From the NCBI GenBank assembly GCA_902590695.1, contig CACIXR010000004.1, forward strand, positions 62,001-126,000: DNA of 64,000 bases, written 5' to 3'. The notes under the pieces are model-generated. The model saw nothing but the letters and a program-made list of their open reading frames with translations. It did not search any database and was not told the DNA's origin. Positions within the stretch are counted from its first letter, which is position 1; every line of letters begins with the position of its first letter. Shown here one piece after another: positions 1-64,000 of the stretch. The stretch comes from an uncultured Alphaproteobacteria bacterium. Lineage in GTDB: Bacteria > Pseudomonadota > Alphaproteobacteria > HIMB59 > GCA-002718135. The position numbers were made by a program, and so were the translations under genes.

Positions 1-26
1 CTAAAATACATTACAAGTACTAATTA

Positions 27-929
27 ATGCTAAGGATAGGATTAATTGGTTGTGGTAAATGGGGAGAGGTTGTTGCTAACGAAATACAAAAACACCGTTT
101 ATTTAATTTAGCATCAGTAGTTTGTAATAAAGAATTTAAATATGATGGAGATTTTGTACTTTTAAATAGAATTAAAGAATCTGTAAATAAAGAAATTAAT
201 GATTGTTTATATGTTGCAGCTTTACCTTCCACAAATATGGAGGTTGTAAAATTAGCAAGTAAGATAAATATGCCACTAATTATTGAAAAACCTTCTGTAA
301 ATAATTATTCTCATGCTTTGCAATTGAGAAAATTAGTTAAAGATAAAAATTTGATAGTTTTTCCAAATACAACAAATTATTTTTCAGAGACTTATAAAAA
401 AATTAAATTTTTTGTTGATACAAATTTAAATAATATTGAAAAATTAACAATTTTTGAGGGGGGATTTGGGCCTTTTAGAGAAAATATACATCCAATATGG
501 GATTGGGGATATCACCCACTTTCTTTAATTTTACTATTATTTAAAGATTACAAATTTAGTAACTTTCAAATTTCAGAAATTAAAAATAGTTTACTAGATA
601 GTAAAAAAATAGTCTCACGTTTTAATTTTAAAATTAATGAAAATATCAATGTCAAGTTAGTAACTGGAAATTTTTTTAAAACAAAAAAAAGAATATTAAA
701 AATTTATTTAAAAAATAATCAGTATTATTTATGCGATATGATTGAACATAAATTGTATTTTAACAATAAAAACATACATAAGAATAATGTAAGTCCTTTA
801 AATTCTATTTTAAATAATTTTTATTTAGATATAAAAAATAAAGATAATAATCTTAGTAAAGATTTAATGGATATATCATGTCTTGTAACAGAAATATTAG
901 AGAAATTTTATCCTTATAATAGAAATTAA
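27..929 (+). CDS. Gfo/Idh/MocA-family NAD(P)-dependent oxidoreductase
   Basis: A 300-residue protein with an N-terminal Rossmann fold: GLIGCGKWG at about residues 5-13 is the dinucleotide-binding loop, and IIEKPS near residue 90 is the EKP motif typical of the Gfo/Idh/MocA family. These enzymes oxidise or reduce sugars and sugar nucleotides in the cytoplasm. The second half is rich in Asn, Lys and Ile and less conserved. Its stop overlaps the next start by one base (TAATG), so the two are co-transcribed. With a polytopic membrane protein next door and glycosyltransferases 7 kb away, a role in polysaccharide or nucleotide-sugar modification is likely, but the substrate cannot be read from the sequence. 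Confidence 0.8.
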   Translation: MLRIGLIGCGKWGEVVANEIQKHRLFNLASVVCNKEFKYDGDFVLLNRIKESVNKEINDCLYVAALPSTNMEVVKLASKINMPLIIEKPSVNNYSHALQLRKLVKDKNLIVFPNTTNYFSETYKKIKFFVDTNLNNIEKLTIFEGGFGPFRENIHPIWDWGYHPLSLILLLFKDYKFSNFQISEIKNSLLDSKKIVSRFNFKINENINVKLVTGNFFKTKKRILKIYLKNNQYYLCDMIEHKLYFNNKNIHKNNVSPLNSILNNFYLDIKNKDNNLSKDLMDISCLVTEILEKFYPYNRN

Positions 930-2431
930 TGAGTATAGTGATTATTAATGCTTTTATTTATCCATTAGCAACTACAATAATTTTATTAAGTATTTTTGGG
1001 TATGGTAAGGTTATTAATAATTTTTTTTATAAAGATTTATTAAATTATCAATTAAGAAACTTAATTCTATTCCAGGGATTAATTTTTACTGGCTTATTTT
1101 CAATAATAGTAAATATTTTTTTTCCTTTAAAAGATTATTATTCTATTTGTATAATTATAATCGGTTTATTTTTTTATTTTATCAATTTTTCAAGAATAAA
1201 TTTGAAAAAGGAAATTAATTTTATTTCAATAGTTGTAATATTCTCTTCTTTTCTAGCAATTTATGCCGGTGTTAACGATGATTTTGATTATCATTTAAAA
1301 ACAATCAATAATTACAAAAATTATAATTTATTTGAAATTATACATGGAAGACAAGTAAGCTATAATTCATTTTGGCTATTCTTACATTCAATCTTTTCAA
1401 TTGATAAGTATATAGCTTCATTGTTTATTCTTGGATCACTTATATTCACTATTGCTATTTATGATCTATTTTTCTTATTAAAAAAAAGTTTTAAGGAAAA
1501 TAAATTTATTTTATCTACGATTTCTTTTTTCTTTCTGATTTTTCTTTTAGGTGTACAAAGCAAATTTAAAGATTTTGGCACAGACTTACCAGGTGCAATT
1601 ATTTCTTTTTATATATTATTTATAATTGTAAATGAGTTTTTTTATAAAAAAGAAATATCAAAAAATATATTGATTTTTATAATTTTACTTTCCAGTTTCG
1701 TTTTTGTTATTAAATTAACAAATGTATTAATATTGTTTTTCTTAATTATATATATTTTTAAAATAAATTTGCTTTCAATAAATTTTAAAAATATATATTT
1801 ACCAATTCTTCTAATTCTTTTATGGTTTTTTCAAAATCTAATAATTAGTGGTTGCCTTATTTGGCCAATTGAAACTACTTGTTTTTACAATATAGAAAAT
1901 TCAGCGAACGAATTTGCAATGATAGAATCTTTTGCAAAGGGTGACTCAATTGGTGCCATGAAAACAGATAATATTGAATGGATAGGTATATGGTTTAGCG
2001 CTCACTCTAAAAAAATTTTTGAAACTTATGCTTTATTTTTTCTAATATCAATATCGCCTTTAATAATTAATTTTTTTATAAAAGATAAATATATTAAGAA
2101 TAATAATATTTTAGAAATTTATCTTTATAAATTTAGATACTACGAATTACTAATAGTGATTATTATTTCTAATTTAGTTTGGTTTTTTAATGCACCAGCA
2201 TATAGATTTGGTTTATTTTATAATTCGATATTGATTATTTTCATTTCGATACCTCTTTGGTTAAATATTTTTTCAAAGAATAAAGAATTGACATATAAAT
2301 ATTTAAAGTTCTTAATAATTCTAATATTTATATATTTCACATATGAAAACATCTTTAAGATAAAATGGTATTTTGATAGATATGAAATTTGGCCGCCAAT
2401 TATTAATGGTGAGCTAATAAATAGAATTTAA
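929..2431 (+). CDS. polytopic membrane protein, possibly polysaccharide-related
   Basis: About 500 residues, mostly Ile, Leu and Phe, with roughly ten to twelve predicted membrane helices. I do not recognise the family with certainty. A loop near residues 115-150 (a D-D-F-D-Y-H stretch followed by Y-N-S-F-W) has acidic and aromatic residues placed as in the first external loop of some GT-C type or O-antigen-related integral membrane proteins. It is translationally coupled to the upstream oxidoreductase and ends one base before the stop of the convergent lepA. Surface glycan assembly is a guess from neighbours only. Confidence 0.7.
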   Translation: MSIVIINAFIYPLATTIILLSIFGYGKVINNFFYKDLLNYQLRNLILFQGLIFTGLFSIIVNIFFPLKDYYSICIIIIGLFFYFINFSRINLKKEINFISIVVIFSSFLAIYAGVNDDFDYHLKTINNYKNYNLFEIIHGRQVSYNSFWLFLHSIFSIDKYIASLFILGSLIFTIAIYDLFFLLKKSFKENKFILSTISFFFLIFLLGVQSKFKDFGTDLPGAIISFYILFIIVNEFFYKKEISKNILIFIILLSSFVFVIKLTNVLILFFLIIYIFKINLLSINFKNIYLPILLILLWFFQNLIISGCLIWPIETTCFYNIENSANEFAMIESFAKGDSIGAMKTDNIEWIGIWFSAHSKKIFETYALFFLISISPLIINFFIKDKYIKNNNILEIYLYKFRYYELLIVIIISNLVWFFNAPAYRFGLFYNSILIIFISIPLWLNIFSKNKELTYKYLKFLIILIFIYFTYENIFKIKWYFDRYEIWPPIINGELINRI

Positions 2432-2432
2432 A

Positions 2433-4235
2433 TTATTTCTCATTCATTTTTAGAGCATTTAAAAATGTGTTTTGTGGAATATCTACTTTTCCAAATTGTC
2501 TCATTCTTTTTTTACCTTTTTTTTGTTTATCTAATAGTTTGTTTTTTCGGGTAACATCACCACCATATAATTTTTGAGTAACATCTTTTCTAAAAGATGC
2601 TACAGTTTCCCTTGCAATTACTTTACCTCCTATAGCTGCTTGGATAGCAACCTTAAATTGTTGTCTTGGAATTAAGTCTTTTAGTCTTTCACATAATGCT
2701 CTCCCTCTTTGCTCAGATCTATCTTTGTGAACAATTAAAGATAATGCATCAACTGGGTCCCCATTAATAAGTATGCCTACTTTGACTAAATTATTAACTT
2801 CATAACCTGTAATTTCATAATCAAAACTTGCATACCCTTTAGTAATTGATTTTAGCCTATCATAAAAATCGAAAACAACTTCATTAAGTGGAAGTTTATA
2901 TTCAACAAGTGGTCTATTACCTGCATAACTCATATTTAATTGGATACCTCTTTTAGAAGTACACAGTTCTAAAACAGATCCTAAATATTCTTCAGGTACT
3001 ATTATTGTAGCCTTTATCCAAGGTTCAGAAATATTTTCAACTTTTACTGGATCAGGCATATCTGTGGGGTTATGAAGATTTGTAATGGAACCATCTTTCA
3101 TTAAAATTTTGTAAACAACTGATGGCGCAGTAGTTACAAGTTCTAAATTAAATTCTCTTTCAAAGCGATCTCTGATAATTTCTAAGTGTAATAGACCAAG
3201 AAAACCGCAACGAAAACCATAACCTAAAGCAGGACTTACTTCTGGCTCATAAGAAAAACTTGAGTCATTCAATGCAAGTTTAGACATACTATCACGCATA
3301 TGTTCATAATCATCAGAATCAACAGGGAACATGCCACAAAAAACTACTGGTTGAGATGGTTTAAAACCTGGAAGAACTTCTTCTGTTGGAAGTTTATCAT
3401 CTGTTATCGTGTCACCAACTTTACAATCAGAAACACTTTTAATGCCAGAGTTTATGAAACCAATTTCCCCTGGTCCGAGTGTATCAACTTCAGTTGCCTT
3501 AGGGGAAAATACTCCTACTCTGTCAATTGTGTAAGTGGCGCCCGTTGCCATAAATCTAATTTTCTGACCTTTTTTAAGCTCTCCATTTATAACTCTTACA
3601 AGTACAACAACACCAAGATAACTATCATACCAACTATCAACCAGCATACATTTTAATTCTTTATTTATTTCACCTGATGGGGAAGGCAGAAGTGTTATAA
3701 TTTTATTTAATAAATCTTCTATTCCATTGCCAGTTTTCGCTGAAACTAAAGAAGCATTTTCAGTTTCAATACCAAGAACTTCTTCAATTTGTAATTTTAT
3801 TTTATCTGGCTCAGAAGAAGGTAGATCAATTTTATTTAAAACAGGTAAAATTTCATGATCATTATTAATTGCTTGATAAGCATTTGCTAGTGTTTGAGCT
3901 TCTACACCTTGTGTAGAGTCTACTATTAATAATGATCCTTCGCATGCAGCTAAAGATCTTGATACTTCATAGGAAAAATCTACGTGACCAGGTGTATCCA
4001 TAATATTTAGTATATAAGTTTTGCCATCTTTGGATTTGTAAGAAAGTCTAACTGTTTGAGCCTTTATAGTAATACCTCTTTCTCTTTCTAACTCCATTGA
4101 GTCTAGAACTTGTTCTTTCATTTCTCTATCAGTTAAACCTCCACAAAACTGAATTAATCTATCCGCCAATGTAGATTTACCATGATCTATATGTGCAACA
4201 ATTGAGAAATTACGAATAGAACTTAGTTCTGTCAT
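2433..4235 (-). CDS. lepA: elongation factor 4 (LepA), ribosomal GTPase
   Basis: LepA/EF4 binds the ribosome and hydrolyses GTP; it is linked to back-translocation and to ribosome assembly under stress. The 600-residue length is normal. The G1 loop is AHIDHGKST (about residues 14-22), G3 is DTPGHVDF and G4 is NKIDL. EF-G-like domains II, III and V follow, and the LepA-specific C-terminal domain ends in a basic segment (residues 560-600). It is the last gene of the infC-to-lepA run; its ATG overlaps the stop of pheT. The family more often sits beside lepB, so the link to pheT is a local arrangement. It ends one base from a convergent gene, leaving no room for a hairpin terminator. Confidence 0.97.
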
Positions 4236-6625
4236 TAGTTTCTTATAGAAGCATCAAACGATTTAGATATTTCATCAATTATTTTATTTGATAATTCCTC
4301 AATTTCTTGATCATTGAATGTTTTATCTAGAGGTTGCAGCAATACCCTAAAAGCAATACTTTTTTTATTTTCTGGAAGTTTATCGCCATCATAAACATCA
4401 AATATTGTAACTCTTTGAATAATATTTTTATCTATTTTTTGTACTTTTTTGATTATCTCATTAGCCTTAACTTCTTTTGGGAAAAGAAATGCGAAATCTC
4501 TTTCAACCATTTGATAAGGATTATTAACAAAACCACCTTTAGAAGAAGATTTATTTTCTTGAAATTGTGAAATATTATCTAAAAATATTTCAAAACCAAA
4601 TACCTTGATATTAACATCCATTGTTTTTAAAAGAATTGGATGTAATTCTCCAAAATTAGCTATTTTATTTTTACCAAGCCTTAAAGAAGATGATTTACCT
4701 GGATGATAAATTTTACCTTGTAATTTTTCATATAACAAATTATCTATTGGTACATTCAAATTAGCTAAAATAGAAAATAAATCAGCTTTAATATTAAAGA
4801 CATCAGTATTTTTTTTATTTGATAACCAATTTTGTTCATCAGATGAACCATAAGCTATAGCAGTAGCAACATTTTCTTGTTGGTCAGGTAGTAATTTAGA
4901 AAAATTTGGACCTACTTCAAATATTTTTGCTCTTAGATACATTCTAGATTTATTTTGATTAATTGCTTCTAATAAATTTGGAAGCGTAGATGGTCTCATC
5001 GTATTTAAATCGGTACTTATAGGATTTTTTAAACTAATTATTTCATCTGATGTAATTTTTGCATTATTTTCATCCATAAATGACCAAGTTACAACTTCAG
5101 AATATCCATTCAGAGCAATAGTTTTTTTACTTTTATAAAAAGTTTTTGTTTTGGTATTTAAAATCTGCTTTTTTTCTTCTTGATTAGTTACTTTTTTAAG
5201 AGGAATTTTATTATAACCATAAATTCTAATTATTTCCTCTACTATATCTGCCTCACCAACAATATCTGGTCTAAAAGTAGGAATTTGAATTTCAAATTTT
5301 GATTTTTTTTTGTTAACAGAAAAACCAAGTGAAACTAGAATTTTTTCTTGTTCCTCATTAATGATTTCTATTCCACCAAAAGTTTTCACTTTATTTGTAT
5401 CAAATATAAATGGTTTACTTTTTTCTATATTAATTTCTGAGGAAACGAACTCGCTTACTTCACCTCCACATAATTCTAAAATCATTTGAGTTGCAGCATC
5501 TACACCCCAATAGATGGAGTCAGTATCTATTCCTCTTTCAAAACGGTAACGTGCATCACTTTGAAGATTTAGTTTTCTTCCAGTTTTAGTAACAGAAACC
5601 GGATCAAATAACGCAACTTCAAGAAAAACATTTTTGGTTTCCATACTACAACCACTATCAAGGCCGCCCATGACCCCACCAATTCCATGAAGTTTATTTT
5701 CATCATCAGAAATTACAATCATATCACTGTCACTTTGATAATTAATTTCATTTAATGCTAAACATTCCTCATTTTTCTTAGCTAATCGCATTGTTAAATT
5801 GCCAGACACTTTATCAGCATCGTAAACATGAAGTGGTCTTCCTAAATCAAAGGTAATATAATTTGTAATGTCAACAAGAGCTGAAATGGGTCTTAATCCG
5901 ATTGCAGTTAATCTATCTTGAAGCCATTTAGGGCTTTCTACATTTTTGACATTTTTAAAATATCGACCTGCTACTCCAGGACATAGATTATTATTTTGAA
6001 ATTCTTTTTTCCAAGTAATTGGGCTTTTAAATGATTCTTTAACTTTTTTATAATTTATGTCTTTTAATTTACCAATTCCTGCTGCCGCTAAATCTCTTGC
6101 GATACCTCTGACCGATAAACAGTCAGATCTATTTGGTGTTAAATTAATTTCAATAACAGGTTCATCTATTGTAAAAATTTTACTAAACAAATCACCAATT
6201 TTATAATTATCTTTTATTTCAATAATTCCATCGTGTTCGTCAGAAATACCCATCTCTCTTTCTGATACAAGCATTCCACAAGACTCAACTCCTCTTATTT
6301 TGGTTTTTTTTAGATGTAAGTCCGTACCAGGAATATAACTATTTTCTGGTGCAAAAATACCCAGCATCCCCTGTCTTGCATTTGGAGCGCCGCACACAAC
6401 TTGAAAATTTCCATTTATTGTTTCTACCTGACATACTTTAAGCTTATCTGCATCAGGGTGTTTTTCTGCTTTTAAAACTTTAGCTACTGTAAAATTCTTA
6501 AATATTTCTGATTTATCTTCTACACTTTCAATCTCTAAACCAATATTGGTTAAAGTATCTGTTATGGTATTTAAATTTTCAGAAGTATCTAAATGATCTT
6601 TTAGCCAGTCTAATGTAAATTTCAT
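4235..6625 (-). CDS. pheT: phenylalanyl-tRNA synthetase beta subunit
   Basis: The beta chain of the alpha2-beta2 enzyme that charges tRNA-Phe. The length of 796 residues is typical. Domains in order: an OB-fold tRNA-binding domain (residues about 40-150, with [11 protein letters not shown]), the B3/B4 editing domain (about 210-380, ending near the FERGID stretch), B5, a catalytic-like core, and a C-terminal ferredoxin-fold anticodon-binding domain (from about 705, starting near [11 protein letters not shown]). Start and stop overlap pheS and lepA by one base each, so production of the two synthetase chains is translationally coupled. Confidence 0.97.
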
Positions 6626-7683
6626 TATAGCCCTGATCGTGTTTGATTATCTAAAATACTAAAACCATAATGGTCCAACCATCTATAATTTGGATCAAAA
6701 AAACTTCTTAAATCTGTAATACCATATTTAAGCATCGACAAACGTTCAATTCCCATACCAAAAGCAAAACCCTGATACTGTTTTGAATCAATATTACAAT
6801 TATCTAAAACTACAGGATTGACCATTCCACAACCCAATATTTCTAACCATTTATCTCCTTCACCAATTTTTATTTTATTATTTACTTTGGTATAAGCTAC
6901 ATCCATTTCTGCACTAGGCTCGGTAAAAGGAAAATAACTAGGACGAAAACGATATTGTAAGTTTTTTACTTCGAAAAATTCTTCTAAGAAGGAAACGAGT
7001 GTTGATTTTAAATCAACCATAGTAGAACTTGTATCAACAACTAAACCTTCTACCTGATGAAACATAGGAGCATGTGTAGCATCTGAGTCACTTCTATAAG
7101 TTCTGCCAGGAACAATAATTTTAATAGGTGGTTTTGTGTTGAGCATAGTTCTCACTTGAACAGGGCTAGTATGGGTTCGAAGAACATTTTTGTCTCCGTT
7201 GTCCTGAATATAAAAAGTATCCTGCATTTCTCTTGCTGGGTGATGTTCTGGTATATTTAAAGCTGTAAAATTATTAAAATCTGTTTCTATATCTGGACCT
7301 GTTTCCACTGCATAATTTAAATTTCCAAAAATTTCTATAATATTAAATATTGTTTGACTAATTGGGTGTATTTTTCCTTTTTCAGAAATATTAGGTGGTA
7401 AAGTAATATCAATTGATTCTAAATTAATCCTATTGGAAATTTCAATATTTTCAATTTCTGTTCTTTGATTTTTAATACCTTCTTCAATTTCTTTTTTAAT
7501 AATATTTAATTCCTGTCCTTTTGATTTTTTTTCTTCAATCGACAAAGAGCCTAATCCTTTTAAAGCTTCAGGTATTAATCCTTTTTTACCTAAATAATAT
7601 AATCGAAGTTTTTCTAAATCTTCAAAGGATTTTGAATCTTTAATTTTTTTTAGAACATCAATTTTATCTTCAGCAAATGCCAT
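6625..7683 (-). CDS. pheS: phenylalanyl-tRNA synthetase alpha subunit
   Basis: Catalytic chain of phenylalanyl-tRNA synthetase, 352 residues. An N-terminal coiled coil (residues about 1-90, K/E/I rich) contacts the tRNA; class II motif 2 is visible as GRTYRSDSDATHAPMFHQVEG, written here in two parts (GRTYRSDSDA and THAPMFHQVEG), and motif 3 as GFAFGMGIERLSMLKYG. The gene lies 29 bases behind rplT in the conserved rplT-pheS-pheT order and has no clear Shine-Dalgarno. Regulation by a phe leader peptide as in enteric bacteria is not visible. Confidence 0.97.
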   Translation of the reverse strand: MAFAEDKIDVLKKIKDSKSFEDLEKLRLYYLGKKGLIPEALKGLGSLSIEEKKSKGQELNIIKKEIEEGIKNQRTEIENIEISNRINLESIDITLPPNISEKGKIHPISQTIFNIIEIFGNLNYAVETGPDIETDFNNFTALNIPEHHPAREMQDTFYIQDNGDKNVLRTHTSPVQVRTMLNTKPPIKIIVPGRTYRSDSDATHAPMFHQVEGLVVDTSSTMVDLKSTLVSFLEEFFEVKNLQYRFRPSYFPFTEPSAEMDVAYTKVNNKIKIGEGDKWLEILGCGMVNPVVLDNCNIDSKQYQGFAFGMGIERLSMLKYGITDLRSFFDPNYRWLDHYGFSILDNQTRSGL

Positions 7684-7712
7684 TAATATCTATTATATTT
7701 TATTAATTAAAA

Positions 7713-8066
7713 TTATCTAGCAGATTGAGCTTTATCAACTAAAGCTTTAAAAGCCTCTGGCTGGTTAACTGCAAGATCCGCTAAAATCTTTCTATCTATT
7801 TCAATAGATGATTTTTTAAGACCAGATATAAATTGCGAATATGTTAAACCATGAAGTCGAACTCCAGCATTGATTCTTTGAATCCATAAACCTCTAAAAT
7901 CACTTTTTCTTTTTTTACGATCTCTATAAGCATATTGCATGCCTCTTTCGACAGCCTGAACGGCAACTCGAAAAACATTTTTTCTTCTACCGTAATAACC
8001 TTTTGCTCTTTTAATTACTTTTTTGTGTCTAGCTCTTGCTGTAACACCTCGTGATACTCTTGCCAT
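7713..8066 (-). CDS. rplT: 50S ribosomal protein L20
   Basis: L20 binds 23S rRNA early in large-subunit assembly and in several bacteria represses its own operon. The protein starts [16 protein letters not shown] and has the usual length of about 117 residues. The open frame extends 13 codons upstream into rpmI, but the ATG at 8064-8066 is chosen because the family always begins here and a strong ribosome-binding site precedes it. It follows rpmI by ten bases. Confidence 0.97.
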
Positions 8067-8070
8067 TGAT

Positions 8071-8078
8071 TTCCCCTT
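8071..8078 (-). promoter_or_regulatory. Shine-Dalgarno that fixes the rplT start
   Basis: AAGGGGAA on the minus strand, four bases before the ATG at 8064-8066. It overlaps the rpmI stop codon, which couples L35 and L20 synthesis, and it rules out the upstream in-frame ATG at 8105. Confidence 0.75.
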
Positions 8079-8277
8079 ACTTGTTGTATGGTAACATATG
8101 ATCAATCAAAGCAGAGTCACCTGGTGACATAATTGCAGATCTTTTAGTGTTACGAATAAATTTATTGGAACGTTTACTCATCCCATGCCTCTTTCCAGCA
8201 GGTTTAAATTTAATTTTACCAGTACCTGTTCTAGAAAATCTTTTTTTTAAACTACTCTTAGTTTTAAGCTTGGGCAT
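8077..8277 (-). CDS. rpmI: 50S ribosomal protein L35
   Basis: A 66-residue basic protein beginning [14 protein letters not shown] and containing [18 protein letters not shown], the standard L35 pattern. It sits between infC and rplT in the universal order. A ribosome-binding site (TAGGAG) lies about six bases before the ATG. The 102-base spacer separating it from infC carries a structured GC-rich element, listed separately. Confidence 0.97.
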
Positions 8278-8305
8278 TACTATCTCCTATATTAAAAGTT
8301 TACCC

Positions 8306-8330
8306 GTTAGGCTGCCCCGCAGGCCATAAC
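8306..8330 (-). promoter_or_regulatory. GC-rich hairpin in the infC-rpmI spacer
   Basis: Read on the minus strand, GTTA-t-GGC-c-TGC-ggg-GCA-GCC-TAAC folds into a ten-base-pair stem with two single-base bulges and a GGG loop; three further pairs (C-G and two U-G) can extend the base. It is one of the most GC-rich patches among very AT-rich spacers and lacks a following T-run, so it is not an ordinary terminator. L20 is known to autoregulate rpmI-rplT through RNA structures in E. coli and in Firmicutes, so an L20 (or processing) signal is a reasonable inference. Confidence 0.55.
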
Positions 8331-8379
8331 AAGTTTGGTAGGCTTATACTGATAATTGAGTATTTTGCAATATGTAGAA

Positions 8380-8919
8380 TTATTTGGCAACTTGAGGGAC
8401 AAGTATCATCATTATTTGTCTTCCCTCAAACTTAGGAGCTACTTCGACTTTTGCATATTCTTCAACTTCTGAAGTTAGCTTTTTTAGAAGATCAAAGCCT
8501 AAATTTTGATGCTCCATTTCACGTCCTCTGAAACGCATAGAGACTTTAACTTTATTACCACCACCTATAAATTTTGAGAGTGCTTTAATTTTAACATTAT
8601 AATCGTGCGTATCAATGCCAGGCCTCATTTTAATCTCTTTGACTTCAATTGTTTTTTGTTTCTTTTTTGCTTCTTTCTTACTTTTTTGCTCTCTGTATTT
8701 TAATTTACCATAATCTATAATTTTACAAACTGGTGGATTAGCTTCAGGGGACACTTCAACTAAATCAAAACCTTCATCTTCTGCTTGAATTAAAGCTTCG
8801 CGAATGCTTAATATCCCCATTTGTTTTCCACTACTAGAGATTAGTCTGACTTCACTTGCAGTAATCTGCTCGTTTATTCTTGGACCAGTATCTTTCTTTG
8901 TTTTGAAGTTTACAGCCAA
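8380..8919 (-). CDS. infC: translation initiation factor IF-3, non-AUG start
   Basis: IF-3 keeps ribosomal subunits apart and checks start-codon pairing. The 179-residue protein has the N-domain (RINEQITASEVRLI ... GILSIREAL), a lysine-rich linker near residues 80-95, and the C-domain (EIKMRPGIDTHDY, RFRGREMEH). No ATG is available: an in-frame TAA lies at 8938-8940 and the only plausible starts before the conserved protein are TTG (8917-8919), ATC just before it, or ATA. No purine-rich ribosome-binding site is evident. In E. coli infC starts with AUU, which lets IF-3 repress its own translation; a similar control is likely here. First gene of the infC-rpmI-rplT-pheS-pheT-lepA run. Confidence 0.95.
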   Translation of the reverse strand: MAVNFKTKKDTGPRINEQITASEVRLISSSGKQMGILSIREALIQAEDEGFDLVEVSPEANPPVCKIIDYGKLKYREQKSKKEAKKKQKTIEVKEIKMRPGIDTHDYNVKIKALSKFIGGGNKVKVSMRFRGREMEHQNLGFDLLKKLTSEVEEYAKVEVAPKFEGRQIMMILVPQVAK

Positions 8920-8942
8920 GATTATATAGAGATTGAGTTAAA

Positions 8943-9003
8943 GCTATTATTTAATAGCATATTAGGAAATTAAGTCTTTTGTCATATTTTTTTAGGATAT
9001 AAT
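8943..9003. promoter_or_regulatory. divergent spacer: palindrome and possible -10
   Basis: The 155-base gap between divergent infC and a glycosyltransferase gene holds GCTATT-ATTT-AATAGC (8943-8958), a perfect six-base inverted repeat, and a consensus TATAAT at 8998-9003 on the plus strand. No good -35 lies at the right distance from this -10. The palindrome would sit in the infC leader or act as an operator; this is inference. Confidence 0.3.
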
Positions 9004-9074
9004 CTCAAATGAGTTTAAATTCAAGGGCTGATTTTAAAAATATAAACTGTTTTTTAAGTTATTAAATACACTTT

Positions 9075-10082
9075 ATGAAAATTTGTTTAGTTAGAAATGA
9101 TAAAATGGGAGATATGATCCTTACTCTTCCAGTTGTTCAAGGACTAAAAGAAGTTAATCAGGATTATAAAATTGATATTGTATGTTCTAAAAAAAATCAA
9201 AAAATATGTAAAAACTATAAATCTATTAACAAAATTTTTTTACTTCAAAATAAATTTTATCAAGTCTTAAAAATAATTTCAAAATTAAGAAATGAAAATT
9301 ATGATTATATTTTCACATTTAGTCCTGGTATAAGCAGTATATTAATATCAATTTTTTCTAAAAGTAAAATAAAGTCATTGTTAATTTTTAAATCTCGATA
9401 CAAAAATAATTACATGAGTAAATTTTTTGATAAAATTTTAGGTAAAATCTTTTTTACTCACTGCTTAATTATCGATCGGCAATTAAGATATTCAAAAAAA
9501 ATCCCAATTCATCAAACAGAAATTATGATGGAGTTGGTTACTAAAAATGGATTAAATTATAATAATAATGCAGAGATTAAGAATGAATTTAGATTTAATA
9601 AAATAGAATTAAGTTCTAAAAAATTATGCTTAATTCATTTATCTTCAAAATGGATCAATAAATATTTTTCAGAAGAAAACTTTATCAACCTATTAGACAA
9701 TCTTAAAAAATTAAAAATCAATATAGTAATGACAACTGATGGAACATCAAAAAATGTATTCTATGAAATATTTAAAAAATATGAGATTATTACTAATGAA
9801 GAGTTTGAAAATCTTAAAAGTATAAATAATGTTTTAATCTTAGATCAATTAAATTTTGATAATTGGACATCAATAATAAATTCTTCAACATATGTACTTA
9901 CACCTGAATGTGGATGCACACATATTGTATCACTTTCTGAAGCGAAACTTTGTGTTATTTATGATTCAGATAATGTTCCAGGTATGATTGCAGAAGAATA
10001 TGCACCGTGGAAAAAAAAATATACTAAACTATTCTCTAACAACCAAAATTTAGAAAAAGAATTAATTTCATTTATTAATTAA
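9075..10082 (+). CDS. glycosyltransferase family 9 (heptosyltransferase-like)
   Basis: 335 residues in the two-Rossmann (GT-B) layout of LPS heptosyltransferases: an N-terminal MKICLVRNDKMGDMILTLPV segment and a C-terminal nucleotide-sugar region near residues 270-310. The usual D-T/S-G-P-x-H motif is changed to P-E-C-G-C-T-H, so it is a divergent member and may use another sugar. It presumably adds a core-oligosaccharide sugar to lipid A on the inner membrane. It converges on the next GT9 gene and the two overlap by 15 bases at their 3' ends. Confidence 0.8.
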   Translation: MKICLVRNDKMGDMILTLPVVQGLKEVNQDYKIDIVCSKKNQKICKNYKSINKIFLLQNKFYQVLKIISKLRNENYDYIFTFSPGISSILISIFSKSKIKSLLIFKSRYKNNYMSKFFDKILGKIFFTHCLIIDRQLRYSKKIPIHQTEIMMELVTKNGLNYNNNAEIKNEFRFNKIELSSKKLCLIHLSSKWINKYFSEENFINLLDNLKKLKINIVMTTDGTSKNVFYEIFKKYEIITNEEFENLKSINNVLILDQLNFDNWTSIINSSTYVLTPECGCTHIVSLSEAKLCVIYDSDNVPGMIAEEYAPWKKKYTKLFSNNQNLEKELISFIN

Positions 10083-11003
10083 TTTACTATCTTGTAAAAA
10101 ATCTAATACTTGTTTTACTGAAATTGAGTCCATTGTATTAGTCAGGATCGTATAAGCATTTTTATATTCAGATAAGTTTGATTTTGATATAACATTATCT
10201 TTGGCTAAAAAAAGAATAGGTGAATTACTTAGAGCTGCTATATGACCTGGACCAGTATCATTACTAATTATAAAATTACTTTTTTTAGCAACAGAGTAAA
10301 TGATTTCAGGAGGTGATTTATCACTTAAATCAATAATCTTCTGACATGCATTATTGATCTTTTCTACTGTTTCTTTATCTGATTTTTGCCCAACAACACA
10401 AATATGATATCCTTTTTTTTCTAGAGTACTTGCAAGTATTGCAAATTTATCAGGTAACCATTGCTTATCTTTACCTGATTTAGAAACACCAGGTATCATT
10501 AAGATTATTTTGTCTTCATTAATTTCTGTAAAATCTTTGGAAAGCCAATCTACATTTTGATTAATTTTATTTATGCCTATTAACTTTAGTTGATTGTACA
10601 AACCTTGTTGTGGAGATTCAGTGCCTTGGGGAGGAATTACATATTGAATATCACAATTAGAACGAGATCCGTTAACTTTTACTTTTGATATAAATTTTAA
10701 GAATGACCAATAATTATTTGTTCTTTTAGAATTCTGTAAATCAATGATAAGATCATATTTATTTTGATTAATTTTTAATATTACCTTTAGTGAATCTATT
10801 ATTCCTTTTCTATTATCTTTAAAAATTGAATTAAAATAATTTGAATTGCTTAAAAAATTTACGTATTTTTCTTCAGTGAGTAGGTCAATAGTGGCATTAC
10901 TAAAAAATTGCTTAATTGATGCCATAGCAAGTATAGAAAATGCAATATCACCAAGTGATCCATGCTTTACAACTAGTATTTTGTTAAATTGATTGCTGTT
11001 CAT
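10068..11003 (-). CDS. glycosyltransferase family 9 (heptosyltransferase-like)
   Basis: 311 residues with the GT9 hallmarks: KILVVKHGSLGDIAFSILA at the N terminus and SNDTGPGHIAALSN near residue 245, which is the expected D-T-G-P-x-H donor-site motif. Likely transfers heptose or a related sugar during LPS core assembly. Its start overlaps the upstream GT4 gene by 20 bases, so the two are co-transcribed; its 3' end overlaps the convergent GT9 gene. Confidence 0.85.
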   Translation of the reverse strand: MNSNQFNKILVVKHGSLGDIAFSILAMASIKQFFSNATIDLLTEEKYVNFLSNSNYFNSIFKDNRKGIIDSLKVILKINQNKYDLIIDLQNSKRTNNYWSFLKFISKVKVNGSRSNCDIQYVIPPQGTESPQQGLYNQLKLIGINKINQNVDWLSKDFTEINEDKIILMIPGVSKSGKDKQWLPDKFAILASTLEKKGYHICVVGQKSDKETVEKINNACQKIIDLSDKSPPEIIYSVAKKSNFIISNDTGPGHIAALSNSPILFLAKDNVISKSNLSEYKNAYTILTNTMDSISVKQVLDFLQDSKLINK

Positions 11004-12111
11004 ATAAATCTACGTAACTTTGTACCATTTGGAATTTTGAAAATGTTTTTGATATGTAGTCTTTACTATCTAAAGAAATATTAGAAAATTTTTCCTTATC
11101 TATTTTTATAATATTTTTGAGCTTTATATCTATTTCATCATATTTATGAGGATCTACTTTATAAATATCATCTAATTTATCAAGCTGATCTTTGACACCA
11201 CCATAGTTAAAAGCCAGTATCTTTTTTTTCATTATTAATGCTTCACTTATAGTTCTTCCAAATCCCTCAGCTTGTAAAGGAAAAGAGGTAATAATTGATG
11301 ATAGGTAATATAAAGTTTTCAAATCATCTCTAAGTAAATTACCTATAATCTTACATTTATGACTAAGGTTAAAATTTTGAATTTTATTTTGTAATTTATC
11401 TGTATAAGATTGATTTTTTGTATCGCCAGCAAAATAAAGTAAAAAATTATCATTTTGCATCTTATTAAATATATCTAAAAACTCAATTTGACCTTTCCAG
11501 TTTGTTAGCCTTGCAGGATATAGAATAATATTTTTTGAGGTATCAATTTGATACTTATTAATTATATTTTCTATTTGAGAATCTAAAATTGGTTTTTCAA
11601 AATATTTAACATCAACTCCTCTATTGATCACTTTAATTTTATTTGAATCCAAATTGTATTTTTTACTAATTTCATTTTTTACATAATTTGAAATCGCAAC
11701 AATCTGATCAACTTCGGATAATTGTCTATTATAGATTTTTTTAAAATAAGAATTACCACTATATACATTATGAAATGTAGATATTGTTTTGAAGTTTCTA
11801 TTTTTTATAAAACTTAAAATCCATGCTGGTGCTCTTGATCGTACATGAACAAGATTAATATTTTGATTAATAATTAATTTTTTTAATTGATTAGCAATTA
11901 ATGGATAAATAAAAAAATTTTTTGAGTTAACTGGTAATTGAAAATGATCAGTATAATTTTTATTAATTTCCTTAATTAAACGCCCTCCATTTGAGATAAT
12001 ATTATTTTTTAAATTTAATTCAGATAAATAATTTGCAACTTCAATAGTGCCTCTTTCGACACCACCAGAATCTAAAGAGGGAAGAATTTGAGCGACATTA
12101 AATGATGACAT
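10984..12111 (-). CDS. glycosyltransferase family 4
   Basis: 375 residues. The N-terminal part has QILPSLDSGGVERGTIE, the glycine-rich acceptor-side loop of GT4 enzymes; the C-terminal half has YPARLTNWKGQIEFLD and FPLQAEGFGRTISEAL, the E-x7-E donor-binding region that holds the nucleotide sugar. Together with the two GT9 genes it forms a small LPS-core or surface-glycan cluster. The gene starts only 30 bases from a divergent hydrolase gene, so the two promoters must be compressed or overlap. Acceptor and donor are unknown. Confidence 0.87.
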   Translation of the reverse strand: MSSFNVAQILPSLDSGGVERGTIEVANYLSELNLKNNIISNGGRLIKEINKNYTDHFQLPVNSKNFFIYPLIANQLKKLIINQNINLVHVRSRAPAWILSFIKNRNFKTISTFHNVYSGNSYFKKIYNRQLSEVDQIVAISNYVKNEISKKYNLDSNKIKVINRGVDVKYFEKPILDSQIENIINKYQIDTSKNIILYPARLTNWKGQIEFLDIFNKMQNDNFLLYFAGDTKNQSYTDKLQNKIQNFNLSHKCKIIGNLLRDDLKTLYYLSSIITSFPLQAEGFGRTISEALIMKKKILAFNYGGVKDQLDKLDDIYKVDPHKYDEIDIKLKNIIKIDKEKFSNISLDSKDYISKTFSKFQMVQSYVDLYEQQSI

Positions 12112-12141
12112 TTTATTAAAATATAAGTATTTGTATCAAAG

Positions 12142-12873
12142 ATGCCTTACTTTATTAATAAGAAAAAAGAAAAAATTCGCTATAAATCAATAAAAGGCGG
12201 GGGGCCTGGTATCATCTTTATCCATGGACTTAACTCAGATATGAGTGGTCAAAAAGCTTTATCTTTAGAAAGATTTGCTCGAAAAAATAAATTGCGGTTT
12301 ATCCGTTTTGAATGCCGTGGTCATGGTAAATCTGATGGAAAATTCGAAGATTTTACAATTTCAGATTGGAAGAAAGACTTAGTTGACATAATTGATAATA
12401 TTGCCAAAGGACCACAAATACTTGTTGGTAGTAGCATGGGTGGATGGTTAATGTTTTTAGCTGCCAAAGCAAGACCAAAAAGAATTGCTGGATTAATTGG
12501 TCTAGCAGCAGCACCTGATTATATCGATGAGTTTTATAAAAAACTCCCTTTAAAGAAAAAACAAGAAATGAAAAAAAAGGGAATTATTAAATATTCCTCC
12601 TATGGGTTTAGTTATCTTATAAAAAAGAAATATATTGTTGACGGTAGAAAAAATAAAATTTTAGATAAAGAATTCAAATGGAATAAGCCTTTAATTTTAA
12701 TACAAGGCCTAAAAGATAATGTTGTCACTCCAGATGTTCCCGAAAAAATAGTAAAAAAAATTAAAGGAAATCAAATACAAATTAAATTGTTAAAAAATAG
12801 CGATCATCGATTATCTGATCTATTTGATTTAAAAATAATAAATGATTCTATTCAATCAATATTAAAAAACTAA
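12142..12873 (+). CDS. alpha/beta hydrolase (ABHD10-like)
   Basis: A 243-residue single-domain hydrolase. The oxyanion-side motif is FIHGLNSDMSG, the nucleophile elbow is VGSSMGGWL (Ser near residue 95), the acid lies in GLKDNVVTPD and the catalytic His in NSDHRLSD. This catalytic triad and the order FECRGHGKSDGKFEDFTISDW resemble ABHD10-type serine esterases found widely in Alphaproteobacteria. The substrate is unknown, and no signal peptide is visible, so it is cytoplasmic. Its stop overlaps the convergent gltB stop by four bases. Confidence 0.85.
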   Translation: MPYFINKKKEKIRYKSIKGGGPGIIFIHGLNSDMSGQKALSLERFARKNKLRFIRFECRGHGKSDGKFEDFTISDWKKDLVDIIDNIAKGPQILVGSSMGGWLMFLAAKARPKRIAGLIGLAAAPDYIDEFYKKLPLKKKQEMKKKGIIKYSSYGFSYLIKKKYIVDGRKNKILDKEFKWNKPLILIQGLKDNVVTPDVPEKIVKKIKGNQIQIKLLKNSDHRLSDLFDLKIINDSIQSILKN

Positions 12874-15800
12874 GCAGATTTTTCTTCTTGAATTAATACA
12901 GGTTGATCAAATTTATTGATCATTTCTTTTGGTACAATCTGCCAGAATAGTAATTTCTCATTTTCCCAATTCTCGAATAAATTTTTTGCATATATTGAAT
13001 TTGTTTCCTTGATATGTTCTTCAATTTTTTGAAATAAAATTTTTTCCCAATAATTTGTCATTTGTTGTTGATAGAAAATGTCTTCAAGATTAATTCGAAG
13101 TGGTAGAGTTCCTTCTTTATCGTAAACAAATGCCATACCTCCTGTCATTCCAGCTCCAAAATTATTTCCTACTTCTCCAAGAATGACTGCGCTTCCTCCA
13201 GTCATATATTCACATCCATTATCACCACATCCTTCTATAACGGCATGTGCACCAGAGTTTCTAACAGCAAATCTATCACCAGCAGTTCCAGCTGCAAAAA
13301 GTTTACCGCGTGTTGCTCCATATAGGACAGTATTCCCAATGATAACATTTTTGTTTGTTTTTAGCTGTGAAGATGAGTTTGGTTGAATTACGATTTTACC
13401 TCCTGATAATCCTTTTGCAACATAATCGTTAGCGTCACCAAGAACTTTAAGAGTAGTTCCTTGGACACTCCAGGCTCCAAAAGATTGTCCGGCAGAACCA
13501 TGAAAATTAACAGTAAAGAAATCCTCTGGAAGAGAACTCATTCCTTTTGTAGTAGTAATTTCAGATGCAAGTCTTGTACCAATAGCTCTATCAGTATTTT
13601 TTATATTATAGTTTAGTTCAATTTTTTGATCTGTTGCAAAGAAAGACTTAGCATCTTCTATGATTTTAATATCAAGACTATCGCTAACTTTATTAATTGT
13701 ATTTTTCTTTAAATCAAATTCTCCAACTGATGAATCAATGGTTTGAATAATTGGATTTAAATCTAAATCATCAAGATCAGAACTTCCTCTACTGACTTGA
13801 TATAAAAGATCAGATCTTCCAACTACTTCATCAAGAGAAGAAAAACCTAGTGATCCTAAAATCTCTCTAACTTCATCAGCAATAAAACTAAAAAGATTAA
13901 TTACTTTTTCTGGTGTTCCAGTGAATTTTTCTCTAAGCTTTTCATCCTGTGAGCAAACTCCGACGGGACAAGTATTTGAATGACATTGTCTAACCATGAT
14001 ACAGCCCATAGCAACTAAACTTGCTGTCCCAATTCCATATTCTTCTGCCCCAAGCATAGCAGCAATAACAATATCTTTTCCTGTTTTCAAACCGCCATCA
14101 GTTCTAAGAACAACTTTATCTCTTAAGTTATTTAAAGATAGAACTTGATGTACTTCACTTAATCCAAGTTCCCAAGGAAGTCCTGCATACTTGATGCTTG
14201 TTTGTGGACTTGCTCCAGTTCCACCATTGTGACCAGAAATGAGTATCGTATCGGCTTTTGCTTTTGCTACACCAGCTGCAACTGTACCAATACCTGATTG
14301 AGCAACTAACTTAACGCATACTTTAGCTTTTGGATTTATTTGTTTTAAATCATAGATCAGCTGAGCTAAATCTTCGATAGAATAAATATCATGATGAGGG
14401 GGAGGACTAATAAGCGTAACACCTTCAGTTGAATGTCTTAGTTTAGCGATTAATTCTGTAACTTTTCCTCCTGGCAATTGTCCACCTTCACCTGGTTTTG
14501 CACCTTGTGCAACTTTTATTTCAATTTCTTCACAATTATTTAAATACTCCGCTGTTACACCAAATCGTCCACTTGCAATTTGTTTTATTTTTGATGATGC
14601 GTTATCTCCATTTGACTTGGATTTAAATCTAATTGGATCTTCACCACCCTCACCTGAATCTGACTTAGCTCCTATTCTATTCATTGCTACAGAAAGAGTT
14701 TCGTGCGCTTCTGGACTCAAGGCTCCAAGTGATATTCCTGGTGCAACTAGTCTTTTTCTAATTTCTTGAGAGGGTTCTACCGTGTTTGAATTATTATTAT
14801 CGTTATTCTTTTTGAAGTCTAAAAGATCACGAATATTTATAGGATCCATTTCATCAATCATCGAAGAATATTTTTTAAATAAAGAGTAATTATTAGAAGT
14901 TACTGCAGTTTGAAGCATGTGAATTGATCTTGCTTCAAAAGCATGTTTCTCACCACCAAATCTATAGCGATAGTTTCCTCCAATCGGCAGCGTAATAACA
15001 CTTTCTTCATAAGCATTATCATGAGCTAATCTTGATCTTCTTTCAATACCACTGATTCCAATACCAGATATTTTAGAACTCATAGAAGGGAAATATTTAC
15101 TCATTAAATTTCTACTAAGGCCAATCGCTTCAAAATTACAGCCACCTCGATATGAATTAATCACTGATATTCCCATCTTACTCATAGTCTTAAGCAAACC
15201 ATTATTTATGGAATTAATGAATCTTTCTACACATTCTTCGTATGAGAGATCTTTAAATAATCCCTTTTTATGTCTTTCGGCTATCGCTTGTTGTGCCATA
15301 TACGCATTCACACTTGTTGCTCCTACTCCTATAAGCACAGCGAAATATTGTACATCTAAACATTCTGCAGATTGAACATTTAAGGAAATAAAAGTTCGAA
15401 GATTTTGTTTAATTAAATGATGATGAACAGAACTTGTAACTAATATCATGGGAAGAGCTATTCTTGTTTTAGACATTTCTTTGTCACTTAAAATTATATG
15501 AACATACCCTTCTCTAACAGCTTGTTCTGCTTCTCGATTTATTCTTGAAATTTCTATCTCAAAATTATTTTCAGGATTTTTTTTATCCATTGTAGTGTCA
15601 ATGATCTTTACAGTATCTTTCATATATCTACGCATAGATTTGAATTGCTCAATTGAAAGAACGGGGGAGTTTAATTGTAAATGATCGCATTGATCTTCAT
15701 CTTCGTCAAGAATATTACTTAAGTTTCCAATTCTAGTTCGAAGACTCATAACAACTCTTTCTCTTAATGAATCAATTGGTGGATTTGTAACTTGACTAAA

Positions 15801-17387
15801 ATTTTGTCTAAAAAAGTGATGGAGTCCTCTATATTTATTTGAGAGCACAGCTAGTGGAGTATCATCTCCCATGGATCCTGTTGCTTCTTTTTTTTCGGCA
15901 ATCATCGGATGAAGTATTAATTCGATGTCTTCTACCGACCATGCAAAGCATGCCATTCTTTTTCGTAGATCTCCAGAGTCTAAATCTCTAAATTCCTCAT
16001 CAACAGATTGAACAAGTTTATCAATATACGTAATTTTTTTAGTCCAATCACCAAATGGTTTAGTTTCTGCTAAATATTTTTTTATCTCATGATCTTTAAA
16101 AAATTTTTTCTCTTTAAAGTTGACTGCTATTAATTGACCTGGTCCTACCCTACCTCTTTCTACTATTTCATTTTCTTTAATTTCAACCATTCCAGTTTCA
16201 GAACCCGCAATAAGAAGATTTTTTGTCAGTGTATATCTTATAGGTCTGAGGCCATTTCTATCCATTCCAGCAATAGCCCAATCACCGTACGCGCCACATA
16301 TTGCTGCTGGACCATCCCATGGCTCCATAACTGCTCCACCATAAGCGTATAAATCTTTTATTTTTTTTGGAAAATCTCTTCTGTGGGACCAAGCTTCTGG
16401 AATTGTTATTATTTTAGCCATAGGTAAAGAGCGATTAGCTTTAACTAATAACTCTATTGTTGAATCCAATGCAGCAGAGTCAGACGCTTTAGCATCAATA
16501 ATAGGTTTTAAATCATCTACATTATTGCCAAAATTTATATGCTCCATTCTTGGCTCATGAGCAGCCATCCAATTTTTATTACCTTTTAGTGTATTTATTT
16601 CACCATTGTGAGCAATCACTCTAAAAGGCTGTGCTAAAGACCACGTAGGAAATGTATTTGTTGAATAACGCTGGTGATAAACCGCATACCTAGAAATAAA
16701 ATTTTCATTTTGTATGTCTGGATAAAAATTGGAAAGTTGTTCTGCTAGAAACATACCTTTGTAAACAATGGACTGACAAGATAGTGAACAAATATAAAAG
16801 TCAGAAATATTTTGATTTCTAATTTCTTTTTCTATTCTTTTTCTAATTAAATAAAGTTTACTATCAAATTTCTTTTCATCTTGTAGTTCTTCATTACAAA
16901 TTAGTATTTGTTCTATTTCAGGTCTTGTTGCTTTTGCTTTATCACCAATAATGGATGAATTAATTGGAACGTGTCTCCAACCATATATTTTTAAACCTTC
17001 TTTAATTATTTCAGATTCAACAATTGTACGAGCGTTTTCTTGAGCGGCAAAATCTGTACGTGGTAAAAAGATCATTCCAACCCCGAAAGGGAAATCATTA
17101 GGAGTGTGACCAGTTCTTACTATTTGTTGAGTAAAAAAATTCTTTGGTATGGATAACTGTATTCCTGCACCATCACCTGTTTTACCGTCAGCGTCAACTG
17201 CTCCCCGGTGATACAAAACTCTTAAAGCTTGAACTCCTAACTCGACTATTTCTCTTGTCTCAGATCCATCCAAAGATGCTATTAATCCAACACCACATGA
17301 TGAATGTTCATCTTGTTCATTATAAACATGATTTTCTTCTAATAATTTTTTATCCTTTTTATACTTTTCAATAAAGTGATTAGGCAT
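12870..17387 (-). CDS. gltB: glutamate synthase (NADPH) large subunit
   Basis: GOGAT alpha chain (1505 residues): it takes ammonia from glutamine and, with 2-oxoglutarate, makes two glutamates. A propeptide of 30 residues precedes Cys31 in SSCGVGLIAS, which becomes the N-terminal nucleophile of the glutaminase domain. Later come the central domain, the FMN-binding synthase barrel (SGHNGGTGASP), the 3Fe-4S cysteines in CIMVRQCHSNTCPVGVC, and a C-terminal beta-helix of Gly-rich repeats (GGSAVILGEVGNNFGAGMTGG in two pieces: GGSAVILGEVG and NNFGAGMTGG). It follows gltD with an eight-base overlap. With gltD it forms the ammonia-assimilating pair typical of nitrogen-limited bacteria. Confidence 0.97.
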   Translation of the reverse strand: MPNHFIEKYKKDKKLLEENHVYNEQDEHSSCGVGLIASLDGSETREIVELGVQALRVLYHRGAVDADGKTGDGAGIQLSIPKNFFTQQIVRTGHTPNDFPFGVGMIFLPRTDFAAQENARTIVESEIIKEGLKIYGWRHVPINSSIIGDKAKATRPEIEQILICNEELQDEKKFDSKLYLIRKRIEKEIRNQNISDFYICSLSCQSIVYKGMFLAEQLSNFYPDIQNENFISRYAVYHQRYSTNTFPTWSLAQPFRVIAHNGEINTLKGNKNWMAAHEPRMEHINFGNNVDDLKPIIDAKASDSAALDSTIELLVKANRSLPMAKIITIPEAWSHRRDFPKKIKDLYAYGGAVMEPWDGPAAICGAYGDWAIAGMDRNGLRPIRYTLTKNLLIAGSETGMVEIKENEIVERGRVGPGQLIAVNFKEKKFFKDHEIKKYLAETKPFGDWTKKITYIDKLVQSVDEEFRDLDSGDLRKRMACFAWSVEDIELILHPMIAEKKEATGSMGDDTPLAVLSNKYRGLHHFFRQNFSQVTNPPIDSLRERVVMSLRTRIGNLSNILDEDEDQCDHLQLNSPVLSIEQFKSMRRYMKDTVKIIDTTMDKKNPENNFEIEISRINREAEQAVREGYVHIILSDKEMSKTRIALPMILVTSSVHHHLIKQNLRTFISLNVQSAECLDVQYFAVLIGVGATSVNAYMAQQAIAERHKKGLFKDLSYEECVERFINSINNGLLKTMSKMGISVINSYRGGCNFEAIGLSRNLMSKYFPSMSSKISGIGISGIERRSRLAHDNAYEESVITLPIGGNYRYRFGGEKHAFEARSIHMLQTAVTSNNYSLFKKYSSMIDEMDPINIRDLLDFKKNNDNNNSNTVEPSQEIRKRLVAPGISLGALSPEAHETLSVAMNRIGAKSDSGEGGEDPIRFKSKSNGDNASSKIKQIASGRFGVTAEYLNNCEEIEIKVAQGAKPGEGGQLPGGKVTELIAKLRHSTEGVTLISPPPHHDIYSIEDLAQLIYDLKQINPKAKVCVKLVAQSGIGTVAAGVAKAKADTILISGHNGGTGASPQTSIKYAGLPWELGLSEVHQVLSLNNLRDKVVLRTDGGLKTGKDIVIAAMLGAEEYGIGTASLVAMGCIMVRQCHSNTCPVGVCSQDEKLREKFTGTPEKVINLFSFIADEVREILGSLGFSSLDEVVGRSDLLYQVSRGSSDLDDLDLNPIIQTIDSSVGEFDLKKNTINKVSDSLDIKIIEDAKSFFATDQKIELNYNIKNTDRAIGTRLASEITTTKGMSSLPEDFFTVNFHGSAGQSFGAWSVQGTTLKVLGDANDYVAKGLSGGKIVIQPNSSSQLKTNKNVIIGNTVLYGATRGKLFAAGTAGDRFAVRNSGAHAVIEGCGDNGCEYMTGGSAVILGEVGNNFGAGMTGGMAFVYDKEGTLPLRINLEDIFYQQQMTNYWEKILFQKIEEHIKETNSIYAKNLFENWENEKLLFWQIVPKEMINKFDQPVLIQEEKSA

Positions 17388-18825
17388 TTACTGCTTTCTT
17401 ATTAATATTATTTTGATCGGAAAAATTGTTTTCTAAATATTCATTAATATTTTTTGCTGCATCACGACCATCTTTGATTCCCCAAACAACTAAACTTGCA
17501 CCACGAACTATATCTCCAGCAGCAAATACTCCATCAATTGACGTCATCATATTTTTATAATTAATTTTTAGTGTACCCCATCTTGTAACTGTCAGGTCAT
17601 TATAATCAAAAAGCTTAGGTAAATTTTCAGGTTCAAAACCTAAAGCTTCTATAGCTAAATCAACATCTAGGTCTTTTTCCGTACCTTCTTTTGGCTCTGG
17701 CTTTCTTCTACCTGACTCATCTGGTTCTCCAAGTTGCATTAAAACGGTTCTGACATTTTTCAATGACCCGTTTCCCGAATATTCAGTTGGTAAAGTCAAC
17801 CATTGAAAATCGACACCCTCTTCTATTGCATTTTGAACTTCTCTTTGTGAACCAGGCATGTTTGTCTTATCACGTCTGTAAAGACACTTAACAGATTTTG
17901 CTCCTTGTCTTACAGCCGTTCTAACGCAATCCATAGCGGTATCACCGCCACCAATGACAACCACATTTTTTCCATTTGCGTTTAATCTTCCATTTGTGAA
18001 ATCTTCAACTTTATCTTTTAAACCAGTCTTGTTACTCGCTATTAGGAAATCTAAAGCTGGTACAACATTATTAAAATTAGATGTGTTTAGATTGATTTCT
18101 CTAAATTTGTAAACACCTGTTGCAATAAGAACTGCATCATGCTTAATTTTAATATCTTCAAAAGTAATGTCTTTGCCAATATCGCAGTTTAATTCAAACT
18201 TAATTCCACTTTCTGTAAGTCGATTTGTTCTTCTTATAACAATATCTTTTTCTAGTTTAAAATTTGGGATACCATAAATTAAAAGACCTCCTGGTCTATC
18301 GTAGCGATCATATATTGTAACTTGAAATCCTTTTTTACGAAGTTCTTCTGCTGCAGCTAGTCCAGCAGGACCCGAACCGATAATTCCAACACTTTGATTT
18401 TTTTCTTCAACTGGTTCTATATTTTTAACCCAACCTTCTTCCCAAGCTTTATCTGTAATATATTTTTCTATCGACCCTATAGTAACAGTACCGTGGCCAG
18501 ATTGTTCAATTACGCAGTTACCTTCACACAAACGATCTTGAGGACATATACGACCACAAATTTCAGGCATGTTATTTGTAGAGCTGGAAATTTCGAATGC
18601 CTCCTGCATTCTATCCTCAGCAGTTAGTTTTAACCAATCTGGAATATTATTGTGTAAAGGACAATGAACTTGGCAGAAAGGAACACCGCATTGGGAACAT
18701 CTAGAAGCTTGTTCTTCTGCCTTTTGTGAGGCATATTTAGCGTAAATTTCATCAAATGATTTAACCCTCTCTTCGGCAGATATTTTACTTGGATTTTCCT
18801 TGTTTATTTTTGTAAATTTCAACAT
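17380..18825 (-). CDS. gltD: glutamate synthase (NADPH) small subunit
   Basis: GOGAT beta chain (481 residues) that feeds electrons from NADPH through FAD and 4Fe-4S clusters to GltB. Cysteine sets CSQCGVPFCQVHC and CGRICPQDRLCEGNC (residues about 43-110) bind the clusters; GSGPAGLAAAEEL (about 150) binds FAD; IGGGDTAMDCVRTAVRQGA (about 290) binds NADPH. It is the first gene of gltD-gltB, an order reversed from E. coli. The 118 bases before it separate it from another minus-strand gene and probably hold its promoter, though no convincing -35/-10 pair is seen. Confidence 0.97.
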   Translation of the reverse strand: MLKFTKINKENPSKISAEERVKSFDEIYAKYASQKAEEQASRCSQCGVPFCQVHCPLHNNIPDWLKLTAEDRMQEAFEISSSTNNMPEICGRICPQDRLCEGNCVIEQSGHGTVTIGSIEKYITDKAWEEGWVKNIEPVEEKNQSVGIIGSGPAGLAAAEELRKKGFQVTIYDRYDRPGGLLIYGIPNFKLEKDIVIRRTNRLTESGIKFELNCDIGKDITFEDIKIKHDAVLIATGVYKFREINLNTSNFNNVVPALDFLIASNKTGLKDKVEDFTNGRLNANGKNVVVIGGGDTAMDCVRTAVRQGAKSVKCLYRRDKTNMPGSQREVQNAIEEGVDFQWLTLPTEYSGNGSLKNVRTVLMQLGEPDESGRRKPEPKEGTEKDLDVDLAIEALGFEPENLPKLFDYNDLTVTRWGTLKINYKNMMTSIDGVFAAGDIVRGASLVVWGIKDGRDAAKNINEYLENNFSDQNNINKKAVNA

Positions 18826-18943
18826 TTAGTTATCATTTGTTTACTATTTTATCTAGATTGAACCAAATACACATTCAAGATAAAAAAGAAAACAATAATT
18901 TTGTAATAATAGTACCACTTATGTACTAAAAATGAAAAAACCC

Positions 18944-19849
18944 TTAATTTACAACAATATTTTTAAGTATCTGGAGTGTATCCTGTGGATTAATATCAAG
19001 ATTTTGAAACGATTTATCGACATTTACGACAAGATTATCCTTTTCAAATAATGTTAACTGTTCTGAAGTAAGAGGTGAAATTGGAGTTTTTTCAGCAATA
19101 TTTATCATAGGTTTCATAAATGCCATAGGAACAGGAACTAAAACTCGAGTTTTGTTTAAAAAATTGGAAATATGATTAAAAAATTCTTTGTAAGAATAAA
19201 TCCTAGGCCCAGCAAGTTCGTAAATATTTTTCCCTTTAATCTTGGAATTAATTATTTCATCAACAGCTAGAGATACATCGTCAATAAATACGGGTTGGAA
19301 TTTTGTTAAACCATCTCCAAAAAGTGGGACAAAAAAAGAAGCTTTAAATATTGGCAAAAGTCTTTTCATAAAAATATCACCACCACCTATAATAACACCA
19401 GGCCTAATAACAATTACATTATCTAGTTGTTTAAAAGCTTCCTTTTCAGATTTGTGCACTGCAATGCTTCTTGTTGAATTTTTATCAACATCTACACCAA
19501 GACCAGAAAAAAGAATGAATTGTTTTAATTCCTTACTAGATTTTAAAATTCTAATAAGTTTCTGATTAAACTTATATATTGTATTATTAAAATCACCTTT
19601 CTTTTTATCGTATGTAGTTTTCAAATTAATGCATACATCTGCATTATTTAAAACAGATTTAAGCCTTTTGTCTTCTATTGAAGAGTAATGAAATGGAATT
19701 ACCTGACCTGTTACACCCAAAAGTCGGATTTTAGCTTCTTGTACAGATCTTTGATATGGAACAATGATTTTATGGCCATTTTTAGTTAGACGTCTTATTA
19801 AATGTTTACCTACAAAACCTGCGCCTCCAAAAATTACTATTGATTTCAT
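18944..19849 (-). CDS. NDUFA9-like atypical short-chain dehydrogenase
   Basis: 301 residues with IFGGAGFVGKHLIRRL at the N terminus, the G-x-x-G-x-x-G NAD(P)-binding loop of extended/atypical SDR proteins. The overall pattern (VIRPGVIIGGGD, F-Q-P-V-F-I-D-D-V, YELAGPRIYSYKE) is that of the complex I NDUFA9 subunit family found in Alphaproteobacteria and mitochondria. It may assist assembly of respiratory complex I or quinone biosynthesis; the complex I genes are not in this window. It stands alone on its strand, diverging from rnd with 62 bases between starts. Confidence 0.85.
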   Translation of the reverse strand: MKSIVIFGGAGFVGKHLIRRLTKNGHKIIVPYQRSVQEAKIRLLGVTGQVIPFHYSSIEDKRLKSVLNNADVCINLKTTYDKKKGDFNNTIYKFNQKLIRILKSSKELKQFILFSGLGVDVDKNSTRSIAVHKSEKEAFKQLDNVIVIRPGVIIGGGDIFMKRLLPIFKASFFVPLFGDGLTKFQPVFIDDVSLAVDEIINSKIKGKNIYELAGPRIYSYKEFFNHISNFLNKTRVLVPVPMAFMKPMINIAEKTPISPLTSEQLTLFEKDNLVVNVDKSFQNLDINPQDTLQILKNIVVN

Positions 19850-19911
19850 GACCTTTAATTAAATAAGTGATATAGAGAAAAAATATAAATTATATAGGCA
19901 ATAAAATCAAA

Positions 19912-20520
19912 ATGAAAATAAATTTCTATAAAGGAGATCTTCCATCAAATTTCAAAGCTTCAAATATTATTGCATTGGATAGCGAAACAATGGGATTAAA
20001 TCCTAAAAGAGATAAATTATGTTTAGTCCAAATTTCTAATGGTGATGGAGTATGTCATCTAGTAAAAATTGACTTATCTAAAGAAAAACCTAATAATTTA
20101 ATTAAAATTCTTAAAAATAATAAAATTCAAAAAATTTTTCATTATGCTAGGTTTGATGTAGCTGTATTCAAACACAACTTCAAAATTAATATTAAAAATA
20201 TTTACTGTACTAAAATTGCATCAAAGTTAGTTAGGACTTATACTGATAAACATGGATACAAAGATCTTTGTGGTGAATTATTAGGAAAATCAATTTCTAA
20301 AACAGAACAGTCTTCTGATTGGGGTGGAGAATTAACTAAAGAGCAACAAAAATATGCTGCTACCGATGTTTTATATTTACATAAGTTAAAAGATAGGCTT
20401 GATATGATGTTATTAAGAGAAAAAAGAAGTAAACTAGCTAAAGCTTGTTTTGATTTCATCCAGTATAGAACCGATTTAGATATTAATGGTTGGTCTGAAC
20501 AAGATATATTTAAACATTAA
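19912..20520 (+). CDS. rnd: ribonuclease D, short form
   Basis: 3'-5' exoribonuclease of the DEDDy class used in tRNA 3' maturation. At 202 residues it holds only the catalytic domain and lacks the HRDC domains of the roughly 375-residue E. coli enzyme; such compact forms are usual in Alphaproteobacteria. Catalytic residues are visible: D23 and E25 in ALDSETMGL, Asp in HYARFDVAVF, and the Tyr/Asp pair in YAATDVLYLHKL. First gene of a fifteen-gene plus-strand run; its TAA shares a base with the ATG of kdsD. Confidence 0.92.
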   Translation: MKINFYKGDLPSNFKASNIIALDSETMGLNPKRDKLCLVQISNGDGVCHLVKIDLSKEKPNNLIKILKNNKIQKIFHYARFDVAVFKHNFKINIKNIYCTKIASKLVRTYTDKHGYKDLCGELLGKSISKTEQSSDWGGELTKEQQKYAATDVLYLHKLKDRLDMMLLREKRSKLAKACFDFIQYRTDLDINGWSEQDIFKH

Positions 20521-21479
20521 TGAGAAATAATAAAAAAATAATTAATAGTGCAAATAGAGCTTTAGCAAGAGAATTAAGTAGTATAAAAAATTTAAAATCT
20601 ACGTTTAATAGTAATTTTTGCAATGCAGTAAATTTGATATTTAATACAAAAGGTAAGGTTGTAATTACTGGGGTTGGTAAGAGTGCGCACATAGGTAATA
20701 AGATATCAGCAACTCTCACATCAACCGGGACACCTTCTTATTTCGTGCATGCAACAGAAGCGAGTCACGGTGATTTAGGAAGTATAAAAAAAGATGATTG
20801 CGTAATAGCAATTTCTAACTCGGGTGAAACATCAGAGCTAAAAAATATAATTCAATTCACTAAGAGATTTAACATCAAACTTATTAGCATAACAAGTAAC
20901 TCTAAGAGTATACTTCATAAGAATGCTGCTGTTGGTATTTTATATAAAAAACCAATTGAAGCTTGTCCTCTAAATCTAGCACCCACAAGTTCAACTTCAA
21001 TGTCTATGATCATAGGAGACTGTATAGCAATTGCATTATTAGAATTAAGAGGTTTTAAAAGTAATGAATTTAAAAGACTTCATCCTGGAGGTAATCTTGG
21101 TAAAGATTTAAAAAATTTAAGTGAAGTTATGCATACGAAGAAAGAATTACCTCTAGCAAAATTAGGGGAAAAAATGTCAAAAGCTTTAATTACTATGACC
21201 AAGAAAAGTTTTGGTTGTATTGGCGTAATTAACAGAAATGAACAAATTGTTGGAATAATCACTGATGGTGATTTGAGAAGAAAATTAAATTCAAAATTTT
21301 TTGAAAAAAAGGCCTCTGAAATAATGACAAAAAATCCAACTTTAGCCAGTAAAAATATGTTAGTTGGAGAAGCAATAAATCTTATGAATACAAAAAAAAT
21401 AACTAGTTTGTTTATTTGTGATAAAAAAAAACCGCTAGGAATAGTTCATATTCATGATTTATTAAGATTGACGAGTTAA
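20520..21479 (+). CDS. kdsD: D-arabinose 5-phosphate isomerase (KpsF/GutQ family)
   Basis: 319 residues: an N-terminal SIS domain (GVGKSAHIGNKISATL at about 45-60, AISNSGETSEL at about 97-107) followed by two CBS domains (from about 200). The enzyme makes arabinose 5-phosphate, the precursor of Kdo in the LPS inner core. This fits its place directly upstream of lptC-lptA-lptB, which move LPS to the outer membrane. Confidence 0.94.
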   Translation: MRNNKKIINSANRALARELSSIKNLKSTFNSNFCNAVNLIFNTKGKVVITGVGKSAHIGNKISATLTSTGTPSYFVHATEASHGDLGSIKKDDCVIAISNSGETSELKNIIQFTKRFNIKLISITSNSKSILHKNAAVGILYKKPIEACPLNLAPTSSTSMSMIIGDCIAIALLELRGFKSNEFKRLHPGGNLGKDLKNLSEVMHTKKELPLAKLGEKMSKALITMTKKSFGCIGVINRNEQIVGIITDGDLRRKLNSKFFEKKASEIMTKNPTLASKNMLVGEAINLMNTKKITSLFICDKKKPLGIVHIHDLLRLTS

Positions 21480-21480
21480 T

Positions 21481-21930
21481 TTGAATTTTTTTTTACACAT
21501 AAATAGAAAGTTGGTAATTTTTTTTGGACTCATAGTTTTCTTTTTATTTATTACATTAATATTTTTAAAGCAAATTAATCAAACTAATAATGAGGTAAAA
21601 AATTTTAAGACTAATTTTTCTAATGCAGATATATCACAACCAAAGTTTTCTATTAATAATAAGTCAAAAAAAATTCATATAACAGCAAAAGAGGGTAATT
21701 TTTTAAATAAAGATGAAATCTTACTAAAAGAAAATGTTAAATTTAAATCAAATGACTTCAGTATTGAAACTGAAAAAGTAATTTTCAATAGAAGTGAACA
21801 AACGGCACAAAGTAAAACTAAATCTTTATTCACATCAAAAAATACTAAAATTTATTCAGATGGATTTGATATACATGATAAAGGAAACAAAATCATTTTT
21901 TATGGTAAATCTTTTGTAGTTTTAAAATGA
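21481..21930 (+). CDS. lptC: LPS export protein LptC
   Basis: 149 residues. One N-terminal membrane helix (about 10-30) anchors a periplasmic beta-jellyroll that relays LPS from LptBFG to LptA. The start is TTG one base after the kdsD stop; no in-frame ATG occurs before the membrane helix, so TTG is the only reasonable start. Identification rests on topology, size and its place before lptA and lptB as much as on sequence, since LptC diverges strongly. It overlaps lptA by four bases (ATGA). Confidence 0.82.
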   Translation: MNFFLHINRKLVIFFGLIVFFLFITLIFLKQINQTNNEVKNFKTNFSNADISQPKFSINNKSKKIHITAKEGNFLNKDEILLKENVKFKSNDFSIETEKVIFNRSEQTAQSKTKSLFTSKNTKIYSDGFDIHDKGNKIIFYGKSFVVLK

Positions 21931-22688
21931 ATTTAATACTAAAAATAATATTAACTCTCTTTTTGACATTAGAGGTTTTTGCACGAGAAGATGGAGAGAC
22001 CGAAATAACTACAGAAGATGGTATAGAAGTTTTTCAGAATGAAAAATTCTATCTGTTAAAAAAAAATGTTAAAATCGAATCAGATGCATTTAATTTAAAT
22101 GCTGATGATGTAAAAATTAATTTCGATCAGAATCTCTACGACATAACTGAAATTAATGCAAAAGGTAATGTAAATTTTTATTCTGATGAGTATAATTTGA
22201 AAGGTAAAGGAGAAAAATTAAAGTTTGAAGTCCCAATAGAAAAGTTAAAAGTGGTAGGTCTAAACTCAGAACTTTTTACTGAAAATATTCAAATGTTTTC
22301 AGATGGTTTTATAGAAGTAGACAATCTTAAAGGAGATTTTTCTTTAAATGGTAATAATTCTAAGTTGAGAAATGAAAATATATTTATAGAAGCAAATGAA
22401 ATCGATGGTGTTTTCTTAAACGGTGTTAATGCAATGCAAATAACCTTACTTAGAGTTTCAGATGAAAAAATATCCTATGTTAAAAATAATGATACAGAAA
22501 TGTTCGCAAAAAAAATAAACTTTGATAATGATATATCAATTATTGAGTTGATAGATAATGTTACTATTATTCGTAATGGAGAAAAAATAACTGGAGATTA
22601 TGGAACTCTTGATACTAAAAATAATTCATATAAAATCAAATCTAAAGATCAAACTAAGGTCAAAGCAATAATTCAAGATAATGAGTAA
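21927..22688 (+). CDS. lptA: LPS transport periplasmic protein LptA (OstA-like)
   Basis: 253 residues, with a signal peptide of about 19 residues (hydrophobic core ILKIILTLFLTLEVFA, cleavage after Ala). The mature part is a repeating beta-strand OstA fold with ENEKFY-, NADDVKI- and G-N-V-type repeats that polymerise into the periplasmic bridge for LPS. Longer than E. coli LptA (185), as is common in Alphaproteobacteria. It lies between lptC and lptB with short overlaps, so the transport module is co-expressed. Confidence 0.88.
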   Translation: MNLILKIILTLFLTLEVFAREDGETEITTEDGIEVFQNEKFYLLKKNVKIESDAFNLNADDVKINFDQNLYDITEINAKGNVNFYSDEYNLKGKGEKLKFEVPIEKLKVVGLNSELFTENIQMFSDGFIEVDNLKGDFSLNGNNSKLRNENIFIEANEIDGVFLNGVNAMQITLLRVSDEKISYVKNNDTEMFAKKINFDNDISIIELIDNVTIIRNGEKITGDYGTLDTKNNSYKIKSKDQTKVKAIIQDNE

Positions 22689-23424
22689 ATTTAAAATTTT
22701 AGATAATGGATTAATTATTAATAAAATTTCTAAAACATACGGCAATAAGAAAGTTGTTAGAGATATAACCATATCAATTAATAGAAGAGAGGTCGTGGGT
22801 TTGTTAGGCCCAAACGGTGCTGGTAAGACAACAACTTTTTATATAATCGTAGGTTTAATTAAGCCGGATAGCGGATCTATCATATTAGATAAACTTGATG
22901 TTTCAAATCTCCCAATTTATTTAAGGGGAAAATTAGGAATTAGTTACTTGCCTCAGGAAGCATCAATTTTTAGAGGAATGAATGTAGAGGATAATTTGTT
23001 GTCTATAATTGAAATTAAAGAAAAAGATAAAAACAAACAAAATATAATTCTTCAAAATCTTCTTAATGAATTTGATATAAATCATGTTAGAAAATCTAAA
23101 TCAGTTGTATTGTCAGGTGGGGAAAGAAGAAGATTGGAAATCGCTAGAACTCTTGCCACAAATCCTAAATATTTATTACTTGATGAACCATTAACAGGGA
23201 TTGATCCTGTGTCGATAGAAGAAATAAAAATAATTATACAAAAATTAAAAGAAAGAAATATTGGTATATTAATTACAGATCATAATGTTAGAGAAACTTT
23301 GAACATTGTAGATAAAGTTTATATAGTTAATGAAGGAGCCATATTTTATGAAGGAGATCCAATTTCAGCTGTAAATGATGAAAAAATTAAAAAATTTTAC
23401 CTAGGTTCAAATTTTAAACTGTAA
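22681..23424 (+). CDS. lptB: LPS export ABC transporter ATPase LptB
   Basis: Cytoplasmic ATPase that drives LPS extraction with LptF and LptG (not in this window). 247 residues: Walker A GPNGAGKTT, Q-loop in YLPQEASIF, signature LSGGERRRLEIARTL, Walker B LLLDEP and the switch His in ITDHNVRET. It overlaps lptA by eight bases. In most Proteobacteria lptB is followed by rpoN, hpf and ptsN; here it runs straight into aroA. Confidence 0.96.
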   Translation: MSKFKILDNGLIINKISKTYGNKKVVRDITISINRREVVGLLGPNGAGKTTTFYIIVGLIKPDSGSIILDKLDVSNLPIYLRGKLGISYLPQEASIFRGMNVEDNLLSIIEIKEKDKNKQNIILQNLLNEFDINHVRKSKSVVLSGGERRRLEIARTLATNPKYLLLDEPLTGIDPVSIEEIKIIIQKLKERNIGILITDHNVRETLNIVDKVYIVNEGAIFYEGDPISAVNDEKIKKFYLGSNFKL

Positions 23425-24723
23425 ATGATTAGTCATTTAATTTCAGAAGGTATAAATGGTGAACCTAACATACCTGGTGACAAATCAATATCCCATAGAT
23501 CTATAATAATCCCTTCAATATCAAATGGTATTTGTGAAATTAATAATATTTTAAAATCTGAAGATGTTTTGCATACTCTTAATGCACTTAAATCTATGGG
23601 TGTTAAAATAGAAGAAGATAAAAAAAAAATATTGATATATGGCAAAGGATTGAATTCATTAAAAGAAGCTACTAATGAAATTTATTTAGGCAATTCTGGA
23701 ACAAGTGCAAGATTATTAACTGGCTTATTGTCTTCTCAGAAATTTAAATCTGTTCTAACCGGTGATTCATCTTTATCTAAAAGACCTATGAAAAGAATTT
23801 CAGATCCTCTAAATAAAATGAATGCAAAAATAACTACGACAAATGGCTCTTTACCTTTAACAATAAATGGTAGTAATTTAATTGCCAGAAATATCGATTT
23901 AGAAATTCCTTCTGCACAAATTAAATCAGGTTTATTACTTGCAAGTTTAAATACAAGCGGAGAAACAACAATTACTGAAAATAAGATAACAAGAGATCAC
24001 ACAGAAATAATGTTAGAATCTTTTGGATCAAATATAAAAATGAAAAAAATTGATAATAAAAAAATAATAAAAATTGTTGGTAAAAAAGAGCTTACATCAA
24101 AAAATATTGATGTTCCAAATGATCTCTCTAGTAGTGCATTTTTTATAGTATGTGCATTAATAAATAAAAATTCACGCATAATTTTAAAAAATATAAATAA
24201 TAATCCCACGAGAAATGGTTTAATTCTAGCTCTTATGAAAATGGGGGCAAACATTCAAATATTAAATAAAAGACTAAATAATAATGAACAAGTTTGTGAT
24301 ATTGAAGTTTGCAGTTCTGAATTAAATGGATGTGATTTAGGTGAAGAATTTGCAGATTTAATGATTGATGAATACCCAATTCTTGCAATTGCTGCATCTT
24401 TCGCAAAAACACCAAGTATTTTTCGTGGATTAAAAGAATTAAGGGTTAAAGAAAGTGATAGATTAAAATTAATATTAATGAACCTAAAAAATTGTGGTGT
24501 TGAGTGTAAAGAAGAAAATGATAACCTATTTATTTATCCATCTAAAAACTATTCAGTTAAAAATAATATCATAAGAACCGATTTTGATCATAGAATAGCA
24601 ATGGCATTTTGTGTAATGGGTACAAAATTAGGACCATTAAATATAAAAGACTCAGAGTCCATAAACACAAGCTTTCCTGGATTTTTAAATGAATTAAATA
24701 AAATTGGTGGTAAAATTCTTTGA
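23425..24723 (+). CDS. aroA: 3-phosphoshikimate 1-carboxyvinyltransferase (EPSP synthase)
   Basis: Sixth step of the shikimate pathway: joins PEP and shikimate 3-phosphate. 432 residues with PGDKSISHRS at the N terminus (K and S for substrate phosphate), LGNSGTSARLLTGLL near residue 90 for PEP, SAQIKSG, and LRVKESDR and DHRIAMAF toward the C terminus. It begins directly after the lptB stop (TAA-ATG) and its TGA overlaps the cmk start. Its product supplies chorismate to the trp genes downstream. Confidence 0.95.
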   Translation: MISHLISEGINGEPNIPGDKSISHRSIIIPSISNGICEINNILKSEDVLHTLNALKSMGVKIEEDKKKILIYGKGLNSLKEATNEIYLGNSGTSARLLTGLLSSQKFKSVLTGDSSLSKRPMKRISDPLNKMNAKITTTNGSLPLTINGSNLIARNIDLEIPSAQIKSGLLLASLNTSGETTITENKITRDHTEIMLESFGSNIKMKKIDNKKIIKIVGKKELTSKNIDVPNDLSSSAFFIVCALINKNSRIILKNINNNPTRNGLILALMKMGANIQILNKRLNNNEQVCDIEVCSSELNGCDLGEEFADLMIDEYPILAIAASFAKTPSIFRGLKELRVKESDRLKLILMNLKNCGVECKEENDNLFIYPSKNYSVKNNIIRTDFDHRIAMAFCVMGTKLGPLNIKDSESINTSFPGFLNELNKIGGKIL

Positions 24724-25364
24724 AAAAAATAATTATTACTGTTGATGGTGCTGCTGCTTCAGGTAAGGAAAAAATATCGAGATACATCAGTAAAAAACTA
24801 AAATTTAAACACTTGGACTCAGGAATTCTATATAGGCAATTAGCATTTATTTTTTTAAAAAATAAAATTGATATAAAAAATATTAATGAAATTAAAAACA
24901 AAATGATGAATATAAATAAGATTTCTTTCAGAAAAACTAAGAAAATCAGGACTCAAGAAATTAGTAAAATAGCCTCAAAAATTGCCGTATACAATTATGT
25001 AAGGACTTACATAAATAAATTACAACACAGTTTTGTAAAAAATAATAAAAAATACAAAGGTTTTGTTATTGACGGAAGAGATATAGGGTCAGTTGTTTTT
25101 AAAAAAGCTGATTTAAAACTATATATAGAGGTAAAATCAGAAATTAGAGCAAAAAGAAGATATAAACAGTTGATTGATAGTGGTGAAAAGTCTATATACC
25201 CACAAATTTTGAAGGATATAAAATTGAGAGATAATAAAGATAAATCAAGAAAACATTCACCTTTAGTTGTTCCAATAGATGCACATATTATAGATAACAA
25301 CGGTACCTTTAGAAATACAACCAAGCAATTGAATAAATTAATATTTAATATTAAAAAAAGATGA
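24720..25364 (+). CDS. cmk: cytidylate kinase with an atypical P-loop
   Basis: Phosphorylates CMP and dCMP. 214 residues; DSGILYRQLAF, IDGRDIGSVVF, and the lid motif RDNKDKSRKHSPL align with the family, and the aroA-cmk-rpsA-ihfB order is the classical one. Start is TTG (24720-24722), overlapping the aroA stop. Odd: the P-loop reads DGAAASGKEKI where the family has G-x-x-x-S/A-G-K-G/S-T; Lys16 is kept but Glu17-Lys18 replace the small residue and Thr that bind phosphate and Mg. Either the enzyme tolerates this or activity is altered. Confidence 0.92.
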   Translation: MKKIIITVDGAAASGKEKISRYISKKLKFKHLDSGILYRQLAFIFLKNKIDIKNINEIKNKMMNINKISFRKTKKIRTQEISKIASKIAVYNYVRTYINKLQHSFVKNNKKYKGFVIDGRDIGSVVFKKADLKLYIEVKSEIRAKRRYKQLIDSGEKSIYPQILKDIKLRDNKDKSRKHSPLVVPIDAHIIDNNGTFRNTTKQLNKLIFNIKKR

Positions 25365-27061
25365 GTCAGCAAATATCAAACAAAATAACCAATACAGAAT
25401 ACGATTTATTAATTGCTAATTCACTAAAAAATTCTTCCGCAAAAGAAAAGACTATAACTACAGGAAAGATTATTTCTATTGAGAATGACATTGTTACAAT
25501 TGATGTTGGTCTTAAAAGTGAAGGTCGTATCCCATTAAGTGAATTTTCAAGACCTGGACAGAAATCTGAAATTGAAGTTGGAGATGAAACAGAAGTATTT
25601 ATTGAAAATGTAGATAATGCAAATGGTGAAACTCTTTTGTCTAGAGAAAAAGCAGTTAGACAAAAAGCATGGCAAAATCTTCAGATTTGCTTCAATGAGA
25701 ATAAAGTTGTTACAGGCATACCCTTTAATAGAGTTAAAGGCGGAATGAGTGTTGATTTAGACGGTGTTATTGCATTCTTACCAGGTAGTCAAATAGAGAC
25801 CAGACAAATAATAAAAGATACAAAAGAGTTGTTAAACAAGCCTCTTGAATTGATGATTTTAAAAATGGATAAATATAGAGGCAATATAGTTGTATCTCGA
25901 AAAGCAATAACTGAAAATGAACTTAAAGAACAAAGAGCAGAACTTTTAAATAATATTAAAGAAGGATCAATTATTGAAGGAAAAGTTAAAAATATAACAG
26001 AGTATGGAGCATTTATTGATCTGGGAGGTATAGATGGATTAGTTCATGTAACAGATATATCATGGACTAAAATAAACAACCCTTCAGATATCCTCGAGCT
26101 TAACTCGACTATAAAAGTTAAAGTATTAAAATTTGATGAGGAGCTATCCAGACTAAGTTTAGGTATAAAACAATTGACAGAAAATCCCTGGGATACCGTA
26201 AATGAAAAATTTAAAATCGAAGAAAAAGTTCAGGGTAAAGTCGTTAGTATGAATGATAATAATGTTCACATTATAATTAAAGATAATTATGATGGAGTAA
26301 TATCTTTAAATGAACTCAGCTGGTTAAAAAAACCACCTCATCCATCGAAAATATTAAATATTAATGATGAAATTGAAGTTTTAGTTATGGAAATTGATTA
26401 TGATAAGAAAAGGATAAATTGTAGTTATAAAAAAATGAAAGATAACCCATGGAATAAATTAAAAGAAAATTTTAATATTAATGATGTCTTTGAAACAGAA
26501 ATAATGAATGTTGTAGATTTTGGAATTTTTGTAAAAGTAATAGATGAAATAGACGGTATGGTTCATATTTCTGATCTAAGTTGGGATGAAAAAGAGTGTG
26601 AGACAATTATTAAAAACTTTAAAAAAGGTGATAAACTAAAAGTAAAGGTTCTTGATATTAATGCAGACAAAGAGAGAATTAGTTTAGGAGTTAAACATCT
26701 TAATAATGATCCAGTTCAAGAATTTATAGTGACTCATCCTTTAAATTCAAATGTTACTGGTAAAATCATTGAAATTGATGAAAAGGGTCTTAAAATTGAA
26801 CTAGATAGTGAAAATAAGATTTTTGGTTATATTAAAAAATCAAATCTTTCAAATGACAAAAATGAAAACAGAACAGATAGATTTGCATTAGGTGAGAATA
26901 TTGACTCAATGATAATATCTATAGATTCAAAAAATAGAAGTCTTAATCTTTCTATCAAACAATTAGAGATTAAAGATGAAAAAGAAGCATTAAGTAAATA
27001 TGGATCAAGTGCATCTGGTGCTTCCTTGGGTGATATCCTAGGTTCTGTTTTAAAAAAATAG
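25361..27061 (+). CDS. rpsA: 30S ribosomal protein S1
   Basis: 566 residues with six successive S1 (OB-fold) RNA-binding domains; typical spots are GIISIENDIVTIDVGLKSEG (first), KNITEYGAFIDLGGIDGLVH (third) and VVDFGIFVKVIDEIDGMVHI (fifth). S1 brings mRNA to the ribosome, which matters in a genome where many genes lack strong Shine-Dalgarno sites. It overlaps cmk by four bases and lies five bases before ihfB. Confidence 0.97.
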   Translation: MSQQISNKITNTEYDLLIANSLKNSSAKEKTITTGKIISIENDIVTIDVGLKSEGRIPLSEFSRPGQKSEIEVGDETEVFIENVDNANGETLLSREKAVRQKAWQNLQICFNENKVVTGIPFNRVKGGMSVDLDGVIAFLPGSQIETRQIIKDTKELLNKPLELMILKMDKYRGNIVVSRKAITENELKEQRAELLNNIKEGSIIEGKVKNITEYGAFIDLGGIDGLVHVTDISWTKINNPSDILELNSTIKVKVLKFDEELSRLSLGIKQLTENPWDTVNEKFKIEEKVQGKVVSMNDNNVHIIIKDNYDGVISLNELSWLKKPPHPSKILNINDEIEVLVMEIDYDKKRINCSYKKMKDNPWNKLKENFNINDVFETEIMNVVDFGIFVKVIDEIDGMVHISDLSWDEKECETIIKNFKKGDKLKVKVLDINADKERISLGVKHLNNDPVQEFIVTHPLNSNVTGKIIEIDEKGLKIELDSENKIFGYIKKSNLSNDKNENRTDRFALGENIDSMIISIDSKNRSLNLSIKQLEIKDEKEALSKYGSSASGASLGDILGSVLKK

Positions 27062-27066
27062 GATTA

Positions 27067-27360
27067 ATGTTAAAATCAGAAATCCTTGAAAAACTAGGTA
27101 ATAAATATAGCATTTTAGGTGCTGAAGACATTGAGCTTCTGTTTAATATTTTTATAAAAAAAATATCTAGTTCATTAAAAAATGGGCATAATATCGAAAT
27201 AAGAGGTTTCGGAACAATAAGTAGAAAAATCAATAAAGAAAAATTTGTTAGAAATCCTAAAACTAATGAAAAACTATTTAAAAATCAAAGTTATAAGTTG
27301 CACTTTAAAATAGGGAAACTTCTTCATAAAAAAATTAATATTAATAATCACTCAAATTAA
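27067..27360 (+). CDS. ihfB: integration host factor beta subunit (HU/IHF family)
   Basis: 97-residue DNA-bending protein. GFGTISRKIN and the DNA-intercalating arm VRNPKTNEKLF (Pro conserved) are characteristic. The position directly behind rpsA identifies it as the IHF beta chain (ihfB/himD) rather than HU. It partners with IHF alpha, which is often encoded elsewhere, and bends DNA for replication, recombination and transcription. Confidence 0.92.
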   Translation: MLKSEILEKLGNKYSILGAEDIELLFNIFIKKISSSLKNGHNIEIRGFGTISRKINKEKFVRNPKTNEKLFKNQSYKLHFKIGKLLHKKININNHSN

Positions 27361-27365
27361 TATCA

Positions 27366-28049
27366 ATGTTTAATAAAAGAATAATTGTTGCTTTAGATAG
27401 TAATGATATTAACAAAACAATCAAATTAGTAAAAACATTAAGGAAAGATGTTTATGCTTTTAAAATTGGTTATGAATTTTTTTTTAATTTTGGATTAAAA
27501 GGTTACAAAAAAATTTATTCAATCTGTCCTAAGATATTTCTTGATTTAAAATTGCATGATATTCCAAATACCGTTAAGAATGGTTTAAATGCGCTTGCTA
27601 AAATTAAACCCTTATTAACAACGATACACATATCTGGTGGTGATCAAATGATGTTATCCTCTAAACCTAAAAAAAATTTCACTAAAGTATTAGGTGTCTC
27701 AGTCTTAACAAGCTTAAATTCAAAACAAACAAAGAAATATTATAATGAAAGTAATGTATCTTTACTGGTAAAAAAATTTGCAAAATTAGCAAAAAAAAAT
27801 AAATTAGATGGCGTTGTTTGTAGCCCAAAAGAAATAAAATATATTAGAAGACAAACAGGGAAAAACTTTATTATTGTAACTCCGGGTATTAGAATAAATA
27901 ATAAAATTAAAAAAGACGATCAAAAAAGGATTGAGACTCCTCGGAAAGCTATTGAAATGGGGGCGAACTATCTAGTTATAGGCAGACCAATTACGCAAGC
28001 AAAAGATCCGCTTAAAGTTTTAAAAGAAATAAATAAAACAATAAGTTAA
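27366..28049 (+). CDS. pyrF: orotidine 5'-phosphate decarboxylase
   Basis: Last step of UMP synthesis. 227 residues, a TIM barrel with the catalytic D-K-x-x-D signature in FLDLKLHDIPNTV (about 58-70), the substrate Asp/Lys at VALDSNDI and FKIGYEFF, and the phosphate-binding GRPITQAKDP near the C terminus. Five bases behind ihfB, two bases before trpF. Confidence 0.96.
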   Translation: MFNKRIIVALDSNDINKTIKLVKTLRKDVYAFKIGYEFFFNFGLKGYKKIYSICPKIFLDLKLHDIPNTVKNGLNALAKIKPLLTTIHISGGDQMMLSSKPKKNFTKVLGVSVLTSLNSKQTKKYYNESNVSLLVKKFAKLAKKNKLDGVVCSPKEIKYIRRQTGKNFIIVTPGIRINNKIKKDDQKRIETPRKAIEMGANYLVIGRPITQAKDPLKVLKEINKTIS

Positions 28050-28051
28050 AA

Positions 28052-28681
28052 ATGCTCATCAAAATTTGTGGAATACAAAATGAAGATACACTATTATGCT
28101 GTGAAAAAAATAGTATTAGTTTCTTTGGAATGATTTTTTATCCAAAAAGTCCGAGGAATATATCCTTAGAAAATGCTAGTTTGCTACAAAAAAAATCTAA
28201 ACTTTTAAATATTAAAGGTGTTGGTGTTTTTGTAAACAAAAATATTAATGAGTTAGAGGAGATAATAAATAATCTAAAATTAAGCTTTATACAATTACAT
28301 GGGTCAGAAGATGAGGCTTATCTTAAAACATTAAAAAAAAATAATGTGAAAATAATTAAATCAATCTCAATTAGTAACGAAGATGATTTTAAAGAGATTT
28401 ATAAATACAAAAGTGCAGATTATTTTTTGTTTGATTATAAACCATTAAAAGGTGAATTACCTGGGGGAAATTCCAAAAGATTTGATTGGAATTTATTAAA
28501 AAATCTACAAACTGACAAACCGTGGTTTTTATCTGGAGGTATTAATATTAATAATATACCGGAAATTCTTCACGATATAAATCCGTTTGGCATAGATTTG
28601 TCGTCTGGAGTGGAAAAAGAGCTTGGCATTAAAGATAATGGCATTATAAATAATTTTATCAGGAAGTTAAAAAATGCTTAA
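28052..28681 (+). CDS. trpF: phosphoribosylanthranilate isomerase
   Basis: Third step from chorismate to tryptophan. 209 residues; the catalytic Cys is in [10 protein letters not shown] (Cys7), followed by [16 protein letters not shown], the general acid Asp in [14 protein letters not shown] and SSGVEKELG for phosphate. trpF-trpB-trpA overlap or abut, forming a co-translated block. No leader peptide or attenuator is seen before it. Confidence 0.96.
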
Positions 28682-29882
28682 GAATACATATAAAAGTTAC
28701 CCAAATGAAAAAGGGTATTTTGGCCAGTTTGGTGGCAGATACGTTTCTGAAACATTAATGCCATTAATTATTGAAGTAGAAAAGGAATACGAGAAAATAA
28801 AAAATGATAAAAATTTTTTAAATGAATTTAATCATTATTTAAAAACCTATGTTGGGAGACCAAGTCCATTATTTTTTGCAGAAAGAATTACTAATAATCT
28901 TGATGGTGCAAAAATTTATTTCAAAAGAGATGAACTAAATCATACAGGTGCGCACAAAATTAATAATTGTATGGGGCAAATTCTTTTAGCAAAAAAAATG
29001 GGTAAATCTAGAATTATAGCCGAGACGGGAGCTGGTCAACACGGTGTAGCTACAGCTACTGTATGTGCTCTATTTGGTTTGCCCTGTGTAGTTTATATGG
29101 GAGAAAAAGATATTGAAAGACAATCTCCAAATGTTTTTAGAATGAAATTGCTTGGTGCTGAAATACGATCAGTTTCAACTGGTTCTAAATCACTTAAAGA
29201 TGCAATGAATGAAGCTTTAAGAGATTGGGTAACAAATGTTAAAGATACTTTTTATATAATAGGTACAGCAGCAGGACCACATCCATATCCAGCAATGGTA
29301 AGAGATTTTCAATCTGTAATAGGTAAGGAAGTTAGGGAGCAACTTGAAGAGATAGAAGGAAAATCACCGGATTTATTAATAGCCTGTATTGGAGGTGGGT
29401 CAAATGCCTTAGGACTCTTCCATGAATTTTTAGATGATTCAAATGTTGAAATGATTGCTGTAGAAGCAGCTGGACATGGTATTAATACAGATAAGCATGC
29501 AGCAAGTTTAACTGGAGGAAAACCTGGTGTATTACACGGCAATAAAACATATTTATTACAATCGAGCACTGGGCAAATTCAGGAGGCTCATTCAATTTCG
29601 GCTGGTTTAGATTATCCCGGTATTGGTCCAGAGCATTCATTTTTATTTGAAGAAAAAAGAGTGACATATATGTCAGCAACAGACAAAGAAGCTTTAGAAG
29701 CTTTTCAATATTGTTGCAAATTAGAAGGTATAATACCAGCTTTAGAACCATCTCATGCATTGGCTGTATTAAAGAAAATAGCAAAAAACTATAGTAAAGA
29801 TAAAATTATTGTTATGAATATGTGTGGTAGAGGAGATAAAGATATTTTTACTATTGCTGATGAACTAAAAATAAAAATTTAA
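28674..29882 (+). CDS. trpB: tryptophan synthase beta chain
   Basis: PLP enzyme that joins indole and serine. 402 residues, with the cofactor lysine K95 in [21 protein letters not shown] after it, the phosphate clamp [10 protein letters not shown], and the C-terminal SHALA segment. It overlaps trpF by eight bases and trpA by one, keeping the alpha and beta chains in step for indole channelling. Confidence 0.98.
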
Positions 29883-30676
29883 TGACTAATTTAATTAGTC
29901 AGGCTTTTAAAAATAAAGAGAAGAAATTAGTAACATTTGTTACTGGAGGTGACCCGGATTTCGAGACAAGTTTACAAATAATTAAGACAATAATTAATAA
30001 TGGGGTTGATATTATAGAAATTGGAATGCCTTTTTCTGATCCAATGGCTGATGGTCCAACAATTCAGCTATCAAGTAATAGAGCAATAAGTAAAGGAATT
30101 GATTTAGAAAATATTTTCTCTTTGGCCAAAGAAGCAAAGAAAATAAAAAATAATTTGCCTATTATTCTAATGGGTTACTACAACTTGATTCTCTATTTTG
30201 GAATTGAGAAATTTGTTAAAAAATGCAAAGAAAATGGGGTTGATGGTTTGATTATTGTTGACCTACAGCCTGAAGAAGATGAAGATTTGATTAATGAATT
30301 AAAAATTAACAAGATTGATCTGATTAGATTGATTACCCCCACAACCAATGAAGAAAGATTAAAATTTATATTAAATAATGCTAGTGGTTTTTTATATTAT
30401 GTTAGTGTTATGGGAATCACAGGACAAAAGTCTGCTAATCTTACTGATCTTGAAAAATCAATAGCTTTTATCAAAAAACACACAAACTTACCTGTTGTTC
30501 CTGGATTTGGTATAAAAAACTCAATTGATGTAAAAAATATATGCAAAATAGCGGATGGCGCAGTTGTTGGCTCAAGTATAATTAAAATTATTGAAGAAAA
30601 TTTAACTAATAAAGATAAAATGTTATCTGAAATTGATAAGTTTTCAAAAGATTTGAAGAATGGAACTAAAATATGA
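29882..30676 (+). CDS. trpA: tryptophan synthase alpha chain
   Basis: Cleaves indole-3-glycerol phosphate and passes indole to TrpB. 264 residues; the catalytic Glu is in IEIGMPFSDPMADGPTIQ and the second acid in IIVDLQPEED; phosphate loops GFGIK and VVGSS are present. Its stop overlaps accD by four bases. Confidence 0.97.
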   Translation: MTNLISQAFKNKEKKLVTFVTGGDPDFETSLQIIKTIINNGVDIIEIGMPFSDPMADGPTIQLSSNRAISKGIDLENIFSLAKEAKKIKNNLPIILMGYYNLILYFGIEKFVKKCKENGVDGLIIVDLQPEEDEDLINELKINKIDLIRLITPTTNEERLKFILNNASGFLYYVSVMGITGQKSANLTDLEKSIAFIKKHTNLPVVPGFGIKNSIDVKNICKIADGAVVGSSIIKIIEENLTNKDKMLSEIDKFSKDLKNGTKI

Positions 30677-31515
30677 ATTGGCTAACAAATTTTGTTAAAC
30701 CTAAATTATCATCACTTGTAAAAAGAAGAAATGTGCCAGAAAAATTGTGGAATAACTGTGTTTCGTGTGGAAATATGATTCATCATAAAGATTTAAAAGA
30801 AAATTTATATGTTTGTATTAATTGCAATTATCATTTTAGAATGTCAGCAGAAGATAGGATAAAATTATTTTTTGAAGATGGAGATTATAGTGAAATTATG
30901 CAAGACAAAATTTCTGATGATCCACTAAAATTTACGGATAAAAAAAAATATAAAGATAGATTAAAAGAATACAGAAAAAAAACCAATAGAGATGATGCAT
31001 TCATACTAATAAAAGGAAAAATTAGAGATAAAGAAATTATTTCTGGGCTCATGAATTTTGAATTCATGGGAGGTTCTATGGGTAGAGCAGTTGGGGGAGC
31101 AATAGTCAAAGGGGCTAAAATTGCTATTGAAAATAAATTACCTTATGTAATTGTTACCTCATCTGGTGGAGCAAGAATGCAGGAAGGAATTGTAAGCTTA
31201 ATGCAAATGCCTAGGACAATTGCTGCAGTTGATTTGTTAAATGAAAATAATATACCGTACATAGTAGTTCTTACTGAACCTACTACTGGTGGAGTAACAG
31301 CTTCTTTCGCAATGTTAGGTGATATAACATTAGCAGAGCAAGGAGCAACTATAGGTTTTGCAGGCAAAAGAGTTATACAAGACACTATCAGAGAAGAATT
31401 ACCTATAGATTTTCAAAAAGCTGAATATCTAAAAGATCATGGGATGGTAGATATTGTTTCTCATAGAAAAGATCTTAAAGAAACTTTATACAAAGTATTA
31501 GATCACATAAGTTAA
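30673..31515 (+). CDS. accD: acetyl-CoA carboxylase carboxyltransferase beta subunit
   Basis: Transfers CO2 from biotin to acetyl-CoA, forming malonyl-CoA for the Fab enzymes encoded at 60-62 kb. 280 residues: an N-terminal zinc ribbon with four cysteines (NNCVSCGNM and VCINCNYH, about 30-55), then the crotonase-like domain with SSGGARMQEG and PTTGGVTASFAMLGD. trpA-accD-folC is a conserved alphaproteobacterial order. Confidence 0.97.
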   Translation: MNWLTNFVKPKLSSLVKRRNVPEKLWNNCVSCGNMIHHKDLKENLYVCINCNYHFRMSAEDRIKLFFEDGDYSEIMQDKISDDPLKFTDKKKYKDRLKEYRKKTNRDDAFILIKGKIRDKEIISGLMNFEFMGGSMGRAVGGAIVKGAKIAIENKLPYVIVTSSGGARMQEGIVSLMQMPRTIAAVDLLNENNIPYIVVLTEPTTGGVTASFAMLGDITLAEQGATIGFAGKRVIQDTIREELPIDFQKAEYLKDHGMVDIVSHRKDLKETLYKVLDHIS

Positions 31516-31518
31516 TAA

Positions 31519-32778
31519 GTGAAATCTAAAACAGAAAAGTTGTTAGATGAACTTGTTAAACTTCATCCTAAATATATTGATCTTTCATTAGACAGATTAA
31601 AATTATTATTAAATAAATTAGATAATCCTCAAGATCATCTGCCAAAAACTATCCATATTGCAGGAACAAACGGGAAAGGCTCTGTACAAAGTTTTATAAG
31701 AAATATTTTGTTAAAGAATGGGTATAAATGTGATGCATATATCTCCCCTCATTTATCTAGATTTAATGAAAGAATAATTCTAAATAATAAAGAAGTAAGT
31801 ACTAAGAAATTATACGAAACTCTTATATTTGTTAAAAAAATAAATAATAATAAACCAATAACTTTCTTTGAAATAACAACAGCGGCAGCCTTTATATTGT
31901 TTAAACAATCAAGATCTGACTTTCTTATTTTAGAGACAGGATTAGGAGGCAGACTAGACGCAACTAATATAATACCAAAAAAGATATGTAGTATTTTAAC
32001 ACCAATTAGTTTTGATCATGAGGAATTTCTTGGAAAAACACTTAAGAAAATTGCTAATGAAAAATTGGGTATAGTGAAGAATTGTGATTTTGTTTTAGTT
32101 GGTAAACAAAAAAAAGAATTAAAAGATCACATTCAAAAAAAATTAAACAAGTTTGAAAATAAATATTTTTACGGGAAAGAATTTCAAGTAACAAAGTCAT
32201 TAAAAAATAAGTTTGAAATGAAAGTAGATGGAAAAAAAATTCTCTACACTCAACCTTCATTGAATGGAAAACATCAAGAAGAAAACGCTTCAATATCTAT
32301 ATATTTTACAAAAATTATGAATAAAATGGGTTATAAATTAAATACAAAAGAAATTAATGCTGCAATAAAAAAAACAGTATGGCCAGGAAGATTGGAAATT
32401 ATTAATTATAGAAATAAAAAAATAATTCTTGATGGATCGCATAATATTGATGGAGCTGATAAACTAAATGAATTTTTAAAAACTAAAAGAGTGAAACCTA
32501 TAGTCTTATTTGGAATGCTGAATAATAAGAAAGCAAGTTTATTTTTGAACAAAATAAAAAAAAGAGTATCCAAAGTTTTAGCTATAAAAATCCCAGATGA
32601 AAAAAATGCATTTAAAACTAAACAAATAAATGAAATTTGCAATTTTCACTCTATTAAATGTGAGCAAATAAATAATATAAATGATGCTTTAAAATATTTT
32701 AGATCTAATCAACAAAAAATATATCTAATTACTGGTTCTCTGTATTTGATAGGAAAAATTAGAAGAAAACTTTTATAA
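31519..32778 (+). CDS. folC: bifunctional folylpolyglutamate/dihydrofolate synthase
   Basis: Adds glutamate to folates (and to dihydropteroate). 419 residues: P-loop AGTNGKGSVQ at about 48, FFEITTAAAFILF, the ligase motif TGLGGRLDATN, a carbamylated-Lys region, and WPGRLEI with LDGSHNIDG in the C-terminal domain. Start is GTG at 31519, three bases after accD. Last gene of the long plus-strand run; its end overlaps the convergent trxA by six bases. Confidence 0.95.
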   Translation: MKSKTEKLLDELVKLHPKYIDLSLDRLKLLLNKLDNPQDHLPKTIHIAGTNGKGSVQSFIRNILLKNGYKCDAYISPHLSRFNERIILNNKEVSTKKLYETLIFVKKINNNKPITFFEITTAAAFILFKQSRSDFLILETGLGGRLDATNIIPKKICSILTPISFDHEEFLGKTLKKIANEKLGIVKNCDFVLVGKQKKELKDHIQKKLNKFENKYFYGKEFQVTKSLKNKFEMKVDGKKILYTQPSLNGKHQEENASISIYFTKIMNKMGYKLNTKEINAAIKKTVWPGRLEIINYRNKKIILDGSHNIDGADKLNEFLKTKRVKPIVLFGMLNNKKASLFLNKIKKRVSKVLAIKIPDEKNAFKTKQINEICNFHSIKCEQINNINDALKYFRSNQQKIYLITGSLYLIGKIRRKLL

Positions 32779-33093
32779 ATTGGATTGTATCCAGGTTTCT
32801 AATGCTGTTTTAGGAAGACTGCCAACCTTAGTATCGATTAACTCACCTTTTTTAAAAATCATTATTGTAGGAATACCCCTAATACCATATTTTTGTGGTG
32901 TCATAGGATTCTCATCAATGTTCATTTTATATATTTTAACTTTATCTTTGTTCTCAACAGCAATTTCTTCTAAAATCGGGTCAAGTACTTTGCATGGACC
33001 ACACCATTCTGCACCAAAATCAACTACCACTGGGACATCATTGGTAGAGATGTCTTTATCAAAGGTTTGATCGTTTGTTACATGAGTAGACAT
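32773..33093 (-). CDS. trxA: thioredoxin 1
   Basis: 106 residues with the redox site WCGPCK (Cys31, Cys34), cis-Pro in GIPTIMIF and the buried Asp in VVVDFGAEW. Reduces protein disulfides, for example in the ribonucleotide reductase path. In many Alphaproteobacteria trxA sits beside folC but is preceded by addA; here only 46 bases separate it from a nucleotidyltransferase gene on the same strand. Confidence 0.96.
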   Translation of the reverse strand: MSTHVTNDQTFDKDISTNDVPVVVDFGAEWCGPCKVLDPILEEIAVENKDKVKIYKMNIDENPMTPQKYGIRGIPTIMIFKKGELIDTKVGSLPKTALETWIQSNL

Positions 33094-33139
33094 GATTTAT
33101 ATTTAAGAAATATTTATCTATTATCAAGCTAAATTAAAT

Positions 33140-33820
33140 CTAATTTTCTAAAATTGACTTTTTATCCCCAATATGTCTAATTTTGGAAGAAATAACATAA
33201 CCTTTGATTTGATGTTTTTTTATTAGTTTTGTCCAAATTTCATTCATAGAGAATATTTTTTTTCTATTATTAAAGATTTTTTTAGAAACGATTTGAAGAC
33301 CGGAATAATACAATTTCTCATTTTTACTTTTCCAATTTATGACTACATTTCTTTTTAAATTAAAGTCGCCATTTTCTTTTTTCAAACCTAAAAAATTAAT
33401 ATCTTTAGATAACAACATTTTACAGTGAGATACATCTTCATAATTGTTAAGAAAATATTTGATATGTGATTTATTTTTTTTAGTCCAAAAAATATCAGAA
33501 TTGACAACACAGATTTTATTTCTTTTTGTAAAATTAAAAATATTTTTTACTCCGCCACCTGTTCCAAGTATTGTTTTTTCATAGATAATATGAATGGGAT
33601 ATTTTTTAAAATTTTTGTCCAAATACTTTTTAATTTTATAATGTAAGTAATGTGTATTTATTAAGATTTCATCACATCCAATATTAATAAAGAAATCAAT
33701 TGTGTTCTTTAATAATACTTTATTTTTATATTTTAACAGAGGCTTTGGGGTACTACGTGTCAAATTCAGCATTCTTGATCCAAAACCTGCACATAAAATC
33801 ATTAACGTAAAATTCTTCAT
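33140..33820 (-). CDS. sugar-1-phosphate nucleotidyltransferase (MurU-like)
   Basis: 226 residues. The nucleotide-binding signature LCAGFGSRMLNLTRSTPKPLL is split as LCAGFGSRM and STPKPLL at the N terminus, with VNSDIFW as the metal-binding Asp motif. Next to an AmgK-like kinase and tsaE, it matches the alphaproteobacterial pair that turns MurNAc into UDP-MurNAc and bypasses de novo MurNAc synthesis. The pairing supports MurU, although other NDP-sugars cannot be excluded. Three bases separate it from the kinase gene. Confidence 0.82.
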   Translation of the reverse strand: MKNFTLMILCAGFGSRMLNLTRSTPKPLLKYKNKVLLKNTIDFFINIGCDEILINTHYLHYKIKKYLDKNFKKYPIHIIYEKTILGTGGGVKNIFNFTKRNKICVVNSDIFWTKKNKSHIKYFLNNYEDVSHCKMLLSKDINFLGLKKENGDFNLKRNVVINWKSKNEKLYYSGLQIVSKKIFNNRKKIFSMNEIWTKLIKKHQIKGYVISSKIRHIGDKKSILEN

Positions 33821-33823
33821 AAA

Positions 33824-34741
33824 TTATAAATACTTTTCATAAATCGATCTTAGTTCATAATTTTTAATATTATTCAATGTCGCTATAGTTCTAGATTTAG
33901 TTATTTTTAAATAATCTAAGTATTGGTTATCATTATTTGCGCTAAGTAATTTTCTCCATCTACCAAGTAGTCGAGTTTGTCTAGCTAAACTTAAAACATA
34001 ATATTGTTCCCGAAAAGTATTAAGATTTTCAATAATTGGTGTATTATCATAAAAATATTCAATTAATTTATCATTGAAATCATTTGTAAAATTAATTCTT
34101 GGATTTTCTAATAATGATATTAGGTCCCATCCTATAAATCCCATAAAGGCACTTTGAAAATCAATAATTCCACATTGTAAATGTGATTCATAATTTTCTA
34201 AAAAAAATAAGTTAACAAATTCAAAGTCTTTGTGAACAAAATTTTTCATATTATAATTTTGAGAATAAAATATACTTTTCCATAATTCATAAAATTTTGA
34301 AGTTGGAAAATTTGAATTTTTGTTTGTAGGAATATAATAAATAACAAACTCTTTAAGTTCAATTTTTAAATCTTCAAAGGTGTATTCTTTTAAATTTTTT
34401 AAATTATTTAAATTTAATTCATTTTGAATAACAATTATATTTTCTACAGCTAGTTTTAAAAGTTTATAAAGATTATCTTTATTATATATTTTATTAAATC
34501 TATTTTTTCCAAAATCTTGCATATATATTTTATATTGCTTCTGATTAACTTCATATATCTTAGGAATTGATATATTGATCTTTTGTAATATTTCATAAAC
34601 AGTAAGGAAATTTTTAAAATCTTGTTTATCTTTAGAAAAATCAATTATTATTTTGGCATTCTCTTTTTCAGTAATTCTATAAATTAATTTATTAGATAAT
34701 CCGTCCTCAATTTTTTCTAAATCATTATGATCGTAGTTCAT
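33824..34741 (-). CDS. aminoglycoside-phosphotransferase-fold sugar kinase (AmgK-like)
   Basis: 305 residues with the APH/choline-kinase catalytic loop FVHKDFEFVNLFF (H-x-D-x4-N) and GIIDFQSAFMG for Mg, near residues 190-230. The family name comes from antibiotic kinases, but in this setting (tsaE upstream, MurU-like gene downstream) the likely substrate is MurNAc/GlcNAc at the anomeric position, for cell-wall recycling. The first 100 residues are very divergent and AT-driven in composition. Confidence 0.83.
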   Translation of the reverse strand: MNYDHNDLEKIEDGLSNKLIYRITEKENAKIIIDFSKDKQDFKNFLTVYEILQKINISIPKIYEVNQKQYKIYMQDFGKNRFNKIYNKDNLYKLLKLAVENIIVIQNELNLNNLKNLKEYTFEDLKIELKEFVIYYIPTNKNSNFPTSKFYELWKSIFYSQNYNMKNFVHKDFEFVNLFFLENYESHLQCGIIDFQSAFMGFIGWDLISLLENPRINFTNDFNDKLIEYFYDNTPIIENLNTFREQYYVLSLARQTRLLGRWRKLLSANNDNQYLDYLKITKSRTIATLNNIKNYELRSIYEKYL

Positions 34742-34745
34742 TAGA

Positions 34746-35192
34746 CTATTGATTAAAACTAATATTAATTTTTCTTTTAGTTTCTGAAATCATTTCTAAG
34801 TTTATTAAATAATGTTTTTTGTTAAGTGGTAAATTAATTAACATTTCAGGCCATTCTATAAATGTAATATTGTTATTTAAATTTTCGAAGAAATCTAATT
34901 CCTCTAATTCCTTAAGATTCTTTACTCTATAAAGATCATAATGATAGATTTGTGATGAATTCAATTCATAGGTTATTAAAATAGGGAATGTTGGACTTGT
35001 AATAGAAGATGGTTTTGGTAAATTATTAAATACAAAAAGATTATTAATTAATAATCTTACAAATGTTGTTTTACCAGTACCTAGCCCACCTTGAAATAAG
35101 TAAATATTTCCAACAGAGATGTCGTTACATAAATTAGTTGAGAGTTTTTCAAGTTCTCGAATATCTAAAATTTGATTACTTAATTTTTGCAA
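34746..35192 (-). CDS. tsaE: tRNA threonylcarbamoyladenosine biosynthesis ATPase TsaE
   Basis: 148 residues. P-loop FQGGLGTGKTTFVRLL, switch motifs SPTFPILITYEL and YHYDLYRV, and TFIEWPE near the C terminus. TsaE works with TsaB and TsaD to make t6A37 on tRNAs that read ANN codons. The start is TTG at 35190-35192, six bases after metK; no ATG lies upstream in frame. Confidence 0.95.
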   Translation of the reverse strand: MQKLSNQILDIRELEKLSTNLCNDISVGNIYLFQGGLGTGKTTFVRLLINNLFVFNNLPKPSSITSPTFPILITYELNSSQIYHYDLYRVKNLKELEELDFFENLNNNITFIEWPEMLINLPLNKKHYLINLEMISETKRKINISFNQ

Positions 35193-35198
35193 ATTTTG

Positions 35199-36368
35199 TT
35201 ATGCAATACCTTTTAGAGCTTCCACTAAATCAGTTTTTTCCCAAGTAAAATGTCCCTTGTCACTTGGCTCTCTACCAAAATGGCCATAAGCAGAGGTTGG
35301 AACATAAATTGCATTTGTTAGTTTTAAATGTTCTCTTATTCCTCTTGGGCTAAGATCAAATAAATCTTGTACAGATTTTTCTATTTTCTGTTCATCAACT
35401 TTATTTGTTCCATTAGTATTTACATATACCGATAAGGGTTTTGATACTCCTATTGCATAAGATAACTGTATAGTACACTCATCAGCTAGATCCGCTGCAA
35501 CAACATTTTTTGCTAAGTACCTAGCTGCATACGCTGCAGATCTATCAACTTTAGATGGATCCTTTCCTGAAAATGCACCTCCACCATGGGGCGCTGCACC
35601 ACCATATGTATCAACTATTATTTTACGACCAGTTAAACCAGAGTCACCATCAGGGCCTCCTATTACAAAGTTTCCTGTGGGATTAACATAGAATTCTTCA
35701 TCTTTAAGACCTTCTAATAAGTTATTAGGTATACACTCATATACGTAAGGTTTGACAATTTCTTTTACGTCCTCGGGAGATAAACCCTCTTTGTGTTGTG
35801 AAGAAATTACTAAAGAAGTAACATTGGTTGGTTTTCCGTTTTCATAAAGCATTGTAACTTGGCTTTTTGAGTCAGGTTCTAATCCAGATGCAGATCCATC
35901 TTTACGAGCTTGTGCCATTTTATATAATATTTGATGAGAATAATGTATCGGTGCTGGCATTAGTGATTCAGTGTCTTTACATGCAAAACCAAACATAATC
36001 CCTTGATCGCCTGCGCCCTCATCTTTATTGCTACCAGAATCAACGCCCATAGCAATATCAGCTGACTGCTCATGAAGAAAACTTTCAATATCACAAATCT
36101 GCCAATGAAAACCATCTTGTTCATAGCCAATATCTTTAATACAATCTCTAACTTGAGATATAATCTGATCTTTGGAAACTGATGGTCCTCTTACTTCTCC
36201 GGCTAAAACTACTTTATTAGTGGTAGTCAAAGTCTCACAAGCTACGCGTGTTTGTGGGTCACCAGATGATAAATAAGTATCAACAACCATATCTGAAATT
36301 CTATCGCAAACTTTATCTGGATGGCCTTCAGAAACTGATTCACTTGTAAATAAATACGGTCTTTTCAT
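35199..36368 (-). CDS. metK: S-adenosylmethionine synthetase
   Basis: Makes SAM from methionine and ATP. 389 residues with [26 protein letters not shown], and the P-loop-like [20 protein letters not shown] good Shine-Dalgarno (AGGAG) precedes the ATG, and the gene lies eight bases behind ahcY, so the two steps of the SAM cycle are co-expressed. No SAM riboswitch can fit before it. Confidence 0.98.
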
Positions 36369-36376
36369 ATTAACTC

Positions 36377-39370
<2,994 letters not shown>

Positions 39371-39399
<29 letters not shown>

Positions 39400-40084
39400 A
39401 TCTTGTTCTTATTTGATCAAAAGAATTATCATAAGATCTGAATTTTTTTCTTAATCTCTTTATATGGCTATCAATAGTCCTGTCATCAACATATATTGAA
39501 TCACCATACATTGCGTCCATTAATTGATTTCTATCTTTTACTACCCCAGGATACTGAGCAAGCGATTTAATTAAGTTAAATTCTGCAACAGTTAGCTCAA
39601 TTTCTATGTCTTTCCAAAAACATAATTGTTTATCTTCATCTAGTATCAAATCACCCTTAATAAATTTTTGTTTTTTAATATTATTATCTTTTTGTTCTTC
39701 ATTTCTATTGTTATGAATTCTTAACACTGTTCTTATGCGCTCATTTAATAATTTTTGTGAAAAAGGTTTTTTTATATAATCTGAAGCACCCATTTTTAAT
39801 CCAATAATCTCATCTTGTTCATGATCTTTTGATGTTAAAAAGATAATCGGAAGATCTTTTAGATTTTCTATCTTGCTCGAACGTACTTTTGTAAGAAGTT
39901 CATTTCCGTCCATTTTTGGCATCTTAATATCAAACAATCCTAAATCATAAGATTTGCTTTCAAGAGCCTCTAAGGCCTCTACTCCATTGAGAAATGTATC
40001 TACTGTAAATCCTTCGCTTTGCAGAGAAAGAGATACTGATGTAAGAATCGACTGCTCATCGTCAACTAATGCTATCTTCGGCAT
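39371..40084 (-). CDS. chvI: OmpR-family response regulator, ChvI type
   Basis: 237 residues: a receiver domain with ALVDDEQSIL, phosphoacceptor Asp in LGLFDIKMPKMDG and the Lys in YIKKPFSQ, then a winged-helix DNA-binding domain ending DQIRTRYGSGYSWRD, which is very close to ChvI. Partner of the ChvG sensor encoded with it. It is the first gene of a minus-strand run down to trxA and diverges from nrdA. Confidence 0.92.
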
Positions 40085-40226
40085 ACTGCTTTTTATTAAT
40101 AATTTATGGCAGATTTAAGTTCAAAGAAAAAATGACTCAGTTAACAAAATGTGACTTAAGTTGATAACTAAATGTAAATATTTCAATAACTTGTTTGCCT
40201 CATAAAAATATGAAGTAATTAAGGGA

Positions 40227-40254
40227 TTGACATGATAAAAAAAATATTTATGTT
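40227..40254 (+). promoter_or_regulatory. candidate nrdA promoter, upstream
   Basis: A perfect TTGACA (40227-40232), a 16-base spacer and TATGTT (40249-40254) on the plus strand, 110 bases before nrdA. A second weaker pair, TTGCGA (40270-40275) and TATTGT (40292-40297) with a 16-base spacer, lies closer to the gene. Which one is used cannot be decided from sequence. Confidence 0.5.
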
Positions 40255-40363
40255 CTTATTTTGTTCTTATTGCGATATTGAGCAAATGTTGTATTGTCCA
40301 TTTTCGGCGGCACTACATATTGTGTTTTTCGACAATAATTTTTTAAAAATGGATAGAATTTAA
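40232..40363 (+). CDS. possible 43-codon upstream frame before nrdA
   Basis: An open frame starting ATGATAAAAAAAATATTTATG (first 21 bases summarised as ATG-ATA-AAA-AAA) encodes 43 residues with a hydrophobic N terminus and three cysteines (FLFCSYCDIE, LYCPFSAA); its TAA abuts the nrdA ATG. It overlaps the promoter and NrdR-box candidates, so it is only translated if transcription begins further upstream. No ribosome-binding site is evident. It may well be chance. Confidence 0.18.
   Translation: MIKKIFMFLFCSYCDIEQMLYCPFSAALHIVFFDNNFLKMDRI
40251..40271 (+). repeat. tandem 10-base direct repeat in the nrd control region
   Basis: TGTTCTTATT occurs at 40251-40260 and again at 40262-40271, with an 11-base period, about one helical turn. 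It lies between the two promoter candidates and upstream of the NrdR box. Confidence 0.6.
40310..40325 (+). promoter_or_regulatory. NrdR box upstream of nrdA
   Basis: GCACTACATATTGTGT matches the palindromic NrdR consensus (acaCwAtATaTwGtgt) at 14 of 16 positions. NrdR represses ribonucleotide reductase genes when dATP is high and normally binds two boxes about 31 bases apart; a degenerate partner sits at 40279-40294, over the second promoter candidate. nrdR itself is not in the window. Confidence 0.68.
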
Positions 40364-43117
40364 ATGGCAGACAATCTACAGGTATCAGCAAAAATCTCAG
40401 AAGAAAAAAGTGTAAATATTTTAACATTAAGTGTCGTGCGTCGTGACGGAGCTATTACTCCTTTCAAATCAGACAAAATTTCAAATGCTATAAAAAAAGC
40501 ATTCTTAGCACAAACAAAAATTAGAAATGATAAAAATAAGGAAAAAGAACAACAAGATGGAATTCATAAAACTGTTGAAGCTTTAACACATAAGGTTGTC
40601 TCTGCTCTAACAAGAAGGATTGCTGACGGTGACATGATTCACATTGAGGATATACAAGATCAAGTGGAGTTAGCACTTATGAGAGATGAGCATCATAAAG
40701 TTGCTAGAGCGTATGTTTTATATAGAGAACAAAGAGCGGCTTCAAGATATCACACTAAAAAACTAAAAGAACAAGTTGGAGAAAAAGCTTCTTCAATGAT
40801 GGTAACCAAAAGAGATGGAAGTAAAGAGCCAATTTCACTGGATAAAATAACCAATAGAGTCTCTGTTCTATCTACTGGCTTAAATATTGATCCAATTGTT
40901 GTTGTTCAAAAAGCTGTTCCAGGCTTATATAGTGATATTAGTTCAGTTGAAATTGATACTTATCTTGCTGAAACTGCTGCCGCTTTAACAGTTGAACATC
41001 CTGATTATTCTTATCTTGCAGCTAGAATAAAAGTAAACTCACTTCATAAAGAAACTCCAGGTTTCATCATAGCAACAAAAAATTTATACGATGATGGATT
41101 GTTAAGAGAAGAATATTATAAAAAGGTGATGGAGAATGCAGATTTAATAGAGTCCGTAATTGACTATGACAAAGATTATACTTTTGATTATTTTGCTCTC
41201 ACAACACTAATAAGGGCATATTTATTAAAGTTCGATAATAAAACAATTGAAAGACCTCAAGACCTTTGGATGAGAGTGACTTTAACAGTTACCGGTAATG
41301 AGTTTAATTTAGATAAAATAAAAGAAACCTATAAAAGTTTATCAACTGGTATGTATACACATGCTACTCCAACATTGTTTAATAGTGGATTAAAAATGCA
41401 GCAATTATCTTCATGCTTTTTGATAGGTATGGAGGATGACTCCATAGAAGGTATTTTTAATACTATAAAAGATTGTGCCCTAATATCTAAAACCGCTGGT
41501 GGTATTGGCATGCACGCTCACAATATTAGAGGTAGTGGAAGTAGAATAAAATCAACAAACGGCAAATCTAATGGCCTTATTCCATTTTTGAAAATATTTA
41601 ATGAGACTGCTAAATCAGTTGATCAAGGTGGAGGAAAAAGAAAAGGTTCTTTCGCAGTTTACTTAGAACCTTGGCATGCTGACATTGAGAAATTTCTAGA
41701 ACTTAGAAAAAATACAGGTGCCGAAGAATTTAGAGCGAGAGATTTGTTTTATGCTTTATGGATACCAGATTTATTCATGAAAAGAGTAGAAAATGATGAA
41801 GAATGGACACTTATGAGTGAACATGAATGTCCAGGTCTTTCAGATGTATATGGTGACGAGTTTGAAAAACTTTACACTAAGTATGAAAATGAAATGAAGC
41901 ATTTAGAAAAAATTAAAGCAAGAGATCTAATGTCTAAAATTATAGAAGCGCAGATAGAAACAGGACAGCCTTATATGCTCTATAAGGACTCAATCAATAA
42001 CAAGTCCAACCAAAAAAATATTGGTGTTATTAAATCTTCAAACCTGTGTGCAGAAATAGTTGAATACTCTGATAAGAATGAAACATCTGTATGTAACTTG
42101 GCTTCTATAGCTCTGCCAAAATTTGTAAAAAAATCAGATAAAAAATTAATATATGACTATGATGCTCTTTATGAAACAGCAAAATTGGCCACAAAAAACT
42201 TAGATGAAGTAATTGATATTAATTTTTATCCAACTGATAAAACGGAAAGATCTAATAATAAACACAGACCAATAGGTTTAGGAATACAGGGTCTTGCAGA
42301 TGTCTACTTCAAGTTAGGAATAGCTTATGAGTCTGAAGAGGCTAAAGAAATAAATAAATTAATTTTTGAAACAATTTACTTTGGAGCTTTAGAAGCTTCA
42401 TGTGAATTAGCAAAAGAAAAGGGAGCATACGAAACATTTAAAAATTCACCAATTTCGGAAGGTAAATTTCAATTTGATCTGTGGAATGTTAACCCGTCTT
42501 CAAAATGGGATTGGGATTCGCTAAGAGCTAAAATTAAAGAGCACGGTGTAAGAAACTCTTTAACCACAGCTTGTATGCCAACTGCGTCAACAGGCATTAT
42601 ATTAGGTAACACTGAAACATTCCAAATACAAACCTCTAATATATATAAAAGACAAACACTCTCAGGTGAGTTCCTTCTTGTAAATAGATATTTGGTGAAT
42701 GAACTTTGTCAAAGAGGACTGTGGAATAAAGATATGAGAGACAAAATAATTTTAGAAAATGGATCGGTAGAAAACATAAATGAAATTCCAGTTGAACTAA
42801 AAGAAATCTATAAAACAGTTTGGGAAGTATCACAAAAAACTGTCATAGATATGTCAGCAGATAGAGCACCATTTATTGATCAAACCCAATCAATGAATCT
42901 TTGGCTTTCAACGCCTACATTTGGGAAAGTTAATTCAATGCATATGTATGCATGGAAAAAAGGTCTTAAAACAGGAATGTATTATCTCAGAAGTAGATCA
43001 GCAGTTGATGCTGTAAAAGTTACAGTTTCATCAGAAAAAGCAGCAAAAGATGCTTATATAAATACTGCTATTAAACAAAACAATGAACCAGAAGATTGCG
43101 AAACTTGCAGTGCATAA
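40364..43117 (+). CDS. nrdA: class I ribonucleotide reductase large subunit with two ATP-cones
   Basis: Catalytic subunit that reduces NDPs to dNDPs. 917 residues, about 150 longer than E. coli NrdA because of two N-terminal ATP-cone domains in tandem (VVRRDGAITPFKSDKI at about 24 and MVTKRDGSKEPISLDKI at about 145). The active site has LSSCFLI, SNLCAEI (Asn, Cys, Glu), ETSVCNLAS, and the radical-transfer tyrosines in MYYLRSR. The C-terminal pair Cys912-x-x-Cys915 (CETC) is the swinging arm that receives electrons from glutaredoxin or thioredoxin. It starts right after the control region and is followed by nrdB. Confidence 0.96.
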   Translation: MADNLQVSAKISEEKSVNILTLSVVRRDGAITPFKSDKISNAIKKAFLAQTKIRNDKNKEKEQQDGIHKTVEALTHKVVSALTRRIADGDMIHIEDIQDQVELALMRDEHHKVARAYVLYREQRAASRYHTKKLKEQVGEKASSMMVTKRDGSKEPISLDKITNRVSVLSTGLNIDPIVVVQKAVPGLYSDISSVEIDTYLAETAAALTVEHPDYSYLAARIKVNSLHKETPGFIIATKNLYDDGLLREEYYKKVMENADLIESVIDYDKDYTFDYFALTTLIRAYLLKFDNKTIERPQDLWMRVTLTVTGNEFNLDKIKETYKSLSTGMYTHATPTLFNSGLKMQQLSSCFLIGMEDDSIEGIFNTIKDCALISKTAGGIGMHAHNIRGSGSRIKSTNGKSNGLIPFLKIFNETAKSVDQGGGKRKGSFAVYLEPWHADIEKFLELRKNTGAEEFRARDLFYALWIPDLFMKRVENDEEWTLMSEHECPGLSDVYGDEFEKLYTKYENEMKHLEKIKARDLMSKIIEAQIETGQPYMLYKDSINNKSNQKNIGVIKSSNLCAEIVEYSDKNETSVCNLASIALPKFVKKSDKKLIYDYDALYETAKLATKNLDEVIDINFYPTDKTERSNNKHRPIGLGIQGLADVYFKLGIAYESEEAKEINKLIFETIYFGALEASCELAKEKGAYETFKNSPISEGKFQFDLWNVNPSSKWDWDSLRAKIKEHGVRNSLTTACMPTASTGIILGNTETFQIQTSNIYKRQTLSGEFLLVNRYLVNELCQRGLWNKDMRDKIILENGSVENINEIPVELKEIYKTVWEVSQKTVIDMSADRAPFIDQTQSMNLWLSTPTFGKVNSMHMYAWKKGLKTGMYYLRSRSAVDAVKVTVSSEKAAKDAYINTAIKQNNEPEDCETCSA

Positions 43118-43119
43118 AG

Positions 43120-43125
43120 AAGGAG
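43120..43125 (+). promoter_or_regulatory. strong Shine-Dalgarno of nrdB
   Basis: AAGGAG six bases before the nrdB ATG, in the 14-base nrdA-nrdB gap. It is one of the few textbook ribosome-binding sites in the window and would allow high NrdB output. Confidence 0.75.
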
Positions 43126-43131
43126 TAAAGA

Positions 43132-44121
43132 ATGATATCAAAAGGCGTTAAATCAATATTTCCAATAAAAAACCAAGAAATTTGGGATAGGTACAAACAA
43201 CATATTCAAGCCTTTTGGACAACTGAAGAAGTATCTTTGCAAGATGATTTAAGAGATCTTGAAACTTTAAATGATGGTGAAAAGCATTTTATTAAGCACG
43301 TACTTGCATATTTTGCTAACTCCGAAGCAATGATTAATGAAAACTTAGCAAGTAGGTTCTACAAAGAAATTTTAATTCCTGAAGCAAGATGTTTTATATC
43401 TATACAAATGTTGAATGAATCAATTCATGCAGAGATGTATGGTCTACAAATTGAAGCTTATGTAAAAGATGCAAAAGAAAAAGACATGCTTTTTGATGCA
43501 ATACAAAACGTGCCGTGTATTAACCATAAAGCACAATGGGTATCAAAATGGCTCAACGGTAGTCAAAATTTATTAACAAGACTAATAGGATTTGGATTAG
43601 TTGAAGGTTTATTTTTTGCTGGCTCTTTCTGTGCAATATATTATTTCAGAAAAAGAGGTTTATTACCTGGTTTAGCATTATCTAACGACTGGATTGCAAG
43701 AGACGAAGGAATGCATTTTAGTTTCTCATCTCTTATGTTTAGAACTTTAAGAGATAAATTTAATAATAAAACATTAACTGATGCAGATATTAGTGATTTG
43801 TCTTTGATACCCTCAGATGTGCCTCAATCACAATTTGAAGAAATTGTTAGAGAAGCAGTAGCATTTGAAAAAGAATTTGTAAGAGATGCTTTACCAGTAG
43901 ATTTAATTGGTATGAATCAAGACTTAATGTGTCAATATATTGAAGCTGTTGCAGACAGAATTGCTGACCTATTTGAATTTGACAGAGTCTTTAAAACAGA
44001 AAATCCTTTTGATTTTATGAGAGCTTTAGATGTACAAAATGTTACTAACTTTTTTGAAAAAAGGGTATCTGAATATCAACGACCTACAGATAGAGCTTTA
44101 AGTTTTGATGAAGCATTTTGA
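43132..44121 (+). CDS. nrdB: ribonucleotide reductase small (radical) subunit
   Basis: 329-residue ferritin-fold subunit that holds the metal cofactor. It looks closer to the eukaryotic-type R2 than to E. coli NrdB (PEARCFISIQ, SIHAEMYGLQIEAY, NPFDFMRALDVQ, TNFFEKRVSEYQ). Ligands: Glu96 and His99 with Tyr103 at His+4, VEGLFF and RDEGMH. The first ligand, Asp84 in E. coli, is Glu65 here (spaced 31 residues before Glu96), as in class Ic enzymes, although the tyrosine is kept. The metal content therefore cannot be assumed to be Fe2. Stop and glutaredoxin start overlap by one base (TGATG). Confidence 0.96.
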   Translation: MISKGVKSIFPIKNQEIWDRYKQHIQAFWTTEEVSLQDDLRDLETLNDGEKHFIKHVLAYFANSEAMINENLASRFYKEILIPEARCFISIQMLNESIHAEMYGLQIEAYVKDAKEKDMLFDAIQNVPCINHKAQWVSKWLNGSQNLLTRLIGFGLVEGLFFAGSFCAIYYFRKRGLLPGLALSNDWIARDEGMHFSFSSLMFRTLRDKFNNKTLTDADISDLSLIPSDVPQSQFEEIVREAVAFEKEFVRDALPVDLIGMNQDLMCQYIEAVADRIADLFEFDRVFKTENPFDFMRALDVQNVTNFFEKRVSEYQRPTDRALSFDEAF

Positions 44122-44360
44122 TGGAAGCAGAGATATACTCAAAAACTAATTGTGGATACTGTGATAGAGCTAAACTACGGTTAGCTAAATTTAATCCAAA
44201 GATTTATATGCTTGATACAGATTATACGAGAGAAGATTTTTTTGAAAAGTTTCCGAACGCTAAAACCTTTCCTCAAATAATTTTAAATGGTGAAAAAATT
44301 GGAGGGTATCATGAACTTGAAAAATGGTTTGAAATGAATACCTTTGACGAAGAATTCTAA
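44121..44360 (+). CDS. glutaredoxin, partner of ribonucleotide reductase
   Basis: A 79-residue glutaredoxin: CGYC active site (Cys11, Cys14 counted from the ATG at 44121), TFPQIILNG with the cis-proline, and IGGYHEL for glutathione. The ATG overlaps the nrdB stop by one base; a TTG one codon upstream is a less likely start. It is the likely electron donor to the CETC tail of NrdA. Its stop overlaps, on the other strand, the stop of the ArfA-like frame. Confidence 0.92.
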   Translation: MEAEIYSKTNCGYCDRAKLRLAKFNPKIYMLDTDYTREDFFEKFPNAKTFPQIILNGEKIGGYHELEKWFEMNTFDEEF

Positions 44361-44484
44361 ATAACCTTTTTTTTTCCTTTTCTTGAGTAAGTTTTTTTAT
44401 TTCTAACAATTCTTTGTTTATATTTGGGTAGTTTTAAATCTTGAGCAAAGGGATTTCTTTTCTTAATTTTTTTTTTATTTCCAT
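44357..44484 (-). CDS. ArfA-like small basic protein, start unclear
   Basis: Directly behind polA lies a short frame ending at TAG 44357-44359. Its last 36 codons include RNPFAQDLKLPKYKQRI and NKKTYSRKGKKK, which line up with the core of E. coli ArfA (P-x-F-R-Q-R-V-x-x-N-K-K ... S-Y-x-R-K-G-K). ArfA rescues ribosomes stalled on nonstop mRNA with RF2. No ATG is in this frame: an ATG at 44482-44484, ten bases after the polA stop, is separated from it by an A10 tract, and one added A (or a -1 shift) would join them. ATT at 44465-44467 is the only other start seen. Too small for usual gene finders. Confidence 0.5.
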
Positions 44485-44494
44485 AAAATGTATT

Positions 44495-47236
44495 CTAATG
44501 TGCCTGTCCCCAATGATCACCAGCACCAAAATCAACAGTGAGTGGAACTGAAAAGTCTTTGTATTTTAAATGTACAGACTCCATAATCTTTTTTACATTA
44601 CTTACTAAATTGTCATATTTTTTAGTTTCGACTTCAAAGATTAGTTCATCATGTACTTGTAAAAGCATTTCAGCCTCAATATTTTTAAGTTTTATTTCCT
44701 TATGAATTTCTATCATTGCTAACTTAATAATGTCTGCTGCACTACCTTGGATTGGTGCATTAATGGCTTGTCTTTCTGCAAAACCTCTAACAGCAAAATT
44801 CTTATCGGCAATTCCCTTAATATTAATTTTCCTTTTAAAAATTGTTTCAACGTATTGATTTGTTTTTGCGAAATCAATTTGATGCTCCATATATTTTTTA
44901 ATTTTTGGGTATTTAATAAAATACTCATTTATGTAATCTTTTGCTTCAGCATTGGAAATGTCAAGTTGTTTAGCTAAACCGTATGGACTAATTCCATATA
45001 GAATACCAAAATTAATTGCTTTTGCTTTTCTTCTATAATCATTATTTATTTGACTATCGTTTAGATTAAATATCTCTTTAGCAGTTGATGCATGAATATC
45101 TTCATTATTTTTAAAAGCTTTAATAAAATTTTTATCACTAGAAATTTCTGCAGCTAATCTAAGCTCTATTTGAGAGTAATCAAAACTGACCAATTTTTTT
45201 CCTTTTCCACTAACAAAAGCTGTTCTTATTTTTTTTCCATTTTCAGTTCTAATTGGGATATTTTGAAGATTTGGATCCGTAGAGCTTAATCGACCTGTTA
45301 AAGTATTAGCTAAACCAAATGATGTATGAACTCTACTTTTACTATCTGTTAATCTAAATAATGCATCTGTATAGGTTGATTTAAGTTTTGTTAATTCCCG
45401 CCAATCAAGAACGAGCTGAGCAATTTCAAATCCATCTAAGGCTAAATTATTTAAAGTTGAAGAATCAGTTGAATATGTTCCTGATTTTGTTTTTTTACCA
45501 CCAGGTATTTTAAGATTAACGAATAATATCTCTCCTAATTGTTTAGGCGAGCCAATATTAAACTCTTCTTTTGAAAATTTATAAATATTCTTTTCAAGTT
45601 TTTTACTTTCATTCTCAAATTCATTACTAAGACTTGTTAAAAAATCTTTATTTACCTCAATACCATTTGCCTCGATTGAAGATAATACCTCTACAAGTGG
45701 TAAATCAATATTTTGATAAACAAAATTAGCTTTTTCTTTTATTAAGCGAGGATAAAGATGATGAAAAAGCCTGAATGTTAATAGAGAATCTTCTGCAGCA
45801 TAATTAATTGCTTTATCAATAGTTACTTTATCGAAAGTAATTTCATTTTTCCCTGTTCCAACAACTTCCTTATACTTAATTGTAGTATGATTTAAGTGAT
45901 TAAATGATAGATCATCTAAATTATGTTTAAAAATTCCATTATCAATTGAATAGGAAATTAACATTGTATCTGCAATTGAATTAAAAGTTACTCCATACTT
46001 ATTTAAAATTCTAATATCATATTTTATATTTTGCCCAATTTTTAAGATAGATTCATTTTCACATATTTTGTTAATATGATTAATCACATATTTTTCCTCT
46101 AACTGGTTATCAATTTTTTTAGAACCATCTAAACTGGTATGGTTTATAGGAATATAATAAGAAATATTTTCACTGCTACAAATTGATATACCAACTAATT
46201 TAGCTTTTTCTATATCGAGTGAATTAGTTTCAGTATCTATAGCGCAAATACCATTTTTTTTAATTTCACTTAAAACTTTTTCAAAATCATTCTTTGAATT
46301 AATTAATTGATATTTTGGTTTTATTTCTTTTTTTGGAACTATATGATCATTATCACTAGATATAAAAGAATTAGATTTTAATCTTTCAGATGTTGATCTA
46401 AAGCCCTGCTCTTTAAGAAAATTAAAGATATTATTATTTTCATTTTTTAATTCATTATAAGTTCTAATTCTATTAATGCTCTCAGGTATTTGGACATCGT
46501 TTTTAAGTGTTACAAGTTTTAAACTTAATCTAATGTCATTTTCTGATTCTGCTAAAATATTTCTTCTTTTTTCTTGTTTAATTTTATCAAGATTTTTAAT
46601 TAAACCATCAATATCATTAAATTCATTTATTAACTGAGAAGCTGTTTTTGGACCAATTCCAGGAGCGCCTGGAATATTATCTACTTTGTCGCCTGTTAAA
46701 GCTTGGATAAAAATAACTTTATTAGGTCTAACTCCAAATTTTTCTTCAACGTCTTTAATTTCTATTTTTTTATTTTTCATTGGATCAAGCATTGTCACTT
46801 TATTACTAACAAGTTGCATTAAATCTTTATCTGAGGAAACTATGATAGTCTCAATTTCATCTTTTTCAGCCAACTTAACATAGGTAGCAATTAAATCATC
46901 AGCTTCAAATCCTTCTATTTCTAATTGAGGGATATTAAAGCTTTTTACGCATTCTCTAATTAATGGAAACTGTGGAACTAAATCGTCAGGAGCTTCTCCT
47001 CTATTAGCTTTGTATTCTGGGTAAATTTTATTTCTAAAATTTTCTCTTGCAGCATCAAAAATAACAATCATTTTATCATCACTATAATCTTCAATCAGTT
47101 TCACAAGCATGTTAGTAAATCCAAAAACTGCATTAATTGGGGTACCGTCAGCACGACTCATTGGAGGAAGACCGTAATAAGCTCTAAAAATATACGCTGA
47201 GCCATCAACTAATATTAATCTACTCTTTTTATTCAT
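44495..47236 (-). CDS. polA: DNA polymerase I
   Basis: 913 residues with all three activities: the N-terminal 5'-3' exonuclease (VDGSAYIFRAYYG, GFEADDLIA), a 3'-5' proofreading domain that looks intact (AIDTETNSLD and YAAEDSLLTF), and the polymerase (DYSQIELRLAAE, motif A; RRKAKAINFGILYG, motif B; LQVHDELIFEV, motif C). It fills gaps in repair and removes Okazaki primers. It starts 31 bases from the divergent ABC ATPase gene and its TAG lies just before the ArfA-like frame. Confidence 0.97.
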   Translation of the reverse strand: MNKKSRLILVDGSAYIFRAYYGLPPMSRADGTPINAVFGFTNMLVKLIEDYSDDKMIVIFDAARENFRNKIYPEYKANRGEAPDDLVPQFPLIRECVKSFNIPQLEIEGFEADDLIATYVKLAEKDEIETIIVSSDKDLMQLVSNKVTMLDPMKNKKIEIKDVEEKFGVRPNKVIFIQALTGDKVDNIPGAPGIGPKTASQLINEFNDIDGLIKNLDKIKQEKRRNILAESENDIRLSLKLVTLKNDVQIPESINRIRTYNELKNENNNIFNFLKEQGFRSTSERLKSNSFISSDNDHIVPKKEIKPKYQLINSKNDFEKVLSEIKKNGICAIDTETNSLDIEKAKLVGISICSSENISYYIPINHTSLDGSKKIDNQLEEKYVINHINKICENESILKIGQNIKYDIRILNKYGVTFNSIADTMLISYSIDNGIFKHNLDDLSFNHLNHTTIKYKEVVGTGKNEITFDKVTIDKAINYAAEDSLLTFRLFHHLYPRLIKEKANFVYQNIDLPLVEVLSSIEANGIEVNKDFLTSLSNEFENESKKLEKNIYKFSKEEFNIGSPKQLGEILFVNLKIPGGKKTKSGTYSTDSSTLNNLALDGFEIAQLVLDWRELTKLKSTYTDALFRLTDSKSRVHTSFGLANTLTGRLSSTDPNLQNIPIRTENGKKIRTAFVSGKGKKLVSFDYSQIELRLAAEISSDKNFIKAFKNNEDIHASTAKEIFNLNDSQINNDYRRKAKAINFGILYGISPYGLAKQLDISNAEAKDYINEYFIKYPKIKKYMEHQIDFAKTNQYVETIFKRKINIKGIADKNFAVRGFAERQAINAPIQGSAADIIKLAMIEIHKEIKLKNIEAEMLLQVHDELIFEVETKKYDNLVSNVKKIMESVHLKYKDFSVPLTVDFGAGDHWGQAH

Positions 47237-47267
47237 TGTAAATTTAAATATATAAGATTTTAATAAA

Positions 47268-48194
47268 ATGTCAGATTATAAATATTCAATACAAGCTAAA
47301 AATGTAAATAAAACATTCTTAAAAAGAACTCAGGAAGTTAAAGCTTTAATAGATTTTAGTATCACAATCAAAAGAGGAACGATTCATGGCTTATTAGGAC
47401 CAAATGGAGCTGGAAAATCAACTTTTATTAATGTTCTTGGAGGTCTAGTTAAAAAAAATTCAGGTAACGTTAGTATTTGTGGAATAAACATAGATAAAAA
47501 TATCAAGTTGAGTAAATTCAAAATTGGTATTGTTCCACAAGAACTTAACATAGATCCGTTTTTTTCACCTGCTGAATTGTTAGAACTACAAGCAGGTTTG
47601 TATGGTGTACCAAAGAGAAAAAGGAAAACTGAAGAAATTTTAGAAAACTTAAAATTAACTGAACAAAGAAATGCATATGCAAGAACTCTATCAGGGGGTA
47701 TGAGAAGAAGATTATTAATTGGAAAAGCTCTAGTACATAATCCAGAAATTATTATTTTAGACGAACCAACTGCTGGCGTAGATATCGATATTAGAACATC
47801 AGTTTGGGATTATATAAAAAGAATAAGCAAACAGGGAAAGACTGTGTGTTTAACTACACATTATCTAGAAGAAGCTGAAAATCTTTGTGATAATATCACA
47901 ATAATAAATCATGGTAGAAAAATTATTGAAGGATCTAAAAATGAATTACTAAGTATAATATCTACTAAAACGGTTTCATTTGTATTAGATAAAAATATAA
48001 TTATTCCCAATCAATTAAATGAATATAAACCCATTCTTACTAATAATATTTTAAAATTAAGTTATGATAAAAATAAAACTAACATAAAAAAAATTATTGA
48101 TATTCTGACAGATAATAAAATAAATTTTAAAGAAATAAATACATCGGAAGGAGATTTAGAAGATGTATTTATAAAGGTGATTAAAAATAAATAG
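47268..48194 (+). CDS. ABC-2-type transporter ATP-binding protein
   Basis: 308 residues: Walker A LLGPNGAGKSTF, Q-loop IVPQELNID, signature LSGGMRRRLLIGKAL, Walker B IIILDEPTAGVD, switch TTHYLEEAE, and a C-terminal extension of about 70 residues as in drug- and polysaccharide-export ABC-2 ATPases. No permease gene is next to it: polA lies on one side and actR on the other, both on the opposite strand. The partner permease must be elsewhere, and the substrate is unknown. Confidence 0.88.
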   Translation: MSDYKYSIQAKNVNKTFLKRTQEVKALIDFSITIKRGTIHGLLGPNGAGKSTFINVLGGLVKKNSGNVSICGINIDKNIKLSKFKIGIVPQELNIDPFFSPAELLELQAGLYGVPKRKRKTEEILENLKLTEQRNAYARTLSGGMRRRLLIGKALVHNPEIIILDEPTAGVDIDIRTSVWDYIKRISKQGKTVCLTTHYLEEAENLCDNITIINHGRKIIEGSKNELLSIISTKTVSFVLDKNIIIPNQLNEYKPILTNNILKLSYDKNKTNIKKIIDILTDNKINFKEINTSEGDLEDVFIKVIKNK

Positions 48195-48214
48195 GAAACA
48201 CAGGAATTAATTGT

Positions 48215-48742
48215 TTATTCTCTAGGAGCGTGCTTATTTAATATTCTCTGTAATGTGCGTCTGTGCATTCTTAATCTTCTAGCAGTTTCAGAAACATTTC
48301 GGTTACATTGTATAAAAACTCTCTGTATATGTTCCCATCTAATTCTGTCAGCTGTCATTGGGTTTTCGGGTGGTGGTGGAAGAACTTCTTTTGAGTTAGT
48401 CAAAGCATCATAAATTTGATCAATTTCTGCTGGCTTTGGTAAGTAATCTATAGCCCCAGATTTAATTGCGGCCACTGCAGTAGCAATGTTACCGTAACCA
48501 GTTAGGAGTAAAGATTTAGTATTTGGACTAATTTTTTGCAATTCTTTTACCAATTCTAATCCAGAACCATCCTCCAATCTCATATCGACTACAGCATAGT
48601 CAAAATTGCTTTCATTTACTTTATTTAAAGAGTCTTTAAAACCAGGCGAAGACGTAACTTCAAACCCTTTTTTTTCCATGGATCTTGTTAATCTCTCTCT
48701 GAATGGAAGATCGTCATCTACAATAAGTAATCTCATATTCAT
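48215..48742 (-). CDS. actR: global redox response regulator ActR/RegA/PrrA
   Basis: 175 residues: a receiver with LLIVDDDLPF and phosphoacceptor Asp53 (VVDMRLEDG), the family's proline hinge PPPP at 122-125, and a Fis-type helix-turn-helix (NVSETARRLRMHRRTLQRIL). RegA-type regulators control respiration, carbon and nitrogen genes according to redox state. It overlaps the sensor gene by four bases. The start could be Met1 or Met3. Confidence 0.95.
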   Translation of the reverse strand: MNMRLLIVDDDLPFRERLTRSMEKKGFEVTSSPGFKDSLNKVNESNFDYAVVDMRLEDGSGLELVKELQKISPNTKSLLLTGYGNIATAVAAIKSGAIDYLPKPAEIDQIYDALTNSKEVLPPPPENPMTADRIRWEHIQRVFIQCNRNVSETARRLRMHRRTLQRILNKHAPRE

Positions 48743-49968
48743 ATATTTAAGATAGAGTTATCAAAATTAATTTCAACAACAGCATTATTTTCTTTTGAGT
48801 TATAAAAATCAAGATTACCTCCCATATTTTCAATCAAGTTTTTTGCTATAAATATGCCAAGTCCCATTCCCTGATTATTTTTTGAAACATATGGCTCACC
48901 TAGTTTATCAATTATATCTTTAGAAAATCCACTACCATCATCAGAGATTATAATATTAACAATTGATTTTTTATAATTTAATTCGATTTTTGTTATACTG
49001 TCAGAATAAAATATTGAATTTTGGATAATGTTTCCTAAAGCATACATTATTTCATCTTTATAAATTATTTCAGGTTCAGAGTCTGATGGTCTTATATCTA
49101 ATATTAATTTTTTATTTTTGTTAAATTTATCAAAGTTTATTTTAATTAAATCAGAAATTTTTACTTTTTCTAAAAATTTATCTTTTAACTTTAAAGGATT
49201 TTTTGAAAATCTTTGTAATATTTCTTTGCATCTTTCTGCTTGAGATTTTAATAAAATGATATCTTTAACAATATTCTTATCTTCTTTTAATTTTTTTTCT
49301 TTAAGTAAGTCGTTTAAAATTAAAAAAATTGTGTTTAGTGGAGTCCCTAATTCATGAGCGGCAGCAGCACTAAGAGAACCTACCTCCGTCATTTTTTTTT
49401 GATTCAAAATTTGAAGTTTAGAAATAGATAACGCATTTGAAATTTGCCTTGAAGAACTTGCAAATAAATAAGCATAAATAGCGATAAAAATTACTGTAAT
49501 GATTAAAGCTGAAATTAAACCAAAACTATATATCTCTGGTAAAAAAAATTTTGGACCTAGGTCTAAGGGAATAAAATAGAAATTTAATATTATAATAATT
49601 ATGATTGATATTGTTGAAAGAATAACTGTCATCAATGCTGGCAAATATGAGGCTGAAGTAATAACAGGTGCTAAAATTAGTATTGAGAATGGATTAATGA
49701 TTCCTCCAGTAAGAAAAAGTAAAAAGCCAAGTTGCAATGTATCAAATAGTAAATAAGAAAATGCTTTTTTATTACTAATAGTTTTGTTTTTTCTTTCTTC
49801 ATAATAAGAATAAAAATTTACAACAATAGATAATAAAATTATTGATAAAGTTTCAAAAATAGGGATTTGAATTTTTATTACAAATGAAACAAAAAATATT
49901 GCTAGAACTTGACCAAAGATTGCAATCCATCTAATTTTAATAAGATTTCCAAGTAAAATTGTATTCAT
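48739..49968 (-). CDS. actS: redox sensor histidine kinase ActS/RegB/PrrB
   Basis: 409 residues with six membrane helices in the first 175. The quinone-binding heptapeptide GGIINPF (88-94) matches the RegB G-G-x-x-N-P-F motif; the H-box is AAAAHELGTPLNT with His205; the redox-active cysteine is Cys247 in AERCKEIL; the ATP site has DDGSGF and GMGLGIF. Senses the quinone pool and phosphorylates ActR. It follows gyrB by six bases, so it may share transcripts with the replication genes. Confidence 0.95.
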   Translation of the reverse strand: MNTILLGNLIKIRWIAIFGQVLAIFFVSFVIKIQIPIFETLSIILLSIVVNFYSYYEERKNKTISNKKAFSYLLFDTLQLGFLLFLTGGIINPFSILILAPVITSASYLPALMTVILSTISIIIIIILNFYFIPLDLGPKFFLPEIYSFGLISALIITVIFIAIYAYLFASSSRQISNALSISKLQILNQKKMTEVGSLSAAAAHELGTPLNTIFLILNDLLKEKKLKEDKNIVKDIILLKSQAERCKEILQRFSKNPLKLKDKFLEKVKISDLIKINFDKFNKNKKLILDIRPSDSEPEIIYKDEIMYALGNIIQNSIFYSDSITKIELNYKKSIVNIIISDDGSGFSKDIIDKLGEPYVSKNNQGMGLGIFIAKNLIENMGGNLDFYNSKENNAVVEINFDNSILNI

Positions 49969-49974
49969 TAAAAA

Positions 49975-53519
<3,545 letters not shown>

Positions 53520-53522
53520 ATT

Positions 53523-54638
53523 TTAAACTCTCATCGGCATCAATACATATACAAGATTAGTATTTGAATTTTCCTGAGCTATTACGGGAGATGTATTATC
53601 CTTTAAATTAATTGATATTTCGTTATCTTCTAAATTATTAACTATATCCATAATATATTTTGAATTAAATCCTATTTCAATCTCATCTCCTTCATAACTA
53701 ATATTTAAATCTTCCGATGCAGTACTACTTTCAGTATTTATGGTATTCAAATTAAGAATATTTTGGAATAATTTAAATTTAATTACTGGAGATTTTTCGT
53801 TTGCTATTGTACTTACTCTGTCAACAGCCGATAGTAATTTGTCTCTATTTATCTTTAAAATATTTTTATTATCATTAGGAATTACTCTTTTATAATCAGG
53901 AAAACTTCCATCAATTAATTTAGATATAAAAACTATATCTCCCAATATAAATACTATTTTATTTGAACTAATTGATATATTTACATCATTATCGAATTCA
54001 GATAATAATTTTGATAATTCATAGATTGTTTTTTTTGGGATAATCACACCAGAAACTTGTTCAATGTTTTCATTAATTTCATGGCTAAACTTAGCTAGTC
54101 GATGACCATCTGTTCCAACAAGAGTTACAATATTTTTATCATTTTCATTGGTAACATTAAAATATAAACCATTTAAAAAATATCTAGTTTCTTCATTTGA
54201 AATAGCAAATTTAGTTTTGTCTATTAATTTGAAAAGAATTTTTGAGTTTAAAATAATATCTATACCAGAGCTATCTTTTTCAATTATTGGAAAGTCTTCT
54301 TTTGGGAGACATGCTAGTGAGAATCTTGATCCTTCTGATCTCAAAGTAAGCAATTTACCATTATTTGAAATAATTTCTATTTCACTATTTTCATCAATTT
54401 TTCTAACAATATCATATAAAATTTGTGAATTTATAGTTGTAGCACCATCTTCAAGCACATCACAACTAATATTTTCTATAATTGAAATATCCATATCAGT
54501 TGATGATAGTGTCAATTTATTATCTTTTGCTTCAATTAAAATATTAGACAAAATAGGTAATGAGTTTTTTTTATCAACTATTCCTTGAAGATGAGAAAGT
54601 GTTTTAAAAAAATTTGTACGTAGTATTTTAAATTTCAT
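53523..54638 (-). CDS. dnaN: DNA polymerase III beta subunit (sliding clamp)
   Basis: 371 residues in three similar domains that close into a ring around DNA; the C-terminal YVLMPMRV is the clamp's characteristic end (cf. Y-x-x-M-P-M-R). Follows dnaA by 23 bases in the classical order. Confidence 0.97.
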   Translation of the reverse strand: MKFKILRTNFFKTLSHLQGIVDKKNSLPILSNILIEAKDNKLTLSSTDMDISIIENISCDVLEDGATTINSQILYDIVRKIDENSEIEIISNNGKLLTLRSEGSRFSLACLPKEDFPIIEKDSSGIDIILNSKILFKLIDKTKFAISNEETRYFLNGLYFNVTNENDKNIVTLVGTDGHRLAKFSHEINENIEQVSGVIIPKKTIYELSKLLSEFDNDVNISISSNKIVFILGDIVFISKLIDGSFPDYKRVIPNDNKNILKINRDKLLSAVDRVSTIANEKSPVIKFKLFQNILNLNTINTESSTASEDLNISYEGDEIEIGFNSKYIMDIVNNLEDNEISINLKDNTSPVIAQENSNTNLVYVLMPMRV

Positions 54639-54661
54639 ATCTAAGCATATGATAAAAAAAA

Positions 54662-56056
54662 TTAAGAATCTATAAGTCTTTTTAATAATTCAAGATCTTC
54701 ATTAAAATTAACGTCGGATAGCTTAAGTTCCTCAATTTTTTTAACAGCATGCATTACAGTTGTATGATCACGACCACCAAATTTTCTGCCAATTTCAGGC
54801 AATGATCTTGAAGTAATAGATTTTGCCAAATACATAGCTATTTGTCTTGGTCTTGCAACTGAACGAGATCTTCTTGGTGAGTGCATATCAGTAATTCTTA
54901 TATTAAAATGTTCAGCAACCTTCTTTTGGATTTCTTCAATAGTAATTTTTTTATTGGATGATTTTAATAAATCTTGAAGAACAAGCTGTGCTGTTTCAAT
55001 AGTAATGGCAGTTCCAACTAAAGTAGCATGAGCGACTAATCTATTTAGTGCACCTTCCATTTCTCTTACATTTGAAATAATTCTATGTGAAAGAAATTCT
55101 AAAACTTTTGGAGGAATTTCAACTCCTCTTTTGTGAGCTTTTTCAATTAAAATACCCAGTCTTAATTCATATGTTGTAGGATGGATATCAGCAACTAACC
55201 CACAACCAAGTCTAGATTTTAATCTTTCTTGAACACCATCTAAATCAGTTGGAGTTTTATCTGCTGAAATTACTATTTGTTTATTTTGTTCAATTAATGC
55301 ATTAAATGTATGAAAAAATTCTTCTTGGGTATTATCTTTACCGCTAATAAATTGTACATCATCAATCATTAAAACATCAATAGATCTAAACTGTTCTTTA
55401 AATGCAGATGTATCCTTGTATCTTAATGCTCTTACAAATTGATACATAAATTTTTCAGCTGATAAATATATTACTTTTCTTTCTGGTTGCTGTTGTTTAA
55501 TTTTCCAGCCTATTGCATGCATTAAGTGTGTCTTTCCCAAACCTACACCACCACATAGAAATAATGGATTAAAAGTAATTTTATTAGCTTCTGATACTCT
55601 TTGAGAAGCTGCAAAAGCAAGTTCATTTGGCTTACCAACTACAAAATTTTCGAATGTAAATCTTGGATCAAGAGGAGCTCCGAACTCATTGGGATAAGTT
55701 GAAGATTGATTAGACCTCAGATCCATAGTTGATTTCCATTGGTTATCAGTACTTTTAATTGTTCGAGTAGTGCCAGGGACAATTCTACCCCCATTAGGCT
55801 TAACAACAAATTTTATTACATCTACATTTTCAATGTAAATTTTTGCTTCACTTTTAATCTTATCAGAATAATTATTGACTATCCAATCTCTTAAAAATTT
55901 TGTGGGAACGGAAAAAGTGATTGTTGTTTCTTCCAGAGAAACATAATTTAAGTGCTTTAACCAATTATTAAAAGCAGAATCACCTACATTTTTTTTTAAA
56001 TTTTTTTTAAAGGATAACCATTTACTTTCGTCAAATATAGTAGATGAATTATCCAT
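54662..56056 (-). CDS. dnaA: chromosomal replication initiator DnaA
   Basis: 464 residues: domain I (WLKHLNYVS), a short linker, the AAA+ domain with Walker A GGVGLGKTHLMHAIG and Walker B VLMIDDVQFISGK, and the C-terminal DNA-binding signature GGRDHTTVMHAVKKIEEL. Starts replication at oriC. A GGGGGAAA patch lies directly before the ATG. Upstream is a 145-base gap with no DnaA-box cluster. Confidence 0.98.
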   Translation of the reverse strand: MDNSSTIFDESKWLSFKKNLKKNVGDSAFNNWLKHLNYVSLEETTITFSVPTKFLRDWIVNNYSDKIKSEAKIYIENVDVIKFVVKPNGGRIVPGTTRTIKSTDNQWKSTMDLRSNQSSTYPNEFGAPLDPRFTFENFVVGKPNELAFAASQRVSEANKITFNPLFLCGGVGLGKTHLMHAIGWKIKQQQPERKVIYLSAEKFMYQFVRALRYKDTSAFKEQFRSIDVLMIDDVQFISGKDNTQEEFFHTFNALIEQNKQIVISADKTPTDLDGVQERLKSRLGCGLVADIHPTTYELRLGILIEKAHKRGVEIPPKVLEFLSHRIISNVREMEGALNRLVAHATLVGTAITIETAQLVLQDLLKSSNKKITIEEIQKKVAEHFNIRITDMHSPRRSRSVARPRQIAMYLAKSITSRSLPEIGRKFGGRDHTTVMHAVKKIEELKLSDVNFNEDLELLKRLIDS

Positions 56057-56201
56057 TTTCCCCCAACACGACGATTTTATACTTTGTAAATTTTACGCAA
56101 AAAATCTAAAGTCGTAAAATTAAATCACCAAATTAATTTACTTAATCAACACCCTTTAAGTATTTTTAGCAAGAAGAAAAGTGAAAAAAATTAAAAAAAA
56201 A
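56057..56201 (-). promoter_or_regulatory. dnaA upstream region
   Basis: 145 bases between rpsT and dnaA. On the minus strand a TATAAA (56076-56081) is a possible -10 about 20 bases before the ATG, without a good -35. ACGAC (56068-56072) and GTCGT (56111-56115) are inverted and flank it. I see no TTATNCACA DnaA boxes and no GANTC cluster; this does not look like oriC, but it probably drives dnaA. Confidence 0.35.
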
Positions 56202-56211
56202 TTATTTTTTT
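56193..56211 (-). terminator. A/T-only hairpin at the rpsT stop
   Basis: On the minus strand A7-TAA-T9 spans the rpsT stop codon and can form a seven-pair A/T stem, followed by a second T-run. A weak terminator at best, but one of few terminator-like structures in the window. Confidence 0.22.
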
Positions 56212-56462
56212 GAAATTTGTTTTGATAAAGAGGATAACTTTCTGGATATGTATTCTTTTTTAAAAATACCTTTTTTAGTTGCTCTAGCCATTATTGAGTT
56301 GACATTGCTAAAGGATTTTTGAATTTCTTCCTCATTTTTTGCTTCAACAGAAGATTTAAATTTATTTAGAGCGTTTCTAAACTTAGATAGGTATTGAGAA
56401 TTAACAGTATTTCTAGTTTTGTTCTGTCTTGTTCTTTTTTTTGCCGAAACGTGGTTAGCCAT
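56202..56462 (-). CDS. rpsT: 30S ribosomal protein S20
   Basis: 86 residues, basic, starting MANHVSAKKRTRQNKTR with the usual S20 helices (SAKKRTRQ, ARATKKGIFKKEYISRK). Binds 16S rRNA. rpsT upstream of dnaA is a frequent alphaproteobacterial order. A promoter match lies so close to the ATG that the mRNA may have almost no leader. Confidence 0.96.
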   Translation of the reverse strand: MANHVSAKKRTRQNKTRNTVNSQYLSKFRNALNKFKSSVEAKNEEEIQKSFSNVNSIMARATKKGIFKKEYISRKLSSLSKQISKK

Positions 56463-56468
56463 TACCGT

Positions 56469-56496
56469 GCTATAAATTCAAAATAAATTAAGTCAA
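56469..56496 (-). promoter_or_regulatory. candidate rpsT promoter
   Basis: On the minus strand TTGACT (56491-56496), 16-base spacer, TATAGC (56469-56474). The predicted start of transcription falls at or within a few bases of the rpsT ATG (56460-56462), and no Shine-Dalgarno is seen, suggesting a leaderless or near-leaderless mRNA. Confidence 0.4.
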
Positions 56497-56514
56497 TTAA
56501 TATTTATTGAATAA

Positions 56515-57333
56515 TTACTTATTATTTTGAAGTTTTGGGCAATAAAACGTAGATCTTCCATACTGAACAATCTTTTTAACCTTGTCATCACCCATTTTTT
56601 TTCCTTCTCTATTATAAACTTTAAAATTAGACTGAAAATTTCCTAATGTGCCATCAGTAGACCTATAATCTCGTATACTTGACCCCCCATATTTAATTGC
56701 CTTCGTTAAAATTTTTCTAATAGACTTAATTAGTTTCATAATGAGACTAATTTCTAAATTCTTACCCAAAGTAAGTGGTGAAATTTTAGCATCAAATAAT
56801 ATTTCAGAAGCATAAATGTTTCCTATCCCAGCAATTAATTTTTGATTAAGTAAAATCTGCTTAATGGGTACCTCAGATTTGGAAATTTTTTTAAATATAA
56901 TTTGTGCAGTAAGATCGGGGCTCAGAGCATCTATACCCAAGCTCATAACATACTTTTGTTTTTGAAGTTCATTTGTTTTTACTAAGTCGATAAATCCAAA
57001 TTTCCTTGGATCATTATAAATAAGCAACTTTTTATTTAAAAAGTATAGTATAAAGTGATCATGTTTTATTCTTTTATAGTTTTTATCGACAGTTTTTAAT
57101 CTTCCTGACATTCCTAGATGTATTACTAGAGAATAATTTGTATCTAAATCTATGATAATGAACTTTGCTATGCGTCTTAGGTTGGATATCTTTGAGTTAC
57201 GTAGTATATTAATTATATTATTAGGAATTTTAAAACGAAGTTTTGATGTATGAATTTTAACATTAGATATTTTTTGACTCAATATTACTCTAAGTCCTTT
57301 AACTGTAGTTTCAACTTCAGGTAACTCTGGCAT
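56515..57333 (-). CDS. mutM: formamidopyrimidine-DNA glycosylase without zinc finger cysteines
   Basis: Removes oxidised purines (8-oxoG, Fapy) and cuts the strand. 272 residues starting MPELPEVETT, with catalytic Pro2 and Glu3, helix-two-turn-helix around LLNQKLIAGIGNIYASE, and the C-terminal YGRSTFYC with its Arg. Odd: the Cys4 zinc finger is gone. Where the family has C-x-x-C ... C-x-x-C, this has REGKKMGDDK and YCPKLQ, with one Cys left. This resembles the zincless finger of NEIL1 and plant Fpg. Its ATG lies one base from the start of divergent ubiE. Confidence 0.93.
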   Translation of the reverse strand: MPELPEVETTVKGLRVILSQKISNVKIHTSKLRFKIPNNIINILRNSKISNLRRIAKFIIIDLDTNYSLVIHLGMSGRLKTVDKNYKRIKHDHFILYFLNKKLLIYNDPRKFGFIDLVKTNELQKQKYVMSLGIDALSPDLTAQIIFKKISKSEVPIKQILLNQKLIAGIGNIYASEILFDAKISPLTLGKNLEISLIMKLIKSIRKILTKAIKYGGSSIRDYRSTDGTLGNFQSNFKVYNREGKKMGDDKVKKIVQYGRSTFYCPKLQNNK

Positions 57334-57334
57334 A

Positions 57335-58066
57335 ATGAAAAAAGATCATAATTTTGGTTATACAAAAGTAAATTCAAAACAAAAGACTAAACTTGTTCAA
57401 AATGTATTTTCAAGTGTAGCTCCAAACTACGATGTAATGAATGACTTAATGAGCTTAGGAATGCATAGATTATGGAAGAAAAGATTCGTAGAGATCATGG
57501 ACATTAAAAAAAATGAGATTATCTTGGATGTTGGCTCAGGTTCTGGTGATATAGCTAGTGAAATTTTAAAAGAAGATATACCAACCAGTCTTTATCTTTT
57601 AGATCTAAATGAAGAAATGTTATTAGAAGGAAGAAAAAGATTAAAAAAAGAAAAAAATATAAAATATTTTATTAGCAATGCTGAAAAATTAAATTTTGAA
57701 AACAATTTTTTTGATAAATATACTATTTCTTTCTGCTTAAGAAATGTTACGGAGTATTTATTATCTATAAAAGAGGCTTACAGAGTTCTTAAACCTGGTG
57801 GTAAATATTGTTGCTTAGAATTTAGTACACCTAAATCATCTTTGATATCAAATTCATATAAAATTTATAAATCAAAAATTTTACCTCTATTAGGAGAGAT
57901 AATTGCCAAAGATAAAAATGCTTATGAGTATTTAAGTGAAAGTATTGATTTATTTCCATCACAAGAAGAGCTTAGCAAAAATCTTCGTGATTGCGGATTT
58001 AAAAAAGTTGAGACTATTAATTTATTTAATGGAATTGTAGCCATACATACTGGTTATAAAATATAA
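57335..58066 (+). CDS. ubiE: demethylmenaquinone/ubiquinone C-methyltransferase
   Basis: SAM-dependent C-methylation in ubiquinone (and menaquinone) synthesis. 243 residues; APNYDVMNDLMSLGMHRLWK at the N terminus, SAM loop LDVGSGSGDIASE, and YRVLKPGGKYCCLEFS. Start ATG lies one base from the mutM ATG on the other strand, so the promoter must lie inside mutM. The next gene is coaBC, whereas ubiB usually lies between the two. Confidence 0.95.
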   Translation: MKKDHNFGYTKVNSKQKTKLVQNVFSSVAPNYDVMNDLMSLGMHRLWKKRFVEIMDIKKNEIILDVGSGSGDIASEILKEDIPTSLYLLDLNEEMLLEGRKRLKKEKNIKYFISNAEKLNFENNFFDKYTISFCLRNVTEYLLSIKEAYRVLKPGGKYCCLEFSTPKSSLISNSYKIYKSKILPLLGEIIAKDKNAYEYLSESIDLFPSQEELSKNLRDCGFKKVETINLFNGIVAIHTGYKI

Positions 58067-59235
58067 TGAATAAAATTTTATTAATAATAACTGGATCTAT
58101 AGCAGCGTCTAGATGTAAAGAAATTATTACTTTACTTAAAAATAAAGAAGTTAATATTAGCTGCATACTAACTAAAGAAGCAAAAAAGTATGTAAAAATA
58201 TCAGATATAAAAAAGTTACTTAAAGATAGAATATTTGCTGATGAAGATGAAAAAAAAAATAAGATGCTTCATATTAATTTATCAAGAGATAATGATATAA
58301 TAGTTGTATGCCCAGCTACAGCCAATTCTATTGCAAAGTTTGCTAATGGATATGGAGATAATTTAGCTTCTAATACGTTGCTTGCTTCAAATAAAAAAAT
58401 TTTGTTTGTCCCCGCAATGAATAGTTATATGTGGCATAATAAAATTAATCAAAAAAATGTGAGATTATTAAAAGATATTGGTCATGAGTTTATTGGCCCA
58501 AAAGTTGGAAATCTAAAATGTGGAGAATTTGGTTTAGGAAGAATTGAAAATTCAAAAAATATAGTAAATAGAATTTTAAGCAGATTAGGAAATATCAATT
58601 TATTAAAAGATAAAAAATGCCTAGTAACTGCAGGACCAACAATTGAAATGATTGATCCAGTTAGGTTTATTTCAAATCAATCTTCTGGAAAACAAGGCTA
58701 TGAAATTGCTTCACAACTTGTTTTATATGGAGCAAATGTAATACTGATATCTGGACCAACAAATTTAGACCCTCCACCAAATTTGAAATTTATTCAAATA
58801 AAATCAGCAAACGAAATGTATCAAAAAATTAGAAAAATTTCTAAAATTGATATAGGAATTTTTACTGCTGCAGTATCTGATTTTAAAAATAAAAATATCA
58901 ATAAATCCAAGATAAAAAAAAATAAAAAATTAAATATTAATCTTTATAAGAATATTGATATTCTAGAAAAAATTGGAAAAAGTAAAACTCAAAGGCCAAA
59001 ATTTTTAGTTGGTTTTGCAGCTGAAACTGGGAGCATTAATAAAGCCAGAAAAAAATTAGAAAATAAACAATGTGATATGATGGTTTACAATAAAATTGAT
59101 AGTAAAAATAAAGTTTTTGGTTCAGATTATAATCGAATATCAATAATTACAAAAAAACAAATAAAAAAGTTTAAGAAAATGACAAAAGTAAATTGCGCAA
59201 AGCAAATTATAAAACAAATTTATAATACTATATAG
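58066..59235 (+). CDS. coaBC: phosphopantothenoylcysteine decarboxylase/synthetase
   Basis: Two consecutive steps of coenzyme A synthesis in one protein of 389 residues. CoaC part: ITGSIAASRCKEII (FMN), the catalytic His in MLHINLS, VPAMNSYMWHN and KCGEFGLGRI. CoaB part: CLVTAGPTIEMIDPVRFISN, SSGKQGYEIA and LVGFAAETG. The first glycine-rich loop is slightly divergent (SIAASR for G-I-A-A-Y-K). One-base overlap with ubiE. Confidence 0.95.
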   Translation: MNKILLIITGSIAASRCKEIITLLKNKEVNISCILTKEAKKYVKISDIKKLLKDRIFADEDEKKNKMLHINLSRDNDIIVVCPATANSIAKFANGYGDNLASNTLLASNKKILFVPAMNSYMWHNKINQKNVRLLKDIGHEFIGPKVGNLKCGEFGLGRIENSKNIVNRILSRLGNINLLKDKKCLVTAGPTIEMIDPVRFISNQSSGKQGYEIASQLVLYGANVILISGPTNLDPPPNLKFIQIKSANEMYQKIRKISKIDIGIFTAAVSDFKNKNINKSKIKKNKKLNINLYKNIDILEKIGKSKTQRPKFLVGFAAETGSINKARKKLENKQCDMMVYNKIDSKNKVFGSDYNRISIITKKQIKKFKKMTKVNCAKQIIKQIYNTI

Positions 59236-59239
59236 AGTT

Positions 59240-59992
59240 ATGAATAATTACTCTGAGGAAGAATATAAAATTTTCAGCAGGTTATTTATTTTAAAAGAAT
59301 TTTCTGAAGAAAATCTAAGAAAATTATCTGACATAAAAATTGGTATTGTGGGTATGGGGGGGATAGGATGTCCTTTAAGTCAATATTTAGTCAACTCTGG
59401 AATTAAAGAATTGTTAATAGTAGATGGAGACATTGTTGAAAAAAGTAATCTTAATAGGCAAATTTTGTTTAATTTAAATGATATTGGAAAAAAAAAGGTT
59501 GATGTGGCAAAATATAAACTAAAATTAATCAATACTAAATGTAAAATTAATACAATTAATGAAAATATTAATTCTATAAATTTAAATTATTTAAAAGAAT
59601 GTTCTATAATTGTTGATGCAACTGATGATTGGTTCACTTCTAAATTATTAAATGAATATTGTCTTAAAAACTCAATCAACTTTTTATATTCCTCTGCATT
59701 AAGACACGATTTACAAATAATTCTTTTCAATAATTCCAGTAAAAATAATCATCTATGTTTAAATTGTATATTTCCCAACAAAGATGATGTTGATCTTCCT
59801 AGGTGTAGTGTAGTAGGTATTTCAGGTATTTCTGCAGGGTTAGCTGGTTTGATCGCTGCTCAAAAAATAATTAATTTTTATTTAAATTTAAAGGTTGAAA
59901 CTAATATAATGACAATTTCTGATGGAAAAAAATTAAGCATTGATAATATTGTTATTAAAAGTAAACATGATTGTTATTTAAAATCAATTTAA
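59240..59992 (+). CDS. ThiF/MoeB/HesA-family adenylyltransferase
   Basis: E1-like enzyme (250 residues) that adenylates the C terminus of a ubiquitin-like sulfur carrier such as ThiS or MoaD. IGIVGMGGIGCPL is the ATP loop; DGDIVEKSNLNRQILF holds the Asp and Arg of the active site; VDATDDWFT follows. Zinc cysteines are incomplete: CLNCIFP is present, but the second pair is reduced to one Cys in HDCYLK. A candidate catalytic Cys lies in PRCSVVGI. Whether it serves thiamine, molybdopterin or another sulfur transfer is unresolved. Confidence 0.85.
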   Translation: MNNYSEEEYKIFSRLFILKEFSEENLRKLSDIKIGIVGMGGIGCPLSQYLVNSGIKELLIVDGDIVEKSNLNRQILFNLNDIGKKKVDVAKYKLKLINTKCKINTINENINSINLNYLKECSIIVDATDDWFTSKLLNEYCLKNSINFLYSSALRHDLQIILFNNSSKNNHLCLNCIFPNKDDVDLPRCSVVGISGISAGLAGLIAAQKIINFYLNLKVETNIMTISDGKKLSIDNIVIKSKHDCYLKSI

Positions 59993-60031
59993 GTTAATTG
60001 ATAAATACATAAAAAAAGTTTAATTAAAATT

Positions 60032-60538
60032 ATGAAACAAAATTCATTTACCTACGATCAATTAATTGATTGTGCAAAAGGTGTTCTTTTTGGAAAAGGG
60101 AATGCTCAACTTCCAATGCCTCCTATGTTAATGTTTGATAGAATTACTTCAATAAATGAAACTGGTGGAGAATTTTCTAAAGGTGAAGTTATTGCAGAAT
60201 TAGATATTAAAGAAGACTTATGGTTTTTTGAATGTCATTTTAAAGATGATCCCGTAATGCCAGGTTGTTTGGGTTTGGATGCTATGTGGCAATTACTTGG
60301 TTTTTATTTAGGATGGCTTGGCCAACCAGGAAAAGGTAGGGCTTTAGGAGTTGGTGAAGTTAAGTTTACCGGTCAGGTATTACAAAAAGTCAAAAAAGTG
60401 ACTTACCATATATCTCTTAAAAGACTTATACTAAGAAAATTAATTTTAGGAGTTGGAGATGGTGTATTAAAAGCTGACGGTGAAATAATTTATGAAGCTA
60501 AAGATATGAAAGTCGGTTTATTTTCACCTGAGAAATAA
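60032..60538 (+). CDS. fabA: 3-hydroxydecanoyl-ACP dehydratase/isomerase
   Basis: Introduces the cis double bond in anaerobic unsaturated fatty acid synthesis. 168 residues, hot-dog fold; active-site His69 in [13 protein letters not shown] and Asp83 in LGLDAMWQ. First of fabA-fabB-fabI; it follows the ThiF-family gene by 39 bases. Confidence 0.97.
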
Positions 60539-60541
60539 GTA

Positions 60542-61759
60542 ATGAATAGAGTAGTAGTAACAGGTTTAGGCATAGTATCATGTATTGGTAATAATCAATT
60601 GGATGTTATAGACAGTCTTAAAAATTTGAAATCTGGGATAACAAGTGCAGAAGAGTATGAGGAGTTTTCTTTTAGAAGTCTTGTACACGGTAAACCAAAT
60701 ATAGATATTAGTAACGAAATTGATAGAAGATTACTAAGATTTATGGGTGATGGAGCTGCCTACAACTATATTGCCATGAAAGATGCTATAGACGACTCAG
60801 GGCTGGAGGATAGCGATATTTCAAATGAAATGACTGGTATAATTGTTGGTTCAGGTGGTCCATCTACACAAAATTTATTTAAGTCTTCTGAAATTGGAAA
60901 GAGTTCGGGTTCAAAAAAAATTGGACCATTTATGGTGCCAAGAGCAATGTCTAGTACAAATTCTGCAACTCTTGCGACTCCTTTTAAAATTAAAGGAGTT
61001 AACTATTCAATTACTTCTGCGTGTTCTACAAGTTCACATTGTATTGGTAATGCGTACGAACTTATTCAGATGGGAAAACAAAATATTATTTTTGCTGGAG
61101 GAGGTGAAGAGCTCCATTGGACTTTATCAATTTTATTTGATGCAATGGGTGCTTTGTCATCAAAATATAATTCTACTCCAAACAAATCTTCAAGGGCATA
61201 TGATGCAGATAGAGATGGATTTGTAATTGCTGGTGGAGGTGGAACTTTAGTACTTGAAGAATTAGAGCATGCAATAGCTAGAGGTGCTAAAATATATGGT
61301 GAAATAACAGGATATGGAGCAACCTCAGATGGATACGATATGGTACAGCCTTCTGGAGAAGGAGCAGAAAGATGCATGAAGCAAGCATTAAAAAATATTG
61401 ATGGTAAAATTGATTATATAAATACACATGGAACAAGCACTCTAATAGGAGATGTAAAAGAATTAGAAGCAATCAAAAATGTTTTTGGTTCAAATATTCC
61501 TAAAATGAGCTCAACAAAATCTTTAACTGGTCATTCTTTAGGGGCAACTGGTGTGCATGAAGCAATTTATAGTTTATTGATGATGAAAAATAATTTTATT
61601 AGTGGTTCTGCTAATATTGAAAATCTTGATGATAATGCCAAAGATTGTAATATTCTTTTAAAAACGGAAAATGACGTTGAAATTAAGCATGTTATGTCGA
61701 ATAGTTTTGGATTTGGCGGTACAAATGCAACATTAGTATTTTCAAAATATCATGCTTAA
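60542..61759 (+). CDS. fabB: 3-oxoacyl-ACP synthase I
   Basis: Elongates unsaturated intermediates from FabA. 405 residues; nucleophile Cys161 in [11 protein letters not shown], His in [11 protein letters not shown], Lys and His in [14 protein letters not shown], and the [11 protein letters not shown] end. fabA and fabB together allow unsaturated lipids without oxygen, common in Alpha- and Gammaproteobacteria. Overlaps fabI by eight bases. Confidence 0.97.
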
Positions 61760-62525
61760 AAGTAAAAAAGGTTTAGTATTTGGTATTGCAAATAATCATT
61801 CAATTGCATGGGGAATAGCAAAACAACTATCTGAAAATGGTGCTGAAATAGCCATTGGTTACCAAAATGAAATATTATTGAAGAGGGTGAAACCACTTTC
61901 TGAAGAAATTAATTCAAAAATATTAATAGAATGTGATTTTAATAATCATGACTCAATAAACAAATCTGTAGAAATTATAAAAAAAGAATGGGGCACAATT
62001 GATTTTATGATTCATGCTGTTGCATTTGCAGATAAGTCAGAGTTAAATGGTAGATATGTTGATACTACGAAGGATAATTTTATTAATTGTTTGGAAATAT
62101 CATGTTTTTCTTTAACTAGTCTTGCAAGAAATTTTGAACCTATAATGAATGATGGAGGAAGTATTCTCACCCTTACTTTTTACGGGTCAAATAAAGTAAT
62201 ACCAAACTACAATTTAATGGGAATTGCAAAAGCCGCTTTAGAAACAAGTGTAAAATACTTGAGTGTGGATTTAGGCACAAAAAATATTCGTGTTAATGCA
62301 ATCTCAGCAGGACCTATAAGAACAATTGCTGGTGCAGCAATAAATAATGCTAGGGAGGTGTTTAAATTTACAGAAGAACATTCAGCATTGAAACGAAATG
62401 CAAAACTAGATGAAATTGGTAAATCTGCTTTATACTTTGTTAGTGATTTATCTTCTGCAGTTACTGGTGAAGTACATTATGTTGACTGTGGTTACAATAT
62501 TATTGGAATGCCCAATAAGTTCTAA
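61752..62525 (+). CDS. fabI: enoyl-ACP reductase (NADH)
   Basis: Last step of each fatty acid elongation cycle. 257 residues, SDR fold: [17 protein letters not shown] for the cofactor, the Tyr-x6-Lys pair in [13 protein letters not shown], and the [11 protein letters not shown] active-site loop. Third gene of fabABI. Its end overlaps the convergent phosphodiesterase gene by four bases. Confidence 0.97.
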
Positions 62526-63277
62526 AATTTTCCCAATAAATCTAAAGGATTATCAACAAAAATACTATCAACACCTATGGAGAAAATATCATTAGCGATA
62601 GATAAATTTATATTTTTATCTGAATAAACAGTTATTGCCATATTGGATTCTTTAATTTTTTTTACAATATCAGCCGTGACAAGATCTATATTTAATCCAC
62701 AAATTTTTAAATTATGATTAATTGATATGCTAATCAAATCATCAATATTATATTCTTTAAAATCATCTAATAAAAAACTACGTATAGATTGAGGGTAAAG
62801 TTTTGAAATTTCTAAAATAGATATCATATCAAATGAGGAGAAAAAAATATCAATTTGATTAATATTTTTTGTAAGTTTATATATTTGATAAACATTTTCT
62901 TTTTCAAAATTTTTATTGGGTTTTAATTCGATATTTAAATTACCATTATTATTAGTACAGAAACTAAGAATATCTTCTAACTTTGGAACAAAAATATTTG
63001 TATTTTCTTTATAAAAAAATTTTCCCGCATCAAGTTTTTTTATGTTCTCATAATCATAATCGATTGCAAGCCCACTTCCATTAGTAGTTCTATCAAGTGT
63101 ATCATCATGTAATAAAATTGGGACTCTGTCTTTAGAGATCTTAACATCGATCTCTACAAAATTTAAGCCTATTTCGAATGCCCTAGAAATAGATACTAAA
63201 GTGTTTTCTGGACACAGATCTTTTACACCTCTGTGCCCAATTAATTTAGGTAATTTAAGCGTTTTCTTCTGCGTCAA
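62522..63277 (-). CDS. glycerophosphodiester phosphodiesterase
   Basis: 251 residues: [19 protein letters not shown] (His, Arg, and Glu of the active site), [28 protein letters not shown] (as [11 protein letters not shown] and [13 protein letters not shown]; Glu and Asp bind the metal), and LNIELKP. Releases glycerol 3-phosphate from deacylated phospholipids, a possible phosphorus and carbon scavenging step. No signal peptide, so UgpQ-like cytoplasmic. It starts 23 bases inside the pnp 3' end. Confidence 0.92.
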
Positions 63278-64000
63278 CTGCTTTCATGGAAAGTTTTATT
63301 TTTCCTCTTGAGTCGATATCCAATACTTTCACTTTAACGATATCTCCTTCACTAATAACATCTTCAACTTTCTCTACTCTTTCATTTTTTAATTGACTAA
63401 TATGAACAAGACCATCTGTAGATCCCATGAAATTAACAAAAGCACCAAAGTCCATGATCTTTATAACTTTACCATCATAAATTTTACCAATCTCTGGCTC
63501 TTCGACAATACCTTTGATCCATTCTAATGCATCATTTCCAGATTTTTGATCTACAGCTGCAATACTCACTAAACCTTCATCATTAATTTCAATTTTAGCT
63601 CCAGTTGTTTCAGATATTTCTCTAATAACTGCTCCTCCTTTACCAATCACTTCCCTAATTTTATCTTTGTTTATTTGAAGATTAGTTATTGTTGGTGCGT
63701 ATTGGGAAATTGATTGGTTAGGTTTATCAATTGCTTTAGCCATTTCACCTAATATATGGAATCTTCCATCTTTTGCTTGTGCTAATGCTTCTTCCATAAT
63801 TTCAGCTGTAATACTGGTTATTTTAATATCCATTTGTAATGAAGTTATTCCCTCAGAAGTTCCAGCAACTTTAAAGTCCATATCACCTAAGTGATCTTCA
63901 TCACCTAGTATGTCTGATAATATTACATATTTATCATTCTCTTTAATTAAACCCATCGCAATACCTGCTACTGGTCTTTCTAAAGGCACTCCTGCGTCCA
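63255..64000 (-). CDS. pnp: polyribonucleotide nucleotidyltransferase (partial, C-terminal part)
   Basis: The 3' portion of PNPase; the gene runs off the window edge. What is seen: the end of the second RNase PH domain ([39 protein letters not shown] as [13 protein letters not shown] and ITSLQMDIK), a KH domain ([15 protein letters not shown]) and an S1 domain ([20 protein letters not shown]), ending in an acidic tail. Degrades RNA 3' to 5' with phosphate. The codon for the apparent first residue is GTG inside the gene, not a start. Confidence 0.96.

Follow-up and report, generated by a model that had tools for sequence, protein, structure and literature searches.

Bacterial MutM (Fpg) usually carries a C-terminal finger in which four cysteines, here called C1 to C4, hold a zinc ion, and in the E. 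coli enzyme changes of these cysteines reportedly harm activity. The finger cysteines are also a weak point that thiopurine inhibitors hit: in Lactococcus Fpg the exposed C248 and C268 (C2 and C4) react with 2-thioxanthine, whereupon zinc is lost and DNA binding is abolished, and the buried pair consists of C1 and C3 (PMC4176347). As both the E. coli cysteine changes and the zinc loss caused by 2-thioxanthine in Lactococcus impair Fpg, loss of the metal is not free. Some change in the finger is nevertheless tolerated by the Lactococcus enzyme, since a Cys-to-His replacement at C2 or C4, where the His may still bind zinc, complements the mutator phenotype of an E. coli fpg mutY strain (PMC4176347).

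Fingers without zinc are established for human NEIL1, plant and fungal Fpg and Mimivirus Nei1 (PMC9266487, PMC4176347, PMC3188539); an earlier note on the DNA described below had named NEIL1, plant Fpg and a viral Nei. Zincless human NEIL1 is resistant to 2-thioxanthine (PMC4176347). The accessible part of a 2011 survey of nine subfamilies reports highly variable ligand positions for just two clades, the plant/fungal one and that of NEIL1, describes the zincless fingers of these two as dissimilar in sequence, and gives loop lengths of 12 residues for the plant/fungal clade, 18 for the NEIL1 clade and 23 for bacterial Fpg (PMC3188539). The MutM that we describe here shares with NEIL1 and Mimivirus Nei1 a zincless finger, which is held to play an equal part in DNA binding (PMC9266487, PMC4176347), and with Arabidopsis Fpg (3twl, 3twk, 3twm) and other plant and fungal Fpg the zincless hairpin with its Arg (PMC9266487); sequence and fold matches to Arabidopsis Fpg were also obtained. 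NEIL1 and Mimivirus Nei1 are, however, Nei-type enzymes, and the structure match of Mimivirus Nei1 is weaker than that of bacterial Fpg (Z about 26 vs 35); NEIL1 was not among the 50 structure matches listed, which excludes nothing. The plant and fungal enzymes differ from our protein in having a specificity loop of 12 residues instead of one of bacterial length, and they are only 27-28% identical to it. Eukaryotic Fpg reportedly does not excise 8-oxoguanine (8-oxoG), judging by the title of one study.

In both sequence and structure our protein is matched best by bacterial Cys4 Fpg. This would speak for an origin apart from the NEIL1 and plant clades, a hint taken from the matches and not from a joint tree with the eukaryotic and viral clades. 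With the Cys4 enzymes of E. coli (1k82), G. stearothermophilus (1r2y) and L. lactis (1pm5) the protein has in common the whole fold, the catalytic residues, the Arg clamp, the length of the 8-oxoG loop and an equivalog score, whereas three of the zinc cysteines (in the family f1) or mostly all four (in the family f2) are missing from the MutM of the order concerned. The enzyme is well known, and what we describe is a genuine variant of it that spans a clade. Among the titles and abstract openings listed from PMC, which holds few subscription papers, none dealt with a zincless MutM of bacteria, be it order-wide or with an 8-oxoG loop of full length, or with the MutM of this clade, and a genome paper on AEGEAN-169/HIMB59 (PMC10308909) contains neither “mutM” nor “glycosylase”.

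The window analysed is a stretch of 64,000 nucleotides from an uncultured alphaproteobacterium of the order HIMB59. Its mutM (fpg) gene lies on the minus strand (56515..57333), between rpsT (S20; 56202..56462, minus strand; TIGR00029) and a divergent ubiE-coaBC pair, whose ubiE occupies 57335..58066 on the plus strand (TIGR01934, 252.8 bits, cut-off 158.35). The translation, 272 aa long with the C-terminus ...FKVYNREGKKMGDDKVKKIVQYGRSTFYCPKLQNNK, passes both the equivalog cut-off of NCBIfam TIGR00577 (252.2 bits against 203.3) and the cut-off of NF002211 (287.6 bits against 212); a HIMB59-like MutM (L105) scores 246.7 bits with TIGR00577. Both the Pfam N-terminal domain and the H2TH domain (residues 132-222; 56668..56940, minus strand; PF06831, 88.7 bits, cut-off 34.7) are matched. 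This is the only Fpg/Nei-type gene found in its own assembly. A second Fpg/Nei paralogue with a zinc finger was sought and found neither in that genome (E<=0.01; assembly 71.88% complete) nor in the single-contig order genome G110 (E<=1e-10).

The Cys4 finger, usual in bacterial Fpg though not demanded by the TIGR00577 score, is lacking in the window protein. Its finger comprises residues 240-269 (56527..56616, minus strand), for which sequence, alignment and model predict a beta-hairpin, and it aligns to E. coli Fpg as GKKMGDDKVKKIVQYGRSTFYCPKLQ. In the alignment with the E. coli, Neisseria and Lactococcus enzymes C1, C2 and C4 are missing; retained are C3, as Cys265 in YCPKLQ (56539..56541, minus strand), and the finger Arg in the turn, Arg260 in GRSTFY (56554..56556, minus strand), which corresponds to the phosphate clamp Arg258 of E. 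coli Fpg. The earlier note, which had described a finger down to one Cys with its Arg kept, was right in both place and content. It had also named zinc ligands from nearby residues as what would speak against it; since Cys265 is the sole Cys of the entire protein and His is absent from the finger, the window MutM offers none, and the fingers of relatives likewise led us to reject ligands supplied nearby. Read from its sequence, the structure is a zincless finger with a retained Arg. The Pfam finger model PF06827 gave no match to the protein at E<=10 (HMMER filters drop most matches above about 0.1), and in a genome scan it scored 12.6 bits, the cut-off being 21.3. It needs to be mentioned as a warning for annotation that PF06827 is unfit as a requirement for a zinc finger in MutM.

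A structural model, which had been proposed as a check, shows the finger as a folded and confident beta-hairpin. The AlphaFold2 model of the window MutM (without its Met) has a mean pLDDT of 93.8 and block means of 95, 96 and 92 in the finger (residues 241-270 of the Met-less chain), and that of a HIMB59-like f2 member without any finger Cys has a mean of 91.5 and finger blocks of 95, 97 and 97; such pLDDT values are weak proof of stability without zinc, because AlphaFold can model the fold of a zinc site confidently in the absence of the metal. Of the internal parts, the 8-oxoG loop has the lowest confidence in both models (blocks of 80 and 66 for residues 211-230 of the Met-less window protein). 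Over 257 residues, into the C-terminal finger, the window model superimposes on E. coli Fpg 1k82 with an rmsd of 1.4 A (Z 34.2), whereas the rmsd is 2.5 A for plant Fpg 3twm and 2.7 A for Mimivirus Nei1 3vk7; these VIA and Foldseek comparisons denote overlap of fold and nothing further. Sequence and model together predict that the finger is a beta-hairpin without metal ligands in which the Arg is kept, as in the zincless-finger H2TH glycosylases.

The remainder of the enzyme looks ordinary. The catalytic N-terminal Pro2-Glu3 (Pro1/Glu2 without the Met; 57325..57330, minus strand) is invariant in 101/101 and 176/176 alignment rows. In Pro1 numbering, Pro1 and Glu2 are presumably the catalytic residues, Met74, Arg109 and Phe111 those of intercalation, and we take Lys56, Asn171 and Arg259 to be further functional residues of Fpg; these eight, together with Glu5 and Lys157, do not vary among the 64 distinct full-length proteins of the order, and all 112 other rows share them, except for Arg259 in L050, a truncated f1 frameshift. 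The finger Arg is accordingly found in 51/51 f1, 13/13 f2 and 111/112 other rows, the gap being the same L050. Residues 215-238 (56620..56691, minus strand), which we take to have the role of the 8-oxoG capping loop, are as long as in other aligned bacterial MutMs: the region has 24 residues in 51/51 f1, 13/13 f2 and 112/112 other rows (one of them L050), and in the window protein it aligns without gaps to E. coli 1k82.

A comparison of 30 close relatives gave dN/dS values of 0.128 (whole gene), 0.064 (finger), 0.024 (finger arm bearing the Arg and Cys) and 0.026 (8-oxoG loop); in the first finger arm, the former site of C1 and C2, the value is 0.204 and so exceeds that of the gene. The finger as a whole is under purifying selection, and the loop is among the most constrained parts of MutM. 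Given a loop of unchanged length and such strong constraint, a changed choice of lesion, which the earlier note had considered, is unsupported. The GO pathway also seems to be kept in the order, as a MutY match at E<=1e-50 was obtained in 8/9 order genomes tried (in the ninth, G109, the match is weak and may be Nth). All of the order's MutY matches (L192-L199) fall below the TIGR01084 cut-off, as do those in 7/14 control genomes. The five order MutY loci inspected contain the FeS-cluster motif.

The finger state extends through the whole order. A mutM match was obtained in 132/162 order genomes, in 85/110 genomes of the window's own family and in 20/20 order genomes with a completeness of 90% or more and no more than 5% contamination; the 30/162 without any match may be gaps where genomes are incomplete. 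Three genomes (G072, G118, G140) hold only a mutM fragment without the finger, which leaves 129 readable fingers, 127 of them read by script (82 f1, 45 f2), that of L043 read by eye from a broken gene, and that of L050 read in the shifted frame of L323. None of the 129 has four Cys and His in sum, so the state is neither chance nor a sequencing slip; the highest sum, three, comes from a single genome (L042), which has one His besides two Cys. At the C3 position the tallied f1 fingers have Cys in 80/82, with one Val and one Ser, and the f2 fingers have Ser in 43/45, with one Cys and one Ala. In a named collection 45/46 close relatives (L051-L096) have the same finger, L093 being the frameshifted genome, and many of these are single-cell genomes already counted in the order set; a distant match from that collection, the Omnitrophota MutM L097, is Cys4. 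We also noted that one single-cell genome (L323/L050, G071 C6) has a frameshift in mutM shortly ahead of the finger and that the gene is broken in G103 C38 (L043), either through assembly or sequencing error or through real loss.

Outside the order such fingers are uncommon in bacterial MutM, much as had been supposed: in 107 of 111 other Pseudomonadota MutMs the Cys and His of the finger add up to four or more, L140, L141 and L243 reach only three Cys without any His, and a single one, L148, is zincless. This sample is non-random, as it consists of the best-scoring loci and hand-picked ones from mostly smaller genomes, taken from 317 and 280 with a match; the 112 “other” alignment rows become 111 when the f1 frameshift L050 is removed. 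Within it the zinc site is, as far as the sequences tell, variable in shape, and the number of ligands is nearly always kept. Some alphaproteobacterial fingers are Cys3His. In many others (L131, L133, L137, L143, L146, L154, L161, L172, L176, L178, L180, L181, L187) C4 is missing while the first half has gained a third Cys (CxxCxC...C), so that the fourth zinc ligand appears to have moved. In L140, L141 and L243 an Asp may be the fourth ligand, and these could be intermediate states. The second zincless finger (L148:54-872, genome G192, an alphaproteobacterium; REGDPSPADPQTPIQRIVQSGRSTFYCPASQ) resembles that of the window in having one Cys (FYCPASQ) and no His; it differs in its tree position, phylogenetically separate from the order, and comes from the sole genome sampled of its own order.

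In a tree of 101 MutM sequences the 37 rows of the order form one clade (99/94), within which f1 (99/95) and f2 (100/100) are each recovered, and L148 branches outside. The tree was built from MutM alone and midpoint-rooted for drawing; many of its deep forks are open and 26 rows are flagged for unlike composition. The simplest history would be that the zinc site was lost once, with C1, C2 and C4 gone before f1 and f2 diverged, that C3 stayed as an unligated core residue in f1 and that it then became Ser in most of f2. Because L148 lies outside the order clade, its loss is probably independent.

We consider it highly likely, from sequence and model, that the window MutM is a working zinc-independent 8-oxoG glycosylase that descends from one old loss. 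Its function has very probably been retained, its substrate is probably 8-oxoG/FapyG, and MutM of the window bacterium and of its order probably repairs oxidised guanine without zinc. In this scenario an ordinary MutM (8-oxoguanine/Fapy DNA glycosylase-AP lyase) would fold its finger as a zinc-free beta-hairpin, in which the Arg would still face the phosphates surrounding the flipped lesion, and 8-oxoG:C would still be cut. Zinc chelators would then have no effect on the enzyme, nor would the thiol oxidants by which Cys4 Fpg is disabled. The bolder claim, that a zinc-independent and oxidant-proof 8-oxoG glycosylase is the only Fpg/Nei enzyme of a whole ocean order, we put forward only tentatively; if true, it would mean that nature has separated the zinc site from 8-oxoG recognition, which the known zincless relatives with their shorter loops do not offer. 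A zincless MutM in this order leaves knowledge of the pathway itself unchanged. On the other hand, an order-wide loss with catalytic core and 8-oxoG loop length intact provides ready-made proteins for asking what the zinc is for, and these could show whether its loss buys oxidant resistance.

Why the zinc site was lost is a separate matter. There is about an even chance that the replacement was neutral or nearly so, the ligands being labile in Alphaproteobacteria and compensating packing having let them go here. The moved ligands of many alphaproteobacterial fingers, the three outside MutMs with only three Cys and the separate zincless lineage L148 all point this way, although the state is fixed order-wide and constraint acts on the entire finger; a neutral origin is compatible with a later benefit. 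Such replacement is at least as likely as an adaptive dropping of an oxidation-sensitive zinc-thiolate finger as a gain for a surface-ocean cell, which we regard as possible but rather doubtful. The match is suggestive only: the order MutM has lost C2 and C4, which are the reactive pair in Lactococcus, plus C1, and the C3 retained in the window MutM corresponds to the buried C265 there. Against this, the small-genome Alphaproteobacteria read, all but L148, keep four Cys and His, the inhibition is known with 2-thioxanthine and not with a natural marine oxidant, and it is itself presumed that the window organism lives in the surface ocean.

Of the two adaptive ideas oxidation is the better one, and the sparing of zinc in zinc-poor surface water appears improbable. 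It is true that zinc is very scarce in pelagic surface water and that SAR11 genomes have minimised the uptake of metals other than zinc (PMC4771312). However, IleRS keeps its Cys4 (CxxC..CxxC) in 9/9 order genomes tried (in two of them, G106 and G108, the finger scores below the PF06827 cut-off despite all four Cys), and the window AccD keeps its Cys4 ribbon CVSC..CINC. This spot check of two zinc families argues against a general zinc purge, and zinc saving, the other benefit suggested earlier, is unsupported as a general strategy. General avoidance of Cys was likewise rejected, given a Cys content of 1.05% in the 49 ORFs of the window (a figure for the window alone).

That the protein still holds a metal, by means of unusual ligands (Asp/Glu, or Cys265 with others) or between subunits, is very improbable: the loop does contain Asp249-Asp250, Asp250 and Cys265 are invariant across the 30 close relatives, and the L042 finger has two Cys and one His, but the Asp pair is not kept family-wide and f2, with mostly Ser at C3, has no common ligand set. 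A decaying finger on a relic enzyme can practically be dismissed, since, despite the broken genes in two f1 genomes (L050, L043) and the raised dN/dS of the first finger arm, both the finger and its Arg arm evolve under stronger constraint than the gene and mutM is matched in every one of the 20 most complete and least contaminated order genomes.

One further protein of the window deserves mention. The usual layout of MoeB/ThiF-like proteins is CxxC..CxxC. The one encoded at 59240-59992 (plus strand) has one CxxC (CLNC) and a C-terminal end with a single Cys (HDCYLKS), and CLNC without a second CxxC recurs in the 43 relatives listed from L051-L096; this is possibly a second altered zinc site.
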